Below the pieces are notes generated by a model that worked only from the letters and a program-made list of their open reading frames with translations, did no database searches and was not told the origin of the DNA. A program made the position numbers and the translations under genes. Below are positions 1 to 64,000 of a stretch of DNA of 64,000 nt, piece by piece. Each line of letters opens with the position of its first letter. The stretch's first letter is position 1. The DNA is from a virus, in the IMG/VR virus record IMGVR_UViG_3300043568_002887, positions 1 through 64,000 of that record. One strand, written 5' to 3'.

Positions 1-1
1 G

Positions 2-853
2 TATCAAAATCATTTTCAATATGTTCAACCTAAGCGACTCTATGACATGATCCTAACTGAATCGATAGTTGAGCGTGGGGATTCAATTGAACTAAACTTT
101 CCAAATTCTGATTTTTTTGCAACTGACTTTTCTCAGCTATCTAGTGGTAAGCTTAATGTAAACTATATTTCAGGTAAGGATTATACCCGAAAAAAGAAGG
201 AGGCCGTCGAGACCTTAAATATTATTATTGAGCACCTATATACTACTCTTACTGAAAATTACACCTATTCAAATCAGGAAAAACTTAGGATTTCAAGTAT
301 GGTTAAAGATTTTAGAAAAGCTATTGATTCTACCCGATCAGTATTGGGATTTAAGTCCGCTTTTCCAGAAATTGACCTGTATATTGACCTAAATCAAATG
401 CCTCACCTAGTGGAATCAGTATATCCACAAATTAGAGAAAAGATATTTAGATTAATTATCGGTGGCGGAATAACTGAGGCTACTATTAATTATGATACTA
501 AGAGAGCTAGACTTCAAATAAAGAATGCTAAAATTACTAGAAGTATTCTCCTGGAAGGAATTGAATTCTTTAATTGTGAGATAGAGGGAGACGTTAATAA
601 TTGTCTATTTGACAATTGTATTATCAAAAATTCTAAACTTGAAAATTGTTCGATTTTTTCAAATAACTCTGTTAAATTTTCTAAATTGTTAGATTGTGAT
701 TATCTTGGTGAGTCAAATCAAATTACTTCTAGTTTCCTAGATAATCCAGCTGCAAAAACAATTAATGCTGACCTGACTGAGTGTCTAGTAAATAGAGGAA
801 AGTTTACACTAAATTCAGAGATTGATAAGTCGACTAAGGTCATAAACCCATAA
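2..853 (+). CDS. Hypothetical protein with C-terminal Asn/Cys-rich repeats, 5' end outside window
   Basis: The reading frame is open from base 2, so the protein probably starts before the window; the first internal ATG is at 47 and would give 268 residues. The N-terminal two thirds are mixed and probably helical. Around residues 165-235 (counted from ATG 47) short segments such as FFNCEI, NCLFDNC and NSKLENC recur about every five residues, like a small pentapeptide or beta-helical stack. I do not recognise the family. It precedes late structural genes on the same strand, so a virion or assembly role is possible, but that is positional inference only. Confidence 0.6.
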   Translation, partial: YQNHFQYVQPKRLYDMILTESIVERGDSIELNFPNSDFFATDFSQLSSGKLNVNYISGKDYTRKKKEAVETLNIIIEHLYTTLTENYTYSNQEKLRISSMVKDFRKAIDSTRSVLGFKSAFPEIDLYIDLNQMPHLVESVYPQIREKIFRLIIGGGITEATINYDTKRARLQIKNAKITRSILLEGIEFFNCEIEGDVNNCLFDNCIIKNSKLENCSIFSNNSVKFSKLLDCDYLGESNQITSSFLDNPAAKTINADLTECLVNRGKFTLNSEIDKSTKVINP

Positions 854-881
854 CTCATAAGATACTTAAAGATTAGTCTTC

Positions 882-905
882 TTATTTATCCAAACAGATA
901 AATAA
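882..905. repeat. Perfect 9-bp inverted repeat containing a late-promoter motif
   Basis: TTATTTATC at 882-890 and GATAAATAA at 897-905 are exact reverse complements separated by CAAACA. The same element could form an RNA hairpin ending the upstream gene or present the promoter motif on both strands. It lacks a following T-run, so a classical terminator is unlikely. Confidence 0.6.
897..905 (+). promoter_or_regulatory. Candidate late promoter (GATAAATAA)
   Basis: GATAAATAA ends 21 nt before the ATG at 927. The motif and spacing match eight other sites in this window and resemble the T4 late promoter TATAAATA read by gp55. It would drive the adhesin operon 927-7948. Confidence 0.6.
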
Positions 906-926
906 CAAAAATAAACTAATGATAGG

Positions 927-1820
927 ATGGCTGTCTATAAAAACATAGAGTCAATCCGTCGCTTGACTAATGCAAGTTTGACTTCACTCATTGATGTGAC
1001 TAACTTAAATTTTAAAAGCCTAGCGGATGCAAATTTAGAGTTCTTAAATAATATTAGCTACGATGAAGTGACTAATTCTATTTCTCTCTATTCAGGTACT
1101 TTTGAGCTCTCTGAAATCACAAATCAACTTACAATTTCACAGAGCGGTATACCTACATTTACTATTGCATCTTCTGGTAATGCTATAGGTAAGGCACTAT
1201 TAGTTGAGGTCGCAGAGACTCAACGCCAACGATTTACAGACTTTCCAGCATATCCAACTCCAGGTGTTCCAGGAGAAATTGTCTATACTGGAGTTGCGGG
1301 ATTAGATCCAGTATTTGGAGAGGACCTAATTGGATATTTTCAAGATAGAGGATGGGTGAGTCTAACTGGTGGATTTGGATCGTCTGGTGGAGATGGTGGA
1401 CATAAGAAAATAATTAGCGTTGGAGAAGTTTTATCAATCCCAGCAGACTATCAATATTGGATTTATGGAAACTTTACGGTTGAAGGAATAGTTAATAATT
1501 ATGGAGAATTAGTCATTGCAAACGGTACGCTAAATATTCTTCCAGGAGGACAGGTAAATAGCCTTGGTGCTGGACTAATTAAAATAGTTAACTTAGCTAC
1601 TGGTACAAGTGTGCAAGTAGTAATTCAAAACTTTACAGCTTTATCTGGAGTCCCATTAACCCTTACTCATGGATTGAATACGTCAGATTTTGTATATAGT
1701 GTTAGAGAAGGTAATACACTAGTTGAAGTAGACATTTTAATTATTGATAACAATTCGGTAAGTCTTACCTCTACTGGTGCAATCACAAGTGGTACAATTG
1801 TAATTCAAGCAAAAATATAA
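927..1820 (+). CDS. Putative fibre or adhesin-associated structural protein
   Basis: The 297-residue protein has a polar N-terminal part, a Pro/Gly segment near residues 108-116, and a Gly-rich linker around 146-157. A C-terminal half follows that is rich in short beta strands and Thr/Val/Asn, as in phage fibre or tip proteins. No catalytic motif is visible. It sits 21 nt behind a candidate late promoter and is followed after 7 nt by the first repeat adhesin, so it is likely a late structural gene of the same fibre complex. The exact role is unknown. Confidence 0.6.
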   Translation: MAVYKNIESIRRLTNASLTSLIDVTNLNFKSLADANLEFLNNISYDEVTNSISLYSGTFELSEITNQLTISQSGIPTFTIASSGNAIGKALLVEVAETQRQRFTDFPAYPTPGVPGEIVYTGVAGLDPVFGEDLIGYFQDRGWVSLTGGFGSSGGDGGHKKIISVGEVLSIPADYQYWIYGNFTVEGIVNNYGELVIANGTLNILPGGQVNSLGAGLIKIVNLATGTSVQVVIQNFTALSGVPLTLTHGLNTSDFVYSVREGNTLVEVDILIIDNNSVSLTSTGAITSGTIVIQAKI

Positions 1821-1827
1821 TAAGAGA

Positions 1828-4800
1828 ATGAAAAAAAATAATAGTATTGCTCAACAGAAAACTGTGAGTTTTATACCAGACCAACCCGAATTAGGATATA
1901 GTAAAATATATGCAAAGGACGATAACAATTGGTATTATTTAGATGATACTGGTATTGAACGCTCATTTGTCACAAGTGAAGATATTAATCAACCGCCAGC
2001 AGTAGTAACATTTGCGCAAGCGGCAACTGGTGCTGGACTTCTATACACTCCAGTTTACAATAACGGCCCACTTAATGATGGAGTCGGAGCTACCTTAACT
2101 GCTACATCGCCTGGCATAGTAAGTGATGGGACCTCTTCAGGAAAAATAGATTTTACCTATACTCCAGTTAATGGCGGTATAATATTAGTATGGTATGAAA
2201 ATGCATCAACTAACCCAGCACTCAACCGACAATTCACTCATGGACTCTATGAGATTACCGATACTGGTAGCCCATCTACAAATTATGTGTTAACTCGACT
2301 TGCAGAATTTGACGAATCTGCTGAGCTTTTTCCGTTACAAGTAAATATAACTGACGGAACAAATTATCTAGGTAAATATTTTATACAGAAGACACCTAGT
2401 CCAATACTAGGTACAGATAAATTAATATTTGTAATATCTTCAAATCAAAATGCAACGCCTCCGATTGCATTTGTTGATACTGCAACAACTACTGCCCTAC
2501 CTGCATGTACATATGCTCCAGGAACAGCCCTGACTTCTTTACCTGGAAGCGGAGCAACGCTAACGGCTAATTTGCCAGGAGCACTAGGCGTAATTGGTGG
2601 ATTAACCGCGGATACTAGTACAAGCAGTATTACTGGATTTACTAGAGTATTAGTAAAGGATCAGGCTGGACCTCTTGCATATCAAAATGGTGATTATCAG
2701 GTTATTAATAAAGGATCAGTCACTCAAAAGTGGGTATTACGCAGAATTCAAAATTGGGCCGGTGGATTTAGTAGGTACACTAGATTTTTCCTAGTATCAA
2801 ATACAGGATCAACTCAAGCAGGTAAACTATACTTTACTACTCCGACGAGTCCAGCGTTAACAAATGCGACTATTGGGACTGCTCCAATTAATATCGTAGA
2901 ATATGGCGGATCCGGCGGAGGTGGCGGAGTCATTGCGGTCGGATCAGCTAGTGGATCGACTGTAAGAATCGGTAATAGTAATAGTGCAGCGTGTTTGTAT
3001 TCAACAGTTAGTGGAGGTCAGTGTAACACTGCACAAGGATGCCATGCTACTATTTCTGGAGGAAGTGGCAACACTGCAAATGGATCTGGATCAATCAATG
3101 GAGGTTTTAGTAACCTTGCATATGGCGGTGGATCAATCGGTGGAGGTACTAACAACTCAGCAAGTGCAGTATATGCAACAATTGGCGGCGGTCAATTTAA
3201 TACAATATGCGCGGGATCATCATGTGCAACAATTGGCGGAGGTAGAAGAAATATAGTCAATTCTGTAGACTCAGCTATTAGCGGCGGTGGCTGTAATACA
3301 ATAGATTCAGGTGGTTCGGCAGCAACTATTAGTGGAGGATACTTAAATCAAATAAATGTAAGTTCGACTTATGCAACTATTAGCGGAGGATGGTGTAATA
3401 ATATTTGTAACTTAGCATTATATTCAGTAATCGGCGGAGGATATCAAAACAAAGTGTGTAGTTCTAGATCCGGTTCAACTATTGGCGGAGGATACTTAAA
3501 TCAAATTGATGGTACTAATGCAACAATCGGTGGCGGAACTACAAATTACGCAGCGTGTAATGAATCAACAGTCGGTGGAGGTATACTTAATGGTACTGGT
3601 GGTATCGCGGCAACTGTCGGCGGAGGTCGGAGTAATACTGCAAATGGAACGTGCTCTACAATTGGTGGAGGATATGGTAACTTTGCAATCGGAAAATGTG
3701 CTACAGTTAGTGGAGGATACAGAAATATTGCAAGTGGCGCAAGCTCAATAATAGCTGGAGGATGGTGTAATTGTACGTGTACTTTAAGTTCATGCGCAAC
3801 TATTGGTGGAGGTCTATGTAATACGGCAAGTGGATGCTATTCAATTATTGGTGGAGGAGCTAGTAATCGTGCATCTGGACTAAGTTCAACAGTCAGTGGA
3901 GGTTGTAATAATACTGCATCATATTATTGTGTAACAATCGGCGGAGGTTGTAATAATACTGCATCAGGACTCATTTCAACAATTAGCGGCGGTAAATCAA
4001 ATACTGCATCAGCTATATATGCAACAGTCGGTGGTGGACTTAGTAATATTGCTAGTAATACTTATGCAACTATTGGTGGAGGTCGTAATAATACTGCATG
4101 TTTTAGTTATTCAACGGTTAGTGGAGGTCGTACAAATACTGCAAGTGGAAATTATTCAAATGTAGGCGGAGGATATTTTAATATTGCAAGTGGAAGCTAC
4201 TCTACTGTTTTAGGTGGAGGTGGAAATTGCGCAGCACTATCAAATATTACAAGCGGTGATCGTTCAGCAATACTCGGAGGTTCTGGAAATAATATGACAT
4301 GTAATTATTCAGGAGCATTTGGTTGTAATATTACCTCAGTCGCAGCATGTACCTTCCACGTAAATAATCTTTCAGTTTATAATACACCAGCAGCAGACGA
4401 AACAAATACTGCAGTACTAGTTAGAGAAGTATCAACTGGTCTTATTAAGACTAGAACACTTCCAGCAGCTGCAACATACGGACTATATACTCAAACAAAT
4501 ACAAGTACACCAATCACAGCAACGGATTCTGAACTATCACTATTAGATGGTGGTTTAGGCACTCTTACAATTCCTGCAAATGGATTTAAAGTAGGAGATA
4601 GCTTTACTGGTGTATTGATAGGCCACTTATCTTGTGTAGGTACAGCTACTTTGCAAATTAGAGTTAAAACTGCGTCAGGAATATTACTAGCAGATACAGG
4701 AGCAATGGCAATGAGTCTTACTGCAAATAAGCATTGGAAATTAAATGTTGATTTTACTGTAAGACAATTAGGAGCAGCTACTGTAGCTTCTATAGCATCA

Positions 4801-4986
4801 GGAGGATTGTTTGCATATACTAAGAATTCAGGCCTTAACTTTGAAGGAGTAAATTTTAGTTTAGTAGAAAACACAACTTTTGATACTACTATATTAAATA
4901 CACTTGTTATCACTGCTCAGTGGAATACTAATAACGCAGGAAATTCAATTTATTCAGAAATATTCACATTAAGTAAGACTTATTAA
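1828..4986 (+). CDS. Large Gly-rich repeat adhesin or tail fibre (YadA-head-like)
   Basis: The 1052-residue protein has three parts. Residues 1 to about 370 contain two related modules (FVTSEDINQPP... and FVDTATTTALP...) with beta-rich content of fibre type. Residues about 390-840 are tandem 15-residue units of the pattern ATISGGxxNTASGxY, as in the beta-roll head of trimeric adhesins. Residues about 845-1052 form a non-repetitive C-terminal domain that may be the receptor tip. Many units carry Cys where others have Asn, Tyr or Arg (GGxCN). It belongs to a tandem family with the next two genes but has its own C-terminus. Probable role: host-receptor binding in the distal tail; trimer formation is inferred from the repeat class. 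Confidence 0.75.
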   Translation: MKKNNSIAQQKTVSFIPDQPELGYSKIYAKDDNNWYYLDDTGIERSFVTSEDINQPPAVVTFAQAATGAGLLYTPVYNNGPLNDGVGATLTATSPGIVSDGTSSGKIDFTYTPVNGGIILVWYENASTNPALNRQFTHGLYEITDTGSPSTNYVLTRLAEFDESAELFPLQVNITDGTNYLGKYFIQKTPSPILGTDKLIFVISSNQNATPPIAFVDTATTTALPACTYAPGTALTSLPGSGATLTANLPGALGVIGGLTADTSTSSITGFTRVLVKDQAGPLAYQNGDYQVINKGSVTQKWVLRRIQNWAGGFSRYTRFFLVSNTGSTQAGKLYFTTPTSPALTNATIGTAPINIVEYGGSGGGGGVIAVGSASGSTVRIGNSNSAACLYSTVSGGQCNTAQGCHATISGGSGNTANGSGSINGGFSNLAYGGGSIGGGTNNSASAVYATIGGGQFNTICAGSSCATIGGGRRNIVNSVDSAISGGGCNTIDSGGSAATISGGYLNQINVSSTYATISGGWCNNICNLALYSVIGGGYQNKVCSSRSGSTIGGGYLNQIDGTNATIGGGTTNYAACNESTVGGGILNGTGGIAATVGGGRSNTANGTCSTIGGGYGNFAIGKCATVSGGYRNIASGASSIIAGGWCNCTCTLSSCATIGGGLCNTASGCYSIIGGGASNRASGLSSTVSGGCNNTASYYCVTIGGGCNNTASGLISTISGGKSNTASAIYATVGGGLSNIASNTYATIGGGRNNTACFSYSTVSGGRTNTASGNYSNVGGGYFNIASGSYSTVLGGGGNCAALSNITSGDRSAILGGSGNNMTCNYSGAFGCNITSVAACTFHVNNLSVYNTPAADETNTAVLVREVSTGLIKTRTLPAAATYGLYTQTNTSTPITATDSELSLLDGGLGTLTIPANGFKVGDSFTGVLIGHLSCVGTATLQIRVKTASGILLADTGAMAMSLTANKHWKLNVDFTVRQLGAATVASIASGGLFAYTKNSGLNFEGVNFSLVENTTFDTTILNTLVITAQWNTNNAGNSIYSEIFTLSKTY
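2998..4340 (+). repeat. 45-bp tandem repeats encoding 15-residue GGxxNTASG units
   Basis: The sequence keeps a 45-bp period, with GG(A/T)GG, AA(T/C)A(C/A)TGCA and AGTGGA blocks at fixed phase. Units are diverged rather than identical, so they are old or under diversifying change. Confidence 0.8.
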
Positions 4987-4999
4987 AAAATAGATAATT

Positions 5000-6229
5000 A
5001 TGTATAAATCAGGTATAGAAATACCAAAAGTATCTTTCTCAACTATCACATATGCTAACATTCCATTAGGCAGTTACCTATTTGGATTTGACCTAGATAA
5101 TGCAGGTGCTTTATCTAAAATAGATAGTACTGGAACTGTTACAGTAATTGAAGGCGGAGGTGGCGGAGGTGGCATTATTGATGTTGGTGGCGCAAGCTGC
5201 TCTACTATAAGAATCGATAATGGCAATACTGCAAGTGCAAGTTGTTCTACTGTATTTGGATATAATAATACTGCTTCTACGTATAGCCAATATGCAACTA
5301 TTGGTGGAGGCTGTGGAAACACTGCAGGATATACAGCAACAGTCAGTGGAGGTAGAGGAAATAGTGCAAGTGGAAGTGGAGGGACTATCGCAGGTGGATG
5401 TAATAATGCTGTGTGTACTTCGTATCCTACTATTGGTGGAGGATATGGAAATACTGTAAGTTGTATATATTCAACAATTGGTGGAGGCTGTAATAACATA
5501 GTAAGTGGATATGCTTCAACTATTAGTGGAGGTACCTGTAATTTCCTAAATTCTCAATATTCTAGTATTGGCGGAGGTCTATGTAATCATAATGCACCAA
5601 ATTCAAATTATTCAACTATTAGTGGTGGAAATGGTAATTGTGTAGCTGGAGGAAGCTCAACAGTCGGTGGTGGATTTTGTAATACTGCAAATAACTCGTA
5701 TTCAACAGTCGGTGGTGGATTTTGTAATACTGCAAATGGATATGGATCAATTATTGGCGGAGGAAATCGAAATAGTGCAAGTGGATACTGCTCAACCGTA
5801 GGCGGAGGATTCTGTAATTTAGCAAGTAGTCTTAATTCAACGATTAGCGGAGGATGTTGTAATAGTATTATAGCAACTGCCCAATATTCAACTATTAGTG
5901 GTGGATATTGTAATAGTTCAACTGATGGCGGAACAGCGTCAGCTGTTGGCGGAGGAATATGTAATCGAGCTGGGCAATATGCAGTAGTTGGTGGAGGCTG
6001 TAATAACATAGCTAGTGGACCATACTCATCTATTCTTGGAGGTAGTGGAAATACCATGACTGGTTCCTATTCAGGAGCATTTGGTTGTAATATTACCTCA
6101 GGTGCTGGATGTACATTTCATACAAATAAGTTATTTGCAGACAGCTTACCAGATACTTCTGCTGGACTATCTGCTGGAATGATTTATCGATGTTCAGCTG
6201 AAGGTAATAGATTGTACGTAGCTGTATAA
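5000..6229 (+). CDS. Gly/Cys-rich repeat adhesin, second paralogue
   Basis: This 409-residue protein starts with a short domain (MYKSGIEIPKVSF, then SYLFGFDLDNAGALSK) that is clearly shared with the following gene. A Gly run at about residues 52-58 leads into roughly twenty 15-residue units from about residue 80 to 370. It ends with a short C-terminus (TSAGLSAGMIYR) also related to that gene. Cys is very frequent at the GGxCN position. It lacks the large C-terminal domain of the first adhesin. It likely forms a fibre or tip subunit; alternative fibres used for different receptors are a possibility. Confidence 0.72.
   Translation: MYKSGIEIPKVSFSTITYANIPLGSYLFGFDLDNAGALSKIDSTGTVTVIEGGGGGGGIIDVGGASCSTIRIDNGNTASASCSTVFGYNNTASTYSQYATIGGGCGNTAGYTATVSGGRGNSASGSGGTIAGGCNNAVCTSYPTIGGGYGNTVSCIYSTIGGGCNNIVSGYASTISGGTCNFLNSQYSSIGGGLCNHNAPNSNYSTISGGNGNCVAGGSSTVGGGFCNTANNSYSTVGGGFCNTANGYGSIIGGGNRNSASGYCSTVGGGFCNLASSLNSTISGGCCNSIIATAQYSTISGGYCNSSTDGGTASAVGGGICNRAGQYAVVGGGCNNIASGPYSSILGGSGNTMTGSYSGAFGCNITSGAGCTFHTNKLFADSLPDTSAGLSAGMIYRCSAEGNRLYVAV
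5240..6110 (+). repeat. 45-bp repeats of the second adhesin, with an identical tandem pair
   Basis: Bases 5657-5692 and 5702-5737 are identical 36-bp stretches exactly 45 bp apart, within the general 45-bp periodic array. Such perfect neighbours suggest recent duplication or gene conversion. Confidence 0.8.
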
Positions 6230-6236
6230 TAAATAA
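6228..6236 (+). promoter_or_regulatory. Candidate late promoter (AATAAATAA)
   Basis: AATAAATAA ends 18 nt before the ATG at 6255, inside the gap between two adhesin genes. It may give the third adhesin its own late transcript. Confidence 0.45.
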
Positions 6237-6254
6237 TAAAAAAATTAAACGTAA

Positions 6255-7454
6255 ATGTACGGATCAGGAATGGAAATGCCTAAAGTTTCTTTTGCAGCAA
6301 TTGACTGTAGTCAAATCGCTGCAGGTAGTTACTTTGTTGGATTTAACTTGGATACATCAGGAGCTCTTTCTAAAATGGACTCAAGTGGGACAGTTACTCT
6401 AATGGAAGGTTCTGGTGTAGTTAATACTGGTTCAGGAACATACTCAACATATAGAATAAGTACAAGTAACACTGCAAGTGGAGACTATTCAACAGTATTT
6501 GGTTACACAAACACAGCTAGCGGATATGGTTCAAATATCCCAGGAGGATATAATAATACTGTAAACTTTGACTTATCTACTGTTTCTGGAGGATATGGAA
6601 ATACTTCAAGTGGATACTATTCAGTAGTTGGTGGAGGAGCATATAACACAGCCCTATCTGACTATTCAACAGTTAGTGGAGGATACAATAACTCAGCTAT
6701 AGATATCTCAACTACTGTTTCTGGAGGATATAGTAATAGTGCAGGCGGAATTGGTTCTACCGTTTCTGGCGGAGTACTTAATACTGCATCTGGTTATCAG
6801 GCAACAATCGGTGGAGGATATAGTAACTCAGCAAGCGGATACTGCCGTGCCACTGTTAGTGGAGGATATAGTAATACTGCAAGTGGATACTATTATGCAA
6901 CTGTTAGTGGAGGATATAATAATACTGCAAGTGGATATTATCCATCAACTGTTGGAGGAGGCCAGAGCAATGTTGCAAGTGGAAGTCACTCAACGATTAG
7001 CGGAGGATCTAGTAATACTGCAAGTGGAAGTCACTCAACGATTAGTGGAGGAGGTTGTAATACTGCAAGTGGTGGACTTTCATTTATTGGAGGAGGATCA
7101 TGCAGTGTAGCTTGTGATAATTATGCAATAGTAGTTGGAGGATATCAAAATACAGCAAGCGGTCAGTATTCAGCAATACTTGGAGGATACTGTAATATCT
7201 CTTTAGGAACAAGATCGATTATTGGAGGAGGATATTGCAATACTGCAAGTGGAAATTATTCTGGAATACTTGGAGGATTTGGAAATAATACAAATTGTTG
7301 TAATTGTGCCTTTATCATAGGCTCAGGAATTACAGCAGACTCTGTATGTACCACATTTGTTAACTGTTTATCAATTAAGAGTATTCCAACTACTTCAGCT
7401 GGACTCTGTGCTGGAATGATATGGAGTGATTCAGGAAAACTATGTATTGTATAA
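6255..7454 (+). CDS. Gly-rich repeat adhesin, third paralogue
   Basis: The 399-residue protein has the same N-terminal domain as the previous gene (MYGSGMEMPKVSF) and the same type of C-terminal end (TSAGLCAGMIWS). Between them are about eighteen units of the form STVSGGYxNTASGYY. It has fewer Cys and more Tyr than its sister. The Asn-Thr-Ala-Ser element recurs in many units and supplies dense Asn/Ser/Thr that could be glycosylated. The nearby glycosyltransferase cassette makes this worth testing, but there is no direct evidence. It is likely a tail-tip or fibre subunit. Confidence 0.72.
   Translation: MYGSGMEMPKVSFAAIDCSQIAAGSYFVGFNLDTSGALSKMDSSGTVTLMEGSGVVNTGSGTYSTYRISTSNTASGDYSTVFGYTNTASGYGSNIPGGYNNTVNFDLSTVSGGYGNTSSGYYSVVGGGAYNTALSDYSTVSGGYNNSAIDISTTVSGGYSNSAGGIGSTVSGGVLNTASGYQATIGGGYSNSASGYCRATVSGGYSNTASGYYYATVSGGYNNTASGYYPSTVGGGQSNVASGSHSTISGGSSNTASGSHSTISGGGCNTASGGLSFIGGGSCSVACDNYAIVVGGYQNTASGQYSAILGGYCNISLGTRSIIGGGYCNTASGNYSGILGGFGNNTNCCNCAFIIGSGITADSVCTTFVNCLSIKSIPTTSAGLCAGMIWSDSGKLCIV
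6437..7335 (+). repeat. 45-bp repeats of the third adhesin, with a near-identical tandem pair
   Basis: Segments starting at 6975 and 7020 repeat GCAAGTGGAAGTCACTCAAC and continue with a single mismatch, 45 bp apart. Other units are more diverged but keep the period. Confidence 0.78.
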
Positions 7455-7471
7455 AAAATAAGGATTAGGAA

Positions 7472-7948
7472 ATGACAGAAATTATAAATTTTGACAGTTT
7501 AAATATTATATCAGTTAGGGTGCCCGCTCGATTAGCCGAAAGAGGACCTGCACCTGGACCTCAAACACCCTATTTAGGTAGACTTAAGTATGTTATTGCA
7601 GGGGATGTAACATATACAACGTCAGTTGTGATATCTGAAAATGCAGTAGACGTACTTGGTTTCTCAGATGTTTATACAGCTCTTCAGCAATATGTAGCAA
7701 CTATACTTGGACAAGAGAGAGCACCTACCCTTGGATCAATCTATTTTACTCAAACTACAGTAACTGTTAGATTAGGCAATCAAAGAAACGCACTGGCATC
7801 TCCACCAAGTCTTAGACAAACTAATTCTAACTTAGTAAAGGTTCCATTTTCAGAAATTAGTGCAGCTTTTAGTAACTTGATGATTACCTTTGTTAACAAT
7901 ATAGACACTCAAGCTAGAACAGAGGTAAGACCAGATCCTCGTCAATAA
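7472..7948 (+). CDS. Hypothetical protein at end of adhesin operon
   Basis: This 158-residue protein has no motif I recognise. It contains a Pro-rich loop near residues 25-33 and alternating beta-type stretches, with an Arg/Pro-rich end. It directly follows the third adhesin on the same strand and ends in a 7-bp convergent overlap with the sulfotransferase gene. A small virion protein or fibre chaperone is possible; both are guesses from position. Confidence 0.55.
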   Translation: MTEIINFDSLNIISVRVPARLAERGPAPGPQTPYLGRLKYVIAGDVTYTTSVVISENAVDVLGFSDVYTALQQYVATILGQERAPTLGSIYFTQTTVTVRLGNQRNALASPPSLRQTNSNLVKVPFSEISAAFSNLMITFVNNIDTQARTEVRPDPRQ

Positions 7949-8757
7949 TACTTAAACTCGTCATAGAACCACTTGTAATTAGTCTTAATCCAGTTACATG
8001 CGCCTTGACCTAGTATCTCTTTGTAATCTACTTTTAGAGGTTCAAGCTTTTTACGAATTTGGTGATCTCCATACATTCCATACACTGCATCGTCTTCTTG
8101 TGTGATCTGTTCTATATTATCAAAATCATGATCAAAATAAGGTAGACTAAGATACTCGTAAATCTTCTTCATTTCTGGTATAGGATTCTTTGCCAAGTCT
8201 TCATATTTAATAAAGAGCATCTTTTTATCGACGCCTTCCTTAAATACTTGTTGTAGTCGCTCAATAGCTAATCCTACTGGTTGACCTGCAGCCCAAATAT
8301 CTATTCTTTTTTCAGTACTAGTACCTGTCATGTTTGCATGATTTACAATTCCTGAATCCAAGTGTTGATTCTTACGAAAGTTTTTCTCCATTGATGCAAA
8401 GATTCCTCTAAGATCCCTAACCATACAGATAATCTTAGGCTCAGGATAGAACGAATTTAGGAAGCCATGGTGTACTCCCCAACCTCTGCTCTTATCTAGG
8501 ACATATGGCTTATCAGTTACGCCATTAAAGAATCCTAATACTCCATCATGACAGAATTGAGTAAAACCAGATCGCATTAGGGATGAGTCCTGTGCTTTGA
8601 ACTCAGGAGAATTAGTGTAATTGTTTCTGGCCGCATATACTAATTCTAGGACACCTGAAGTAGGAGTAACATAGAAGTCCGGATTTTGGCCGATAATATT
8701 TTGTAGGAGAGTCGAACCGGCTCTAGGCAGAGAGGATTGAAAGAATAACTGTTTCAT
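7942..8757 (-). CDS. Sulfotransferase (PAPS-dependent type)
   Basis: Sulfotransferases move a sulfuryl group from PAPS to a hydroxyl or amine, often on a sugar. The 271-residue protein opens with PRAGSTLL at residues 11-18, the 5'-phosphosulfate-binding loop. It also has a CMVRDLRGI segment near 111-119, matching the 3'-phosphate-binding strand and helix of the family. KYEDLAKNP near the C-terminal third is also typical. It is the last gene of a six-gene overlapping minus-strand cassette that includes an APS kinase homologue and two glycosyltransferases; its ATG overlaps the upstream stop by 4 nt. The substrate is unknown; a glycan made or extended by its neighbours is the obvious candidate. 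Confidence 0.82.
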   Translation of the reverse strand: MKQLFFQSSLPRAGSTLLQNIIGQNPDFYVTPTSGVLELVYAARNNYTNSPEFKAQDSSLMRSGFTQFCHDGVLGFFNGVTDKPYVLDKSRGWGVHHGFLNSFYPEPKIICMVRDLRGIFASMEKNFRKNQHLDSGIVNHANMTGTSTEKRIDIWAAGQPVGLAIERLQQVFKEGVDKKMLFIKYEDLAKNPIPEMKKIYEYLSLPYFDHDFDNIEQITQEDDAVYGMYGDHQIRKKLEPLKVDYKEILGQGACNWIKTNYKWFYDEFKYY

Positions 8758-9389
8758 AATATGTTGGATTCGTAATTTTTATTTTGCACTATTTGATTAA
8801 ATGGCTGAACTATTCGAATACGATACTTTCCTATTGAGGTATGGTTATAACTCATATGTTGAATTACTTTAGCATAGAAATTATCAATCTCCATACCAGA
8901 GTGTTCTCCCATTTCTAGAATATCATCGTATAGATTTGCAGAGACTCCATATGCATGAGCACACACTATTTGGTTTCTAAAAAATGGTTCAACAAGTCCA
9001 CCGAAATAGAGCATGTCCCAGTCATTAAGTATCTCTTGATTTATGGTAAGAAGTTCATTTGGATCTACTAAGAATTCGATATCATCCTCTAGGATCAAGA
9101 CTCTACTGTATCCATGAGCCTTAGCATACTTGACTGCATTAAGGTGTGCTCTTCTACAACCAAGCTGACCTTTAATGTACTTTTCATCGTTCTTTATAAA
9201 GTTACGATAGGTGATCGGCTCAGACAAATCTATTAAGTCGCTGCCTGCAATCCTTTGAAAATTAGTAATTCCAAACTTTTCAAACTGCTGAATCATACCC
9301 AAATTACGGGAGACGTCCTTATCCATATTAATGTATAAGATCTTGTCAAAATACTCGTTGATGTTTACTGGACGATACGTAAAATCCAT
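8754..9389 (-). CDS. Glycosyltransferase family 25-like
   Basis: The 211-residue protein has the layout of GT25 enzymes: KILYINMDKDVSRN at residues 16-29, GQLGCRRAHLNA at 74-85, and ILEDDIEF at 99-106 with the acidic metal-binding EDD. GT25 enzymes commonly add galactose or related sugars to lipooligosaccharide or protein-linked glycans. It overlaps both neighbours by 1-4 nt, so it is probably translated with them. Acceptor and donor cannot be read from sequence. Confidence 0.75.
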   Translation of the reverse strand: MDFTYRPVNINEYFDKILYINMDKDVSRNLGMIQQFEKFGITNFQRIAGSDLIDLSEPITYRNFIKNDEKYIKGQLGCRRAHLNAVKYAKAHGYSRVLILEDDIEFLVDPNELLTINQEILNDWDMLYFGGLVEPFFRNQIVCAHAYGVSANLYDDILEMGEHSGMEIDNFYAKVIQHMSYNHTSIGKYRIRIVQPFNQIVQNKNYESNIL

Positions 9390-10279
9390 TATATTGAATT
9401 TAAAATTTCAGCTGAGTCAAAAATATTTAGGTCAAGCAGAGGACACTCATGATTTGCACCATGGAAGTTATAGTCAAATAGGTAACTATCTGGTAATTTA
9501 ACTTCGCTTGGAAGCTGTGCTACAATATTATTGTGTAATTCATATCCAAATATCTTAGGTGATGTGCCTACCCATAATACGGTGGATTTTAGGTTTAGCG
9601 CAGCAGCAGCATGTTGGATACTTGAATCAATTAGGACCCTCTTTTCTGAGAAGAGAAGCAGTGATAATAACTCCATATTTGACATAGGTTCAAAAATAGC
9701 CTCTGCTCCAGGAATAGCCTGTTCTGGTGCTCTACATATTTGAATAACATGATAGTTTTGATTAAGGTATGATACTACGTCATTTGAAATATGAGAAGGG
9801 ATATCTCTAGTCCATGAATAAAGATATGGCTGTTCAGTTAAAGGCCCGCCGTTCGTTTGGATTACAGCAATCGGTCGATCTCTCTTCCATTTCTTGAATC
9901 CATACTGTTGTTGACGGATATTAAATACTAATTCAGGCGATTCTCCTGAAAATTCTAAATTATATAACTTACACCAGTTTTCAATTAGTGGTAACTCCTT
10001 ATGGATATGTTCGCTTGTAAAATAAGGTTCATGCTTAAAGATTAAGCTATCCTTTCCATCAATAAAATCTTTATAGAAGTATGGGGTTCCACCAATTCTA
10101 TAAACTCGATCCACAAATGGTAGATTTAGGAAGATTTCAGGATAGGCACAAACAATAATTAGTTCGCGATCAGGATGATTATTTTTGATACATTTAGCTA
10201 CTGCCGTTGCCGCAATATGTTTTCCAAGACCACCTTCTAGGTGGAATACTGAAAATTTACTTGTTTGTTTCTTTGCCAT
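9389..10279 (-). CDS. GT-B glycosyltransferase, heptosyltransferase (GT9)-like
   Basis: The 296-residue protein begins with a Gly-rich nucleotide-fold start (HLEGGLGKHI, residues 13-22). In its C-terminal half it has RVLIDSSIQHAAAAL followed by VLWVGTSPKIFG, the usual D-S-x-x-x-H-x-A-A pattern of the ADP-heptose:LPS heptosyltransferase group. It is the fourth gene of the cassette and overlaps the nucleotidyltransferase by 23 nt. It likely transfers a sugar onto a surface or virion glycan; the sugar is not predictable. Confidence 0.68.
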   Translation of the reverse strand: MAKKQTSKFSVFHLEGGLGKHIAATAVAKCIKNNHPDRELIIVCAYPEIFLNLPFVDRVYRIGGTPYFYKDFIDGKDSLIFKHEPYFTSEHIHKELPLIENWCKLYNLEFSGESPELVFNIRQQQYGFKKWKRDRPIAVIQTNGGPLTEQPYLYSWTRDIPSHISNDVVSYLNQNYHVIQICRAPEQAIPGAEAIFEPMSNMELLSLLLFSEKRVLIDSSIQHAAAALNLKSTVLWVGTSPKIFGYELHNNIVAQLPSEVKLPDSYLFDYNFHGANHECPLLDLNIFDSAEILNSI

Positions 10280-10685
10280 CGATTTGTTTATTTTTTAGTA
10301 ATTTTTCAAGAAGATCATGTGCTTTTGGATCGACTAGCCATTTCCAATCTGTTTCACCAGAAACTATTTGTCGTCTAATTTCAGTAGCTGATACATTAGC
10401 TATTGCTGTGCTAACTTTTATCTCAGTTACCTCATATCCAACACCTCTTCCATAGTTTACACTAGCAATATCTGGTATGATAATGATTTTAACGAGAGGA
10501 TTATTTGCATAGATTTGTGCCCATACTTGTAAAACTTCATTTGCAGTAAATGGATTGTTTTCGTCAGGTGCAACGTCTCTAATTGCAATTAACAGAGGTA
10601 AACCCTTTTCTAAGTATTCATTAAAGATGGTCATGTGACCTTTGTGTGGTGCTTGATAGCGACCGATAAACATATTATACGTCAT
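10257..10685 (-). CDS. Nucleotidyltransferase of the HxGH superfamily (NMN adenylyltransferase-like)
   Basis: The 142-residue protein carries GRYQAPHKGH at residues 8-17, the nucleotide-binding HxGH signature, then NPFTANE near 44-50 and VSATEIRR at 98-105, the ISxTxIR-type motif. This set best fits the NadM/NadR adenylyltransferase group, whose reaction would be NAD salvage. The superfamily also includes ATP sulfurylase and cytidylyltransferases. Because the cassette also holds an APS kinase homologue and a sulfotransferase, a role in making an activated donor is an alternative. It overlaps the DUF2061-like gene by 4 nt. Confidence 0.72.
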   Translation of the reverse strand: MTYNMFIGRYQAPHKGHMTIFNEYLEKGLPLLIAIRDVAPDENNPFTANEVLQVWAQIYANNPLVKIIIIPDIASVNYGRGVGYEVTEIKVSTAIANVSATEIRRQIVSGETDWKWLVDPKAHDLLEKLLKNKQIDGKETNK

Positions 10686-11134
10686 AGTCTCTCTTTTTTT
10701 ACTTTTTGAATTCCAAAAGGAATATGGTACCAGATTCTTTCGTGAATATAGTAGGTAAATATCTTAATTAAGAAATCAGCAACTCCAATTGAGAAGCCGA
10801 TCCGAGTATCTCCTAAAATAAGGGATGCAATTAGTGCTGTGATACATGATGAGTAAATCCTATAAGTTAGTGACTTTAAAAGGTGTCGCTTATGACTTAT
10901 CCACTTAGCACTATCACGTAGGATAACTTTATCCCCTTCCCAAACAATTAGGTCAGGCTCACAACTAATGTGGAATTTTTTTCCAACACCTTCAATAAAA
11001 TCATCAGTTGTAACACTAGGAACAAGAACATCAACATTTGATGCAAGGTGTTCGTACCCATCAATTACGACTCTCCATTTTAGAGGGCTTTCACCAGCGA
11101 CAGTATTATATCTAATCTTAACCTTTTTTCCCAT
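10682..11134 (-). CDS. DUF2061-like small membrane protein
   Basis: The ATG at 11134 (150 residues) is chosen over an in-frame TTG at 11143. The first 85 or so residues form a small soluble domain. The rest (from KRHLLKSLTYR to IHERIWYHIPFG) matches the DUF2061 pattern: a basic start, two hydrophobic helices (about 100-118 and 120-135) and a conserved IWY end. I recall DUF2061 genes lying beside sulfate-activation genes in Bacteroidetes, which fits this context but was not checked. It would sit in the host inner membrane. It overlaps the APS kinase-like gene by 17 nt. Confidence 0.65.
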   Translation of the reverse strand: MGKKVKIRYNTVAGESPLKWRVVIDGYEHLASNVDVLVPSVTTDDFIEGVGKKFHISCEPDLIVWEGDKVILRDSAKWISHKRHLLKSLTYRIYSSCITALIASLILGDTRIGFSIGVADFLIKIFTYYIHERIWYHIPFGIQKVKKERL

Positions 11135-11561
11135 GTGTCTCAATTATGTATAATAGAATAGAATCAATACAAGTATCTAGCTCGTGATCAGTATTTACGG
11201 GTAGGAAATCTTCAAGTGGTACAACATAATTTAGTGCAAAGAAATTTTCACGACCTCTGATTTGAGTAGTAGTTAAGTATATTTCTGCAACCTTTGCTTG
11301 TGCTTTAAGCTCTTCGCGTAAATCTAGGTATGGACTAATTAGGGCAATAATTGGAGTAAATCCTTTCTTGTCGAGGAACCGAGCAATATTATATGCATTT
11401 GTAATATTTTTACGCCTGCCCTCTTCGCTATAATCTTTATTTACGAATATTTCTCTAAGTTCGTCTCCATCAATAAGGATGGGATTCTTTACGAGTTTAG
11501 CTATCTCATTAGAGAGAGTAGTCTTACCAGATCCTGCCTGGCCTGTGATATTAATGATCAA
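11118..11561 (-). CDS. Adenylylsulfate (APS) kinase-like protein
   Basis: APS kinase phosphorylates APS to PAPS, the donor used by sulfotransferases. The 147-residue protein has a Walker A loop GQAGSGKT at residues 7-14, IDGDELRE at 30-37, YSEEGRRKNI at 44-53 and ISPYLDLRE at 75-83. All four are CysC landmarks. It is shorter than bacterial CysC (about 200 residues) but seems intact. It is the first gene of the cassette, 49 nt after a tail gene on the same strand. Alternative: CysC homologues such as Campylobacter Cj1415 phosphorylate cytidine diphosphoramidate instead, so the substrate needs testing. Confidence 0.78.
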   Translation of the reverse strand: MIINITGQAGSGKTTLSNEIAKLVKNPILIDGDELREIFVNKDYSEEGRRKNITNAYNIARFLDKKGFTPIIALISPYLDLREELKAQAKVAEIYLTTTQIRGRENFFALNYVVPLEDFLPVNTDHELDTCIDSILLYIIETHGKKG

Positions 11562-11610
11562 AATACTTGATTATTTTGATATAATATACTCTAAAGTGGA
11601 TTACTGGTTT

Positions 11611-12159
11611 TTAATTAAAATCTAATTCAATATCAAAATCAAAGTAGACGAATTTTGCAGTAAATGTTGCAAATTCAGGAGTTGCTGAACTATATGAAAG
11701 TTTGAATCCGTCTTGAGCCTTAAGAATAGGCCGTTTAAAGATAATCGAAGATACTAAATATCCTTCATTATCTAATAGAGAGAGCCTCATTGGAGAGAAG
11801 GTCTGCTGTTTATTTGAAAAATCTAGGTATTTTAGAGAGTTCTCTAAAAAGATAAAGTAGTTTAGGTAAGCATCAGTCAATTTAAAAGTTATAGTAAACT
11901 CTCTAGTAAATAAGTCGACTACTTGAGTAGAGTTCTTATAATCTTGTTTCTTACCAAATAATCTAGTTTGTGTAACTGGATCCATCGTCCATCCTGGAAA
12001 ATCAATTGATTGCACGGTGGCTGACATGAACTCGTCAATAGTATCGTACGGAAGTATTAAACTTTGATAATATTTCTTGTATTTTTCCTTGATTTCAGGT
12101 GCAAAGAAATCTGGTGGAAAATTAAATATGAATCCATTCTGTCTTACGTTAAGTAGCAT
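11611..12159 (-). CDS. Putative tail-tube-fold or baseplate-tube junction protein
   Basis: The 182-residue protein includes VQSIDFPGWTM, then a stretch ending in FTREFTITFKLTDAYLNYFIF (about residues 83-103), and a beta-rich C-terminus. This strand pattern (TFKLTD.YLNY) looks like tail-tube (gp19-type) or tube-junction proteins of contractile tails. It overlaps the preceding gene by 11 nt inside a run of tail genes. Assignment is from pattern and context only; a baseplate component is equally possible. Confidence 0.45.
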   Translation of the reverse strand: MLLNVRQNGFIFNFPPDFFAPEIKEKYKKYYQSLILPYDTIDEFMSATVQSIDFPGWTMDPVTQTRLFGKKQDYKNSTQVVDLFTREFTITFKLTDAYLNYFIFLENSLKYLDFSNKQQTFSPMRLSLLDNEGYLVSSIIFKRPILKAQDGFKLSYSSATPEFATFTAKFVYFDFDIELDFN

Positions 12160-12421
12160 ATGTTATTTTACTTTTTACTATTTTTATTTTTAATGTGTCA
12201 GTTCCTTTTATCAACCTATGCCATTCACCCATTGAAATAAACACTGGTGAATTTAGGCTTTGTGGAAGTCTATTCTCTAGCTGAATTAGCCAATCAGTTT
12301 CTTCTACTGCAACCACTGTTCTGTATTCGTCATCGCGATGCCATTTTAATTCAATTGGATCGATTGATTCATCAAATGTTCGAATCACATATTCTTCTAA
12401 TTCAAGGTCACTATAAATCAT
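12149..12421 (-). CDS. Conserved phage protein of unknown function
   Basis: The start at 12421 is chosen because its ATG shares one base with the upstream TAA (TAATG), giving 90 residues; a longer frame would begin at 12454. It contains ELKWHRDDEYR near residues 24-34 and WLIQLENRLP near 43-52, a pattern I associate with small uncharacterised T4-group proteins. No transmembrane segment or signal peptide is visible. It is translationally coupled to both neighbours in the tail block. Confidence 0.6.
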   Translation of the reverse strand: MIYSDLELEEYVIRTFDESIDPIELKWHRDDEYRTVVAVEETDWLIQLENRLPQSLNSPVFISMGEWHRLIKGTDTLKIKIVKSKITYAT

Positions 12422-12993
12422 TACCAGAATCCAGGATAAGTTTTTCCGCCCCAAAGGTGAGCGTATCGATTGATTCTACAGGCCCAATATCCAGCCTTAG
12501 TTCGGTCCTTCTTCTCAGCACAATTGTGTCGAGCAGCAAATGACTTTCTAGCTTTAGGATTTGATACCTTTGCGGTAAGTCCACCATGAACATCGCCAAA
12601 CGCAATTTTCATGATTCTTCTAGTTTTAGGATTCCTTACGTATACATGATACTTCTTAGCTCCTCCACGTTTAGGATAATTTAATTTAGGAGTCTTTTCT
12701 TCATTAAGATCTAAAACTTCTAGTGGAAGATCTAGTGGAACTTCTACCCCATTAAATATTCCGGTCAGGCCTAAATCAGTATTCTCAAATAGGTGTTTAT
12801 CTAGTTGACCAAGTTCAAGAAGACCATCGTAAAATCTTTCCCTTGCTTCACACAACATTATAACATGCGCTTGTGAACCAGGTCTAAACACTGACTCTGC
12901 GATACTGTGCTCATGGTCAATGTGGTACTTAAGATTTTCTGAAATCTCACCTTTTCCAATAAACTGACTAAAACTTTTTATTCTGGTTTCCAT
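12421..12993 (-). CDS. Phage protein with C-terminal Cys/His basic domain and possible capsid-targeting start
   Basis: The 190-residue protein starts METRIKSFSQFIGKGE, which resembles the aromatic-x-x-F-I-x-E targeting start of T4 internal head proteins, though less exactly than the genes at 47643-49106. Residues about 113-180 (YHVYVRNPKTRR, then RKSFAARHNC and GYWACRINRY) form a basic Cys-containing domain seen at the ends of assorted tailed-phage proteins of unknown role. It could be a head-associated protein. An AATAAATAA motif lies only 5 nt before the ATG, too close for the usual spacing. Confidence 0.55.
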   Translation of the reverse strand: METRIKSFSQFIGKGEISENLKYHIDHEHSIAESVFRPGSQAHVIMLCEARERFYDGLLELGQLDKHLFENTDLGLTGIFNGVEVPLDLPLEVLDLNEEKTPKLNYPKRGGAKKYHVYVRNPKTRRIMKIAFGDVHGGLTAKVSNPKARKSFAARHNCAEKKDRTKAGYWACRINRYAHLWGGKTYPGFW

Positions 12994-13002
12994 ATTTATT
13001 AT

Positions 13003-13788
13003 TTATTCAGCCGGTGGATAATCTTGATCGACCCAGCTATCATTAAGAGTTGTATTATCATTACCCGTAACCTCTTTAATATTAAACTGCTTAATTGTAT
13101 TTCCTTTGTACATTTTAGAGTGATCGTCAAAACTAGGGAAATATGTCTCCATATTTATGTCAAGTGAGATTGAAACTGTATTTGCATCACTATATACAAA
13201 GCTATAACTTTTAGTAAATTGAGCAGTATCTGGAAAAGTTATCTGTGCAGGTATTCTAACTCCCCTAAATTGAAAATATCTAACCTGATTCTTATAGTAA
13301 AAATCAAAGATCTTTTCCATTATTTTAAATGTCTTATTGATATTATCACTTTCAATCTTTATATTATATGACAAGACCATAGGTAGGGTAAATAGTCGAG
13401 CCGAAAAAGCTTTTATTGATTTTTGATCGTTTTCATCTCGGGTCTCCTCATTAAAACTACCCCTAACAAATTTATTAGTATTATCGCTAGGTTTAATTGT
13501 AAATGATGAAAGTGTCAAGATTCCTCTAGGTAGCTGCTCATAATTACCTTCAGCATGGTTAGGATAGTGGCAATCTGTCGGTAATTCAAGAAAGAAGTCT
13601 TTCATAAATCCTTCGTCTCCACCAAAGTTATAGAAGAAGGGTATTTCATGATCCTCTATCTTGTCATTTCGTTTTAATTGAATAATTACTTGACGATTCA
13701 ATAGGTCTAGCATAGAGAGTGTTGCATTCCTAAGAAATATATCTTGGACGTTTTCGTTTCTTATGTTTTCAGTATGTGTTACTTGCAT
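13003..13788 (-). CDS. Putative tail sheath stabiliser/completion protein, gp15-like
   Basis: The 261-residue protein resembles T4 gp15, which caps the contracted-sheath end and tube. The similar stretches are PMVLSYNIKIESDNINKTFK followed by KIFDFYYKNQVRYF, and a late SISLDINMETYFPS strand. These correspond to the region in gp15 where a strand, a helix of the form xxFQIVEQIL and a final WSLTFEVNGWMYPP strand occur. The N-terminal LxNxxxxMLDLLNRQVIIQ segment also fits. The match is by eye and moderate. It lies 4 nt after the 713-residue structural gene. Confidence 0.5.
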   Translation of the reverse strand: MQVTHTENIRNENVQDIFLRNATLSMLDLLNRQVIIQLKRNDKIEDHEIPFFYNFGGDEGFMKDFFLELPTDCHYPNHAEGNYEQLPRGILTLSSFTIKPSDNTNKFVRGSFNEETRDENDQKSIKAFSARLFTLPMVLSYNIKIESDNINKTFKIMEKIFDFYYKNQVRYFQFRGVRIPAQITFPDTAQFTKSYSFVYSDANTVSISLDINMETYFPSFDDHSKMYKGNTIKQFNIKEVTGNDNTTLNDSWVDQDYPPAE

Positions 13789-13792
13789 ATTA

Positions 13793-15934
13793 TTATCTGT
13801 TTTTAGCTATGTACGGAAGGTTGGTTTGAGGTCTACAATTATCAATTAGGACTAGCATAGACTCATCTTTTAAGTACTGCTGACTTAGGATAAAATCATG
13901 TTCCTCCTCTCTCAACATAGTATTAAATAATCGAATATTTGTTATTAATAATTTAGAATTAGGCAGGGTATAATTTTGAGTAATATTAAATGACTGCTGA
14001 ACAAAAGAAGAAGTATTTGATAGTATACGAATAAAATCGTTATGGTTAACGATATCACTAGGATCCTCCTTAATTTTATAAACGTATGCACCACATTGTA
14101 GGAACTCATTTGATAATGAGACCACCATTGCATGCCATGAGTCACTCACAAAATTATTTATAGTATAGGTTTTAACTAGACTATTTACCCTAACTGTTAA
14201 GATAAGATCCCCTTCAGGTAGAGTAGCGGTGTATCTAGTAAATACTGCAGTTACTCGAATTCCTCTTGAAGTCAAATTATCGTAGCCATCGATAAAATTT
14301 ATAGTACCAGCTAGGCTTGGCACATTGAATAGACAGGTAAAAGATAGGTTTTTATCAGTAGTAGTATTAAACTTAGGCTGAGCATTATAAACGATTGCAG
14401 TATCCCGAACTTTAAATTGAGCAATAGTTGGTGCACCAACTGTATACAGTACATTTCGTTGATCAGTTAGACTAATATCTCGATACGCCTCAACTCTAAT
14501 ATATCGACCTTCATCACTAGTTCCAATATGGTTTTCAATAGAGTCAAATGGCCCTCTTACTCTAACATATTGAGTATTAAGAGCTTTAATGTTTTTATCA
14601 TTGGTAACAAGTCCTCCATTTTTCCAAGTAAGGTATAGCTCACTATCCTGATAAGCTAGGATAACTTGATCTGATACTGCAGGCACTTTATCTAGACTTG
14701 GAAGAGTGAAAACTTGTTGAGTAGTTGAAACAACTGGTGAATCACTTGTTAAATTAATAGTTAAATCACTTGGTGGGATTGCACCAAGATCATAATAGTT
14801 TTCAATAAGTGGAGCAAAATTATAAGTATATTTTAGAGGACGGTGTATCAAGTCAGGATGCAAGGCTTTTCGTGAAGAGTCAAACGTTGTTGTAATCTTT
14901 TGATATTGAGCTGGCATAGTTGCATCCTTAATATCTTTTTTAACCTCTTCTCCAAATAACTGTTCTGCATTTGTAATAACGTTATCTAAGAAAGTTCGGG
15001 TATCATCGGTAAGTAGCATATCAATATTTGGATTGTATTTCTTAAGTTGAATCTTCCAAAAGGTTGGTGACATCATAAATCCACGATGTAGATACGAGCC
15101 CTGAATCTCAAACATTCTATTCAGTAGAGGAAAGTATAAAAAGTCCCTTTTTCTAGGTTCAGAGTTAACTCCAAAAATAGATTGATAGTATTTGTGATCC
15201 ACCTCTACTTCAAAAGGTAATTGAAAATCTATTCCAAAGTCAGTAAATTTTGGCATATTGTCTGGAAAGGCATTATCCTTTACCATTACCTTAATACACT
15301 TTCGATCAATATTTTTATAAAGAGTCCATTCTTTAAAAACATAGTCACCGCTGTTTGATTCCGGAAGAGTCCTAAAGTATACTACTTGGTGACCATATAA
15401 TTGATTTGTAAAGAATGAGAGCTCTTGAAACATTCCAATTGCGCTATCCACATTATAGGGTCTAAAACTAGGATCCCTATTCTGTATAATGGAAGTACAC
15501 ATCTCATCGCCGCATATTGTTTGCGGAGTATATACATTTGCTACTTGATCAGCCTGTTTAAATCTTAATTTTATTTCATTGATTTCAATGGGAGTTGAGA
15601 GTTCATTTGAAGTACCGTCATCATATTCATACCGTACCTCAAAATAGAACTCATCATGCTCATCTAAAAATATTCCGGCAGCATCACCCAAAATTCCAGG
15701 TGCAACATCATACCATAAGGACCAGTCTAGTCGATTTCTAGAATATCTAAACTTTCGAGTAAGATTAGCTAGGTTTAGAGTATTAGGGACAGTGATTATT
15801 AGATCTTCAATAAAATCAGTAAACTCAATGATCCCAGAGACTGGCTCACTAGTTGAGAATATCCTAAAGTTCTTACTAAACGTTAAGGAATTATTCTGTG
15901 GATCAATTATTAATTTTACAGTTGTTTTAACCAT
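13793..15934 (-). CDS. Large tail or baseplate structural protein, possible lectin-like domain
   Basis: The 713-residue protein has no catalytic motif. The first 130 residues look like repeated beta sandwiches (YSRNRLDWSLWYD, then a FYFEVRYEYDDG strand). The middle region is rich in aromatic and acidic residues. Residues about 510-690 (LSFTCLFNV, GDLILTVRVN, WHAMVVSLSN) have the strand order of a LamG/concanavalin-like sandwich, suggesting carbohydrate contact. Its start is 22 nt downstream of a late-type motif on the minus strand. It is the promoter-proximal gene of the transcript that would run on into the sulfation cassette. Confidence 0.6.
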   Translation of the reverse strand: MVKTTVKLIIDPQNNSLTFSKNFRIFSTSEPVSGIIEFTDFIEDLIITVPNTLNLANLTRKFRYSRNRLDWSLWYDVAPGILGDAAGIFLDEHDEFYFEVRYEYDDGTSNELSTPIEINEIKLRFKQADQVANVYTPQTICGDEMCTSIIQNRDPSFRPYNVDSAIGMFQELSFFTNQLYGHQVVYFRTLPESNSGDYVFKEWTLYKNIDRKCIKVMVKDNAFPDNMPKFTDFGIDFQLPFEVEVDHKYYQSIFGVNSEPRKRDFLYFPLLNRMFEIQGSYLHRGFMMSPTFWKIQLKKYNPNIDMLLTDDTRTFLDNVITNAEQLFGEEVKKDIKDATMPAQYQKITTTFDSSRKALHPDLIHRPLKYTYNFAPLIENYYDLGAIPPSDLTINLTSDSPVVSTTQQVFTLPSLDKVPAVSDQVILAYQDSELYLTWKNGGLVTNDKNIKALNTQYVRVRGPFDSIENHIGTSDEGRYIRVEAYRDISLTDQRNVLYTVGAPTIAQFKVRDTAIVYNAQPKFNTTTDKNLSFTCLFNVPSLAGTINFIDGYDNLTSRGIRVTAVFTRYTATLPEGDLILTVRVNSLVKTYTINNFVSDSWHAMVVSLSNEFLQCGAYVYKIKEDPSDIVNHNDFIRILSNTSSFVQQSFNITQNYTLPNSKLLITNIRLFNTMLREEEHDFILSQQYLKDESMLVLIDNCRPQTNLPYIAKNR

Positions 15935-15956
15935 TGAAGCGAATGCTTTATTTAGT

Positions 15957-15965
15957 TTATTTATT
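15957..15965 (-). promoter_or_regulatory. Candidate late promoter (AATAAATAA, minus)
   Basis: TTATTTATT on the plus strand reads AATAAATAA on the minus strand and ends 22 nt before the minus-strand ATG at 15934. It faces away from a similar plus-strand motif at 16004, making a divergent pair. Confidence 0.55.
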
Positions 15966-16003
15966 TTAATTTTTGAGCTAAACTAGTATCGGTCTTTGAG
16001 TAA

Positions 16004-16012
16004 AATAAATAA
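16004..16012 (+). promoter_or_regulatory. Candidate late promoter (AATAAATAA, plus)
   Basis: AATAAATAA ends 18 nt before the TTG start at 16031. It is the divergent partner of the motif at 15957. Confidence 0.5.
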
Positions 16013-16030
16013 TAAAAAAGAGTAGAACTC

Positions 16031-16831
16031 TTGAAAAAGAAACAAATACTTGATCCGTTATGGATAACTAAAGGATCCTATATAGATCCTGAATACTTTG
16101 ACTATATTCTCTTGGCAGCAAGTCAAAAGTATCGTCACGATCTAGAAGAAGGCACACTAGACTATTTCTATGAGATATTTTTCCATAGCTTAAACCTAAA
16201 TACACTTGCAGTAGAAGGAAATCTTCGTGATTTTAAAATGCACCAAGTTTGGAAAAGTGATCGTATAAAACAGATCACTAATGAACTTAAACAGATTTAT
16301 TCAAAAAAGGCAGAGGTGGTTGAAATATTTAGAAATGCAAACTATGTCTTTCTAAATTTAATCCTAGATTATATGGATATTCAACTAGATGTTTTGGATA
16401 ATGTTGATTTCTTCTATATGAATGATATGATTCATGAACAGTCTGAGATCTTTCTAGTAATTAACTCAATTGGCAGTAAGAAATATTCTATTTGGAAAAT
16501 TACTATTGATAAGAAGAAAGATTTTGGCCACTCCTTTAAAAAGGTTAAGTCTATAAATATTCCAGAAGTAAAAGAGAATGCTCTTCGAGAAGAACTAGAT
16601 AAGCTTCAGGATCCTGACTTAGTAAATATGAAGGAACATAAGAATGTTTGCTTCGCTGTCCTAGAGGGACCTCCTGAAAAAATGGTGGCTAATGTACTTA
16701 AAGATACTATTCTCCTAAATAAAGGAATTGCAAAAGGTATTAAATTTGAGCCCACTATTATTAATGAGCTACACGGTCTCCTAATTATGGAGAGACTCAT
16801 GCCTTTTACTCTTAATCAGTGGATCGATTAA
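16031..16831 (+). CDS. Hypothetical protein, lone plus-strand gene within the tail block
   Basis: The 266-residue frame opens with TTG (MKKKQILDPLW); no nearby ATG fits. It is Lys/Glu/Asp-rich and largely helical, with a central beta segment (EQSEIFLVINSIGSKKYSIWKI split over about residues 137-160). No motif was recognised and no membrane segment is visible. It is the only plus-strand gene among minus-strand tail genes, has its own late-type promoter motif, and ends in a 4-nt convergent overlap with the next gene. A late assembly factor is possible. Confidence 0.6.
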   Translation: MKKKQILDPLWITKGSYIDPEYFDYILLAASQKYRHDLEEGTLDYFYEIFFHSLNLNTLAVEGNLRDFKMHQVWKSDRIKQITNELKQIYSKKAEVVEIFRNANYVFLNLILDYMDIQLDVLDNVDFFYMNDMIHEQSEIFLVINSIGSKKYSIWKITIDKKKDFGHSFKKVKSINIPEVKENALREELDKLQDPDLVNMKEHKNVCFAVLEGPPEKMVANVLKDTILLNKGIAKGIKFEPTIINELHGLLIMERLMPFTLNQWID

Positions 16832-17127
16832 ATCTCATCGATTACAGTTAACCCAGAGTCTTCTAATTTAGTTTTTAATTTAGCATATAGACTAGCATAA
16901 ATATTAGGTAAGTCTAAATCTTCAGAACTTACTCCAAATCTTCGAAGTATAATTTTACTTGAAACAGTATCTTGTGAGTTAGCATCTCTAGCTGCTTGAT
17001 TAAGGTATAAATTTACAAATACTCGAGCACCGCTTTCTTTAGCTATATCAAATTTTAAAATATTAATATATGCAGTAGAGGTTACTCCACCATCTGTATT
17101 AATTTCAGTTGTTAATGTTAGTCCCAT
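16828..17127 (-). CDS. Small hypothetical structural-block protein
   Basis: The 99-residue protein begins MGLTLTTEINTDGG and has one beta-rich half followed by a helical C-terminus (YASLYAKLKTKLEDSG). No known family was recognised. It is 15 nt downstream of the collagen-like fibre gene on the same strand, so it may be a fibre cofactor or accessory structural protein. Confidence 0.55.
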   Translation of the reverse strand: MGLTLTTEINTDGGVTSTAYINILKFDIAKESGARVFVNLYLNQAARDANSQDTVSSKIILRRFGVSSEDLDLPNIYASLYAKLKTKLEDSGLTVIDEI

Positions 17128-17142
17128 TTAATTTAATTTATT

Positions 17143-20100
17143 TTAGTTTAATGCTACCCAACTACCACCAGCATATAGCATTAGTTGATCTGTTGTGCTG
17201 GTATAGCATATCATACCATTTGATGGAGAAGATGGAACACTCGCTCGTGGAGTCAATTGTAGTACATCATCAATTGTAGTAGTTCCTTCAAGTAAGTTTT
17301 CATCAGCTCCTTTGATATGGAGACCATATACTATATCACTCGGACTTGTACTTGTTCCCTGGAATTCAAATTTAAATCCATATACATTACCATTAGCTGT
17401 TACACCAGAACCAAGAGAGATATTATATCCTACTATCCATTGATCAAATTGAGAAGTATTTCCAAAAAATCCAAATGAAATATCGTGCCCAACAAAGTCT
17501 GTACTAAATAATATGTCATCCTCTCCAGATAGACTGGACCCAATAAATGTTCCATTAAAGGTAGATGTAGAATCACTACTAATGACTGTTCTATCAATGA
17601 AGGCAAATCCAGTAAGGTCGACATTGTGCAAAGAACGTTGATTGACTACTGTAAATTCTGGACCACCTGCTTTAGTTAAATCAGTTAATGTTATTTTAGA
17701 TGCAGCAATTATATTATTTCCAGGAACTGGCTGATATAAATCAGGAATTTCGCCAGTCATATTTATCTCAAGTCCAGCAAATTCATATTCAGCAAGCGTA
17801 TTAAGATTCTCAGTATTAAAATTAATTGAGACTTGCCCATCACTAGATAAACCTTGGCCGCGATCAATATAAATTCCACCCGGACCAACGTTTAACGCGT
17901 TTTTGACATGTAAATTATTTCGAACAATTGCACTACCTGATACATGTAAATCAGAAGATAATAGTGAACCTATTTCTGCACTAGGCGACGAAATTCCATG
18001 TAAATCCAATGAGACTATTGAAGCGTTACTTCCAGTAGTAGAAGAAACAACATATATATGTTTACCATGTATTGCAAGCCTACTTGAATTTCGAAGAGAG
18101 GTCTCCTTAGTTTCACTACAAAATACTGGCAATGTGGTTGAGCGAATATCATATATTTGAACTGCTCCCTTTAAATCAGATGGATAGTTTACTAGGACAT
18201 ATGCATAATTACCGGCAACTTTTACATCATTTGCATAAACTGTGCCGCTTGAAAGAGAGGTTGTGCTTGTTAAAGTAGATGATGTACCGAGTTTGACTAT
18301 GTACAAGTTATCTTCCCAACATACATAAATATCATTTCCACTTACTTCAAGACCTCCATATTCAGTTCGAGTAGTATTAACAGGTAGTGTCTCAAGATTT
18401 TGAATATCTGCTGGACAATAACTACCTCCGACTAAGAGTGGTCCAGGAGAGGTGTATGAGTCAATAGTTAATGTACTGAAATTAGTAGGATCAAGAATAT
18501 CAAATGTTAATAGGTCTAGTGAATGTTTGCTATTTGCTGGGGTGACTGTATCTACATAATTAGTATAGCTAAGAACGTATGCTTTATTATCAGCAATTTT
18601 AAAATCTAGATATTTTGTTCCAAGTTGAGGGTCTAGGTATGAATCAGAAACTACTGGTAAATCAGTATTAGTTAAATCGATTGCTGTTAATCTAGCTTGT
18701 GTCGGAGAACCTGTGCTTAATTGAGGTCCAGTAACAGTCGTCTTATTTGTAATTACCCATGCATATTTTCCATTGACTTGAACTCTGTATCCATTTAGAG
18801 TTTCAGCAAAAGTAGAAGCAGATGTGGTGAGCATATTATTTAATCTTGAATCAAATTCACCGATCATAAAGTTTCCATTAGAGCCAGATGGACTATTCCC
18901 AAGTACTCCTACAAAATATTTTCCAAATTCACTAATGTCTTTAATTAAACCGATTTGTTGAGGCTCAGCAAAACGACTATCATATAGATATCTTTCTCCA
19001 TGCTGATCATATCCATATGGAGGATTTATTGATGAATTCGATCTATTTCCAGCTATTTCATCTATTCTAGATAAGTTTAGTGGATTAGTAATATCATATC
19101 TACTAATTAATCCAATCGATGTGTTAGATGTAGTATTTCCAGCTCCACTTGATATTAATAAACTATTTGAACCTACTATTATTCCTTGATTCATATAGTG
19201 TCCAGTAGTTATTGAAGTTATACTTAGATCAGTATCCAATACTGTAAGAGGAGTTGTAATAAGTTGATCAATATTTCCACCAGTTTGAACCAGTTTTTTA
19301 TTGAAGAAAAAACCATCTACATCATCTGAAACATCAAATAGAGCAAAATTAGTAGAAGAATACGGCAAGTCTAATACTGCACCAAGGTCTTCTCGAAGTC
19401 CAACTACCATTGAACGACCTACTTGATCATTTGTGATAGAAATACCGTCAGCTAGAATGGTAGCTTTGTTTGTACGTTCAGCAAAAGACTCAGCTGAACC
19501 GATTCGAACATATACTTCTTCTCTTACTAGTGAACTTTCATTGTTATATTTAGGTACAACAAATTCAAATTCACCATTTTGATCGACATCAACTAGTGTA
19601 AAAGGTTCAGGTGTAGAGAGAGAAAACTTTGCTGTATTGATCCATTCATTAGTTAAAGAAAGTTCTCTAGAACCTATAGGAATATATCTTTTATAGAATT
19701 TTCCTTTTAAGTTATGTTTAAGATCACTTAATAATACATTGGTTGAATCATTATATAAAGAGCCTAATTCAATATGATATCTTCCTAGATCTGCTTTAAC
19801 TGATAATGGATTATCGTCGTGTGCAGCAACAACTTTAAATAGAGAAGTGTATAAGCTATTTTGATTAGCTGGCCAAAGTAAAGGAAGAGGCGGCGTTGTA
19901 ATAGCAGTTTCATTAAAATTAGCTAGGAGTAGAGATTTATTATTTGAAGTATTAAAAGTTCCACGAGTAAAATCATTTATGTAATCAAGATTTGGATCTA
20001 CTTGACTAGTAGTATCAAAGATCACAAATTTTGTACTTGTTGCAGGAATTCCAGTAGGTCCTGTACTAAAGGGTGAAGGCGACGCAGTTGAAAGATAGGC

Positions 20101-20454
20101 ATTTACAATTGCTGCAATGCTTACGACTGAATTCCAAGTACTTGTAGCATCATCATATTGATATACTTCAAAAGTAGTAGAAGTTTGATCAAGATATAGA
20201 TCACCATCAATAAGACCAGTAAAAGTTAAAGTATTTGGATCACCTGAATCTACCCACCATGTGGCTCCTCTATCTCCTTGGGGACCAACTAATCCAATTG
20301 GTCCAGCTGGTCCCTGAGGTCCAGTTAATCCGATTGGTCCAGGCGAACCTACTCCTAGTTCAAGAAGCTTATTAAAGTTGAAGTTTACTTTATCAACGTT
20401 GATCTCTTGTGGATCCGATGGAAATATTTCCTTTAGGTTTACTCTAATTGGCAT
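17143..20454 (-). CDS. Tail fibre with collagen-like stretch and beta-propeller-like repeats
   Basis: This is a 1103-residue fibre. Residues 20-33 (VDKVNFNFNKLLEL) match the usual N-terminal attachment segment of phage fibres. Residues 36-63 are nine G-x-y collagen triplets. Residues about 420-800 contain repeated motifs of the form YVLSY, IYVCWEDNLYIVKL and YAYVLVNY with SGN or VAGN turns, as in LVIVD-type propellers. The C-terminus ends with SNGMICYTSTT and GGSWVALN, a frequent fibre ending. It probably trimerises through the collagen segment and may bind host surface glycans through the propeller. It is 1 nt from the giant structural gene upstream. Confidence 0.72.
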   Translation of the reverse strand: MPIRVNLKEIFPSDPQEINVDKVNFNFNKLLELGVGSPGPIGLTGPQGPAGPIGLVGPQGDRGATWWVDSGDPNTLTFTGLIDGDLYLDQTSTTFEVYQYDDATSTWNSVVSIAAIVNAYLSTASPSPFSTGPTGIPATSTKFVIFDTTSQVDPNLDYINDFTRGTFNTSNNKSLLLANFNETAITTPPLPLLWPANQNSLYTSLFKVVAAHDDNPLSVKADLGRYHIELGSLYNDSTNVLLSDLKHNLKGKFYKRYIPIGSRELSLTNEWINTAKFSLSTPEPFTLVDVDQNGEFEFVVPKYNNESSLVREEVYVRIGSAESFAERTNKATILADGISITNDQVGRSMVVGLREDLGAVLDLPYSSTNFALFDVSDDVDGFFFNKKLVQTGGNIDQLITTPLTVLDTDLSITSITTGHYMNQGIIVGSNSLLISSGAGNTTSNTSIGLISRYDITNPLNLSRIDEIAGNRSNSSINPPYGYDQHGERYLYDSRFAEPQQIGLIKDISEFGKYFVGVLGNSPSGSNGNFMIGEFDSRLNNMLTTSASTFAETLNGYRVQVNGKYAWVITNKTTVTGPQLSTGSPTQARLTAIDLTNTDLPVVSDSYLDPQLGTKYLDFKIADNKAYVLSYTNYVDTVTPANSKHSLDLLTFDILDPTNFSTLTIDSYTSPGPLLVGGSYCPADIQNLETLPVNTTRTEYGGLEVSGNDIYVCWEDNLYIVKLGTSSTLTSTTSLSSGTVYANDVKVAGNYAYVLVNYPSDLKGAVQIYDIRSTTLPVFCSETKETSLRNSSRLAIHGKHIYVVSSTTGSNASIVSLDLHGISSPSAEIGSLLSSDLHVSGSAIVRNNLHVKNALNVGPGGIYIDRGQGLSSDGQVSINFNTENLNTLAEYEFAGLEINMTGEIPDLYQPVPGNNIIAASKITLTDLTKAGGPEFTVVNQRSLHNVDLTGFAFIDRTVISSDSTSTFNGTFIGSSLSGEDDILFSTDFVGHDISFGFFGNTSQFDQWIVGYNISLGSGVTANGNVYGFKFEFQGTSTSPSDIVYGLHIKGADENLLEGTTTIDDVLQLTPRASVPSSPSNGMICYTSTTDQLMLYAGGSWVALN

Positions 20455-20455
20455 C

Positions 20456-23400
20456 TTAGATGAATTTAATTTTTATCTTTGGACTTATCGATAATCCTGA
20501 ACCCTGTTTCTTAGCAAAACTAAATTTAAGTATCAACTTATCTTTTTTATTTATTTGTAATGACTTTAGTATATTGTAACCTTGTGTAAAGCGTTGCTGG
20601 TCGTTTAGGAAAACAAACTCAATCGAGTTTGGATTTGATCCAGCCTGCTGACTTGTTGAAATAAGAGCAGTGTTTTGCTTTGAATAAAACTCATTAGTAT
20701 CAATATCATACAACTTTAAAATATTAAGTTTTATGTATTCTCTAACATATGATGAAACAAGAATATCAGGATCAGAGATGCTGTTAAAGTTTCCAATAAA
20801 TTGATTTGAATTTATTAAGTACTCATTAAACTTAGCGTCGATTCCATCTTCAATTAGGTGTCGAGTCAAGACATTATTTACATTAATTACTCCTTCAACG
20901 GTCAATGGAGTTTCCTTGGCAACAATCTCAATTTTTGATATATCTACTGTGTTAAACTCTTTGGTAGCATCAATATATTCAATGTTAAAATTCTCAAGCT
21001 CAATCGCTTCAGGCAGGGTAATTAACTTGGCTAAGAAAGAGTCATCCTCTTCTACTCGTAATGCGCCAGACACAGGTACACTAGTCTCTTTATTTGTGTA
21101 TCGATGATGGAATCCCCAATCCCAGTTTCCTCGAAGTAAGAAATAGTCTTTCTTACCAATAGCTACCTCATTAATCTTAGGATATATTGGCAAGTATGAC
21201 TCATCTGATTCAAGTACTAATATTTGACTGTCTGCTACTTTAATGTGATTAAAGTTTTGAATAGTTAATAGACTAGTGACGTCTGAATTTAGTCGAGTAT
21301 TACTTAGTGAAAGATCATTAATAAGATTATTCTTGAATTTGTAATTAGATTGGTATATTGAGTAATTTTGAGTCACAGGTTCATACTCTCCTTTATATCG
21401 ATTAAGCTCATATTTTACAGAAAGATCTGCAACTTCATATGCAGTACCAATATCAATCTGTCCTGCAAATTGGATCGGAATACTTTCAGTATTTCTAGTT
21501 ATTACTTGATTTGCTTTTTCAATTTGTGAAACATCAGGTATTTCAATATAGAAATTAGGGTCAGCTGCAAGAATACCAGTATCAGTATACGAATAATATT
21601 GAACAATTGGACTTAAATCATTTACATACTTTTTAAACTTTGCAAAAGATATTTTTTCAAGAAGTCTTTCATAGTAGTTTTCTCCGCCAGTTAAAACTTT
21701 AAATACATAATAATTATTGATAATTGATGTTAAACTTGCGGGTAGAATACTATATAGTGTTAACGTAGGAGTAGTTGGAATAACTAAACCTGTTTGATAT
21801 GTTCCATCATAGTGAACAAATTGATCTAGTGAATAGTCTATTGTGTTAACTATCGGATCACTAGGAACAAAACTGTTTACTTCAATTAAAAATAGGTCAA
21901 ATCCAGTAGAAGTATCTTTAATAAAGATTGGTGTTTTTGCAGTAGGTTTAATAATATCCTCCGGTAATATTGCAGGATAATCTGGAATACTAATATTAGG
22001 TAGTCGTTTTATAGTATTATCAGCTGGATCAACTCCACTTGCTAAATCTAATTTAGACGCCATTTTAGTATTTGAATAGGCACCAGATAAGTTATTGTAT
22101 TTTTTATTCTTAAGTGAATATAGTAACGTGTGAGTCACATTAGATACTGAATTTGCATCAAACGTAATTCGATAGTCTCCATTAATTGTAGCAAATGGTT
22201 GAGTTACGGCTGGATTGATTGGAGTAAATAATGCAATATCATTAAAATTAGTAGTATCAAGTATAGCAGTTGAACCGCTCTTCCAATAAGGGTCAATACT
22301 TAAATCATCAACATCACCTAGGACTACTTCGATCACAATAACAATAAATTTATTATCACGATGCTCAATTACTTTATATGATACTGGCTGTTGAGTTTGG
22401 TCATTGATATCCTCCTTAATTGGTTTTAGGATACAGCTAAATTTATAACCTTCAAATCTCGTACTATTTTCATTGGCTACTGGTTTTCCATCTGCTCCAA
22501 AAACAGCAGGATCAGTCACATCTTTAAATGCTATTTTAAAACCTTTGAAAAATGCTTCATATTGGCCTGCACTATTTTTAATTAGTGAAGAATATCTAAA
22601 TTGAGTATCTGCTATTTCTTTACCTGCAAGAGTACTTGGAGTATACGTAAAATAGTTAATGAAATAATCTGGATCATTGACTAGCGCAGTATCATCTAGA
22701 CTTATTTCAAAGTAATTTGTATTTTGAGCGATTGTAGATTCATCATTAATATATCCAAATTTACTCTCTATATAAAACCATTCATGTGTAAAATTTACAG
22801 GATTTTGAGTTCTGTCTTCGTGGTCTGGTGAAAAGTTATTTCGACCAAATACAAGTTCAGTATTTAAACGATATGGATTATCACGAGTGTCTTTACCATT
22901 TTTGATTCCCCATTTATTAATATATGGAATGATTTTAGATCTTAGTGCAAAATCTAAACTTTCGTTCTCTTTGTAAAAATCATACTCAGTATCGGTAAAA
23001 CCATTTAAGTATTTTGTTTTTAACTCGTACTCATTACTTGTATTTTGAGGAACTATTTTACTTGGATCTTTTAGGATTGAAAATCCGCCAAATTCTTTAA
23101 GTTCTCGGTCAACATCATTAATTGGAATAATATTGCTTGTTGTACTAGGATTATATGTAACTAGAGGTGTTCCGCTTATAATTGAATAAGAAGTTTGGAA
23201 AGGGACAGTGAATGGCGAACCTGCTGGATATATTGCTCCAAGAGCAGTTCCATCATCTACATTAATAGTTCCACTATATACAATATAGTCAACTAGTGGG
23301 GATAACAAGTTTACTCCTTCTGGAATAAAGTAGTATTCGTACAGGTCAATATTTGGAAAATTTGTATATGTACTTGAATAAAAATCAAAATCAAGATCTT

Positions 23401-25681
23401 TAATTAAGTAGAATGAAAGAAGACCAAATGAAGGTCTAAATTTAGGCTTCATCACAAATTCCTTATTTGAAATAGTAGGAGTCTCATTCTCTTCAAGAAC
23501 TACAACTATTTTATTCAGATATCTGTCGAGAGTCCTTGTTCGTAATGCTTGAGTTGTTGAGTTAGTCTCATTTATTTCATCAATATATTGAGATACCTTT
23601 CTGATTTTTGACCAGCTATCTGAAGATTTTATTAGGATTGAATCAAAATTTTGATTAATTTTCTTAAGATGGCCTGCATCAAGAATTAAACGATTACCTA
23701 TCTCTTTAGATCCTCCATTAAATTGAATTTGAGATCCAATTAAATCAGTATTTGTATAAATATCATTAACTGTAATTACTGAATAGTCTGAAGACGGTGA
23801 AGTAAATGATATTTTATGTATTGCATCAAAATCACCGATTGTATTTAGTTTTATAAATACTTGATCGCCATATGCATAAGCAGTAAATGCAGCATTTCTA
23901 ATTCCATTTATACAGCCAACTAGGGCACTAACGACTTGAGTAGGTGTACCGGTGCCATTCATATAGAACTCGTCAAAACCTAGGATATTATCGTAATCGT
24001 TATACACATAATATTCTCCTGGATTAGGAATGAGTGGATATGTTTGAGTTGCTACAATTAAATCATATTTTCCAATAATATCTACCTGAGTACCATTTGG
24101 GTGGTATATTCTAATTTCATCATAGTTATTCAAATTTGAATTAATCTTAATTACTCCATATGAGTGTCCACCAACTTTTGTTGATTCACCAAGATCTTGC
24201 AAAAATAGATTTCTGCTCTGTCCAAAGAAGAGACCTAGATCAATTTGAGTATTTGCGAACCTAAATTCACCAGTACTTAATTCTTTTTTAGACGTTCCAC
24301 TGGCAGATGGAGAAGCTGGGATAGTTGGCACTGTATAAGTATACGTATTATCATCGACTTTAGTTATTAGGAATTCACCTGAATATTCAGAATCACTAGA
24401 TGAGATTACTATCAAGTTGTCAGTCTCATACCCGTGAGAGGTGAGAATAGCAGTAACTTGAGTACCTACTCGACTAAGAGTGACGGCTTGACTTAAATCA
24501 TACTCAATCTCAAATGGCTGAGTAAGATTTGGCATATATAAATTATTGTCTTTATCGCTAATGTAGTTAATAAAGAGATTGTCGGAATCAGTAAAAGTAG
24601 GGGCAAATTCTGAAAAATTTACTATTGAGTTTTTAAATGGCACAATAACTCCATTGGGATTACTTTGAGTGAGAACAACGTCGTCCGTCTCTAAGAAATT
24701 TTTTCTAAATCGTGGAGTATTTTCCCAAGTTCCACGAGTTAAGTATGCTCGGTTTAAATCAATATCAAGTTTACTTAATTCGATTGCATTTACATATACT
24801 CCTAAATATCGATTAAAATCATATTTTGCAGAAGAATCGTCATTGAATACGAATTCAAGATTTAGGATATTTGGAAAAATAATCCCATTTCTTGAAAATC
24901 CATTTGTAATATTTTCTTCAAAGAACTTCAAAGGATTTGAACTTGAATAGAGATCGTATGTTAACTCTCCTCTACTTCCAAAAGTTCCTTCATTAATTAT
25001 GATACCGTTCCACGTAGTAAAATCATCTTCTCCATAAGATACAGAAAGAGGACTTATTGGAAAATTAGAACTATTTAGATAGTCTCTTAAATACTTTCCT
25101 GGAACCGTTTCTGCTCTAAGATCAAATGTTTTTATAATTGACGCTTTATTAAATAGGTCAATTAGATAATCTGTTTTAGATTCACCAGCTTCGTACTTTT
25201 GTTTGACTTCGTCTAATGGAAAATTTGCTGGATCTTCAATCTTAAAGATTATAAAATAATCTGGTACGTCCTTCTTAAGATATATTGGAGCAAAGTATGA
25301 CATTCTCTCAACATACTTATTGGAAGCTAAGTATTTTACTCCACTAAAATAATGAGAAAAATCATATTGATCCTTAAAATTCTTAGAGGTTTTTGTTGAA
25401 TCAACCTGCTCAGTTAGGTCAAACGTAATCTCATTTGGAGTAGAGCCACTATTTAAAAATCTAAATATGTTTGCTGGATGAGACTGTTTAATATCAATTG
25501 GAACCTTTGAATAGAGATCTTTCGATAATTCAGGGTTAGCTTTAATTGATTCTAGCCACATCCCACCTTCCTCACTTATTGCAATTTTAATATTCCCAGT
25601 TAGCTTAGGATTTGTTCTAACTAATTGAAAACTATTATCTTCTGTTAATAATGGAACATATGCTATGTCGCGATTACTCAT
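20456..25681 (-). CDS. Giant virion structural protein (1741 residues)
   Basis: This is the longest gene in the window. The protein is Asp/Asn/Ser/Tyr-rich and mostly beta, with no signal peptide, membrane helix or catalytic motif. The N-terminus (DIAYVPLLTEDNSFQLVRTN, NPKLTGNIKI) looks like the opening of other very large phage virion proteins. A short central segment (about 400-450) resembles an Ig-like or stretch-type beta module. It lies between a fibre gene and the 1197-residue gene with only 24 nt between, so it is likely part of a large baseplate or long-fibre structure. The T4 counterpart is not recognisable. Confidence 0.6.
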   Translation of the reverse strand: MSNRDIAYVPLLTEDNSFQLVRTNPKLTGNIKIAISEEGGMWLESIKANPELSKDLYSKVPIDIKQSHPANIFRFLNSGSTPNEITFDLTEQVDSTKTSKNFKDQYDFSHYFSGVKYLASNKYVERMSYFAPIYLKKDVPDYFIIFKIEDPANFPLDEVKQKYEAGESKTDYLIDLFNKASIIKTFDLRAETVPGKYLRDYLNSSNFPISPLSVSYGEDDFTTWNGIIINEGTFGSRGELTYDLYSSSNPLKFFEENITNGFSRNGIIFPNILNLEFVFNDDSSAKYDFNRYLGVYVNAIELSKLDIDLNRAYLTRGTWENTPRFRKNFLETDDVVLTQSNPNGVIVPFKNSIVNFSEFAPTFTDSDNLFINYISDKDNNLYMPNLTQPFEIEYDLSQAVTLSRVGTQVTAILTSHGYETDNLIVISSSDSEYSGEFLITKVDDNTYTYTVPTIPASPSASGTSKKELSTGEFRFANTQIDLGLFFGQSRNLFLQDLGESTKVGGHSYGVIKINSNLNNYDEIRIYHPNGTQVDIIGKYDLIVATQTYPLIPNPGEYYVYNDYDNILGFDEFYMNGTGTPTQVVSALVGCINGIRNAAFTAYAYGDQVFIKLNTIGDFDAIHKISFTSPSSDYSVITVNDIYTNTDLIGSQIQFNGGSKEIGNRLILDAGHLKKINQNFDSILIKSSDSWSKIRKVSQYIDEINETNSTTQALRTRTLDRYLNKIVVVLEENETPTISNKEFVMKPKFRPSFGLLSFYLIKDLDFDFYSSTYTNFPNIDLYEYYFIPEGVNLLSPLVDYIVYSGTINVDDGTALGAIYPAGSPFTVPFQTSYSIISGTPLVTYNPSTTSNIIPINDVDRELKEFGGFSILKDPSKIVPQNTSNEYELKTKYLNGFTDTEYDFYKENESLDFALRSKIIPYINKWGIKNGKDTRDNPYRLNTELVFGRNNFSPDHEDRTQNPVNFTHEWFYIESKFGYINDESTIAQNTNYFEISLDDTALVNDPDYFINYFTYTPSTLAGKEIADTQFRYSSLIKNSAGQYEAFFKGFKIAFKDVTDPAVFGADGKPVANENSTRFEGYKFSCILKPIKEDINDQTQQPVSYKVIEHRDNKFIVIVIEVVLGDVDDLSIDPYWKSGSTAILDTTNFNDIALFTPINPAVTQPFATINGDYRITFDANSVSNVTHTLLYSLKNKKYNNLSGAYSNTKMASKLDLASGVDPADNTIKRLPNISIPDYPAILPEDIIKPTAKTPIFIKDTSTGFDLFLIEVNSFVPSDPIVNTIDYSLDQFVHYDGTYQTGLVIPTTPTLTLYSILPASLTSIINNYYVFKVLTGGENYYERLLEKISFAKFKKYVNDLSPIVQYYSYTDTGILAADPNFYIEIPDVSQIEKANQVITRNTESIPIQFAGQIDIGTAYEVADLSVKYELNRYKGEYEPVTQNYSIYQSNYKFKNNLINDLSLSNTRLNSDVTSLLTIQNFNHIKVADSQILVLESDESYLPIYPKINEVAIGKKDYFLLRGNWDWGFHHRYTNKETSVPVSGALRVEEDDSFLAKLITLPEAIELENFNIEYIDATKEFNTVDISKIEIVAKETPLTVEGVINVNNVLTRHLIEDGIDAKFNEYLINSNQFIGNFNSISDPDILVSSYVREYIKLNILKLYDIDTNEFYSKQNTALISTSQQAGSNPNSIEFVFLNDQQRFTQGYNILKSLQINKKDKLILKFSFAKKQGSGLSISPKIKIKFI

Positions 25682-25705
25682 ATTAGCGGGTTGCTCATTT
25701 TTTTA

Positions 25706-28700
25706 TTAGAAACTTGAGATATTTCCTCTACTTTGAACTAGCGGAGCATCAAGAGTAGTCTCTTTAATATATTGTGCACTTACGTTTAGATCAAATGAGA
25801 ATGGGGCATCGTCTTTTAAGATAATGTCTATTCCTAGTTTCTTTGAATATTTTATATTAGTTAATGTACCGGTGGTTCTATATCCACCAATAAATCCTAA
25901 TTTATCTGATGCTCTAAATTGAAATAGGACAGGAATGTTTAATGCGTTTTCTGAACCAAATTTAACGGCCTTTGTTGATCTTGCAGGAAAGTTTCCTTCA
26001 ACTGATGCTGATTCGTAGGTAGTCGGGTACATGTATAAGTATACACCACATGTATATTTTCCAATTAAGTATTCGTCATTTTTAGTGAATCCTAATTTGA
26101 TCGGATAGTGAGTATCATTCTTACCGATTGCTGTGTTATTTGCAGTAGGTGTAGATGGTGTAATTCTACTTGCTTGCTTATAATAGGAAACTCCATATGC
26201 ATTCGCTCCCTCTGAAACAGAAGTCTCAAAGTGCAGTGCGTGTGCAAATGGTAAATATTTTTGAGAATCCGCTGAAGTAATAGGGGTGCCTGAATTAAAA
26301 TCAGGTCTAAAGGCTTCAGCGATATTTGCAACTAGGAAAGACGGGCCACATAGTGTTGGTAATTCAGGATGGTCTTTACTTATACAAAATTCGCTAAGTC
26401 TACCTCCACCATTTGCAGTCACAGTAGGCGCAGCGGCAGTAGTTGTACCGTTCCATACTCGAAGATCAGTAGCTGTTCCAGGAATAGCAGTATCTGGTTT
26501 AAACGGCAAATAGTGTCCCCAGTTTGCAGGAACATTTGAGGTAGTACCAACAGTTCTACCTCCATATACATATGCTTGAGTATAATACGTAGCACCAGAA
26601 TATGTTGTAACTGGCAAGCTAGGCGAATATATTTCTTCAGAAAGTCCATATTCTCTTACTCTTGAGTGAATAAATTGACTTTTTACTTGGCCAGATTGAG
26701 CGCTTGCTTTTTGTTTAAAGTTACTAATTAGTGGCGTAGGATTTGAATTTACTCCAATTGGAACAATATCATATCTTCTATTTACATGATAGTCTTCATC
26801 AGGATATGCAATAGGGTCAGACACTGTAGCAATTTGACTAATTCCTCCAAATAGTAGAGAAACTAATTCAAGATTAGTGGCAGAAGTATTTTGAATTGAA
26901 ATAGCATATTGCTTAGTTATAACTGCTCCTTCATTATAGATTACAGTTCCACCAGTAGTATCCTTAATTAGATCCTTATAATATCCTGCAAATAGGTCAA
27001 TTGTATCTCCATTAGCAACATCTAGTGAATTACCAGCAGAGTCAATAACACTGACTTTAATTACACCACGATCAAGATTAATAGATTGCTGAATTGCATC
27101 TAGTGTTGTTTGCAAGCCTTTTAATTTTTGATACAGGTCAATTACATTACCTTCAGTTGTAAAAAATCCACTTGATATATCTTCAGCAATATGTCCATAG
27201 AACTTATCTCCAGAAGTAAATTGATTTGCTAGGTGATTGTCTAATCCTTTTGCATTTAAACTATTTTCAAAATCTAGTCGGGCCTTTTCAGCAAAGGTTT
27301 TTTGTGAAGTAATTACGCCCTCTTCTTGAGATTGAATCTCTTCTGGAAATTTAACTTGAACTACATTTGACCATGCCGATTCAGCTGCGTTACTTGGCCA
27401 GCCTGCTTCAGAAAGAGATTTAACTTGAATTTCAACAATCTCTCCTTTTCTAATTGCAATATTTAACTGGTTTGTGTTAACTACCTCCGAGTCAGTAAGA
27501 GTCTCTTCAGCCCATTCATAAAGTCCAGTAGCCTCATTTAAAACTTTTATTCTAGGTTTAGTCAATACTTCAGTAAATGGAGAAAAGGTAGCTGATTTAG
27601 TTGTTCCATCTACATCAACATACGACTGTTGTTGAGCATTAGGCTGAGTTCCAGTTGAACTTAGGTATCGGTATCGATACTTAAACTGTACTACATTTTG
27701 CGTTCCATACTTATCAAGTTTAGGATTAGGTATTTGCCAAAATCCTCGAACCTCATATTTTCTATTGGTTACAAATTGAGGAGTTGTAGAAAGTTGAGTT
27801 GTAATATTTGTTACGATTGAGGATAGCGCAGTGGTCTTTTCATTTCTTGCAGTTAGGGATTCAGTTAACTGTTTCTGTAATCGTTTTGCCTCCTTTGGAG
27901 TTTTAGAAACAGTTGTGATATTTGCTTTAATTGAATCAATTTTCTTATTAAGTTCTTCCACTTCCTGTTGAAGAGCGGCTTTTTCTTTAACACTATTGTT
28001 TAAGTCAGTTAAACTTTTATCATTTTGTATATGTTGATCAATTTGATATACTTTAAAGCTTGCATCAGCGAGTACTGGTGCATCTGGCGTGATTGCTAAG
28101 ATTGACGGCAGAGTCTTTTCTTTTGCAAGGTTTAGTAAGATTAGTCCAAAATCAGACACGAAATTATTATAGTAATCAGCAAGAGTAGAGGTAGACTCAT
28201 CCTGTAAAGGAATAGTCAACTCATTTGTATATAAGGCTAGACCTTTTGAAAAATCGCTAATTGTTAAATTCTTAGATTTACTTACAGGTTTAATAAAGAT
28301 TATCTCTCTTTCGTTAAATCCAACATTTACTTGTAATTCAGGACGACGATATGGTACTGGCTTTAATTTAAGGATAATTGAACCAATTGTAATAGGGTCA
28401 TTTCCAAATATTCTTTCAAGAACAACTTCAGTATCAGTAGAGTTTATTGAAACTACTCGATATTCACTATCATTTGCAGTGATTAGAACATCGCCTTCAG
28501 CTAATGATTTACTGTTCTGTATTCCAGATAGAACATCTGTATACACAAGAGTGCTTAATTTATATCTACGACGTAACGTTGAAACAATTGCACCGCTAGT
28601 AAGAGTCTGATTTCCAGTTTCTTCTAATATCTTGACTACATCAAATGATCCATTGTATCGATTAACAGATATTTCCATATCTACTGTGTTGTCATCTTCA

Positions 28701-29299
28701 AAAAAGTCGATACTATTATCGTTAAGTTCTTGAACAATATCTGCATATACTAGATCGTTTTGTCCTTTGTAGTTTTCATCAAAAAATGTAGCTACATCAT
28801 CATTATTTACTGAGTTAACAATAATTCTCTTAACTACAAATTGATCAATATCATCAGTTAGGACAGTTGATATATCTAAGCTTACATAAAGTAATGGATT
28901 TAGGAATGATTCAAAAAACCAGTTATTTTTTACTTTAAATGAACTAGGAACAGTAAATGTAGAATTTTGAACTGTTTCAAGATCTTTAATTAATTGAGAA
29001 GTCTTTTTTAACTCAAATTTTCTAATATCTCCATTTGAAGATTTAATACCAATCACGTCACCGTTTGCTGAAATTAGGGTATCAAACTTAGTGTTAATGT
29101 CTTCAATTTTACCTTTTAAATATCCAAATGAAGGAACTGTAATATTAGTTGATGTTCCATCGACTTTAGTTTGAGACACAGTAACATTTTCAGAACTTGA
29201 TTCTAGGATATTCTGTAAACTGAATAGAAATTTATTCATGTTATCTATATCAACAACAAGCCTCTTTAAAACGTCAGATAGTGTATGTTTTGTTTCCAT
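25706..29299 (-). CDS. Large structural protein with central coiled coil and FN3-like segment
   Basis: The 1197-residue protein has an N-terminal helical start (LSDVLKRLVVDIDNMNKFLF) and a beta-rich part. A clear heptad coiled coil follows at about residues 425-490 (EKAALQQEVEELNKKIDSIK). Next come a fibronectin III-like region (YEVRGFWQIPNP, VVQFKYRYRYLS, then EIQVKSLSEAGWPS) and a C-terminal domain of about 350 residues. The architecture suggests an extended fibre or baseplate spoke trimer. It is cotranscribed with the large structural genes on either side. Confidence 0.6.
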   Translation of the reverse strand: METKHTLSDVLKRLVVDIDNMNKFLFSLQNILESSSENVTVSQTKVDGTSTNITVPSFGYLKGKIEDINTKFDTLISANGDVIGIKSSNGDIRKFELKKTSQLIKDLETVQNSTFTVPSSFKVKNNWFFESFLNPLLYVSLDISTVLTDDIDQFVVKRIIVNSVNNDDVATFFDENYKGQNDLVYADIVQELNDNSIDFFEDDNTVDMEISVNRYNGSFDVVKILEETGNQTLTSGAIVSTLRRRYKLSTLVYTDVLSGIQNSKSLAEGDVLITANDSEYRVVSINSTDTEVVLERIFGNDPITIGSIILKLKPVPYRRPELQVNVGFNEREIIFIKPVSKSKNLTISDFSKGLALYTNELTIPLQDESTSTLADYYNNFVSDFGLILLNLAKEKTLPSILAITPDAPVLADASFKVYQIDQHIQNDKSLTDLNNSVKEKAALQQEVEELNKKIDSIKANITTVSKTPKEAKRLQKQLTESLTARNEKTTALSSIVTNITTQLSTTPQFVTNRKYEVRGFWQIPNPKLDKYGTQNVVQFKYRYRYLSSTGTQPNAQQQSYVDVDGTTKSATFSPFTEVLTKPRIKVLNEATGLYEWAEETLTDSEVVNTNQLNIAIRKGEIVEIQVKSLSEAGWPSNAAESAWSNVVQVKFPEEIQSQEEGVITSQKTFAEKARLDFENSLNAKGLDNHLANQFTSGDKFYGHIAEDISSGFFTTEGNVIDLYQKLKGLQTTLDAIQQSINLDRGVIKVSVIDSAGNSLDVANGDTIDLFAGYYKDLIKDTTGGTVIYNEGAVITKQYAISIQNTSATNLELVSLLFGGISQIATVSDPIAYPDEDYHVNRRYDIVPIGVNSNPTPLISNFKQKASAQSGQVKSQFIHSRVREYGLSEEIYSPSLPVTTYSGATYYTQAYVYGGRTVGTTSNVPANWGHYLPFKPDTAIPGTATDLRVWNGTTTAAAPTVTANGGGRLSEFCISKDHPELPTLCGPSFLVANIAEAFRPDFNSGTPITSADSQKYLPFAHALHFETSVSEGANAYGVSYYKQASRITPSTPTANNTAIGKNDTHYPIKLGFTKNDEYLIGKYTCGVYLYMYPTTYESASVEGNFPARSTKAVKFGSENALNIPVLFQFRASDKLGFIGGYRTTGTLTNIKYSKKLGIDIILKDDAPFSFDLNVSAQYIKETTLDAPLVQSRGNISSF

Positions 29300-29309
29300 G
29301 TATTTTGGT

Positions 29310-31406
29310 TTATCTTATTTTGTCTACTCTAAATGTAAAATTGGTATCGTCTAAACAAATAATATCAAATATTGGTTTATTTAGTGATGGTGTAAAATCT
29401 AAATCATTAAAGACTCCTATCGCGACACCATATGTTCCAGTGTTATTTCTATTGAGAGCATCAGTGTATATTTTAAAATCGTAAATTCCTGGGATAAGTT
29501 CATCCTCTATCACTAATCGAAGAACTTGTCCTTTTTTCCAAGTGATTGTAGTATCATCTATATAAAGAGATAAATCAGAAGTTAAAAGGATCGGTGTGGT
29601 TGAATTCTGGTGGACAAAATAGTTTGTAAATGTTCCAAGAGTAAGGGTATTTCCAGTAAAAATATTTGTTACTGAACCATTTGCAATATTATATTGCTGA
29701 TTAGTATTAACTACACGTACTCTATTTGGAGTCGTACGATCAATAACGATACCCTCGCCTGGTCGAATTCCATTAAGGTCATATGAAACAACTATGTTTG
29801 AGTCACCTGAAATTATAGAATTAATTTTAGTATTGGTATTATCAATCATTGCTACAAGTTCTCCAGTATTACTAAAGATTGCTTGATTTGCAATTAATGA
29901 TGTTTCTAAGTTAGATACTCTAGTTAATATTTCGCTAGAATCAACTGAGTTTATAAGTAGATCCTTTAGAGAATTTACCTGTTGTTGTAAAGCTTCAAGT
30001 TCAATTAATTTATTTGAAAAAGTAGTTTGAAGCTGTGTAAACTTAGTTAAGACATCGGTAAATAATTCTAGAGAAAATGTAGAGTAATCATTAATTGATT
30101 TTTCTACTTTAGCATCCTCAATTGAAGTATCCAATTTAAGATTTAACTTAAATGAAAAAGCATTACCATTAGTCTTATTTAATGGATCTGGCTTGTATTT
30201 AGTAATTGGAGGAATTGAAAATTCTAATCCACTCTGTTGGATCTTGTCTAAGAATAGAACTCCATATAAGTTTGTCTTAAAGTCAATTGGGTTTCCAGTA
30301 GCATCCAAGTTATTTGGATCGTATGTATCATAATAAACTAGGACAGCATTAAATTCAAAGTCACGATTAGCAACATAATCATTAAATTGAGAAAATACTT
30401 TAATTTCTGGATTCTCACTAGCTAATTTATAGTTAGCTAAGTCAAAATCAAGTGATATACCATCAAGTGTAGATCGTTGGTACTCAATAACAGTGGAACC
30501 TTGAGTTTTTCTAATAAATTGGTCTTGTGCGACACTAAAATTAGCGATAGAATCAAAATAATATGCATTATTAATAGTGCCTGAAAACCAGTTACCTGGA
30601 GAATATGTTCCAGCTAAAGTATTTTTAATTTCAGCAGTTACACTAGCATCATCTAAATCATAAAAAGCTTTTAATGATAATCCAAATGGATGTGAGTCAT
30701 TATAATGTCTACCTGAAAGATATTCAATATCTAATGGTGCAGCTAAAGTATTAGCAATAGGCGGTAGAGATGGTTTATAATTATCGTCCGGCACTGACTT
30801 AAATAGAACGTGTGGAGTAGTACCTACATTGGTAGGTACATGAATATAAACTTCAGTATATGAGTTTTCACTAGATGACAGAGTATTTACTACATCAATA
30901 TCACCAATATATTTTACTACTCGGTTATATGTGGAATTTGTTTCAGGTTTTTCAACAAATCTAGGGTCGCTTAGTAGAACGGCTGTGTTTTTCTCAAGAG
31001 CATTGGCATCCTGAAATCTAATTGCTCCTAATTCCTTTAACCATTTCCAAAATACTCTTTCAGAAACTGTAAGTCTCTCATTCTTCTTATATGATGGTCG
31101 ACTTAATAATAGTGATTCAAAGTTAAGAGCATAATTTTGAAAGCTTTCCGCCAAGTTTACGTTATTATCTGGATTAAGTCCTTCAATTATTGGAGACTCA
31201 CCAGCTGCGCCGAACTGTATTTTATTATCAGTTGCTAGGGTATTAGGCGTCCCGATTTCAGGTATTCTAAGCAACACAAACTTTGAAAAACGAACAGAGT
31301 TTTCACTATTCGCTAACGTGATATTTATGTCTTCAAGAGCACTTTGAAAGTTATAAAATATCCCCTTCTTGTCCTGAACTGGCTTAATTAAAGGAGTTAC
31401 TGCCAT
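29310..31406 (-). CDS. Large tail/baseplate structural protein
   Basis: The 698-residue protein starts MAVTPLIKPVQDKKG. It contains a helical segment around residues 445-530 with heptad character (LQTTFSNKLIELEALQQQV) and a beta-rich C-terminal domain of about 150 residues. No enzyme motif is seen. Like its neighbour it combines a beta N-terminal region, coiled coil and C-terminal beta domain, so the two may be partners in one baseplate or fibre complex. No T4 gene is clearly matched. Confidence 0.58.
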   Translation of the reverse strand: MAVTPLIKPVQDKKGIFYNFQSALEDINITLANSENSVRFSKFVLLRIPEIGTPNTLATDNKIQFGAAGESPIIEGLNPDNNVNLAESFQNYALNFESLLLSRPSYKKNERLTVSERVFWKWLKELGAIRFQDANALEKNTAVLLSDPRFVEKPETNSTYNRVVKYIGDIDVVNTLSSSENSYTEVYIHVPTNVGTTPHVLFKSVPDDNYKPSLPPIANTLAAPLDIEYLSGRHYNDSHPFGLSLKAFYDLDDASVTAEIKNTLAGTYSPGNWFSGTINNAYYFDSIANFSVAQDQFIRKTQGSTVIEYQRSTLDGISLDFDLANYKLASENPEIKVFSQFNDYVANRDFEFNAVLVYYDTYDPNNLDATGNPIDFKTNLYGVLFLDKIQQSGLEFSIPPITKYKPDPLNKTNGNAFSFKLNLKLDTSIEDAKVEKSINDYSTFSLELFTDVLTKFTQLQTTFSNKLIELEALQQQVNSLKDLLINSVDSSEILTRVSNLETSLIANQAIFSNTGELVAMIDNTNTKINSIISGDSNIVVSYDLNGIRPGEGIVIDRTTPNRVRVVNTNQQYNIANGSVTNIFTGNTLTLGTFTNYFVHQNSTTPILLTSDLSLYIDDTTITWKKGQVLRLVIEDELIPGIYDFKIYTDALNRNNTGTYGVAIGVFNDLDFTPSLNKPIFDIICLDDTNFTFRVDKIR

Positions 31407-31427
31407 TTAATTTTTTCTTTTTTTTTA

Positions 31428-32390
31428 TTAGAATACAGATGTTCCAACTAGACTAGTTGCTAATAGTCGGTCATCACTACTTGAATCAATAATATAGTTA
31501 AACGTAACACTTGCTCCATATGGAAGATAAGTAGTGGCTGCCGCTACACCAACTGAGCTAGAGTCATCATGTAATAAGATAGTATTAGTAGTATTTAAGT
31601 TAGTACCAGCAATGAATTTTATCGGAGATCCCCATGTTTGAACGTATGGAGCGGATGGAACTGTTGCAATTGAAGTTGATGAAACTGAATTAATTACATC
31701 AACAATATAGATTGTAAATTTAGTGTTTTGTGCAGGCGGATTAGTTAAATCAAAATCAATAATAATATTAAATTCACTGATATTTGGATCAACTGTAGTT
31801 GATCCATCATATACTGGAGTAGTCGCTGGTGCGGTTTCAGCGTTTAAAGTAAGGAATATATTTTGTCTAGACGTATTACTTAGTGTGATAGTAGCCTCAG
31901 CTGGGGTACCAATTACACCAGCCCATGTTAAGTTAGCTAATACGTTTTCCTTTGATTCAATTACACTTGAGTTAATAGTAACTGGTGCATTAAAAACGGT
32001 CGTGCCAGTAAGAGTTGCTGAATTAACAATAGTTATATTATTTGTTGTAATTGCAGCAAAACTTGAAGATATATTTGATATGATACGATCGACTGTTAAG
32101 ATTGATTCATTACTAATATTTTTAGCTAAGGTTGCAATAACTGTTGGAGTAGGTAAACCTGCTTGATAAATTAAACCGCCATCTTGTAGGATAACGTTTT
32201 GCGCCTTTAACGAAGTTATAGCATTAGTTGTCCCAATTGAAGTATTTGCAACGTCAATCTCTAAGTCATTGATTAGGTCTTCAAGCGCAGCCTGAATAAG
32301 CAAAGTATTTGCATTTGTTATAGTCGCAATATCTGTAACAAAGTTAGTCATTAGTATTTGCTGAATTGGTAATGCAATCGGTAATGGCAT
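31428..32390 (-). CDS. Structural protein with N-terminal helix and beta-rich C-terminus
   Basis: The 320-residue protein begins with a hydrophobic/helical stretch (MPLPIALPIQQILMTNFV), followed by Asn/Thr/Ala/Ile-rich sequence with many short strands, typical of phage fibre-shaft or tip proteins. No catalytic motif was found. It lies between large structural genes with 21- and 29-nt gaps and has a late-type motif 19 nt before its ATG. Confidence 0.55.
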   Translation of the reverse strand: MPLPIALPIQQILMTNFVTDIATITNANTLLIQAALEDLINDLEIDVANTSIGTTNAITSLKAQNVILQDGGLIYQAGLPTPTVIATLAKNISNESILTVDRIISNISSSFAAITTNNITIVNSATLTGTTVFNAPVTINSSVIESKENVLANLTWAGVIGTPAEATITLSNTSRQNIFLTLNAETAPATTPVYDGSTTVDPNISEFNIIIDFDLTNPPAQNTKFTIYIVDVINSVSSTSIATVPSAPYVQTWGSPIKFIAGTNLNTTNTILLHDDSSSVGVAAATTYLPYGASVTFNYIIDSSSDDRLLATSLVGTSVF

Positions 32391-32409
32391 AATTAATTAA
32401 TTATTTTAG

Positions 32410-32418
32410 TTATTTATT
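32410..32418 (-). promoter_or_regulatory. Candidate late promoter (AATAAATAA, minus)
   Basis: TTATTTATT on the plus strand; the minus-strand motif ends 19 nt before the ATG at 32390, in the short gap after the 1005-residue gene. Confidence 0.5.
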
Positions 32419-32419
32419 A

Positions 32420-35400
32420 TTAAGTGTTATAGTTCTTTATTAAGTAATTTTTCCTAGTATTGAGGCGATCCTCTGTCTCAAGGGAATATTTACTTTTATT
32501 TAGAACTCTAATAAAGTTTTGTACTGAGTTTTCGTAATTTGTTTCACGATTATCGATCACTGTTACTTTAAGTGAAAAATTTCCAATATCTTTAAATTTC
32601 CACACAAAAAACGGAACAGATTTTACTCGAATTATCTCTTCTCCAGTAATAGTATTAGTTAGGGACCAAATAAAATCGTTTTTACCATCTAAGTTGTTGA
32701 TAACAAAAAACACTATTCCATTTTCTGGAACAGCAAAGGTCCCATTAAATAGCTTAATATCGTTTATATTGAATACGTTTTGATCAATGGTGGTTGGAAT
32801 AAATCCATATTGCTGATTATTATCAAAATACCAATAGTCATTTACCCAAAAGCTAGGATTTTGCATTGTTCCAGCAAGCAGGTCACTTGTTTTAGCAAAA
32901 ACAAATAGATTTTCTTCCTCAAATGCTGGATAATTTGCAACTAAGTGGTCTACCAAGGCTTGTGAAAATACTCGTTTTGGGGTAAAGTAAGTATACTTGT
33001 CTCCAGTAATAGTTGCTCCAAAATATTGAATAGTGTGATATAATTCTTTACTTAAGAATCTAGCTTGCGCATGGATATCGGTTCCATTTAATACATCGTA
33101 TGTAAATAGGCTTATTCCTGGATGAGTACTTGCATTTAATTGTGTACACAGATCATCTAAGTTAATAAATGAAGGAATTATATATGTTGTAAAGAGTGAT
33201 AGTTTGATACCATCACCAGCAGTAGGTGTATAAAAATAGAAACCTGCTTCAAAATCATCAACATGGACAAGACTATTAATTCTCATCCAATATAGTGAGC
33301 CTAATTCAATATCACTAAAATCTTTTAGTATGATTGGTGTATCATTTTCACCAAGACCCCAATACTTCTTTTTAGGGTGATTTTGTAAAGGGTTAGTGTA
33401 TGCAACATATGCTGCTGTATCAACATCGTATATGTCAACATCATATATGTTTTGACCCATTCCATATCGATTCATAAAGAATGATCCCCATTCAGTTAAG
33501 TTTTTATAGAGATCAATCTTAACCGCTGCATCTTCATTATCTAGAACATTTACCTTTGGATAGTATATTGGTGATGCACCAAAATCACGTAATTGAGTGT
33601 TACTTAAATTCCCAATTGAATATTCAAATTTGTCCTCTAGTCTTGAAAAAGCGATTATTTCTGGTTTAAGTTGATCTGATACCTCTATAAATCTTGAAAA
33701 GACACTTATATTTCCATAGAAATCATATAGTTCAATGGTTACTCTATATTTTCCAGCAGATGGAAGAAAATGAGGTAATATATTGAGGTCTACTACCTTT
33801 CCTCGATATTCAAAATTATAAGGATTTGGTCCAGGCTTAGTGATTTTCCAATTGATCTCATAGTAATTTTTAAAATCAATATTTTCAAGGGTCCAATATG
33901 GACTAAGACCTACGGCAATTGCATCTAGGTCGTCTAGTCTGACTCCTCTAACGTCATTTAGTGTTAATTTAGCAATATCTGCAGTCAAGGTTACTGGAGC
34001 ACCAATTACTTGTTGCGGATCATCGCCGTATTCCCAACTAAGTCTCTTATTTAGGTTAGGTAGTCGTTGATCTCTAATATTTTCATAGAACTCAGTGATA
34101 TACTCAGTTATTCCTGGAATTTCAACTTTTGCGTAATATTGCGAGTTTTCAAAAGGGTTTCGATACACGTCATTAAATCTGACTACTCCTAAATCTATTC
34201 CATTAGGGTAAGCTTGACGATACAGTGGATCAAGTGCTCTAAGTACAAGATTTGTGTTTTCTCCAGGATAGACTAGGATATTAACATTTTCATTAATTTG
34301 ATAATCCCTAATCTCAGTTGAATCTGGCCAATAGTTAATTGTTAATTTTTGAAAATAGATGAATTCTCCAATTACGTCCTTTATCTTGACATTAATTGGT
34401 AAGATTTCATTTTTTAATTTCTTACTAAGTAGATCTAGTTTGTAAAAGATCTCATTAACAGTAAAGTCAGTAGTCTCAGCAACAATTGGAACCCCGTCGT
34501 CATCAAAGACTCCAGTAACTGCAGTAAATTCATAAACTAAGGCTAGAAATTCAGTTTTTCTAAATTGCTTACCTGATTTTAGATTACTATTTCGATCAAC
34601 TAGGTCCAACGACTGTATTTTTCCATCATCTAGATAGTCAGTAATATCAACCATTGCTAGTTTATTGAAATAGCTAGAGCTAGAATTAATGTTTTGCCAG
34701 TATTCTTTTACTTTTAGTAGGTCACGATAACCTAGCATGTTAACAAAATTGATTAGTCCTCGATAGGTACCGATATATGGGTAAATCTCCTCTTTATTTA
34801 CAAGTAATTGTTTCCGAGCCTTGTTTAGAGCATCGACGTCTGGATAGGCCTCCTTTATATCATAGTCTTTAAGGATATTTGCGTCCTCTCGTAAGAATCT
34901 AATTCCAAAGTTTTGTGCCCATACTTTAAATCTCTCCTCCTCTTCAATTCCTTCTCCGTATAGATCAAATTCACCAATAATAGTTTCAGTAGCCCCATCA
35001 ATTAATTTAAGTAAGAGTTTTCTCTCGTATGCAACTTCAGTTAATGGGCTAAACGCAATATTTACCTGTAAAGGCATTTTTAAGTCTAGCGGAGCTGGGC
35101 TACTTGAAAAATCTGAGTGTGCAAAATTAGAGGACTCTACTTTATTGATAAAATTTTCAAGTAGAGTTGTGTCTCTAACTACATCATATAGAAAAATAGT
35201 ATCACTATTTTCAGAATCTTTCCAACTAAATTCTAGAGACTGGGTTGATAAAAGTGTTGGAAACCTGTATGTATCTGTAGCTATCTCCTCTAATATGAAA
35301 AGGTTTTCATTATCGAAAAGATATACTGAAATGTTTTTAAAGAATATTTTACCCTTCCATATTGAATCAATTGGGTCGTATAGGAAGTTTAAGTTCTTTC

Positions 35401-35437
35401 CAAACTTATCAAAAAAGTTTAAGTTTTGAACATTCAT
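32420..35437 (-). CDS. Large baseplate-type structural protein
   Basis: The 1005-residue protein contains, near residues 190-260, the segment NFGIRFLREDANIL, then YIGTYRGLINFVNMLGYRDL. The IGTxRGLINxxxxLGY pattern is also seen in tail protein I/baseplate proteins of other contractile phages. The remainder is beta-rich with many aromatic residues, including a possible Ig/PKD-like module around 500-590. It is the first gene of the giant structural operon, with a late-type motif 20 nt before its ATG. Assignment to the baseplate wedge is an inference. Confidence 0.58.
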   Translation of the reverse strand: MNVQNLNFFDKFGKNLNFLYDPIDSIWKGKIFFKNISVYLFDNENLFILEEIATDTYRFPTLLSTQSLEFSWKDSENSDTIFLYDVVRDTTLLENFINKVESSNFAHSDFSSSPAPLDLKMPLQVNIAFSPLTEVAYERKLLLKLIDGATETIIGEFDLYGEGIEEEERFKVWAQNFGIRFLREDANILKDYDIKEAYPDVDALNKARKQLLVNKEEIYPYIGTYRGLINFVNMLGYRDLLKVKEYWQNINSSSSYFNKLAMVDITDYLDDGKIQSLDLVDRNSNLKSGKQFRKTEFLALVYEFTAVTGVFDDDGVPIVAETTDFTVNEIFYKLDLLSKKLKNEILPINVKIKDVIGEFIYFQKLTINYWPDSTEIRDYQINENVNILVYPGENTNLVLRALDPLYRQAYPNGIDLGVVRFNDVYRNPFENSQYYAKVEIPGITEYITEFYENIRDQRLPNLNKRLSWEYGDDPQQVIGAPVTLTADIAKLTLNDVRGVRLDDLDAIAVGLSPYWTLENIDFKNYYEINWKITKPGPNPYNFEYRGKVVDLNILPHFLPSAGKYRVTIELYDFYGNISVFSRFIEVSDQLKPEIIAFSRLEDKFEYSIGNLSNTQLRDFGASPIYYPKVNVLDNEDAAVKIDLYKNLTEWGSFFMNRYGMGQNIYDVDIYDVDTAAYVAYTNPLQNHPKKKYWGLGENDTPIILKDFSDIELGSLYWMRINSLVHVDDFEAGFYFYTPTAGDGIKLSLFTTYIIPSFINLDDLCTQLNASTHPGISLFTYDVLNGTDIHAQARFLSKELYHTIQYFGATITGDKYTYFTPKRVFSQALVDHLVANYPAFEEENLFVFAKTSDLLAGTMQNPSFWVNDYWYFDNNQQYGFIPTTIDQNVFNINDIKLFNGTFAVPENGIVFFVINNLDGKNDFIWSLTNTITGEEIIRVKSVPFFVWKFKDIGNFSLKVTVIDNRETNYENSVQNFIRVLNKSKYSLETEDRLNTRKNYLIKNYNT

Positions 35438-35457
35438 TAGAGTTTACTAGATTTATG

Positions 35458-35466
35458 TTATTTATT
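35458..35466 (-). promoter_or_regulatory. Candidate late promoter (AATAAATAA, minus)
   Basis: TTATTTATT on the plus strand; the minus-strand copy ends 20 nt before the ATG at 35437. It would start the main late structural transcript. Confidence 0.6.
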
Positions 35467-35479
35467 AAATTGAATAACT

Positions 35480-35878
35480 TTATATGCTGTACACTGAATT
35501 TTCTCCGCTTGTACTAATTGAGATAAATTCTAGTGTGTCATCAGGATCTAGTCCAGTCTTTTTATGGATCTTTTTCCACTCTTTTGCGTATCCATTTTTA
35601 CAGATTTGTGTAAAGTATGCAAATGCGTTTGGAATAGCCATTTTAGTCTCATCAAAGCTTTTCCAATATTTTAAGCAGTCTAGAATCGCTGACTGAATAC
35701 AGTCTTCTCGGTCACGATAGTCTTTAAAATAGAGACGGTCTACTGCTCTGTTGGCTAATGAGATAAAACAGTTTATTGTATATTCGGAGAGCTCTCCATT
35801 CTGTTTACAAAGAATAATATCTGCAGTAAATTCTTTATTGTTAATGTAGTGGGTGTCCCCTTTCTTTTTTCTGGCCAT
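35480..35878 (-). CDS. 55: Late-transcription sigma factor, T4 gp55-like
   Basis: T4 gp55 directs host RNA polymerase to TATAAATA late promoters. The 132-residue protein matches gp55 in its start (HYINNKEFTADI near residues 10-21), in RDREDCIQSAILDCLKYWKSF at about 55-75, and in FDETKMAIPNAFAYFTQIC followed by a basic helix, which in sigma factors forms the -10-binding region 2. It is shorter than T4 gp55 (185 residues), and I do not see the hydrophobic C-terminal clamp-binding tip of the T4 protein. It lies just upstream of the giant late operon on the same strand. Confidence 0.8.
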   Translation of the reverse strand: MARKKKGDTHYINNKEFTADIILCKQNGELSEYTINCFISLANRAVDRLYFKDYRDREDCIQSAILDCLKYWKSFDETKMAIPNAFAYFTQICKNGYAKEWKKIHKKTGLDPDDTLEFISISTSGENSVYSI

Positions 35879-35888
35879 TCATAGTTAA

Positions 35889-36548
35889 TTATTTTAAAAG
35901 TTGGTAAATCTTAACGACTCCTAAAAAAGAGTCTACCATATCAATTATTGGAGAGACTATCTTGTCTCCTTGAACTATCCATTTTTCTTGAGAAATTGCC
36001 TTATGTAAATCCGAGTCTTTTACTGATTCAATAAGAGGATCCTCCATAAATTTATTAAAAATATCCATTTTATTTGCATTACCTTTACAGCCAATTGCGT
36101 TTTTAAGTTCACTTGGGCTAAAAACAAATAGTCGATCAGCGTCTCCCTTTAAGACTCTTGTAAGTAACTCATGCTTAAGTATTCCAGTAGATTGTGAAAT
36201 ATCAACTAGTGAATTCCCTTTTGAGCCAAATGAGATTCCCTCAATGGCTACGATTACTTGATCGTCTCCTACTTCCCTTAAAATATTGGTGATTATCTTC
36301 TCAATTAGATCTTGATAGTTGACTAATTTAGTTCTCTCAGTAATATGATACTCAGGATGAGTTTTTCTTACTGTACTAGTTTGATCTAATAGAAGATTTG
36401 GATATTTAATAACAAGGTGCTCTAGATTTTCTTTGTCGACTTTCCGTAGCTTAGTGTTTACTACTGAAAACCATTTAAACTCTTTAAAGTCTTTACAAAT
36501 ACATATACCTGGATAAAGTATAGAAAAATCTATGCTTACAATTGTCAT
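35889..36548 (-). CDS. RuvC-like Holliday-junction resolvase / RNase H-fold nuclease
   Basis: The 219-residue protein begins with VSIDFSILYPGI, with Asp7 in the first strand. VIVAIEGISFGSKG follows at about 98-111 with Glu103, and near the C-terminus DMVDSFLG carries the last acidic residues. This D...E...D pattern is the RNase H/RuvC active-site layout. It may resolve branched DNA before packaging, the job T4 gives to the unrelated endonuclease VII. It lies 10 nt upstream of the late sigma gene on the same strand. The exact subfamily is uncertain. Confidence 0.72.
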   Translation of the reverse strand: MTIVSIDFSILYPGICICKDFKEFKWFSVVNTKLRKVDKENLEHLVIKYPNLLLDQTSTVRKTHPEYHITERTKLVNYQDLIEKIITNILREVGDDQVIVAIEGISFGSKGNSLVDISQSTGILKHELLTRVLKGDADRLFVFSPSELKNAIGCKGNANKMDIFNKFMEDPLIESVKDSDLHKAISQEKWIVQGDKIVSPIIDMVDSFLGVVKIYQLLK

Positions 36549-36813
36549 TCATGTTGGTAATTTTTAAAATCCTGATACTGTTATACACTAGTTGGACAAA
36601 AAAGTTCTTTTCAGAAGATATTATTTATTTTTGTAAAACCTTTAAAATTCCCAGTAGTAGAAGAGGGTTAGTGGGCGGGAGTACTTGATAGTACTACTAT
36701 AGTAAATAATACTTCTATCCTACTTTTATAATTACTACTTAGATACTTTAGTAGTACTCGCGCGCACGACAAGCGGATTTTTAAAGTTAAGAAAAAAAGA
36801 GTATCATAACCCT
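36549..36813. promoter_or_regulatory. Divergent intergenic control region
   Basis: This 265-bp region separates the minus-strand late block from plus-strand early-type genes. It holds a minus-strand AATAAATAA at 36621-36629, 72 nt before the resolvase ATG. It also holds a cluster of AGTA/TACT elements, with GAGTACT at 36679-36685 and its reverse complement AGTACTC at 36753-36759. Two short GC-rich patches (GTGGGCGGGA, CGCGCGCACG) stand out from the AT-rich surroundings. It is likely a promoter hub and possibly an operator or origin; no protein-coding gene is supported. Confidence 0.55.
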
Positions 36814-37752
36814 ATGAGACTAGGATATTGTTGCATAAATTTAAGCCTGAAAGATCAGGGAGTTACCACTAATCGTGGCATGATCAAAAAAACCTTTGAT
36901 GAAAAAGGTCTAACCTACGTAAGTGAACTAATTCAAAAGAATCTAGATGATCTCTTTATTATTCTTACCTGGAATAATCTAAATGGTATACAGGTCTATC
37001 GAATGTCAAGCGACCTATTTCCATGGATGAGTGAATACAGGCTTGAGGATCTTCCAGAGTTTGACAAAATTCAGGTCTTTGCCCAAAGAATAGGCAGTGT
37101 TGCTAAAACATTCGGTGCTCGGTTATCATTTCATCCCGGCCAATTTGACGTGCTTGCCTCCCCTAATCCAGAAGTAGTTCGTAAAAGTATTTATGACCTA
37201 GATCAGCATGCTCGTATCATGGATTTAATGGGACTTCCACAGGATCACAGGTCAGCAATTAATATTCATATCGGCGGCTCATATGGAGACAAGCCAAACG
37301 CTCTTAGTAGATTTTGTGAAAACTTCAAAAAACTCGCCCCCTCGACTAGAGCTCGTCTTGTAGTCGAAAATGATGATAAAGCAAGTCAGTTTGGCGTAAT
37401 CGATCTTTTTGATGGAGTTTACAAAGTAGTTGGCTGTCCAATCACCTTTGATCACTTTCACCACAGGTTCTGTACTAATGATATTTCAGCAGAGCAGGCG
37501 GCTAAACTTGCAGCCTCTACTTGGGGAGATACTATACCACTACAGCACTTCTCTAGCTCAAAGGCTCTATATGAAGATGCATCAGTAATTAATCGTTCGC
37601 ATGCAGATTACGTGTATGATAATATACCAGATTATGGATTTGAAGCAGATGTTGAAATCGAAGCTAAAGCCAAAGACCTAGCCCTACTTCGATATTTCGC
37701 TAATGAAGGAGTAGTTACAGAAGAGTTAAAATTTGAATTTGAAATACAATGA
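36814..37752 (+). CDS. uvdE: UV damage endonuclease (UvdE/UVDE family)
   Basis: UVDE cuts DNA 5' of UV photoproducts in a metal-dependent TIM barrel. The 312-residue protein has the family landmarks: MRLGYCCIN start, TTNRGM, FHPGQFDVLASP at about 108-119, INIHIGGSYGDK, LVVENDDKASQFG and FDHFHHRFC, which supply the His, Glu and Asp metal ligands. Length is normal. It is the first gene rightwards from the divergent control region, so it is probably early, and its stop overlaps the next ATG by 4 nt. It may protect phage DNA from sunlight damage, in place of T4 DenV. Confidence 0.9.
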   Translation: MRLGYCCINLSLKDQGVTTNRGMIKKTFDEKGLTYVSELIQKNLDDLFIILTWNNLNGIQVYRMSSDLFPWMSEYRLEDLPEFDKIQVFAQRIGSVAKTFGARLSFHPGQFDVLASPNPEVVRKSIYDLDQHARIMDLMGLPQDHRSAINIHIGGSYGDKPNALSRFCENFKKLAPSTRARLVVENDDKASQFGVIDLFDGVYKVVGCPITFDHFHHRFCTNDISAEQAAKLAASTWGDTIPLQHFSSSKALYEDASVINRSHADYVYDNIPDYGFEADVEIEAKAKDLALLRYFANEGVVTEELKFEFEIQ

Positions 37753-38288
37753 CAGCAAAATTAATTAAAGATCATGATGAGTATATGCTTATTAATGATG
37801 AAAGATTTGTTATTGCAACAACAGATATAAATATGCTTAACACAACAGATAAAATGAAGTTATCTAAACAAAACTGTGATGAGATATTTGGAGTAGTTGA
37901 TGTTAATATGATTACTTCTCTTTTAAGAAAAGAATTTGAAGTTCGTTTTAATATAGAAGCACCTGAACCAAAAATACAAGGTGGGTATTGGGATAGAGGT
38001 TTAGATTATCAATGTGGTGTTATTAGCGGATTTAATAAAGCAATAGAGTTGAATAAAGACAAGGTGTTTACTTTGGAAGATATGAGGAAAGCATATTATG
38101 TAGGTTATGAAGATGGTAAGAGTGGTGCAACATTTTTTCAACAACTTATCCAATCCCTTCAACAACCAACAGAAATTGAAGTGATTATTGAGATGGAACT
38201 AAACATGAACGGTAAAAATGCAATTGACAGGTCAATGTATATTCCAAAACTTGACTCAGAAGGATGTTTAATACTTAAAAGAATTTAA
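37749..38288 (+). CDS. Hypothetical accessory protein
   Basis: The 179-residue protein has a short beta-type N-terminus (KLIKDHDEYMLIND), then GGYWDRGLDYQ, then GFNKAIELNKDKVFTLEDMRKAYYVGYEDG, a helical pair that I associate with small Bacteroidetes phage and prophage proteins. It ends with a segment around IEVIIEMELNMNG. No catalytic residues are recognised. Codon choice looks somewhat different from its neighbours (more GGT and AGA), so it may be a recently acquired gene. It is coupled to the UV endonuclease by an ATGA overlap. Confidence 0.6.
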   Translation: MTAKLIKDHDEYMLINDERFVIATTDINMLNTTDKMKLSKQNCDEIFGVVDVNMITSLLRKEFEVRFNIEAPEPKIQGGYWDRGLDYQCGVISGFNKAIELNKDKVFTLEDMRKAYYVGYEDGKSGATFFQQLIQSLQQPTEIEVIIEMELNMNGKNAIDRSMYIPKLDSEGCLILKRI

Positions 38289-38289
38289 A

Positions 38290-38538
38290 ATGAAAAGAGT
38301 CACCTGTATAAACGATAAAAACTTACCTGAAGGTGCTCACGTAGTTGCCGGAGAAGAATACGAAGTAGAAAATGAGTATCATAATGCACTAGACCAAAGG
38401 GTATACATTATCAAAGGACTTATCAATGAGGGTATGACTAAGCTGGGTATGCGATGGATTGGTTACGATGCTACTCGATTTAGAGTTACTGAAGACTCTA
38501 AAGCAACTAAAAAAGAATATGAATTTGCACTAAACTAA
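38290..38538 (+). CDS. Small hypothetical protein
   Basis: The 82-residue protein begins MKRVTCINDKNLPEGAHVV and reads as a small beta barrel with EYEVENEYH and IKGLINEG segments, similar in style to phage SH3-like proteins of unknown role. It lies 1 nt after the preceding stop in a tight early-type run. Confidence 0.6.
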   Translation: MKRVTCINDKNLPEGAHVVAGEEYEVENEYHNALDQRVYIIKGLINEGMTKLGMRWIGYDATRFRVTEDSKATKKEYEFALN

Positions 38539-38539
38539 T

Positions 38540-39049
38540 ATGGGAACTAATTTTTATAGAATACCTACTCATGCTGAAATGCTTGAGAAAAAAAGGAAAC
38601 TTCAGGAGAGGATAGAAGCATTAGATATTTCGCCAGGAACAATTGAGAGAGGCTTTTGCACGCTAGAAAATAGTGAATCTGAATGGGAGTACCATTCCCC
38701 TTGGAGTGAGTTTATTGAGGAAACTTCAATTCACCTAGGTAAACGCAGCATGGGCTGGCGATTCTGTTGGAATTTCAATAAAGAAAAATATTACCGAAAC
38801 AAGGAGGAGCTCTTAGCATTTATCCGAAGCGGTCGAGTGGTTGATGAGTATGGAGCAGAGGAAGATATCGAAGAGTTTATCGAGATGGCTTTTAGTTGGG
38901 GCGAACCTGATGGACACATCTATAATCAAGCATATCTTGACCATATGAAAAACGAGGGCTATCATCGAGATCCTGGATATGATCAATCCAAATACTTTGA
39001 TCATATCATAGATGGACTTAGGGTGTCTACTTCAACTGAATTTAGTTAA
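38540..39049 (+). CDS. Conserved phage protein of unknown function
   Basis: The 169-residue protein starts MGTNFYRIP and contains IHLGKRSMGWRFCWNF at about residues 64-79, a combination that recurs in small phage proteins of unknown function. A helical basic segment near 12-30 and a long acidic C-terminal half follow. There is no membrane segment or known catalytic motif. It is 1 nt after its neighbour. Confidence 0.62.
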   Translation: MGTNFYRIPTHAEMLEKKRKLQERIEALDISPGTIERGFCTLENSESEWEYHSPWSEFIEETSIHLGKRSMGWRFCWNFNKEKYYRNKEELLAFIRSGRVVDEYGAEEDIEEFIEMAFSWGEPDGHIYNQAYLDHMKNEGYHRDPGYDQSKYFDHIIDGLRVSTSTEFS

Positions 39050-39063
39050 AAAAAATAAGTAAT

Positions 39064-39684
39064 ATGGAAATTAAATTTGCAGACACATTCTTTAAATCAT
39101 TAGAGAGAATGGTAAATCGTCAAAAATGGTATTGGAAGACTTGGGATTTCCTTCGTTACGACCTACATAATGGAGTCAAAAATATCTTCTTTTTCTGGAA
39201 GGTAATTTGGAACTACCGCTCATGGGACTCAAGCTTTCAAATGAGAATCCTAGCTCGTTCTCTTGAACCACTTGCTCATACATTGGAGCACCATGGAAAC
39301 GAAGTAGATGGACCTAGATTAAAAAAAGTAGCCAAAATCAAGAGAGCTATCGAGATCCTAAGCAGACAATCAACTGATGACTATATTGATTTAGCTGAAG
39401 AGACTTTAGGATATAAGGTAGATCTTTCATATGGAATCTTTGGAGATAATGATGAAGAGGATCAACCTGCTAGCATTAAGGAGATGAATAGTAAAATCTA
39501 CGCTTTGTCTCGTGAACTTGAAGAAAAGGAATGGAAAGAACTTTGGACAATCTTTAATGGTCAAGAACACTCTCATTATATAATGCTCTTAGATAAAGCT
39601 AAGTCTCAAAATGTTGATCTAGAATCAGAAGACCTTTGGGATAAATGGTTTGATGGATCAGGCATGAAAGGCTGGTGGGATTAA
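39064..39684 (+). CDS. Hypothetical helical protein
   Basis: The 206-residue protein is predominantly helical, rich in Trp and charged residues (RQKWYWKTWDFLRYDL near 19-34; ELEEKEWKELWTIFNG near 160-175), with a final WDKWFDGSGMKGWWD. It has no transmembrane helix despite the many Trp. The family is not recognised. It belongs to the early-type run of small genes. Confidence 0.58.
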   Translation: MEIKFADTFFKSLERMVNRQKWYWKTWDFLRYDLHNGVKNIFFFWKVIWNYRSWDSSFQMRILARSLEPLAHTLEHHGNEVDGPRLKKVAKIKRAIEILSRQSTDDYIDLAEETLGYKVDLSYGIFGDNDEEDQPASIKEMNSKIYALSRELEEKEWKELWTIFNGQEHSHYIMLLDKAKSQNVDLESEDLWDKWFDGSGMKGWWD

Positions 39685-39702
39685 TAAACTAAAACTAAAA
39701 AT

Positions 39703-39954
39703 ATGAAACTTTTAAAATTAAATTGGCAACTCATTGGATTATTACTAATTGTATTTTCTTTATTTGGAGGACTGTTATATGGTTACAATAAGAAATCAAA
39801 AGAGTGCGACTTAGTCGTTTTTGTCAAAGACCAACTCTCAATTGATGCAAGAAACGTAAATCACTATAGTAATGGATTTACTTCAATTGAGCTATGTAAT
39901 GGTAAGACTGACATATATCCTAGCAGTATGATAATTAAAGTAGTAGAAAAATGA
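39703..39954 (+). CDS. Small membrane-anchored protein
   Basis: The 83-residue protein has one hydrophobic helix (LIGLLLIVFSLFGGLLYGY, about residues 11-29) preceded by basic residues and followed by a Lys-rich turn. This predicts an N-in anchor with a short periplasmic beta domain containing two Cys. Its stop overlaps the next small membrane gene (ATGA). Function unknown. An inner/outer spanin pair was considered, but there is no lipobox or coiled coil. Confidence 0.55.
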   Translation: MKLLKLNWQLIGLLLIVFSLFGGLLYGYNKKSKECDLVVFVKDQLSIDARNVNHYSNGFTSIELCNGKTDIYPSSMIIKVVEK

Positions 39955-40073
39955 AACTTTTAGTAGTGGCCTCAGTTCTAATAATAGTAGCAGTCAAACT
40001 TACCGCTTTACTTATAATGAAATTTTCAAATAGAGTAATGGATGAGGCTGACGAATTAGATAATCAAGAATAA
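39951..40073 (+). CDS. Very small single-pass membrane protein (40 residues)
   Basis: ATG at 39951 overlaps the previous TGA. The product begins MKLLVVASVLIIVAVKL, continues with a hydrophobic helix to about residue 23, and ends with the acidic tail MDEADELDNQE. Position, overlap and clean membrane profile make it credible despite its size. It may pair with the preceding membrane protein; the function is unknown. Confidence 0.5.
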   Translation: MKLLVVASVLIIVAVKLTALLIMKFSNRVMDEADELDNQE

Positions 40074-40082
40074 ATTTAAACT

Positions 40083-40800
40083 ATGTATACACCCGCCGAA
40101 TTAGCAAAAGTCGTATTTTTTGATCTAGAAACAGCATCAGAATACGCAACACTAGACGATCTTGCCCTAAACAAACCAAAAATGGCTGAGCTCTGGTCAA
40201 AACGTTGTGAATATCTTCGTTCCAGATTTGAAGAGAACCGAGACATGACTGACGAAGAGTTATATCAAGCAAAAGCAGCCCTGACTCCAGAGTTTGCTAG
40301 GATAGTCTGTGCAACATTCGGTCGATTGACTTTTGTTGGAGAGGATCCTAATGTGATCTTAAAGAGTTATTGTTCAGAGCATGAAGATGAAGTACTTAAT
40401 GGAATTCAAAAAGTATTTGATAAGTTTGCTGCTCTTAAATTTTCAGGCCATAATATTAAAAGATTCGATGTACCGATGATGTGTAAACGTCTCTTAATTC
40501 ACGGAAGATCCCTACCTAAAGGACTTCAGGTGACCAATTTAAAACCTTGGGAAATGCCATTTATCGATACTTCTGAAGTATGGAGTTTTGGTGCATGGCA
40601 AGAGGGATTTGTTTCTCTTGAATTATTAGTTACGTCAATTGGTCTTGAGACTCCAAAAGGAGATATCAAAGGCGAAGAGGTAAGCCGAGTATTTTGGCAA
40701 GATGGGGATACTCAAAGAATTGCTGAATATTGCCAACGCGATGTTTTTGCTGGAATTCAAACTCTTTTAAAACTTTCAGGACTTCCTGTAGTAGAAGAGT

Positions 40801-40817
<17 letters not shown>
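40083..40817 (+). CDS. DnaQ-like 3'-5' exonuclease (DEDDy, PolB-exo type)
   Basis: The 244-residue protein has the three exonuclease motifs: FFDLET at residues 12-17, SGHNIKRFDVPM at about 121-132 and EYCQRDV near 218-224, where Tyr and Asp fit the DEDDy class. It resembles the stand-alone exonucleases related to the proofreading domain of family B polymerases. Since gp43 in this phage already has an exonuclease domain, this one probably acts in repair or host DNA degradation. It overlaps the next nuclease gene by 17 nt. Confidence 0.78.
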
Positions 40818-43211
<2,394 letters not shown>

Positions 43212-43232
43212 GGCCAACCGATATTAAAAAGT

Positions 43233-43258
43233 AAAAGAGATAGGAAACTATCTCTTTT
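43233..43258 (+). terminator. Rho-independent terminator after groEL
   Basis: An 11-bp perfect stem, AAAAGAGATAG / CTATCTCTTTT, with a GAAA tetraloop is followed by further T residues. It ends the groEL transcript. Confidence 0.85.
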
Positions 43259-43317
43259 TTTGTTTTTTGTAAAAACTTTATCCACAAACAGGTGTATAAA
43301 TTATAAATTAATTCGCA

Positions 43318-44475
43318 ATGACAACTATTGATCAATTCACAACATTAGGTAAATACAATACACGTGTTAACCTTACCGCAGAAGATAAAAAAGCCGGCGT
43401 TAAAATCTATTGCCATGAGCCATATGCACAAGAGCTATATGATCTAATGAATAGATATGAAAAAACTGGTGAAATCTCAGCAAAAGACCTACAGGAAAGC
43501 GGTGTATATCGTGTACAAGCAAATATTATCTCTTTCCAAGATAAACTCATTCACGCAGAAGAGATAACTTCTAAAACACCAATTATTATTCCTTTTAGAG
43601 AATACTCAAAAGATATTGAGACGCTTTCTAAAGGAGAAGATCGAGAGTTTTTAATCATGGTTTACAAATCAACTAAATTTGGTGAAAACTATGGATCTGA
43701 AAGAAAAGCACTATCCATCTCATACAAACAGGATCTATTTACTAATCTTGCTGAGAACAAATGGTTTGATGTAACGATTACTAAACTAATTAAAGGAGGT
43801 TACCTTGCTCTTTATAACAAAGAGATTGAGTGTTTTATTCCAGGTTCACATGCAGCAGCAAACGTAGTTCATAACTTTAATGATATGTTAAACAAGACAT
43901 TGACTGTAATGGTTGACAACTATGATCAAGCAAATGACCTATTCATTCTTTCGTATAAGAAATATGTCACTCATTCAATGCCTACAATGATTGAGAATCT
44001 TGAATTCAATCGAGAATACGCCGGTACTCTTACTAATAAACCATATGACTTTGGTGTATTTGTTGAGATAGATGGATATTTTACTGGTCTTGTACATCAA
44101 ACTGAATTTGATGATTATGAGACAATCAAACGAACTTTACGAACTGGCGATTCACTTAATGTATATGTAAAAGATATTACATCAAAAGGCGGACAATTTA
44201 GAATAGTCCTTACTCTAAATCCAGAAAGTGTCAATACTGAAAAATTAGCATGGCAACAACTTAGAGAAAAAACTGAGTCTCGACGCTTTGCATACGAAGT
44301 TAACACTAAGAAAAATTCTATTTCAATCGATATTGATGGTGAAAACTATGAAGTATCTCTAAAAAGAAAAGATCTTGAAAATAACATAAATCGTTTTCCG
44401 TATGTTAAGGTTTCTAAAGTAGATATCCTAAATAAGAGCTTAAAATTTGAATTTGTTGAAGACTCTGAAAATTAA
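43318..44475 (+). CDS. S1-domain RNA-binding protein (ribosomal protein S1-like)
   Basis: The 385-residue protein contains at least one clear S1 OB-fold at about residues 226-296: EYAGTLTNKPYDFGVFVEI, GYFTGLVHQTE, then GDSLNVYVKDI. A second, less exact one lies at about 148-218 (WFDVTITKLIKGGYLALYN, ECFIPGSH, NKTLTVMVDNYD). This is the arrangement in ribosomal protein S1. S1 loads mRNA on ribosomes, which matters in Bacteroidetes where Shine-Dalgarno pairing is rare. It has its own gap after a terminator and so probably its own promoter. It likely acts on phage mRNA translation or RNA stability (inference). Confidence 0.75.
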   Translation: MTTIDQFTTLGKYNTRVNLTAEDKKAGVKIYCHEPYAQELYDLMNRYEKTGEISAKDLQESGVYRVQANIISFQDKLIHAEEITSKTPIIIPFREYSKDIETLSKGEDREFLIMVYKSTKFGENYGSERKALSISYKQDLFTNLAENKWFDVTITKLIKGGYLALYNKEIECFIPGSHAAANVVHNFNDMLNKTLTVMVDNYDQANDLFILSYKKYVTHSMPTMIENLEFNREYAGTLTNKPYDFGVFVEIDGYFTGLVHQTEFDDYETIKRTLRTGDSLNVYVKDITSKGGQFRIVLTLNPESVNTEKLAWQQLREKTESRRFAYEVNTKKNSISIDIDGENYEVSLKRKDLENNINRFPYVKVSKVDILNKSLKFEFVEDSEN

Positions 44476-44625
44476 TTTTCAAAAGAGCTCAGCCCAAATG
44501 CAGGACAAGATAAATAACCAAGAACTAAACCAGTTCAATCTAGATTAAGACGGTAATTTAAAAAATTAACAATCGGCAACCCTGATAGTATTAGCAGCGT
44601 TGTCTAAAAAAACAAGTAAAAAAAT
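44476..44625 (+). promoter_or_regulatory. 150-nt leader before nrdB with GATAAATAA and short hairpins
   Basis: The gap contains GATAAATAA at 44509-44517, 108 nt before nrdB, much farther than other late-type sites. It also contains a possible hairpin GAACT-AAACC-AGTTC just after it and the palindrome ATCTAGAT. The long leader could carry a regulatory RNA structure controlling ribonucleotide reductase. I see no known riboswitch consensus. Confidence 0.4.
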
Positions 44626-45630
44626 ATGGCAAGTTCCCTTTTTAAAGAACGAATCGAATATAAACCCTTTGAATATCCAATATATTACACTGAAGGTTGG
44701 CTACTACAAGCACAAGCATTTTGGCTACATACTGAGATCTCAATGCAAGGTGATATTAAAGATTGGAATGAAAATTTAACCCCTGCTGAAAAAAACCTAG
44801 TTGGTAATATTCTTTTAGGTTTTGCTCAAACTGAATGTGCAGTAAGTGATTATTGGACAGGTATGGTTACTAAGTGGTTTCCTAAATATGAAATCAAGCA
44901 AATGGCAATGATATTTGGTTCGCAAGAGACAATACATGCAGTTGCCTATTCTTACCTAAACGAAACCCTAGGATTAGATGATTTTAAAGCATTTATGCAT
45001 GAACCTACAATTGCTGCTAAATTTGAATTTTTATTATCTACAGCTAGCGATTATACTCATATTGATCTAGCTGATTCATCAGATGCCCGTAGAGATGTGG
45101 CAAAGTCACTTGCTATATTTTCCGCATTTGCTGAAGGAGTATCCCTCTACTCGTCCTTTGCTGTCCTATATTCTTTTCAAATGAGAAATTTCTTAAAAGG
45201 AATAGGTCAGCAAATGAAATGGTCAGTTAGAGATGAATCGCTTCACTCTAAAATGGGTTGCCAGTTATTTAGACATATGTGCGATGAATATCCTGAACTT
45301 CGAGAATCTGTTCAAGCACAAGTAGAAGAAGCAGCAACATTAATGGTAGATATGGAGCTTAATTTTATTGATAAGATGTTTGAAATGGGAGATCTTGAGA
45401 ATCTTAAAGCTGAAAATCTAAAAGATTTTATCAAGAAGAGAGCAAATGAAAAACTAAATGAATTAGGATACGAGTCTATTTTTCAATATAGCGAAGATTC
45501 AGCGTCAGAACTTGATTGGTTTTATCACCTTACTGGCGGACATACTCATACTGACTTCTTTGCAATTCGCCCTACAGATTACGCTAAAGCTGGAGAAAAT
45601 GAAAACTGGTCAGAAGAAGAACTCTGGTAA
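44626..45630 (+). CDS. nrdB: Ribonucleotide reductase class I beta subunit (NrdB)
   Basis: The 334-residue protein makes the radical used by NrdA. Metal ligands align as Glu70 (AQTEC), Glu101 and His104 (ETIH), Glu170 (FAEGVSLY), Glu204 and His207 (DESLH). The radical tyrosine is present: Tyr108, four residues after His104 as in E. coli Tyr122. The first ligand is Glu where E. coli has Asp84, at the same spacing of 31 to the ETIH Glu. The C-terminal ENEDNW-like acidic tail (ENWSEEELW) is suitable for binding NrdA. It overlaps the small ORF before nrdA. Confidence 0.93.
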   Translation: MASSLFKERIEYKPFEYPIYYTEGWLLQAQAFWLHTEISMQGDIKDWNENLTPAEKNLVGNILLGFAQTECAVSDYWTGMVTKWFPKYEIKQMAMIFGSQETIHAVAYSYLNETLGLDDFKAFMHEPTIAAKFEFLLSTASDYTHIDLADSSDARRDVAKSLAIFSAFAEGVSLYSSFAVLYSFQMRNFLKGIGQQMKWSVRDESLHSKMGCQLFRHMCDEYPELRESVQAQVEEAATLMVDMELNFIDKMFEMGDLENLKAENLKDFIKKRANEKLNELGYESIFQYSEDSASELDWFYHLTGGHTHTDFFAIRPTDYAKAGENENWSEEELW

Positions 45631-45769
45631 ATTAACACCACTTGGTGAATATTGTCGCATGTTAGACGAGGCTGGGAAACGTAGTCCAGCTTCATGGATT
45701 ATTGTCTCTCCTAGAATAGCAGAAGAATTAAACAAATTAACGAATAATAAAGAAGATGGAAGAAAATAA
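45599..45769 (+). CDS. Small ORF bridging nrdB and nrdA (56 residues)
   Basis: ATG 45599 overlaps the nrdB end by 32 nt and the stop at 45769 overlaps nrdA by 14 nt. This leaves no gap in an otherwise 125-nt space. The product contains LGEYCRMLDEAGKRSPASW and IIVSPRIAEELNKL, a well-formed helix-strand-helix composition. I do not recognise the family; the single Cys does not fit glutaredoxin (no CxxC). The tight overlaps argue it is translated. Confidence 0.5.
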   Translation: MKTGQKKNSGKLTPLGEYCRMLDEAGKRSPASWIIVSPRIAEELNKLTNNKEDGRK

Positions 45770-47561
45770 AATAAACCAAGGAGAATCACTAGGTTGGGAA
45801 ATAGGCGTTCACTTTCCAGTATGGGCAAATACTGAAGTATACGTTAAAACAGTATCTAGGGGATACTTACTTGAGGGTGAAACACCTAAAGACGCTTATT
45901 GGAGAGTATCAACATCTATTGCAAAGAGACTTCGTAAGCCAGAAATGGCATCTAAGTTTTTTGACTATATGTGGAAAGGATGGTTAAATTTAGCCACCCC
46001 AGTATTTTCAAACACTGGAACAGAGCGCGGTCTTCCTATTTCATGTTTTGGTATTGATGTTGCAGATTCTATTGCAGACATCGGCGGTAAAAACTTAGAG
46101 CTTATGCTCTTAGCTAAACATGGCGGAGGAGTTGGAGTTGGTGTAAATCAAATAAGACCAGCCGGATCCACTATTTCTCAAAATGGTACATCTGACGGGC
46201 TTGTTCCTTTCTGTAAAATATACGATTCCTCTGTTCTTGCAACTAATCAAGGAAACGTTCGTAGAGGCGCTGCTTCTGTAAATATGGATATTGAACATGG
46301 AGACTTTTGGGATTGGCTAGAAATTAGAGAACCTAAAGGAGATATTAATCGACAGTGTTTAAATCTTCATCAATGTGTTGTTGTATCTGATGACTTTATG
46401 CAAAAACTAGAGCATGGTGATAAAGAATCGCGTCGCAGATGGACAGCAGTTTTAAGAAAACGTAAATCTAGTGGTGAACCATATATTATGTATAAAGGAA
46501 ACGTTAATCGTCAAAATCCTGAAGCATATAAAAAGAACGGCCTTAAAGTCTATATGACTAATATCTGTAGTGAAATCACTCTACATACTGATGAAAATCA
46601 CTCATTTGTATGTTGCCTATCCTCCTTAAATCTTGCAAAATATGAAGAGTGGAAAGATACTGACCTAATCTACACTGCAACATGGTTCTTAGATGGAGTT
46701 CTTGAAGAGTTTATTCAGAGAGCAAAATACATGAGAGGCTTTGAAAATTCTGTTCGATCTGCCGAAAAAGGTAGAGCTCTGGGTTTAGGTGTATTAGGCT
46801 GGCATACTTATTTACAAAATAAAAATATCCCATTTGATTCCTTACCTGCTCAATTTGAGACTCGTAAAATATTCTCGCAGCTTAAAATTGAAAGCGAACG
46901 TGCAAGTAGAGATATGGCACGGGAATATGGAGAACCCCTATGGTGTGTTGGCACTGGCATGAGAAACTCTCATCAACGAGCAGTAGCTCCAACCGTTTCA
47001 AATTCTAAGCTTTCTGGTAATGTATCAGCCGGTATTGAACCATGGGCGGCAAATGTTTTTACCGAGCAAACAGCTAAAGGAACATTTATTCGTAAGAATC
47101 CATCACTGGAAAAAGTCCTTGAGAAGTTAGGATACGATACTAAAGAAACATGGGATCAAATATTATCAGATGGGGGATCTGTACAGGATCTAGAATTTAT
47201 GGATAACTATAGAGTAAAATTAGGAGAGACTGGAAATCCTATTACTCTAAGTAAATTCAACAAACTCCCAGAAATAGACCAGTCTACCTATATTCCACTA
47301 AAGGATGTATACCTTACCTTTAAAGAATTAAATCAATTAGAATTAGTTCGTCAAGCTGGAATACGTCAACAATACATTGACCAGTCAGTTTCTTTAAATC
47401 TTGCTTTCCCTACTGAAGCTGAACCTAAATTTATTAATCAAGTTCACCTAGAAGCATATCAGTCTGGAATTAAGACACTTTATTACATGCGAACTGAATC
47501 AGTATTACGTGGAGATATCTCAGCTAGAGCAATGGTTGACTGCTTAAGCTGTGACGGGTAA
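45756..47561 (+). CDS. nrdA: Ribonucleotide reductase class I alpha subunit (NrdA) without ATP cone
   Basis: NrdA reduces ribonucleotides to deoxyribonucleotides. The 601-residue protein has Cys97 (LPISCFG), the N-x-C-x-E active-site motif at Asn269/Cys271/Glu273, the partner Cys at 286 or 287 (FVCCLSS), the radical-transfer pair in TLYYMRT and C-terminal redox Cys596/Cys599 (CLSC). Only about 80 residues precede the NLATPVFSN motif, so the N-terminal ATP-cone that lets dATP switch the enzyme off is absent. That fits a phage needing high dNTP supply. A terminator follows the gene. Confidence 0.93.
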   Translation: MEENKINQGESLGWEIGVHFPVWANTEVYVKTVSRGYLLEGETPKDAYWRVSTSIAKRLRKPEMASKFFDYMWKGWLNLATPVFSNTGTERGLPISCFGIDVADSIADIGGKNLELMLLAKHGGGVGVGVNQIRPAGSTISQNGTSDGLVPFCKIYDSSVLATNQGNVRRGAASVNMDIEHGDFWDWLEIREPKGDINRQCLNLHQCVVVSDDFMQKLEHGDKESRRRWTAVLRKRKSSGEPYIMYKGNVNRQNPEAYKKNGLKVYMTNICSEITLHTDENHSFVCCLSSLNLAKYEEWKDTDLIYTATWFLDGVLEEFIQRAKYMRGFENSVRSAEKGRALGLGVLGWHTYLQNKNIPFDSLPAQFETRKIFSQLKIESERASRDMAREYGEPLWCVGTGMRNSHQRAVAPTVSNSKLSGNVSAGIEPWAANVFTEQTAKGTFIRKNPSLEKVLEKLGYDTKETWDQILSDGGSVQDLEFMDNYRVKLGETGNPITLSKFNKLPEIDQSTYIPLKDVYLTFKELNQLELVRQAGIRQQYIDQSVSLNLAFPTEAEPKFINQVHLEAYQSGIKTLYYMRTESVLRGDISARAMVDCLSCDG

Positions 47562-47584
47562 AATCAAATTAAAATAAATACCAC

Positions 47585-47613
47585 AGCAGCAAATTACTTT
47601 TGCTGCTTTTTTG
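47585..47613 (+). terminator. Rho-independent terminator after nrdA
   Basis: Stem AGCAGCAAA (47585-47593) pairs with TTTGCTGCT (47599-47607) and is followed by a T-run. It separates the nrd operon from the late-type genes that follow. Confidence 0.85.
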
Positions 47614-47617
47614 TTTA

Positions 47618-47626
47618 GATAAATAA
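47618..47626 (+). promoter_or_regulatory. Candidate late promoter (GATAAATAA)
   Basis: GATAAATAA starts just after the nrdA terminator and ends 16 nt before the ATG at 47643. It would express the three putative internal head proteins late. Confidence 0.65.
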
Positions 47627-47642
47627 TAAAAAATCTATTTTC

Positions 47643-47876
47643 ATGTTTAGTTTCAACCAATTTGTAAATGAAAGTAAAGATCATGAATTTGAATCTATTG
47701 AAAAGGGCGATCTTGTTAGATATGCAGCTACTCGATTTGAGGTAAAGAAAGTTAACGATGGTTCAATTGTTCTTGCTGGTAAAAATAGTGATGTTAAAGT
47801 TAATAAGAATATGTGGAAACAACGAAATGGAATCATTATAGAAAAAAAGAAAGACTCTAATAAAGATGAAAAATAA
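47643..47876 (+). CDS. Putative internal head protein with capsid-targeting start
   Basis: The 77-residue protein begins MFSFNQFVNES. T4 internal proteins start with a ten-residue capsid-targeting sequence of the form MKTYQEFIAE that is removed after Glu by the prohead protease. The aromatic-x-x-F-x-x-E spacing here matches. The remainder is a small basic/beta domain (DLVRYAATRFEVKKVNDGSI) resembling a KOW/SH3-type fold. It is behind a late-type promoter and overlaps the next gene by 11 nt. Packaging is inferred, not shown. Confidence 0.6.
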   Translation: MFSFNQFVNESKDHEFESIEKGDLVRYAATRFEVKKVNDGSIVLAGKNSDVKVNKNMWKQRNGIIIEKKKDSNKDEK

Positions 47877-48357
47877 ACATATTCGTAAGTATTCAGAATT
47901 TATTATTGAACAGGACCTAGGAATGCCTACTATGCCAGGAGCTCCAGCGGCACCAGTAAAGAAGGCAATCGAATATAAATTTCTATTTATGACTGGCCAA
48001 GATGATGTTGGAAATGGTCGTCGTAAATACCCAGATGGTAGTGTTGTAATAGAATACCCTTGTTATTCTATTGATGCAGAAAAACTAACGGCTTGGGCTC
48101 AAGAAAACATAATAGATTCCGATAAGAAAAAGTTAACTGGACCTGAAATAGAAGTTCGACAAAAAAGTCTAATTGATATTGTTAAGGGTGATCGTGTAAA
48201 TATTTCAAGTGAAGACTTACCATTTATTGAAAAACTAAAAAATGCATCTGCTTCAAATATTATAGCTAAGCAACTGCCTGATGTCACAGTAGTTTTTTCA
48301 AGTGATATGCCTACGACTGAAGACATTGATGTAACCTTCATAAAACATAAAAAGTAA
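47866..48357 (+). CDS. Putative internal head protein with capsid-targeting start
   Basis: The 163-residue protein begins with KYSEFIIEQD (residues 8-17), again aromatic-x-x-F-I-x-E, with a predicted cut after FIIE. A Met/Pro/Ala-rich linker follows (residues 20-33). A compact domain then includes FLFMTGQDDVGNGRRKYPDG and a long helical part ending in VTVVFSSDMPTTEDI. No known family was recognised. It is coupled to its neighbours by an 11-nt overlap upstream and a TAATG overlap downstream. Confidence 0.6.
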   Translation: MKNKHIRKYSEFIIEQDLGMPTMPGAPAAPVKKAIEYKFLFMTGQDDVGNGRRKYPDGSVVIEYPCYSIDAEKLTAWAQENIIDSDKKKLTGPEIEVRQKSLIDIVKGDRVNISSEDLPFIEKLKNASASNIIAKQLPDVTVVFSSDMPTTEDIDVTFIKHKK

Positions 48358-49106
48358 TGATTAAGTCATTTATCGAATTTATAAACGAAAGCATGGATCA
48401 AAAATCCCAATTTATTAAGGATCTTTCTCAAACATTGATTGAGAAATTACGTACCTCTTCTCTAGAAGAGAGTACACAATATACTATTTTTTCTGGGATG
48501 GAATTTGTAGAACCATTTACGTTTGACCTAATTTTAAACGTTCGTCGCGATAATTCACCTATTCTAGAAGAAGATAATCATTTTAACGGGTTACCTTGGG
48601 AAAAAATAAATTTTGATCACTTAGGATATTGTATTGATGCTAATACCAAAATGAGTAAATCAAAATCAAAGATACCCAAAATAGTATTACATATTATTTT
48701 AAACCCAAAAGCAGAACCTATCCTATATAGCAAAATGTATTATCGATTAATCGATATTCTTACTCATGAAACAAATCATCTAGATCAACTTGGTATAAAC
48801 AGAACTCCTTTTAATTCTCATGTAAGTGATAAAATGGAGAGAAATAACGCTAAGAAGAGCTACAAATATTTCCTATTAGGCGATGAAATAGAATCAATGG
48901 TTGAAGGAATGTATGCAAGATCACAAGCCCAAAATATTCCATTAGATCAAGTATTTGATAGCTACCTAATTCCATTTATTCAATCTGGTTATATAAATAT
49001 CGCTGAATACCTTCACGTAATGGAAGCATGGGTTACTCAAGCATTAGAACAATATCCAGATGCTACTTTTTCAACTAAAGTAGACCATATAGTTACCTCA
49101 ATTTAA
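48357..49106 (+). CDS. Putative packaged zinc metallopeptidase (HExxH)
   Basis: The 249-residue protein begins MIKSFIEFINES, a strong match to the T4-type targeting start with cleavage expected after FINE. At residues 137-141 it has HETNH, an HExxH zinc motif, inside ILTHETNHLDQLG. About 35 residues later an acidic helix (GDEIESMVEGMY) could provide the third ligand. This predicts a zincin protease that would be packaged in the head and injected with DNA, like T4 Alt or internal proteins. The host target is unknown. The HExxH could be fortuitous but its helical context is right. Confidence 0.62.
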   Translation: MIKSFIEFINESMDQKSQFIKDLSQTLIEKLRTSSLEESTQYTIFSGMEFVEPFTFDLILNVRRDNSPILEEDNHFNGLPWEKINFDHLGYCIDANTKMSKSKSKIPKIVLHIILNPKAEPILYSKMYYRLIDILTHETNHLDQLGINRTPFNSHVSDKMERNNAKKSYKYFLLGDEIESMVEGMYARSQAQNIPLDQVFDSYLIPFIQSGYINIAEYLHVMEAWVTQALEQYPDATFSTKVDHIVTSI

Positions 49107-49151
49107 AAACCAATTCATATTTTATAGTAAAAAAGTATAAAATTATTAAAT

Positions 49152-49421
49152 ATGAACGATTTTGAAAAACTAAAGGCTGAAATTGCATCTGTTCAAGCTG
49201 CAATATTTGACCCAATTATTTCCCTTGTATCAGCAGCAGAAGAAGACGCTGATAAATATTATGGAAAAGGTGTAAAAAGCGCTGGAAACAGACTTAAAAA
49301 GAAAATGCAAGAAATTCGTAAAGAAATTAAGCATCCAGCAATTAAAGCTGAAATGACTAAACTTCAAGAAGGTGCAAAGAATCTTCGCCAAACTTTGACT
49401 GACGAGATCGCAGCAAAATAA
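49152..49421 (+). CDS. Histone H1-like DNA-binding protein (Hc1 family)
   Basis: The 89-residue protein has at about residues 31-60 the segment DADKYYGKGVKSAGNRLKKK followed by MQEIRKEIKH. It resembles the Hc1 family of Bacteroidetes and Chlamydia, where K-x-x-A-G-x-R-x-x-K-x-M-Q-E repeats. Both flanks are helical. Hc1 proteins bind and compact DNA. In a phage it could condense phage DNA or reprogram host chromatin. It lies just before gp32 and ends at a strong terminator. Confidence 0.7.
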   Translation: MNDFEKLKAEIASVQAAIFDPIISLVSAAEEDADKYYGKGVKSAGNRLKKKMQEIRKEIKHPAIKAEMTKLQEGAKNLRQTLTDEIAAK

Positions 49422-49447
49422 GAATTACCATATACTTTTAAATTATG

Positions 49448-49478
49448 AAAATGCCTCTGTATGAGGCATTTTTTTTGT
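49448..49478 (+). terminator. Rho-independent terminator after the Hc1-like gene
   Basis: Stem AAAATGCCTC (49448-49457) pairs with GAGGCATTTT (49463-49472), with a 5-nt loop and a T-run. It isolates gp32 on its own transcript. Confidence 0.88.
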
Positions 49479-49537
49479 TTTATTAAAACTTTTAGTAATA
49501 TATCAAGTACAAGATTATAAAAATAACAACAAAAATT

Positions 49538-50554
49538 ATGACAGATTTTTTTGATTTACCAGAAGAGAACTTTTCAAGAAAGCCTCAAGCTGGTGGCGGT
49601 AAAAAAGTAGATCCAAACGTTTATGACCCGGATCCAAATGCGCACAATGGTTCGTATAAATCAGTATTTAGATTTATCCCTTATGTGTTTGACAAATCTA
49701 AAAGCAAGTACACTAAGTACACTGCTAAATTTTGGAATCCTTTAACTAAGGAATCCCTAATTATTGACTGTCCATCGAATGTTGAAAAACCTTCAATCCT
49801 ATGGACAATGGAATCAGTTCTTCGTTCTTTGAAAAAAGAGGAACCTGAAATTGCTGAAGAAATCGGTAAAAACTTCTCTCGATGGAGTACTAACCATTCA
49901 GCCGTTTATATCAAGAAAGATCCACAGAGACCTGATCTTGAAGGAACTATTAAAATCTTTAAATTCAGAAATCAAATTGGTATGTTAATCGACCAATTAG
50001 TAAATCCTGAAGAATTAGATGGATTCTCAACAAGTAAAAAAGTAAATCCTTATCACCTACTTGAAGGAAAGGATCTTCTTTGTGTAGTTGGTAAGAAAAC
50101 CAAAGAATTTAGAGACTGGGCTAAATGTAAATTCATGGATGAAGTTACTCCATTAGTATTTAAAATCGGTGATACTCAAGTACAGGTTAAAAATGATGAA
50201 AAATCAATCAAGCTTGTAACCGAGTTCATGACAAAGAATACTCCAAAAATGGATGAATATTTCCACCAAGATTGGACAGAAGAGACTTTCACTAAAGTAG
50301 CTGAGGCAATCGTTGCAGCAGTTCCTCAAAGAGAAGTTCTTGAGATGATTCTTGAAAGAAGTAAGGATACTAAAATGAATGAATTAATTCGTTCTAAAAT
50401 GAAACCTGGAAAATCAAATGCACCAAAAGCTAGTGTAAATGATGACCTAGAGTTTGCAAGTACTCCAACTCAATCAATGCCAGAAAAAGAAGCAGAAGCA
50501 GTTTCTTCAACTGACCCAGATGATGAATACGATTCACTATTCTCAAATCTTTAA
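49538..50554 (+). CDS. 32: Single-stranded DNA-binding protein, T4 gp32-like
   Basis: The 338-residue protein matches the gp32 core best around SAVYIKKDPQRPDLEGTIKI and FKFRNQIGMLI (residues about 126-157), equivalent to the [20 protein letters not shown] stretch of T4. Unlike T4 gp32 there is no CxxC or His/Cys zinc module; only two isolated Cys are seen. A Ser/Pro/Glu linker leads to an acidic tail ending DPDDEYDSLFSNL. The same tail type ends the gp41 helicase. It coats single-stranded DNA in replication, recombination and repair. It is flanked by an upstream terminator. Confidence 0.88.
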   Translation: MTDFFDLPEENFSRKPQAGGGKKVDPNVYDPDPNAHNGSYKSVFRFIPYVFDKSKSKYTKYTAKFWNPLTKESLIIDCPSNVEKPSILWTMESVLRSLKKEEPEIAEEIGKNFSRWSTNHSAVYIKKDPQRPDLEGTIKIFKFRNQIGMLIDQLVNPEELDGFSTSKKVNPYHLLEGKDLLCVVGKKTKEFRDWAKCKFMDEVTPLVFKIGDTQVQVKNDEKSIKLVTEFMTKNTPKMDEYFHQDWTEETFTKVAEAIVAAVPQREVLEMILERSKDTKMNELIRSKMKPGKSNAPKASVNDDLEFASTPTQSMPEKEAEAVSSTDPDDEYDSLFSNL

Positions 50555-50571
50555 AATAATTTAGAGTAATC

Positions 50572-50862
50572 ATGGAAGAAAATAAAGAAGCACAAGTTTC
50601 TCTAGAAAAGGAGCCTATCCAATCTGGAGAACAGTCCCCACAAAATATCTTGTTTGGGACAATCACATACGCTGACGATAACGCATATGAAGAGTTTATA
50701 ACTAAGATGAATATTAGTCAAGCTCTATTTGTCCTAATTGCATCAGCTAATTATTCTCAATCAAAAGGAGCTTTTAATCTACTAGAGTCTGAAACTCTTT
50801 CTGCCGCGATTCGATCTATTCGTAAGACTGGCGAAAAGAATGATACCGAAGATAAAAACTAA
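50572..50862 (+). CDS. Hypothetical protein between gp32 and RNase H
   Basis: The 96-residue protein has a disordered Glu/Gln/Ser-rich N-terminus (1-24) and a compact helical middle (AYEEFITKMNISQALFVL, then ALSAAI-type helices). It ends with a charged tail. No family was recognised. Its location within the replication genes suggests an accessory role there. Confidence 0.58.
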   Translation: MEENKEAQVSLEKEPIQSGEQSPQNILFGTITYADDNAYEEFITKMNISQALFVLIASANYSQSKGAFNLLESETLSAAIRSIRKTGEKNDTEDKN

Positions 50863-50871
50863 AAAGTTAAC

Positions 50872-52011
50872 ATGGACTTAATCATAGACGGTAACGCTTT
50901 TATTAATGTCGCAATAAGCGTCACTAAGTCTTTGTCCTTTAAGGATAAAAGAACTGGTGACGCTTACTATGTTAGTGATCTATTCAATGATGGTGGATTC
51001 ATATTAAAGGAACACGTAAGAATAACATTTAGAAATTTCTGTTTCACTTACCTAAATTCCTTGATTGCACCTATTTCGTCTAATCCAGAAAAGGTCCATA
51101 TTGTTTTTGATTCAGCTAGTTGGAGAAAAGAGTATACTAATGAGTTCTTTAAGAATTCAGATTTTAAGACTACTTCTGCTCCTACTGAGTTTAAATATAA
51201 AGGAACTCGTAAATACGACGATCATCAATATCTTTTCTTTGATTATTTTCAGAATGTTATTATGGCACCACTAGTTGCCAAGTCTGGAATTAATCAGTAT
51301 AAGTTTAAAGGTACTGAAGGTGATGACATCATTGCATATTTATGCGATGTTTTAAAATGTGACATCTTGATCTACACAGTAGACCAAGACATTAAACAGA
51401 CTACTGGAGTTACTGATAAAAACGTGCTTGTGATTACGCCTAAGCAAATGGCTAAAACCAAGAGACTTTTTGTCCCATCCCAGTTAATTCCTACCGCTGC
51501 TAATGAAGAGATAGATAACTTCTTTTCACTAAGCGACGATCATATCACTGGAGCAACTCTTGAAAAGACCATCTCTAACTTACTTAATAAAGATTATGTT
51601 GAGTATAAAGTAGATTTTGTTGATGAAGTATTGAGTAAAATATTACTAGGCGATAAGTCAGATAATATTCCAAAGATCACCAGTGTTTCTCCAGCAAAAG
51701 CTAAAAAGGTAATCTCAGCAGTTCATGAAAAGTTCGGAGATCAAATTATTTCTCAACTCGATGACCTGGACGAAGCCGTAATATCTAGTATTGTATCAGA
51801 AATTCAAATAGTCAATAAGATTAAGGATCAAGATAAAATAGATGAGATTAGAGAACACTTACTTTTTAATATTAAGTTAACTCGTCTGTCTATTAAAGTA
51901 TTTCCAGATGAAATCAGAGAGGCTCTAGTTGAATTCTTTGAGTCATATCGAATGACCAACTACAATTCTAGAGAATTTACAAATTTAAAAAATAATTTAT
52001 CATCAATATGA
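50872..52011 (+). CDS. rnh: RNase H / 5'-3' flap nuclease (T4 Rnh, FEN family)
   Basis: The enzyme removes RNA primers and 5' flaps on the lagging strand. The 379-residue protein has DGNAFIN at 6-12, the metal-binding GTEGDDIIAYL at about 147-157 (EGDD), TVDQDIKQ at about 166-173 and GDKSDNIPKI at about 260-269, the helix-three-turn-helix DNA clamp with Asp. It is longer than T4 Rnh (305 residues), mainly at the C-terminus. It overlaps the GroES gene by 4 nt. Confidence 0.88.
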   Translation: MDLIIDGNAFINVAISVTKSLSFKDKRTGDAYYVSDLFNDGGFILKEHVRITFRNFCFTYLNSLIAPISSNPEKVHIVFDSASWRKEYTNEFFKNSDFKTTSAPTEFKYKGTRKYDDHQYLFFDYFQNVIMAPLVAKSGINQYKFKGTEGDDIIAYLCDVLKCDILIYTVDQDIKQTTGVTDKNVLVITPKQMAKTKRLFVPSQLIPTAANEEIDNFFSLSDDHITGATLEKTISNLLNKDYVEYKVDFVDEVLSKILLGDKSDNIPKITSVSPAKAKKVISAVHEKFGDQIISQLDDLDEAVISSIVSEIQIVNKIKDQDKIDEIREHLLFNIKLTRLSIKVFPDEIREALVEFFESYRMTNYNSREFTNLKNNLSSI

Positions 52012-52307
52012 AGCCTTTATACGAAAGAGTGCTAGTTAAACCAAACAGTAAGGAGACTAGAACAAAACAAGGAATTATGCTTCCTGAAAAAGCCGTAAAA
52101 AAACCAAACATTGGAGTTGTTGTTAGTACTGGTGACGGGACCAAACACAATGAAATGATAGTTAAGCCCGGTGATACTATCCTATTTAATCGTTATTCTG
52201 GATTAGAGCTAATGTACAAAGGAGAAAAACACTATGTTATCATGGCAAATGAAATTATCGGAATACTCGATGATATTGACGATATTTCCCTAGAGGAATT
52301 TGAATAA
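52008..52307 (+). CDS. groES: GroES-like cochaperonin (gp31 functional analogue)
   Basis: The 99-residue protein is a standard GroES: PLYERVLVKP start, mobile loop ETRTKQGIMLPEKA at about 17-30, VVVSTGDG and VKPGDTILFNRYSG, then MANEIIGIL near the end, with an acidic tail. It is closer to bacterial GroES than to the divergent T4 gp31. It would cap GroEL rings, either the host's or the phage GroEL encoded at 41577. It is the last gene before a bidirectional terminator. Confidence 0.93.
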   Translation: MKPLYERVLVKPNSKETRTKQGIMLPEKAVKKPNIGVVVSTGDGTKHNEMIVKPGDTILFNRYSGLELMYKGEKHYVIMANEIIGILDDIDDISLEEFE

Positions 52308-52311
52308 AACA

Positions 52312-52336
52312 AAAGAGGAGCATTTAGCTCCTCTTT
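52312..52336. terminator. Bidirectional terminator between groES and the L,D-transpeptidase-like gene
   Basis: AAAGAGGAGC (52312-52321) pairs with GCTCCTCTTT (52327-52336), with a 5-nt loop. A-rich and T-rich flanks on opposite sides let it end both converging transcripts. Confidence 0.88.
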
Positions 52337-52337
52337 T

Positions 52338-52946
52338 TTATTTTATATCAGTTGACTCCAATAGCGTATAACTAAATTTATTTCCATGGATCTTAGCTGC
52401 CTTTTTACAGATAACTACGAAAGCATCAAAATCTTTTACTCTTTTAAATACTTGACATCCTTCTGACCAGTTTTCTACCCAAGTAGAATCTTGCCCAGCT
52501 TTGTGGATATTGATACCAAACATTCCAGTATCAGTTTTATTCTCTTCAAAAATAAGATCTTTATTTGCATCTCTCCAAACAGTAACATTACCATTTCTTT
52601 GGCATAGGGCTTCGTACTTTCCTTGATGTAAATCAATTTTCCATACTCCTCTGTACTGACCTGGTACTAATCTTGCAACACCATTCTTATTATGGAATTG
52701 TTGAACTCCTTTTTTACCAGGATCACAGGTAGCCATCCAACAATAATATTGCTGAACTCCCTTTTCATCTTTAAATGATATAGTAAGGTGATCATCAAAA
52801 ACATTAGTCACTTTTTTATAAACGGACGGTGCTGTGTTTCTCACACCTACGATATTTACATCATACGATTTATTAGATGCATCCTCAAACCATACGTATC
52901 CTTTTGCTTTTACGGCAGCTTCAACCTGTTCTCTAGTATAACTCAT
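52338..52946 (-). CDS. L,D-transpeptidase (YkuD)-like cell-wall protein
   Basis: The 202-residue protein ends with a domain containing GINIHKAG (His148) and WSEGCQVF (Cys164). This is the His...Ser-x-Gly-Cys layout of YkuD/L,D-transpeptidase catalytic sites. An N-terminal part of about 90 residues is of unknown type. Such enzymes cut or remodel peptidoglycan cross-links, so it may act as a lysis or entry factor. It has a late-type promoter 16 nt before its ATG and lies downstream of the tail sheath gene but behind a terminator. No signal peptide is visible. Confidence 0.6.
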   Translation of the reverse strand: MSYTREQVEAAVKAKGYVWFEDASNKSYDVNIVGVRNTAPSVYKKVTNVFDDHLTISFKDEKGVQQYYCWMATCDPGKKGVQQFHNKNGVARLVPGQYRGVWKIDLHQGKYEALCQRNGNVTVWRDANKDLIFEENKTDTGMFGINIHKAGQDSTWVENWSEGCQVFKRVKDFDAFVVICKKAAKIHGNKFSYTLLESTDIK

Positions 52947-52962
52947 ACTCTTTATTTTTTAT

Positions 52963-52971
52963 TATTTATCA
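52963..52971 (-). promoter_or_regulatory. Candidate late promoter (GATAAATAA, minus)
   Basis: TTATTTATC on the plus strand; the minus-strand motif ends 16 nt before the ATG at 52946 and lies immediately after the sheath terminator. Confidence 0.65.
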
Positions 52972-52977
52972 AACCAA

Positions 52978-53003
52978 AAAAAGAGATCCGAAGATCTCTT
53001 TTT
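52978..53003 (-). terminator. Terminator with UUCG tetraloop after tail sheath gene
   Basis: On the minus strand an 11-bp perfect stem AAAAAGAGATC / GATCTCTTTTT encloses TTCG and is followed by more T residues. UUCG loops are typical of strong phage terminators. Confidence 0.9.
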
Positions 53004-53022
53004 CTATAATTGTTCTTTATTC

Positions 53023-56000
53023 TTAGAAGCTTGGAATAAATCCAGTAGCATCTGAACTCAACGATCCTCCTACTCTTGTAATAGTAATTCGGTTGATGAA
53101 TTTTTGAATTCCTCTTGGGAAATCTACTCGAATATCGATAATTGCTGCATTTGCAGAAATTACTTCATTTGTATTATTTGAACTATCAAATATTACTTCA
53201 TATGTAGAAACTCCTTTTGCATTAACTACTGCGTTTAAGTAGTTTTCAACAATTGTTCTTACTCTTAATCTTGTAATCTCATCATTGAAATCAAACAAGA
53301 AGTTAAATAAGATTTTCTCAAGGTCTCTCTCAATAGTAGATAAGTTATCTCTAACATGAGCATTATTAAGAGCTGAATTAATTCTTTGGTATGCAGTGTT
53401 ATTAGAGAATAAGATAATTCCAAATCCTCTACGTTTAACTGTTAAGTTAAATCCAGCTGGCTCTAAGTAATCTCTATCATCATCAGTAAGATCATATTCT
53501 AATCCGACTATTTCTGGATCATTAAGAGCTCCACGTTTTCCACCAGCTACAATCAAGAATGGAGTACCATTTTTGAATTTTCTAACATATAGGTTAGAAA
53601 TATATGCTGCTTGTGGAACTGAGATATTCTTGCTTCCGCTTCTTACGATTAGGTTAGGGAAGTGATAAGATGCATAAGAAGATAATGGAACTCCTTTAAC
53701 ATCCTCTTCAGCAAACTTATAAAGGAAGCTAGGATTCAATGTAGTGTTTCCACCTTGTGCAATTAATTCAGTTGAAACCAATTTATTTGTAGTATCAATA
53801 AAGCTTGGATCAACTGATTTCTCAAATTGCTGCATTGATGGAGCATTTAAAAGCGCCATTGCTTGGCCGTTTACTGCAGCTAATTTAGCTAATTGATATT
53901 TAGAAGAAGCAGATATTGTACCAGAATAAGAATCGACGATATATCTAAAGTCAATTAATTCTCCATTTGAAAGTGCTTGTGGGATTAGAGTATCTGTGAA
54001 AAGATAATCTAAGATTCCGCCAGTTCCTTCTAATCGATCCGCTGTACCATCAGGTAAAACATCATTTCTTAATTTGAATGCTGCTAATTTTTGACCTTTT
54101 AAGTTAGTCACGAAATTAGGAATTCCAATATACACTTGAATCTCTAATCCAGTAGTATCTAATCCAGTTACTTCGTCTACTGAAGGCGCCATTGTGGTAA
54201 CCTTAATAGTATCCGGAGCAAGTAAAGGATCTGGTGTAAATACTGATACTATTTTTAATAATCTTGATCTACCGTCAGTTGTCGCAGCTTTGATATAACT
54301 ATTTGGCTTAATATATTTGTTAACTAGTGCTTTATTTGGTACACTGATTGCTCCATCTAATTCAAGAGTCAACACATTAGGCTGAGCAATTGAATAACTT
54401 GCAAATATTGCAGTATCTGTCAAGTCAAATGTGTGACTAAAATCGTCACCGTCAGCTAGGGCAACTTTAAAGTAATCTGAACCAGATACAGTATAAGTAT
54501 TAGCATTAACTTGGGAAGTCAGTGTTATTCCTGTATATACTTCAATCTTAATATATTTAAAGGTAAGAACCGTTAAATTATCGACTACTTTTAAGTAATA
54601 AGTTGGGTTAATTCCATCTGAACTAGTATCTCCAGTTTTTAAGAAACCTTTTGTATACGCTTCGTATAACTTACTTCCTTCCATTGCAACAATATAGTCT
54701 GTTGCTGCATTAATAAGGTATTGATCAGCAACCGCTACACCAGTACCTAATAAAAAGGCAGCTTCTAATTTAGTGCTATCCATTTCGAATACTAATTCAG
54801 CATCTACTGGTCTAGAATAACTTAGAGTATCAATTAATGGAGTTGGTAATACTATTGGATTAGCGTATGTAACTGCAGTAACTGTTAAACCCTCAGGACT
54901 TGTACCACCAACGATAGTAATAGTATCGCCAACTGCATATCCAGTTCCAGGATTATTTACAACAATAGTATTAATTACACCAAGTGTTTGAGTAATATCT
55001 ACAGTTAAACCAATACCTCCACCAGCACTTGTTGTCAAAGCACCAGTTGTAGTAGCATATCCTGTACCTGAACCGTCTGCAATAAAGCCGGTCGGTGTTA
55101 CTCCTCCAATATAGACATTATCAAATCCTCCATTATCAGCAGGGTATAATAGGTCATCAATACCTTGACCAATTATATCAACTCTATGAGTGTATACATC
55201 AGTATCAAGAAAAGCATTATTTGTAAGATCAATTAAGTCTAATTTCTCAGTATCTAGTGCACAAATTAATCCAGTTGTTGGGAATGCTCTGTTTACTAAT
55301 CTATCAATTGAAACAGTTACTCCACTCTGATCTCTAAAATCAGGAATTAAACATCCGATTGTTCTATTAATTACTCTAATTTCTCTTAATGCGAAAAAGT
55401 TTGCTGAATTAGCACTCTTTAAACCAGAGGCATCAAAGTAAGATTTATAGATTGGGTCGTTTGAAAGTTTTAAGTAATTTGTCCAATCTCCATTAACTAC
55501 GATTACCTCAACAAAATAGTCAGAGATAAAATCATCTGGGTGAAGAAATGATGGAAATTCAACTGATCCTCCACCGACACTTGCATACCATTCGGTAGCA
55601 GTAACATCAAAGCCAGAAACATTTGCTTTTCTTACCCATACAGTCATATTAGACTGTCCTAAGTTTGCAAATGATAGAACCTTGTTTGATGCAGAAGTGG
55701 TTATACCAAATCCTCCAGGTGTAGTGATATAATCATCACCTAGTGCTAAGTTTTTAGATTTATTTACTTTATCTGCGTCTGCAAACCATAATCTCTGACG
55801 ATTAAAGAATTCAACGATTGGATACTGGTTAGCACCATCATTATTTGCAGCAGACTCAGTATTAAATGTAGTGAATGCAGCCTGGTCCAAATTTGAGGCA
55901 GGAATAGCAATATAAGTATCTAAAGGCAATACGTTCATTGCAAATACTGGTCCTTCTCTTAGAGCAACCTCAATTGTTCTATGGAAGTAACTTCCCGCTT

Positions 56001-56211
56001 TTTCTAATTTTGGATCGATTTCTCCAAATACTGCTCGTAAAGTTCTAATGTCATTGATTAATACAACAGTATTAAAGGGTCCGACTCTACTTGATCCTAC
56101 GATCAAACGACCAGTGGTAAGAGGTAAAACTACGTTCTCACTTGCATCGATTTCAACTGTGTAAACACCACTAGACTTGTAATTATTTAAGTTTATCCTT
56201 GGTTCAGCCAT
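53023..56211 (-). CDS. 18: Contractile tail sheath protein, T4 gp18-like, enlarged
   Basis: The sheath contracts to drive the tube through the host envelope. The N-terminus (SSGVYTVEIDASENVVLPLT, then VGSSRVGPFNTVVLI) and the C-terminal domain (INSALNNAHVRDNLSTIERD, then FDFNDEITRLRVRTIVENYL) are standard for gp18. Both carry the donor strands that link subunits. At 1062 residues it is far longer than T4 gp18 (659). Extra sequence includes Gly/Thr-rich motifs at about 375-440 (GTGYA twice, VGDTITIVGG), resembling decoration modules. It stands alone among replication genes with its own late promoter and terminator. Confidence 0.92.
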   Translation of the reverse strand: MAEPRINLNNYKSSGVYTVEIDASENVVLPLTTGRLIVGSSRVGPFNTVVLINDIRTLRAVFGEIDPKLEKAGSYFHRTIEVALREGPVFAMNVLPLDTYIAIPASNLDQAAFTTFNTESAANNDGANQYPIVEFFNRQRLWFADADKVNKSKNLALGDDYITTPGGFGITTSASNKVLSFANLGQSNMTVWVRKANVSGFDVTATEWYASVGGGSVEFPSFLHPDDFISDYFVEVIVVNGDWTNYLKLSNDPIYKSYFDASGLKSANSANFFALREIRVINRTIGCLIPDFRDQSGVTVSIDRLVNRAFPTTGLICALDTEKLDLIDLTNNAFLDTDVYTHRVDIIGQGIDDLLYPADNGGFDNVYIGGVTPTGFIADGSGTGYATTTGALTTSAGGGIGLTVDITQTLGVINTIVVNNPGTGYAVGDTITIVGGTSPEGLTVTAVTYANPIVLPTPLIDTLSYSRPVDAELVFEMDSTKLEAAFLLGTGVAVADQYLINAATDYIVAMEGSKLYEAYTKGFLKTGDTSSDGINPTYYLKVVDNLTVLTFKYIKIEVYTGITLTSQVNANTYTVSGSDYFKVALADGDDFSHTFDLTDTAIFASYSIAQPNVLTLELDGAISVPNKALVNKYIKPNSYIKAATTDGRSRLLKIVSVFTPDPLLAPDTIKVTTMAPSVDEVTGLDTTGLEIQVYIGIPNFVTNLKGQKLAAFKLRNDVLPDGTADRLEGTGGILDYLFTDTLIPQALSNGELIDFRYIVDSYSGTISASSKYQLAKLAAVNGQAMALLNAPSMQQFEKSVDPSFIDTTNKLVSTELIAQGGNTTLNPSFLYKFAEEDVKGVPLSSYASYHFPNLIVRSGSKNISVPQAAYISNLYVRKFKNGTPFLIVAGGKRGALNDPEIVGLEYDLTDDDRDYLEPAGFNLTVKRRGFGIILFSNNTAYQRINSALNNAHVRDNLSTIERDLEKILFNFLFDFNDEITRLRVRTIVENYLNAVVNAKGVSTYEVIFDSSNNTNEVISANAAIIDIRVDFPRGIQKFINRITITRVGGSLSSDATGFIPSF

Positions 56212-56231
56212 CTCGGTATAGATATTTTTAA

Positions 56232-56240
56232 TTATTTATC
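56232..56240 (-). promoter_or_regulatory. Candidate late promoter (GATAAATAA, minus)
   Basis: TTATTTATC on the plus strand; the minus-strand motif ends 20 nt before the tail sheath ATG at 56211. Confidence 0.68.
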
Positions 56241-56326
56241 TTAAATAGCATCAATAAATCTAAAAAAATTGAAAAATTAAGATCCTCGACTCGTTTTACA
56301 GTATAAGATAACAAAATACAATAAGA

Positions 56327-56794
56327 ATGGCAAATATCGATAATACTTGTGCCGATCTTAAGATCGAAGATCTATATTCACAAAGCACTGATACTCTAGG
56401 AGACATTATGGCTCTCCAAAAGGATACTCAAAGCACTGTATATGGATGGAATTTTGACAATATGACTCTTCGCGAGATCATGTCATTTTGGCATGCCAAT
56501 ACCCATGCAATGGTTGATGAAATTCATGAGGCAACTGATGCTCTTGGAGGAATCAAAGATGGTAGCGGAAATGCTATTTGGAAGTATTGGAAGAGCGACT
56601 TTAGTAAATATAGTTTCATGAAGTTTTCCGATCTTTCTGAGGGTGATCAACTTGAATGTAAATTTGAAATAGTTGACATGCTACACTTCTTTATGAATTA
56701 TGCTATCTCAATTGGCATGACTCCACAAGAGATGTACAACATGTATATGTCAAAAAACGCAGAAAATCGCGAAAGACAGAAAAGAGGGTATTAA
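56327..56794 (+). CDS. dUTPase-2/MazG-type all-alpha NTP pyrophosphatase
   Basis: The 155-residue helical protein has DEIHEATDALGG (Glu65 and Glu68) and FEIVDMLHFFMNYA (Glu114 and Asp117). The C-terminal YMSKNAENRERQKRGY pattern follows, where K-x-x-x-N-x-x-R-Q-x-x-G-Y is the signature of the dimeric dUTPase-2 family. It would hydrolyse dUTP (and perhaps dCTP) to keep uracil out of DNA and feed thymidylate synthesis. It starts the rightward replication cluster, next to the DNA polymerase. Confidence 0.8.
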   Translation: MANIDNTCADLKIEDLYSQSTDTLGDIMALQKDTQSTVYGWNFDNMTLREIMSFWHANTHAMVDEIHEATDALGGIKDGSGNAIWKYWKSDFSKYSFMKFSDLSEGDQLECKFEIVDMLHFFMNYAISIGMTPQEMYNMYMSKNAENRERQKRGY

Positions 56795-56810
56795 AAAAAG
56801 TATAATAACT

Positions 56811-57044
56811 ATGGATCCATTACAAAGTGGCGGTCAAGCTCAACCTCAATTAAATGTTAACTTAGCAGACGCTCCGTATATTGAATGCGAAGAGTGCAAA
56901 GGACGAGTATTTGAAGAAAAAATGATGATTAAAAAAGTATCTAAGTTTATGTCAGGTGCGGAACATGACTCTATTGCTCCAATTCCAGTAATTGCCTGTT
57001 CAAACTGTGGACACATTAACGAACTATTTAAACCTAGAGTATGA
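56811..57044 (+). CDS. Small zinc-ribbon protein
   Basis: The 77-residue protein has two CxxC pairs, Cys26/Cys29 (CEEC) and Cys63/Cys66 (CSNC), a zinc ribbon, with a polar Gln/Asn-rich N-terminus. Its stop overlaps the polymerase ATG by 4 nt. It may bind nucleic acid or a replication or transcription partner; the family is not identified. Confidence 0.65.
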   Translation: MDPLQSGGQAQPQLNVNLADAPYIECEECKGRVFEEKMMIKKVSKFMSGAEHDSIAPIPVIACSNCGHINELFKPRV

Positions 57045-58462
57045 TAATTGGTGCAGAAGTACTTAATGACAATGTATTAACAATCTCATATTACAATGAG
57101 AGTGGAAAGATTGAGTTTATTCGTAAAAGATTAATGGATCATGAAATGTACAATTGGGTAGAATCTCAAACACCAACTGCCACCAAAAACTGGAACGGTA
57201 AGTTTGTAAAGAAGGGTAACTCCCAAGGCCAATACATGAACCAGTTTAGAATTCAAGAGTTGATTCAAGAGAAATTAACTGCTGAGGAACTTGAAATGGT
57301 CTACAACTTTGATAATTTTCCTAAGAAAACATATCTCGATATTGAGATTAAACTAATCGATGACTCTTTTCCAGAGCCAGATAAAGCTCGAATGCCAGTT
57401 GGACTTATCTCATTTTGTAATGAAGATAATGTTACCTACATTCTCTCTATCTTAAATACCGAAGATCAGCCTGATGGACTTACTCCAGAACAAATAGTTC
57501 AAATGGAAAAAGGAGTTAATGACTACTTCCGAAAAACTGTTCCTAAAAAACCAGAAGATGCTCGTCTCTTTAATCAAGATTTTAAGATCAAATATAAATT
57601 CTTTAAGAGTGAAGACGAATTAATGGCGTTCTACTTTCATAAGATTATGCCTCACTTTAATTTTGTTACTGGTTGGAATGTTACTGAATTTGACTGGAAG
57701 TACTTGATGAATCGAGGTAAGAATCTTAAGATCGATATGATGGAGAACATGCCAACTCGATCAACTGTTTCAAAAGTTAAGATTCCTACCCATTTAGGTG
57801 TTCTCGATTATATGCAAGTCTTTGAAAAAATGAAGCCATATAAAGTAGTAGAAAACTATAAACTAGACTATATTGCAGATTTAGTATTAGGTACTGCAAA
57901 ACTACATCATGATTATTCTTCATTTATGGAATTCCAAAAGGATACTTATCTCTTTACTATGTATAACGTGATTGACGTTATCCTAGTTAAATTAATAGAG
58001 GATAAGCTTGCCCTAATGGATGTTGCCTTTGCAATGGCAAATGTCGCTCAAGTAGAAGTAAACAAAGTATTTAGTCCAGTATATATTGCTGAGATCTTAA
58101 TGTGTCGTGAATTCCTGAATAAGAACATGAAGATGATGAAACTTCCTTGGGGAGAAGAGGTAATCGATGGTACCTATGCTGGAGCCTATGTAAAAGATCC
58201 AATTCCTGGATATTATGGCGCAGTTGCATGCTATGATTTCTCTTCAATGTATCCAAATATTCAAATCCAATTTAATATTTCTCCTGATACATATCTTGGA
58301 AAAACTGACAAGGTCAAAAAAGATGGCACTGAAATCCATACTAAAAACGATACTATGTTTTCAAGTAAAACCGATTCAGTTGCTAGAAAAATTCTTACTC
58401 GATTATACGATGAACGTATTAAAACTCAAGGTGAGATTAAACAATTAAAAAACTCAAAATAA
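57041..58462 (+). CDS. 43: DNA polymerase gp43, N-terminal half only (exonuclease plus motif A)
   Basis: The 473-residue protein is a family B polymerase that stops halfway. Proofreading motifs are present: YLDIEIK (Asp100/Glu102), FVTGWNVTEFDWKY near 208-221 and YNVIDV near 307-312. Polymerase motif A (DFSSMYPNI, about 398-406) follows. The chain then ends at RIKTQGEIKQLKNSK, before motif B (the KxxxNSxYG helix) and motif C (YxDTDS). T4 gp43 has 898 residues. The next gene is unrelated and no motif B/C frame was seen in this window, so the C-terminal half must be encoded elsewhere. Some Aeromonas T4-like phages also split gp43 into two genes. Confidence 0.9.
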   Translation: MIIGAEVLNDNVLTISYYNESGKIEFIRKRLMDHEMYNWVESQTPTATKNWNGKFVKKGNSQGQYMNQFRIQELIQEKLTAEELEMVYNFDNFPKKTYLDIEIKLIDDSFPEPDKARMPVGLISFCNEDNVTYILSILNTEDQPDGLTPEQIVQMEKGVNDYFRKTVPKKPEDARLFNQDFKIKYKFFKSEDELMAFYFHKIMPHFNFVTGWNVTEFDWKYLMNRGKNLKIDMMENMPTRSTVSKVKIPTHLGVLDYMQVFEKMKPYKVVENYKLDYIADLVLGTAKLHHDYSSFMEFQKDTYLFTMYNVIDVILVKLIEDKLALMDVAFAMANVAQVEVNKVFSPVYIAEILMCREFLNKNMKMMKLPWGEEVIDGTYAGAYVKDPIPGYYGAVACYDFSSMYPNIQIQFNISPDTYLGKTDKVKKDGTEIHTKNDTMFSSKTDSVARKILTRLYDERIKTQGEIKQLKNSK

Positions 58463-58471
58463 CCAAATAAT

Positions 58472-58804
58472 ATGAACACAGCACAAGATTTTGTAAACTG
58501 GCTTGAAGGTTTCTTAGACGCATGTAAGAACTCGCCATCTCCTCAACAAATTAAGGAGGTTAGAAAAAAGATTTCAGCATTACCCTCAATTAAAGATAGA
58601 GTAATGGCTAGTCGGGTTACTGGTGAAATGTATAATCCATTATGGAATACCTCAACTGGAGCAGTACCAGTAGATCATTTTCCAACTATTTCAATTGTCC
58701 CACCAGGATCAAACATTCCAAATAATGGACCATTAGATGATGAATTTCTTAAAGCGATTGAGGACAATAAAACTGCCTCAACTATGGAAGAACTTAATTC
58801 CTAA
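58472..58804 (+). CDS. Small hypothetical protein after the half polymerase
   Basis: The 110-residue protein has a helical N-terminal half (DFVNWLEGFLDACKNS, QQIKEVRKKISAL) and a Pro/Gly-rich tail. It has no polymerase motif and is not the missing gp43 part. It follows gp43 by 9 nt. Confidence 0.6.
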   Translation: MNTAQDFVNWLEGFLDACKNSPSPQQIKEVRKKISALPSIKDRVMASRVTGEMYNPLWNTSTGAVPVDHFPTISIVPPGSNIPNNGPLDDEFLKAIEDNKTASTMEELNS

Positions 58805-58820
58805 AAAAAACCAAGATCAA

Positions 58821-59465
58821 ATGCAATTTGACGAAAACAAATTAATCTCCTTAATGGAGAATTTCTCTGGAGCAAAATTCCAGTGGATCAAAACAAATAG
58901 ACCTGAGTTATTAGGTAAACTTGTTACTTGCAGAAATATCGAACCTAGGGGAAATGGATTTTATGCAATATTTGATGATGGATCAAGTGTAGAGACGTCT
59001 CAATTAAATACTAGCTTATTGATGATACATGGAGACATGCAACCTTTAACTAGAGCCGAGGTTGAATCGATAGCTGGTCCAAAAAGACCACTTACTCCTC
59101 CTACTAATACTGCATCTGGACCAATTGGTGCTCCTAGTACAGGACCGATACCTCAACCCTTTCAACCTGATCCCGTAAATCAGCCTCAACCGGTAGCATC
59201 AAATATGTTTGAGATGTTTAATTCTGAAGAGAGAATTATTGACTTGCAAATCTCAATTAACTTGCCAGAGCAGGACTTTTTGCGAATGATGTATTCTAAT
59301 GCAAAGGATAAAAACAAGTTTCTTGATGAGTTATCTGATTATGTATTTAGAGCGATAAATAAAACAGTAGTACAATCTTCTATTTCGACAATGGTAGTTC
59401 CACCACAACCAAAGACAAGAAAGACTGGACCTACTGTAAATATTACCGAAATACATGAAGAATGA
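58821..59465 (+). CDS. Hypothetical protein with Pro-rich linker
   Basis: The ATG at 58821 (MQFDENKLI) is chosen; a longer frame from 58737 would overlap the previous gene by 68 nt. The 214-residue protein has an N-terminal SH3-like small domain (RGNGFYAIFDDGSSVETSQL near 45-64) and a long Pro/Gln/Thr-rich linker (about 90-130). A C-terminal helical domain follows (LQISINLPEQDFLRMMYSNA, FLDELSDYVFRAI). No family was recognised. It overlaps the following gene by 11 nt. Confidence 0.55.
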   Translation: MQFDENKLISLMENFSGAKFQWIKTNRPELLGKLVTCRNIEPRGNGFYAIFDDGSSVETSQLNTSLLMIHGDMQPLTRAEVESIAGPKRPLTPPTNTASGPIGAPSTGPIPQPFQPDPVNQPQPVASNMFEMFNSEERIIDLQISINLPEQDFLRMMYSNAKDKNKFLDELSDYVFRAINKTVVQSSISTMVVPPQPKTRKTGPTVNITEIHEE

Positions 59466-60012
59466 TCAATTTAATTCAACCGAAGAGTATTCAGACGATA
59501 AATTTAAAGTCTTAAATTTTACTGGAGATAAAGGAAGTTTCAAGAGAATTTCGTCGACAAAGGAAGCAATATGTTTGCTTCCTTTTGACGTCAATGAAAA
59601 TAATCAGATAAAAAATGTATATCTCGCTAAGTATCATGATTACGTATTGGATGGAGAAAATAAAAGGTGCATCACTGCTTCTCTTGAACCTGATGAATTT
59701 AATACATATCATGAATCCCTTTCTGATTGTATTGATTCTGAATTAGGTCTATCTGATATTGAAGTAAATGATATTTTTTATCTAGGCCAAATACAGCACA
59801 CAGTCCCTTTTACTAAGACATATAAGTGTTATGCTCTTGACTTAACTAACTATAGTGAAGACCCAACTGGGTTTATGCCAAAAATACTTGACCCTGAATC
59901 CAAAATGCATTCAATTGACAAAGTAAGATTTAGTAGAGTTATGCGAGGAGAAATTTGCGATACCTTAACTCTATCCTGTTCTATTTTATTACTTTCTTAC
60001 CTTTCAGAATAG
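59455..60012 (+). CDS. Hypothetical protein, possible degenerate Nudix-like fold
   Basis: The 185-residue protein has strands AICLLPFD and IKNVYLAKYHDYV, an acidic helix with HESLSDCIDSELGL and then VNDIFYLGQI with FTKTYKCYALDL. The order of strand, helix and strand recalls Nudix hydrolases, but the diagnostic GxxxxxExxxxREUxEExGU box is not complete. Catalysis is therefore uncertain. It precedes uvsX by 44 nt. Confidence 0.5.
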   Translation: MKNDQFNSTEEYSDDKFKVLNFTGDKGSFKRISSTKEAICLLPFDVNENNQIKNVYLAKYHDYVLDGENKRCITASLEPDEFNTYHESLSDCIDSELGLSDIEVNDIFYLGQIQHTVPFTKTYKCYALDLTNYSEDPTGFMPKILDPESKMHSIDKVRFSRVMRGEICDTLTLSCSILLLSYLSE

Positions 60013-60056
60013 AACTTTTACCCTTTCTCTAGTAGAATATATTAAAATACATAATT

Positions 60057-61262
60057 ATGGCAAAGTCAACAAACGACGCAATTAATGCTTTTAATAAATT
60101 CAATGATCTCTTAGAAAAGAAGGTAAAAACCAAGATCACCTTAATGGGATTCTCTGATATTGATGATTATATTCCAACTGGAAATTATCTCTTAAATGCT
60201 CAAATCTCAGGATCAGTATTCGGTGGCTATCCAAATACTCGAAGTATTGGAATTGCTGGAGATTCTGGAGCAGGTAAAACATTCCTTTGCTTAAATGCAG
60301 TTAGGGAGCTTCAAAAGAAAGATTATTTTGTCTTCTATATTGATACTGAAGGTGCAATTGATAGATCAGATTATATCAAATTTGGAGTAGACCTAGAAAA
60401 ATTAAAATACCTTCGTATGGGTTTAATCAGTGATGTTAAATTCTTCATCAATGATTTTATTGAAACTATGCGAGATAATCCAGGATTAAAGGCTGCAATC
60501 TTTGTTGATTCAGTAGGAATGCTCGATACTGATAAGAGTAAGAGAGATATGGATGCTGGTAAAAACGCATCTGATATGGGACTTCGTTCTAAAGAGATGA
60601 GATCACTATTTAAGTCGTTTACTCTTGAACTATCTAACCTAAAGGTTCCATTTATTTTTACTAATCATACCTATGCTTCAATGGATCAGTACACTCCTAA
60701 AGGAATGTCTGGCGGTGGCGGTCCTGAATTCTCAGCTTCAATCATCTTAATGTTGAGTAAAGGAACCCTAAGAGATGAGGCTAAAACAACTACTGGAATT
60801 ATCGTTAGATCTAAGACCAGAAAAAATCGTCTTGCTAAACCAATTGATATTGAATTCCATATCTCGTTTCATAAAGGAATGAATCAGTATGTAGGACTTG
60901 AACAATTTGTTAATTGGGAAAATTGTGGAGTTGGTCGAGGAAATAAGTTAACTGAAAAAGAATTTTCTAAATTAAAGAGTGACGAACAATCTATTTGTTC
61001 TGAATTTAAAGTGGATGGAGAAACTTTCTATTACTTACCTAAGAAACTTGGAAAGAGCTATGTTATTCGACACAATGGAGATCTTGTACCAGTCAAAGAA
61101 TTTTTTACTGGTAGATTATTTACCCATGATGTATTAATGGAACTTGATGAAAAAGTAATCAAACCTACCTTTAAGTTCCCAGAAACACAAGACGAAATTG
61201 ATCTATTAGAGACTAGCGAACTTAACGACTTAACTGACGACGAAGATGACTCTGCGCTCTGA
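60057..61262 (+). CDS. uvsX: RecA-like recombinase UvsX
   Basis: UvsX forms filaments on gp32-cleared DNA and drives strand exchange and recombination-dependent replication. The 401-residue protein has Walker A GDSGAGKT at 68-75, FYIDTEGAIDR near 94-104, AAIFVDSVGML (Walker B) near 145-155 and a DNA-loop region SGGGGPEFSAS near 222-232. Length is close to T4 UvsX (391). The C-terminus is acidic (NDLTDDEDDSAL). The gene overlaps the helicase gene by 17 nt. Confidence 0.93.
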   Translation: MAKSTNDAINAFNKFNDLLEKKVKTKITLMGFSDIDDYIPTGNYLLNAQISGSVFGGYPNTRSIGIAGDSGAGKTFLCLNAVRELQKKDYFVFYIDTEGAIDRSDYIKFGVDLEKLKYLRMGLISDVKFFINDFIETMRDNPGLKAAIFVDSVGMLDTDKSKRDMDAGKNASDMGLRSKEMRSLFKSFTLELSNLKVPFIFTNHTYASMDQYTPKGMSGGGGPEFSASIILMLSKGTLRDEAKTTTGIIVRSKTRKNRLAKPIDIEFHISFHKGMNQYVGLEQFVNWENCGVGRGNKLTEKEFSKLKSDEQSICSEFKVDGETFYYLPKKLGKSYVIRHNGDLVPVKEFFTGRLFTHDVLMELDEKVIKPTFKFPETQDEIDLLETSELNDLTDDEDDSAL

Positions 61263-63009
61263 TCTACCAATAAAGTACTATTTGAATCTATATAATGAGG
61301 AGGGACTAAGCGATGAGTTTACCCTCCTTTTTGAGATATTACAGTACATAATACGAGTTGCTAACTCAAAAGACAAGAGTCTAGAGCTTAATAATATAAA
61401 ATTTTCATCGAAATCTCTAAAGTATGTATTTGGAGATAAGATCAAAGATGAAACTTTTAAAACAAACTTAGTTAAATCATTAAAGGCTATGATTAACGAA
61501 GAATATCTTGTTACTGAAGGCGACTTCATATATTTTACAAAAAATATTGACTCTCTTGAAAAGATGGTTTGGAATTTTATCCTAAATTCTGATAATGACC
61601 TTAATGATCTGAAACCATCTAATCATGACTCTTTAAGACGTGAAGAATTAATCACAATGATGAAACCTAGTTATTTTAATGATGATGACCGACAAGAATC
61701 ATTTAAAGTAGCAGTAAAGTTTTTTAAAGAATATGAGAAGATTCCAAATAAGAAAGAACTTCGAAGTTATCTTGACCTAGGCAATATCAATTTAGATGAA
61801 GATGAATTTAGTGAATTGTATGCATTTAATCTAAATGAATATAATTATGATTATCTTTACAAATATGTTAGATCATTTATTCTCTTAAGAAATTTAAACT
61901 TAACTGTATTTGATCTACTTACCTATCTAAAAACCACACCAATTGATCCAGGAAATATTGATAAAATTTCTGAAAAGATTAGAAACGATATTAGTACTAA
62001 GCTTGCCCTAAATTTCTCAAGTGCAGATACTGGCCTAAATTTCTTTAATCCAGAATCTCATATCCAAATTTCAAAATCAGGAAGTCCAACTGGCTTTACC
62101 TTCCTAGATAAAGTTCAAGGCGGCGGCTGGAATGCAAAAACACTAGTTGTTTTTCAAGGCCGACCTAAAGTCGGTAAATCAATGGTTCTTGGAAATATTG
62201 CCGCTCGATCATTCCTTACTGGAAACGTTACTGGTCTAGTTACAGTTGAATTAGCTGATCGTTCATATATGAAGAGAATCGGATCAAATATTTTAAATAT
62301 AAAATCCGAAGACTATTCACTAATAACTGATGAAGCTGCTTCTAAACTAGTTCAAAATAAGATCCAGGAACTTAAGGATTCTGGTAAAAACATTGGCGAA
62401 TTAATAGTTAAGGAGTTTCCTACTGGTGGAGCTACTGCAATTGATATTGAAAATTACTTTGTTCGGCTTGAGCAAAAGATGAATAAGAAGTTTAAAGTAG
62501 TAGTTGTTGATTATCTAAACCTATTACGACCAATCAATACTCAAAATGGTCTTTATGAAAAGATCAAAGCAATCTCGGAAGAACTTAGAGGTGTTGCTAT
62601 GCGGAATGAATGGTGTATAATAAGTGCTACTCAAATTCGTCGAGAAGATATTGATAATTTTGATTTAGGTATGGATTCAGTAGCTGAGTCATTTGGTCTA
62701 ATCCATACAGTTGATGCTCTATTTGGCCTAATGAGAAGTCCATTGGAGAGTAGAATGAAAATCAAAGTAATTGCCAATCGTGACAATGGTTACGAAGAAA
62801 GTTATAAATTTTACACAATGCATAAAGACTATTTTAGACTTTCTGAGGAGAGTGGACAAAATAGTGAATTTTATAGTGACGATGAAGAAGTAAGTAGAAT
62901 GGCAGACGAATTAAGGTCTGAATATTCTGAAATAACAAATTCTCCAGAACCCGCTATAGTTGATAATATAATTGAAGATGACTATGATGCTCTCTTTAAT
63001 TCCATATAA
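61246..63009 (+). CDS. 41: Replicative DNA helicase, DnaB/T4 gp41-like
   Basis: This hexameric helicase opens the fork and recruits primase. The 587-residue protein has an N-terminal helical domain of about 270 residues and then the DnaB core: FQGRPKVGKSM (Walker A, about 303-313), VELADRSYMKRI, VVVVDYLNLL (Walker B) and ISATQIRRED. It is longer than T4 gp41 (475), chiefly at the N-terminus. The C-terminus ends EDDYDALFNSI, nearly the same as the gp32 tail. It overlaps uvsX. Confidence 0.92.
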   Translation: MTLRSDLPIKYYLNLYNEEGLSDEFTLLFEILQYIIRVANSKDKSLELNNIKFSSKSLKYVFGDKIKDETFKTNLVKSLKAMINEEYLVTEGDFIYFTKNIDSLEKMVWNFILNSDNDLNDLKPSNHDSLRREELITMMKPSYFNDDDRQESFKVAVKFFKEYEKIPNKKELRSYLDLGNINLDEDEFSELYAFNLNEYNYDYLYKYVRSFILLRNLNLTVFDLLTYLKTTPIDPGNIDKISEKIRNDISTKLALNFSSADTGLNFFNPESHIQISKSGSPTGFTFLDKVQGGGWNAKTLVVFQGRPKVGKSMVLGNIAARSFLTGNVTGLVTVELADRSYMKRIGSNILNIKSEDYSLITDEAASKLVQNKIQELKDSGKNIGELIVKEFPTGGATAIDIENYFVRLEQKMNKKFKVVVVDYLNLLRPINTQNGLYEKIKAISEELRGVAMRNEWCIISATQIRREDIDNFDLGMDSVAESFGLIHTVDALFGLMRSPLESRMKIKVIANRDNGYEESYKFYTMHKDYFRLSEESGQNSEFYSDDEEVSRMADELRSEYSEITNSPEPAIVDNIIEDDYDALFNSI

Positions 63010-63023
63010 AATAATTAGTATGA

Positions 63024-63569
63024 ATGAGCGAAGACGAAGAATTTACAAAGGATCTGCCTAACGATCCAATAAGAGAGGACAAAATATTTAATAATAGCTA
63101 TTACAATGGTGATAAGCTAAAAGATTCGGAAGAATACGAATTCTCAAAAAAGATATCAGTATCATCTGATTATTCAGATAATTATTTGAAGGATCTATAT
63201 GATTACGAAGAGCAATTAGAATCAAAATTTATCCTAGACATAATCTTTGAGTTCTTACAAAAAGATGAGGTCCTTAGTCGATATACAATTGAGTTGACTC
63301 AAGATCCAGCAATATCAAAAATAAAATTCTCAAAGGAAGACCTTAACCTAATCTTTAATAGAGTACATGAGAATCTAGATATTGCTAATCGCGGTATAAA
63401 TTTCTACAGTCCAATCTATATCCTTGAAGCAATCTCATCGATTTCATCAATGGAATACAAAAAGATCTTTGATTCACTAGATACTGAGATTCAAGAGATC
63501 TTAGTCCTTGAGCTAAATAAGAAGTATAAATTTCTAGAAGGAAAAATGCATAAAAAAAGAATACACTAA
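63024..63569 (+). CDS. Hypothetical acidic protein
   Basis: The 181-residue protein has an acidic disordered N-terminus (about 1-45) followed by a helical domain (LYDYEEQLESKFILDIIF, LNLIFNRVHENLDI, AISSISSMEYKKIF). The ATG at 63024 is chosen; one at 63020 is in another frame and closes quickly. Position between gp41 and gp47 suggests a replication accessory role, but nothing proves it. Confidence 0.58.
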   Translation: MSEDEEFTKDLPNDPIREDKIFNNSYYNGDKLKDSEEYEFSKKISVSSDYSDNYLKDLYDYEEQLESKFILDIIFEFLQKDEVLSRYTIELTQDPAISKIKFSKEDLNLIFNRVHENLDIANRGINFYSPIYILEAISSISSMEYKKIFDSLDTEIQEILVLELNKKYKFLEGKMHKKRIH

Positions 63570-63787
63570 TGACTTACATTAAATTTGAACACGTTTCAGG
63601 CACAGCCATTATTAATCTTGATCAAATATCTAAGATTACAATATCAGCCGCAGTTATTACTTTCGTTTATCTTACTGCATCATCTGCATTTACATTTTCT
63701 TCTGCTGCTGATGCACTTGAAGTTCTTGTAAAAATTGAAAAGATTACAAATACAATTAATATTGACCAGTTAGCTATACAAGGATGA
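63569..63787 (+). CDS. Small hypothetical protein
   Basis: The 72-residue protein has a beta-rich start (MTYIKFEHVSGTAIINLDQI) and a helical end (ALEVLVKIEKITNTI). The hydrophobic middle (AAVITFVYLTASSAF) is more like buried strands than a membrane helix. It starts in a TAATG overlap and its stop overlaps gp47. Confidence 0.58.
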   Translation: MTYIKFEHVSGTAIINLDQISKITISAAVITFVYLTASSAFTFSSAADALEVLVKIEKITNTINIDQLAIQG

Positions 63788-64000
63788 AATTAGAGAATAT
63801 TAGAAAAATATTTGTACTTGGTGATCTTCACCTAGGAATAAGAAATAACTCAATAGAGTGGTCAGAAATTCAAAGTCAATATCTAATTGATTACTTCATT
63901 AAAAGAATTGATGATGAGGGGTTTGATCCAGCAACAGATATCCTAGTCCAAGTTGGTGATTGGAACCATGTTAGGGAATCGACTAATGTACGTATCTATA
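63784..64000 (+). CDS. 47: Recombination nuclease subunit gp47/SbcD-like, 3' end outside window
   Basis: The visible 72 residues start with IRKIFVLGDLHLGIRNN, where GDxHxG is the first metal-binding motif of Mre11/SbcD phosphoesterases. ILVQVGDWNHVRES follows, corresponding to the second Asp motif. The order and spacing match T4 gp47 (GDWHLG and then QYGDIFDVR). With gp46 it would resect DNA ends and help degrade host DNA; gp46 should follow outside the window. Confidence 0.8.
   Translation, partial: MKLENIRKIFVLGDLHLGIRNNSIEWSEIQSQYLIDYFIKRIDDEGFDPATDILVQVGDWNHVRESTNVRIY

Follow-up and report, generated by a model that had tools for sequence, protein, structure and literature searches.

Three consecutive genes in the DNA analyzed here (the window, 64 kb taken from a virus record that is 68,260 bases long) start with similarly spaced short peptides, which raises the question of whether these peptides direct the gene products into the phage head and what such products might do. 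By our own reading, the source phage appears to be T4-like, with ORFs for a ribonucleotide reductase, a single-stranded DNA-binding protein, a UvsX-like protein, gp46/47-like proteins, and a tail sheath; the family search also returned a gp32-type match among the window ORFs. The best overall explanation, which we consider probable, is that the three genes form a late operon of capsid cargo. We infer that they encode internal head proteins of the T4 style with scaffold-like tags, part of a cargo set that is unusual in its size and diversity and probably contains a zinc enzyme.

The three ORFs follow one another on the plus strand at 47643-49106 and have 77, 163, and 249 codons. The 77-aa protein (47643..47876, +) starts with MFSFNQFVNE followed by S, the 163-aa protein (47866..48357, +) with MKNKHIRKYSEFIIE followed by Q, and the 249-aa protein (48357..49106, +) with MIKSFIEFINE followed by S. 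ORF reading thus confirmed the starts FNQFVNE, YSEFIIE, and FIEFINE, which the preliminary description had assigned to three neighboring genes. Relatives were found through the 249-aa protein, and five of them were examined (G001, G002, G003, G005, and G006, the last a 63-kb fragment); their genes come from a simple ORF caller applied to genome pieces, and some starts are uncertain. Between the window and G006, changes at the third codon position dominated in the 163-aa gene (38 of 48), the 249-aa gene (57 of 100), and the 77-aa gene (17 of 32), indicating that the three ORFs are real genes. Orthologs of the 77-aa protein were 83% identical in G006 and 64% identical in G003. None of the three proteins had a confident family in Pfam or PHROGs.

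The gene pair at the end of the cassette is constant. A tagged homolog of the 163-aa protein is encoded directly upstream of the 249-aa gene in 35 of the 35 loci with sequence there, while the 77-aa gene is not always present and three loci have a fourth tagged gene. The model of the 163-aa protein (pLDDT 75.9) consists of a tag helix, a disordered Pro/Ala linker, and one alpha/beta domain, for which the fold search listed no confident PDB match. Right behind the cassette, an 89-aa protein (49152-49421, +) matched the histone-like Hc1 family (PF07432, 1.8e-10). Elsewhere in the window, a 190-aa protein (12421..12993, -) carrying METRIKSFSQFIGKGE with a displaced cleavage Glu is a possible fourth cargo protein. 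By eye, it resembles a family that is tagged in G001 (FTQFVNES) and in G002 (FTQFIGES), of which it is an apparent ortholog.

Just ahead of the cassette, the ribonucleotide reductase gene on its upstream side has an intrinsic terminator (47585..47612, +; -12.6 kcal/mol, z of -5.5 against shuffles) with a T run behind it. Downstream of it, a single copy of a late-promoter-like box, GATAAATAA, was read directly from the sequence 5' of the first cassette gene (47618..47626, +). The box previously described ahead of the genes thus precedes the 77-aa gene only. The genes overlap at nt 47866-47876 (77- and 163-aa genes) and at nt 48357 (163- and 249-aa genes), which together with the position of the box indicates that the cassette is one operon. 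Of 47 tagged genes, 22 have the box ATAAATAA in the 50 nt ahead of them, versus 129 of 843 others (Fisher p = 9e-7), an enrichment in keeping with late expression as judged from sequence. In each of the four relatives whose protease-scaffold gene was read, that gene is preceded by a similar box, ATAAATAATAA.

The N-terminal peptides were compared with the capsid-targeting sequence of T4. Ten residues of T4 IPIII suffice for packaging, with targeting dependent mainly on residues 4 and 7 and processing on residues 8 and 10, and the prohead protease gp21 cuts after L/I-X-E (PMC9026906). The predicted tag of the 77-aa protein (47643..47672, +; predicted cut after E10) has the motif and spacing of T4 IPII and IPIII, with aromatic residues at positions 4 and 7, an aliphatic residue at 8, and Glu at 10, although position 8 is Val, whereas T4 gp21 takes Leu or Ile. 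Tags are likewise predicted in the 163-aa protein (47866..47910, +; cut after E15) and the 249-aa protein (48357..48389, +; cut after E11), and all three keep the aromatic/aromatic-aliphatic-X-Glu spacing, a pattern that IPII and IPIII also fit. The tag motif was written as [FY]xx[F/Y/H/L/W][I/V/L/M]xE near the start codon. The earlier proposal that these are capsid-targeting sequences cut after Glu is well supported at the sequence level: the four positions tested in T4 are conserved, the Glu is kept throughout the 163-aa family (22 of 22 homologs) and in 22 of 23 members of the 249-aa family, an S77 protease is encoded in relatives, and many unrelated proteins bear the tag. The cassette N termini are thus very probably packaging tags.

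As in T4 IPI, IPII, and IPIII, a short N-terminal tag with two fixed aromatics, an aliphatic residue, and a Glu is found on small proteins, and one tag is common to otherwise unrelated proteins; unlike in T4, no relation of the mature parts to these proteins was detected in the Pfam and PHROG family searches. T4 has three or four tagged proteins, whereas four of the relatives have 6 to 13. T4 Alt is an enzyme that the head carries and whose propeptide is cut, and relative G002 has a tagged ART-PolyVal protein, but the cassette enzyme is a predicted zinc metalloenzyme and the tag of Alt has a different sequence. In the giant phages SPN3US and phiKZ, a gp21 homolog cuts several head proteins after a short Glu-ending motif before they are ejected (PMC5694885); the propeptides there are mostly longer than 100 residues with A-X-E or S-X-E sites, in contrast to the short and uniform predicted tags seen here.

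The 249-aa protein contains the HExxH zinc motif HETNH at residues 137 to 141 (48765-48779, +), and H137, E138, and H141 were invariant in 23 sequences. The motif lies within a predicted helix (residues 122 to 142), so that its reported location in a helix was borne out in the model. Three further invariant residues in these 23 sequences, E177, E179, and E183 (48885..48905, +), are located in a predicted helix at residues 175 to 192 and are candidate third zinc ligands. The structural model had a pLDDT of 86.9 and a pTM of 0.85, with the tag poorly resolved. The family comprises 37 loci in IMG/VR; no relatives were found by tblastn in 50,697 phage records, the family profile had no match among PDB sequences, and Foldseek gave no confident match in the PDB (E of at least 0.08). 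When the model was realigned, M1 aminopeptidases came out on top, with a VIA Z of at most 4.2, which is below the reliable range (rmsd 4.4 over 127 residues). The protein resembles gluzincins such as the M1 aminopeptidase N in having, by prediction, HExxH in a helix and acidic residues in a later helix, but differs in that the structural match is weak and there is no sequence match. Of the zinc protease predicted in the preliminary description, the metalloenzyme part appears likely from the invariant HExxH and the predicted helix, while zinc aminopeptidases are matched only weakly at the level of the fold. The protein is likely a zinc enzyme, and on sequence and model there is a good chance that it is a zinc peptidase.

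It is rather unlikely, yet deserves weighing, that the 249-aa protein binds zinc without being a peptidase and that it and its 163-aa partner exert their effect through binding, for example in an anti-restriction or antidefense role like that of T4 IPI. The lack of any family match, or of a strong structural one, to known peptidases would be explained in this way, as would the 163-aa partner that always adjoins; the invariant Glu at the catalytic position of HExxH and the invariant acidic residues in the following helix argue for catalysis instead. We consider it improbable that a packaged HExxH protein works in the head or its assembly, as a second maturation protease or in the clearance of scaffold fragments, rather than on the host. 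Such a role would agree with the late-type promoter box and the head tag, and in another group of jumbo phages, a maturation role has been proposed for a zincin-like peptidase (PMC7824862). The 249-aa gene, however, is not encoded among the head genes, and its tagged companions include an enzyme type known from host takeover, an ADP-ribosyltransferase. Moreover, head maturation in T4 is not known to require a protein of this kind. The 249-aa protein would most likely serve as a zinc metallopeptidase that attacks a host protein at an early stage of infection and works together with its 163-aa neighbor.

Neither gp21 nor gp23 was found in the partial 68-kb record of the window, and the evidence on the protease therefore comes from the relatives. 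An S77 prohead protease is present in G001, G003, G005, G006, and G008, and a gp23-like capsid protein is encoded in relatives. The protease occupies the N terminus of a polypeptide of about 660 residues, the rest of which reads as scaffold; this protease-scaffold fusion is located at G001:52877-54856 (locus L054), G003:42022-43998 (L065), G005:38954-40939 (L072), and G006:12788-14761 (L077). In the scaffold half, a 14-residue unit built on the tag pattern, such as YTEYVKENVNNSIK, is repeated in tandem eleven times. In all four genomes read, the strict motif was present in 9 or 10 of the eleven repeats against an expectation of 0.18. When a tag profile was used, 26 of the top 60 internal matches fell in the scaffold, which makes up 1.2% of residues, and conversely, 18 of the top 40 matches of a repeat profile outside the scaffold fell within the N-terminal 25 residues, which make up 9.9%. 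The earlier view of the three tags overlooked the repeats in the scaffold and a dozen other tagged proteins.

Since the tag follows the pattern of one 14-residue unit of the scaffold, it would dock the cargo into the prohead core. Mimicry of the scaffold repeats as the docking mechanism is, as judged from these sequences, somewhat favored. Tagged cargo would enter the core of the assembling prohead as a pseudo-repeat of the scaffold, and the S77 domain of the fusion would cut after Glu in repeats and tags alike, degrading the scaffold and freeing the mature cargo within the head. The cargo would then be ejected along with the DNA, in analogy to T4 Alt and the internal proteins. That the cassette proteins are injected and act on host proteins follows by analogy from T4 Alt and IPI, and we give it slightly better than even chances. 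The mimicry is not transferable from T4, because T4 gp22 has no such tandem tag-like repeats.

The motif could instead be no more than a longer stretch recognized by the prohead protease, with packaging decided elsewhere and the cargo, scaffold, and capsid protein all serving as substrates. The propeptide end of T4 gp23, FGSFLTE followed by A, does fit the whole motif, and the scaffold repeats are probably cut as well. In T4 IPIII, on the other hand, the aromatics at 4 and 7 govern targeting, and positions 8 and 10 govern cutting (PMC9026906). By eye, the capsid protein of the relatives has L/I-F-E or L-A-E candidate sites, and these (WLAE, PLFE, and PIFE) lack an aromatic residue at the first motif position. 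An explanation by protease recognition is thus unlikely, and docking through the tag is preferred.

Fusions of this type also occur in other phages. In Tenacibaculum phage PTm1 (BBI90692) and the published huge phage LR756500, the S77 protease and scaffold are likewise joined in a single polypeptide, and the capsid gene comes next. LR756500 also has 14-residue scaffold repeats, but the strict motif was matched there only three times, and PTm1 differs in having no clear excess of the tag (4 versus 1.4). No tag-scaffold match was found by eye in PAU or PTm1.

The number of tagged proteins in the relatives clearly exceeded that expected by chance. There were 13 in G003, 12 each in G001 and G002, 6 in G005, and 3 in the 63-kb fragment G006, while the means for permuted motifs were 0.3 to 1.1 across the relatives and 0.4 to 1.1 in the four with 6 or more. 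In G003, the mean was 0.69 and the maximum was 6 in 100 motif permutations; the means in G002 and G001 were 0.60 and 1.07, respectively. When no motif was preset, the pattern f..fi.E was among the top N-terminal patterns in G003 (13 versus 0.88, p of ~1e-11, ~44,000 patterns) and was also recovered in G002 (11 versus 0.38, p of ~4e-13, ~42,000 patterns). The 68-kb record alone contained the three cassette tags and one likely chance match, so that the genome search suggested earlier for further such starts yielded many in the relatives (6 to 13 in each of four) and only the cassette three in the record itself. Some regex matches are chance or start-codon errors, namely those in a ribonucleotide reductase subunit, a 1741-aa protein, and a DNA ligase. 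The regex was also rejected as a general marker for T4-like phages, as it matched 4 of 270 proteins in T4 and 4 of 313 in PTm1, near background; the T4 matches include IPII and IPIII, but IPI and Alt were missed.

The tag is also conserved within families. Its free positions favor Ser/Thr, Gln/Glu, Asn, and Ser, giving F-S-Q-F-I-N-E followed by S, and the tag codons vary synonymously, indicating that selection acts on the protein sequence. In the 163-aa family, 14 columns are invariant, E15 among them, and a variable linker rich in Pro and Ala comes after this Glu. In the 249-aa family, F5 is invariant, and the mean column entropy is 0.83 for residues 3 to 11 versus 1.72 for residues 12 to 50. 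In one 249-aa homolog (L036), the cleavage Glu is replaced by Asp and the aliphatic residue by Ser. A chance likeness of AT-rich start regions, to which the mere three clear cases in the record of the window might point, is hardly credible, being already contradicted by the permuted-motif counts and opposed by the recovery of f..fi.E without a preset motif, the invariance of the cleavage Glu, the synonymous variation of the tag codons, and the recurrence of such sets with other tag sequences in distant huge phages.

The tagged proteins of the relatives belong to about two dozen families, many without annotation. Among them are an ADP-ribosyltransferase in G002 (ART-PolyVal, PF18760, 1.6e-12), a Nudix hydrolase (PF00293, 2e-12), and a nucleotidyltransferase with a weak match. 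A second tagged HExxH family (HELTH/HELMH) was observed at G001:133644-134609 and G002:63437-64402, with the two members 41% identical to each other; its homology to the 249-aa family was not supported by hhalign (probability of 8.6%). In several proteins, good tags are located internally, after 45 to 135 residues (G003:74676-75674, G001:194558-195109, G002:107737-108222, G001:69216-69869, and G006:31002-31739), and some of these have acidic segments behind the tag. They are possibly core proteins with long propeptides or the result of wrong start codons.

Similar sets with other tags were found in two further phages. About 22 proteins of LR756500 start like MKYIKEYEEFLNE, including leucine-rich-repeat proteins. 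The permuted-motif control is loose in this phage, with 26 observed and a maximum of 26, and the set is supported by the uniform MKYI-Y-EFL tags and by patterns obtained without a preset motif (top p of ~1e-35). One of the tagged proteins (LR756500.1 200318-201793, -) has DUF2201 metallopeptidase and VWA domains. In Sphingomonas phage PAU, 19 proteins start with MK[TS][LI]xxL[YF]E, including gp154, which is annotated as an internal capsid protein; PAU gave one match with the motif of the window and is positive only with its own tag. Several tagged PAU proteins (JQ362498.1, e.g., 100248-113735) have a second candidate site, KLNE, after the tag. By sequence, the tag sets of LR756500 and PAU are independent of that of the window, and no description of them was found in the open-licence papers searched.

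To our knowledge, all that has been established about the recruitment of T4 internal proteins is that their 10-residue tag has affinity for the core. The occurrence of the tag pattern as tandem repeats of the scaffold turns this into a concrete and testable docking model. In addition, the tag provides a marker for candidate injected effectors that can be read from sequence alone, and it yields 6 to 13 mostly unannotated proteins in four relatives, 19 in PAU, and about 22 in LR756500. Candidates for host takeover in uncultured phages, including zinc enzymes, can thereby begin to be catalogued. In its broadest form, the proposal, for which we see the chances as evenly balanced, is that the tags of these T4-related jumbo phages are detached copies of scaffold repeats and that one code loads about a dozen or more effectors in each phage, among them several unrelated metallopeptidases. 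If true, this scaffold-repeat tag code would predict injected effectors from sequence.
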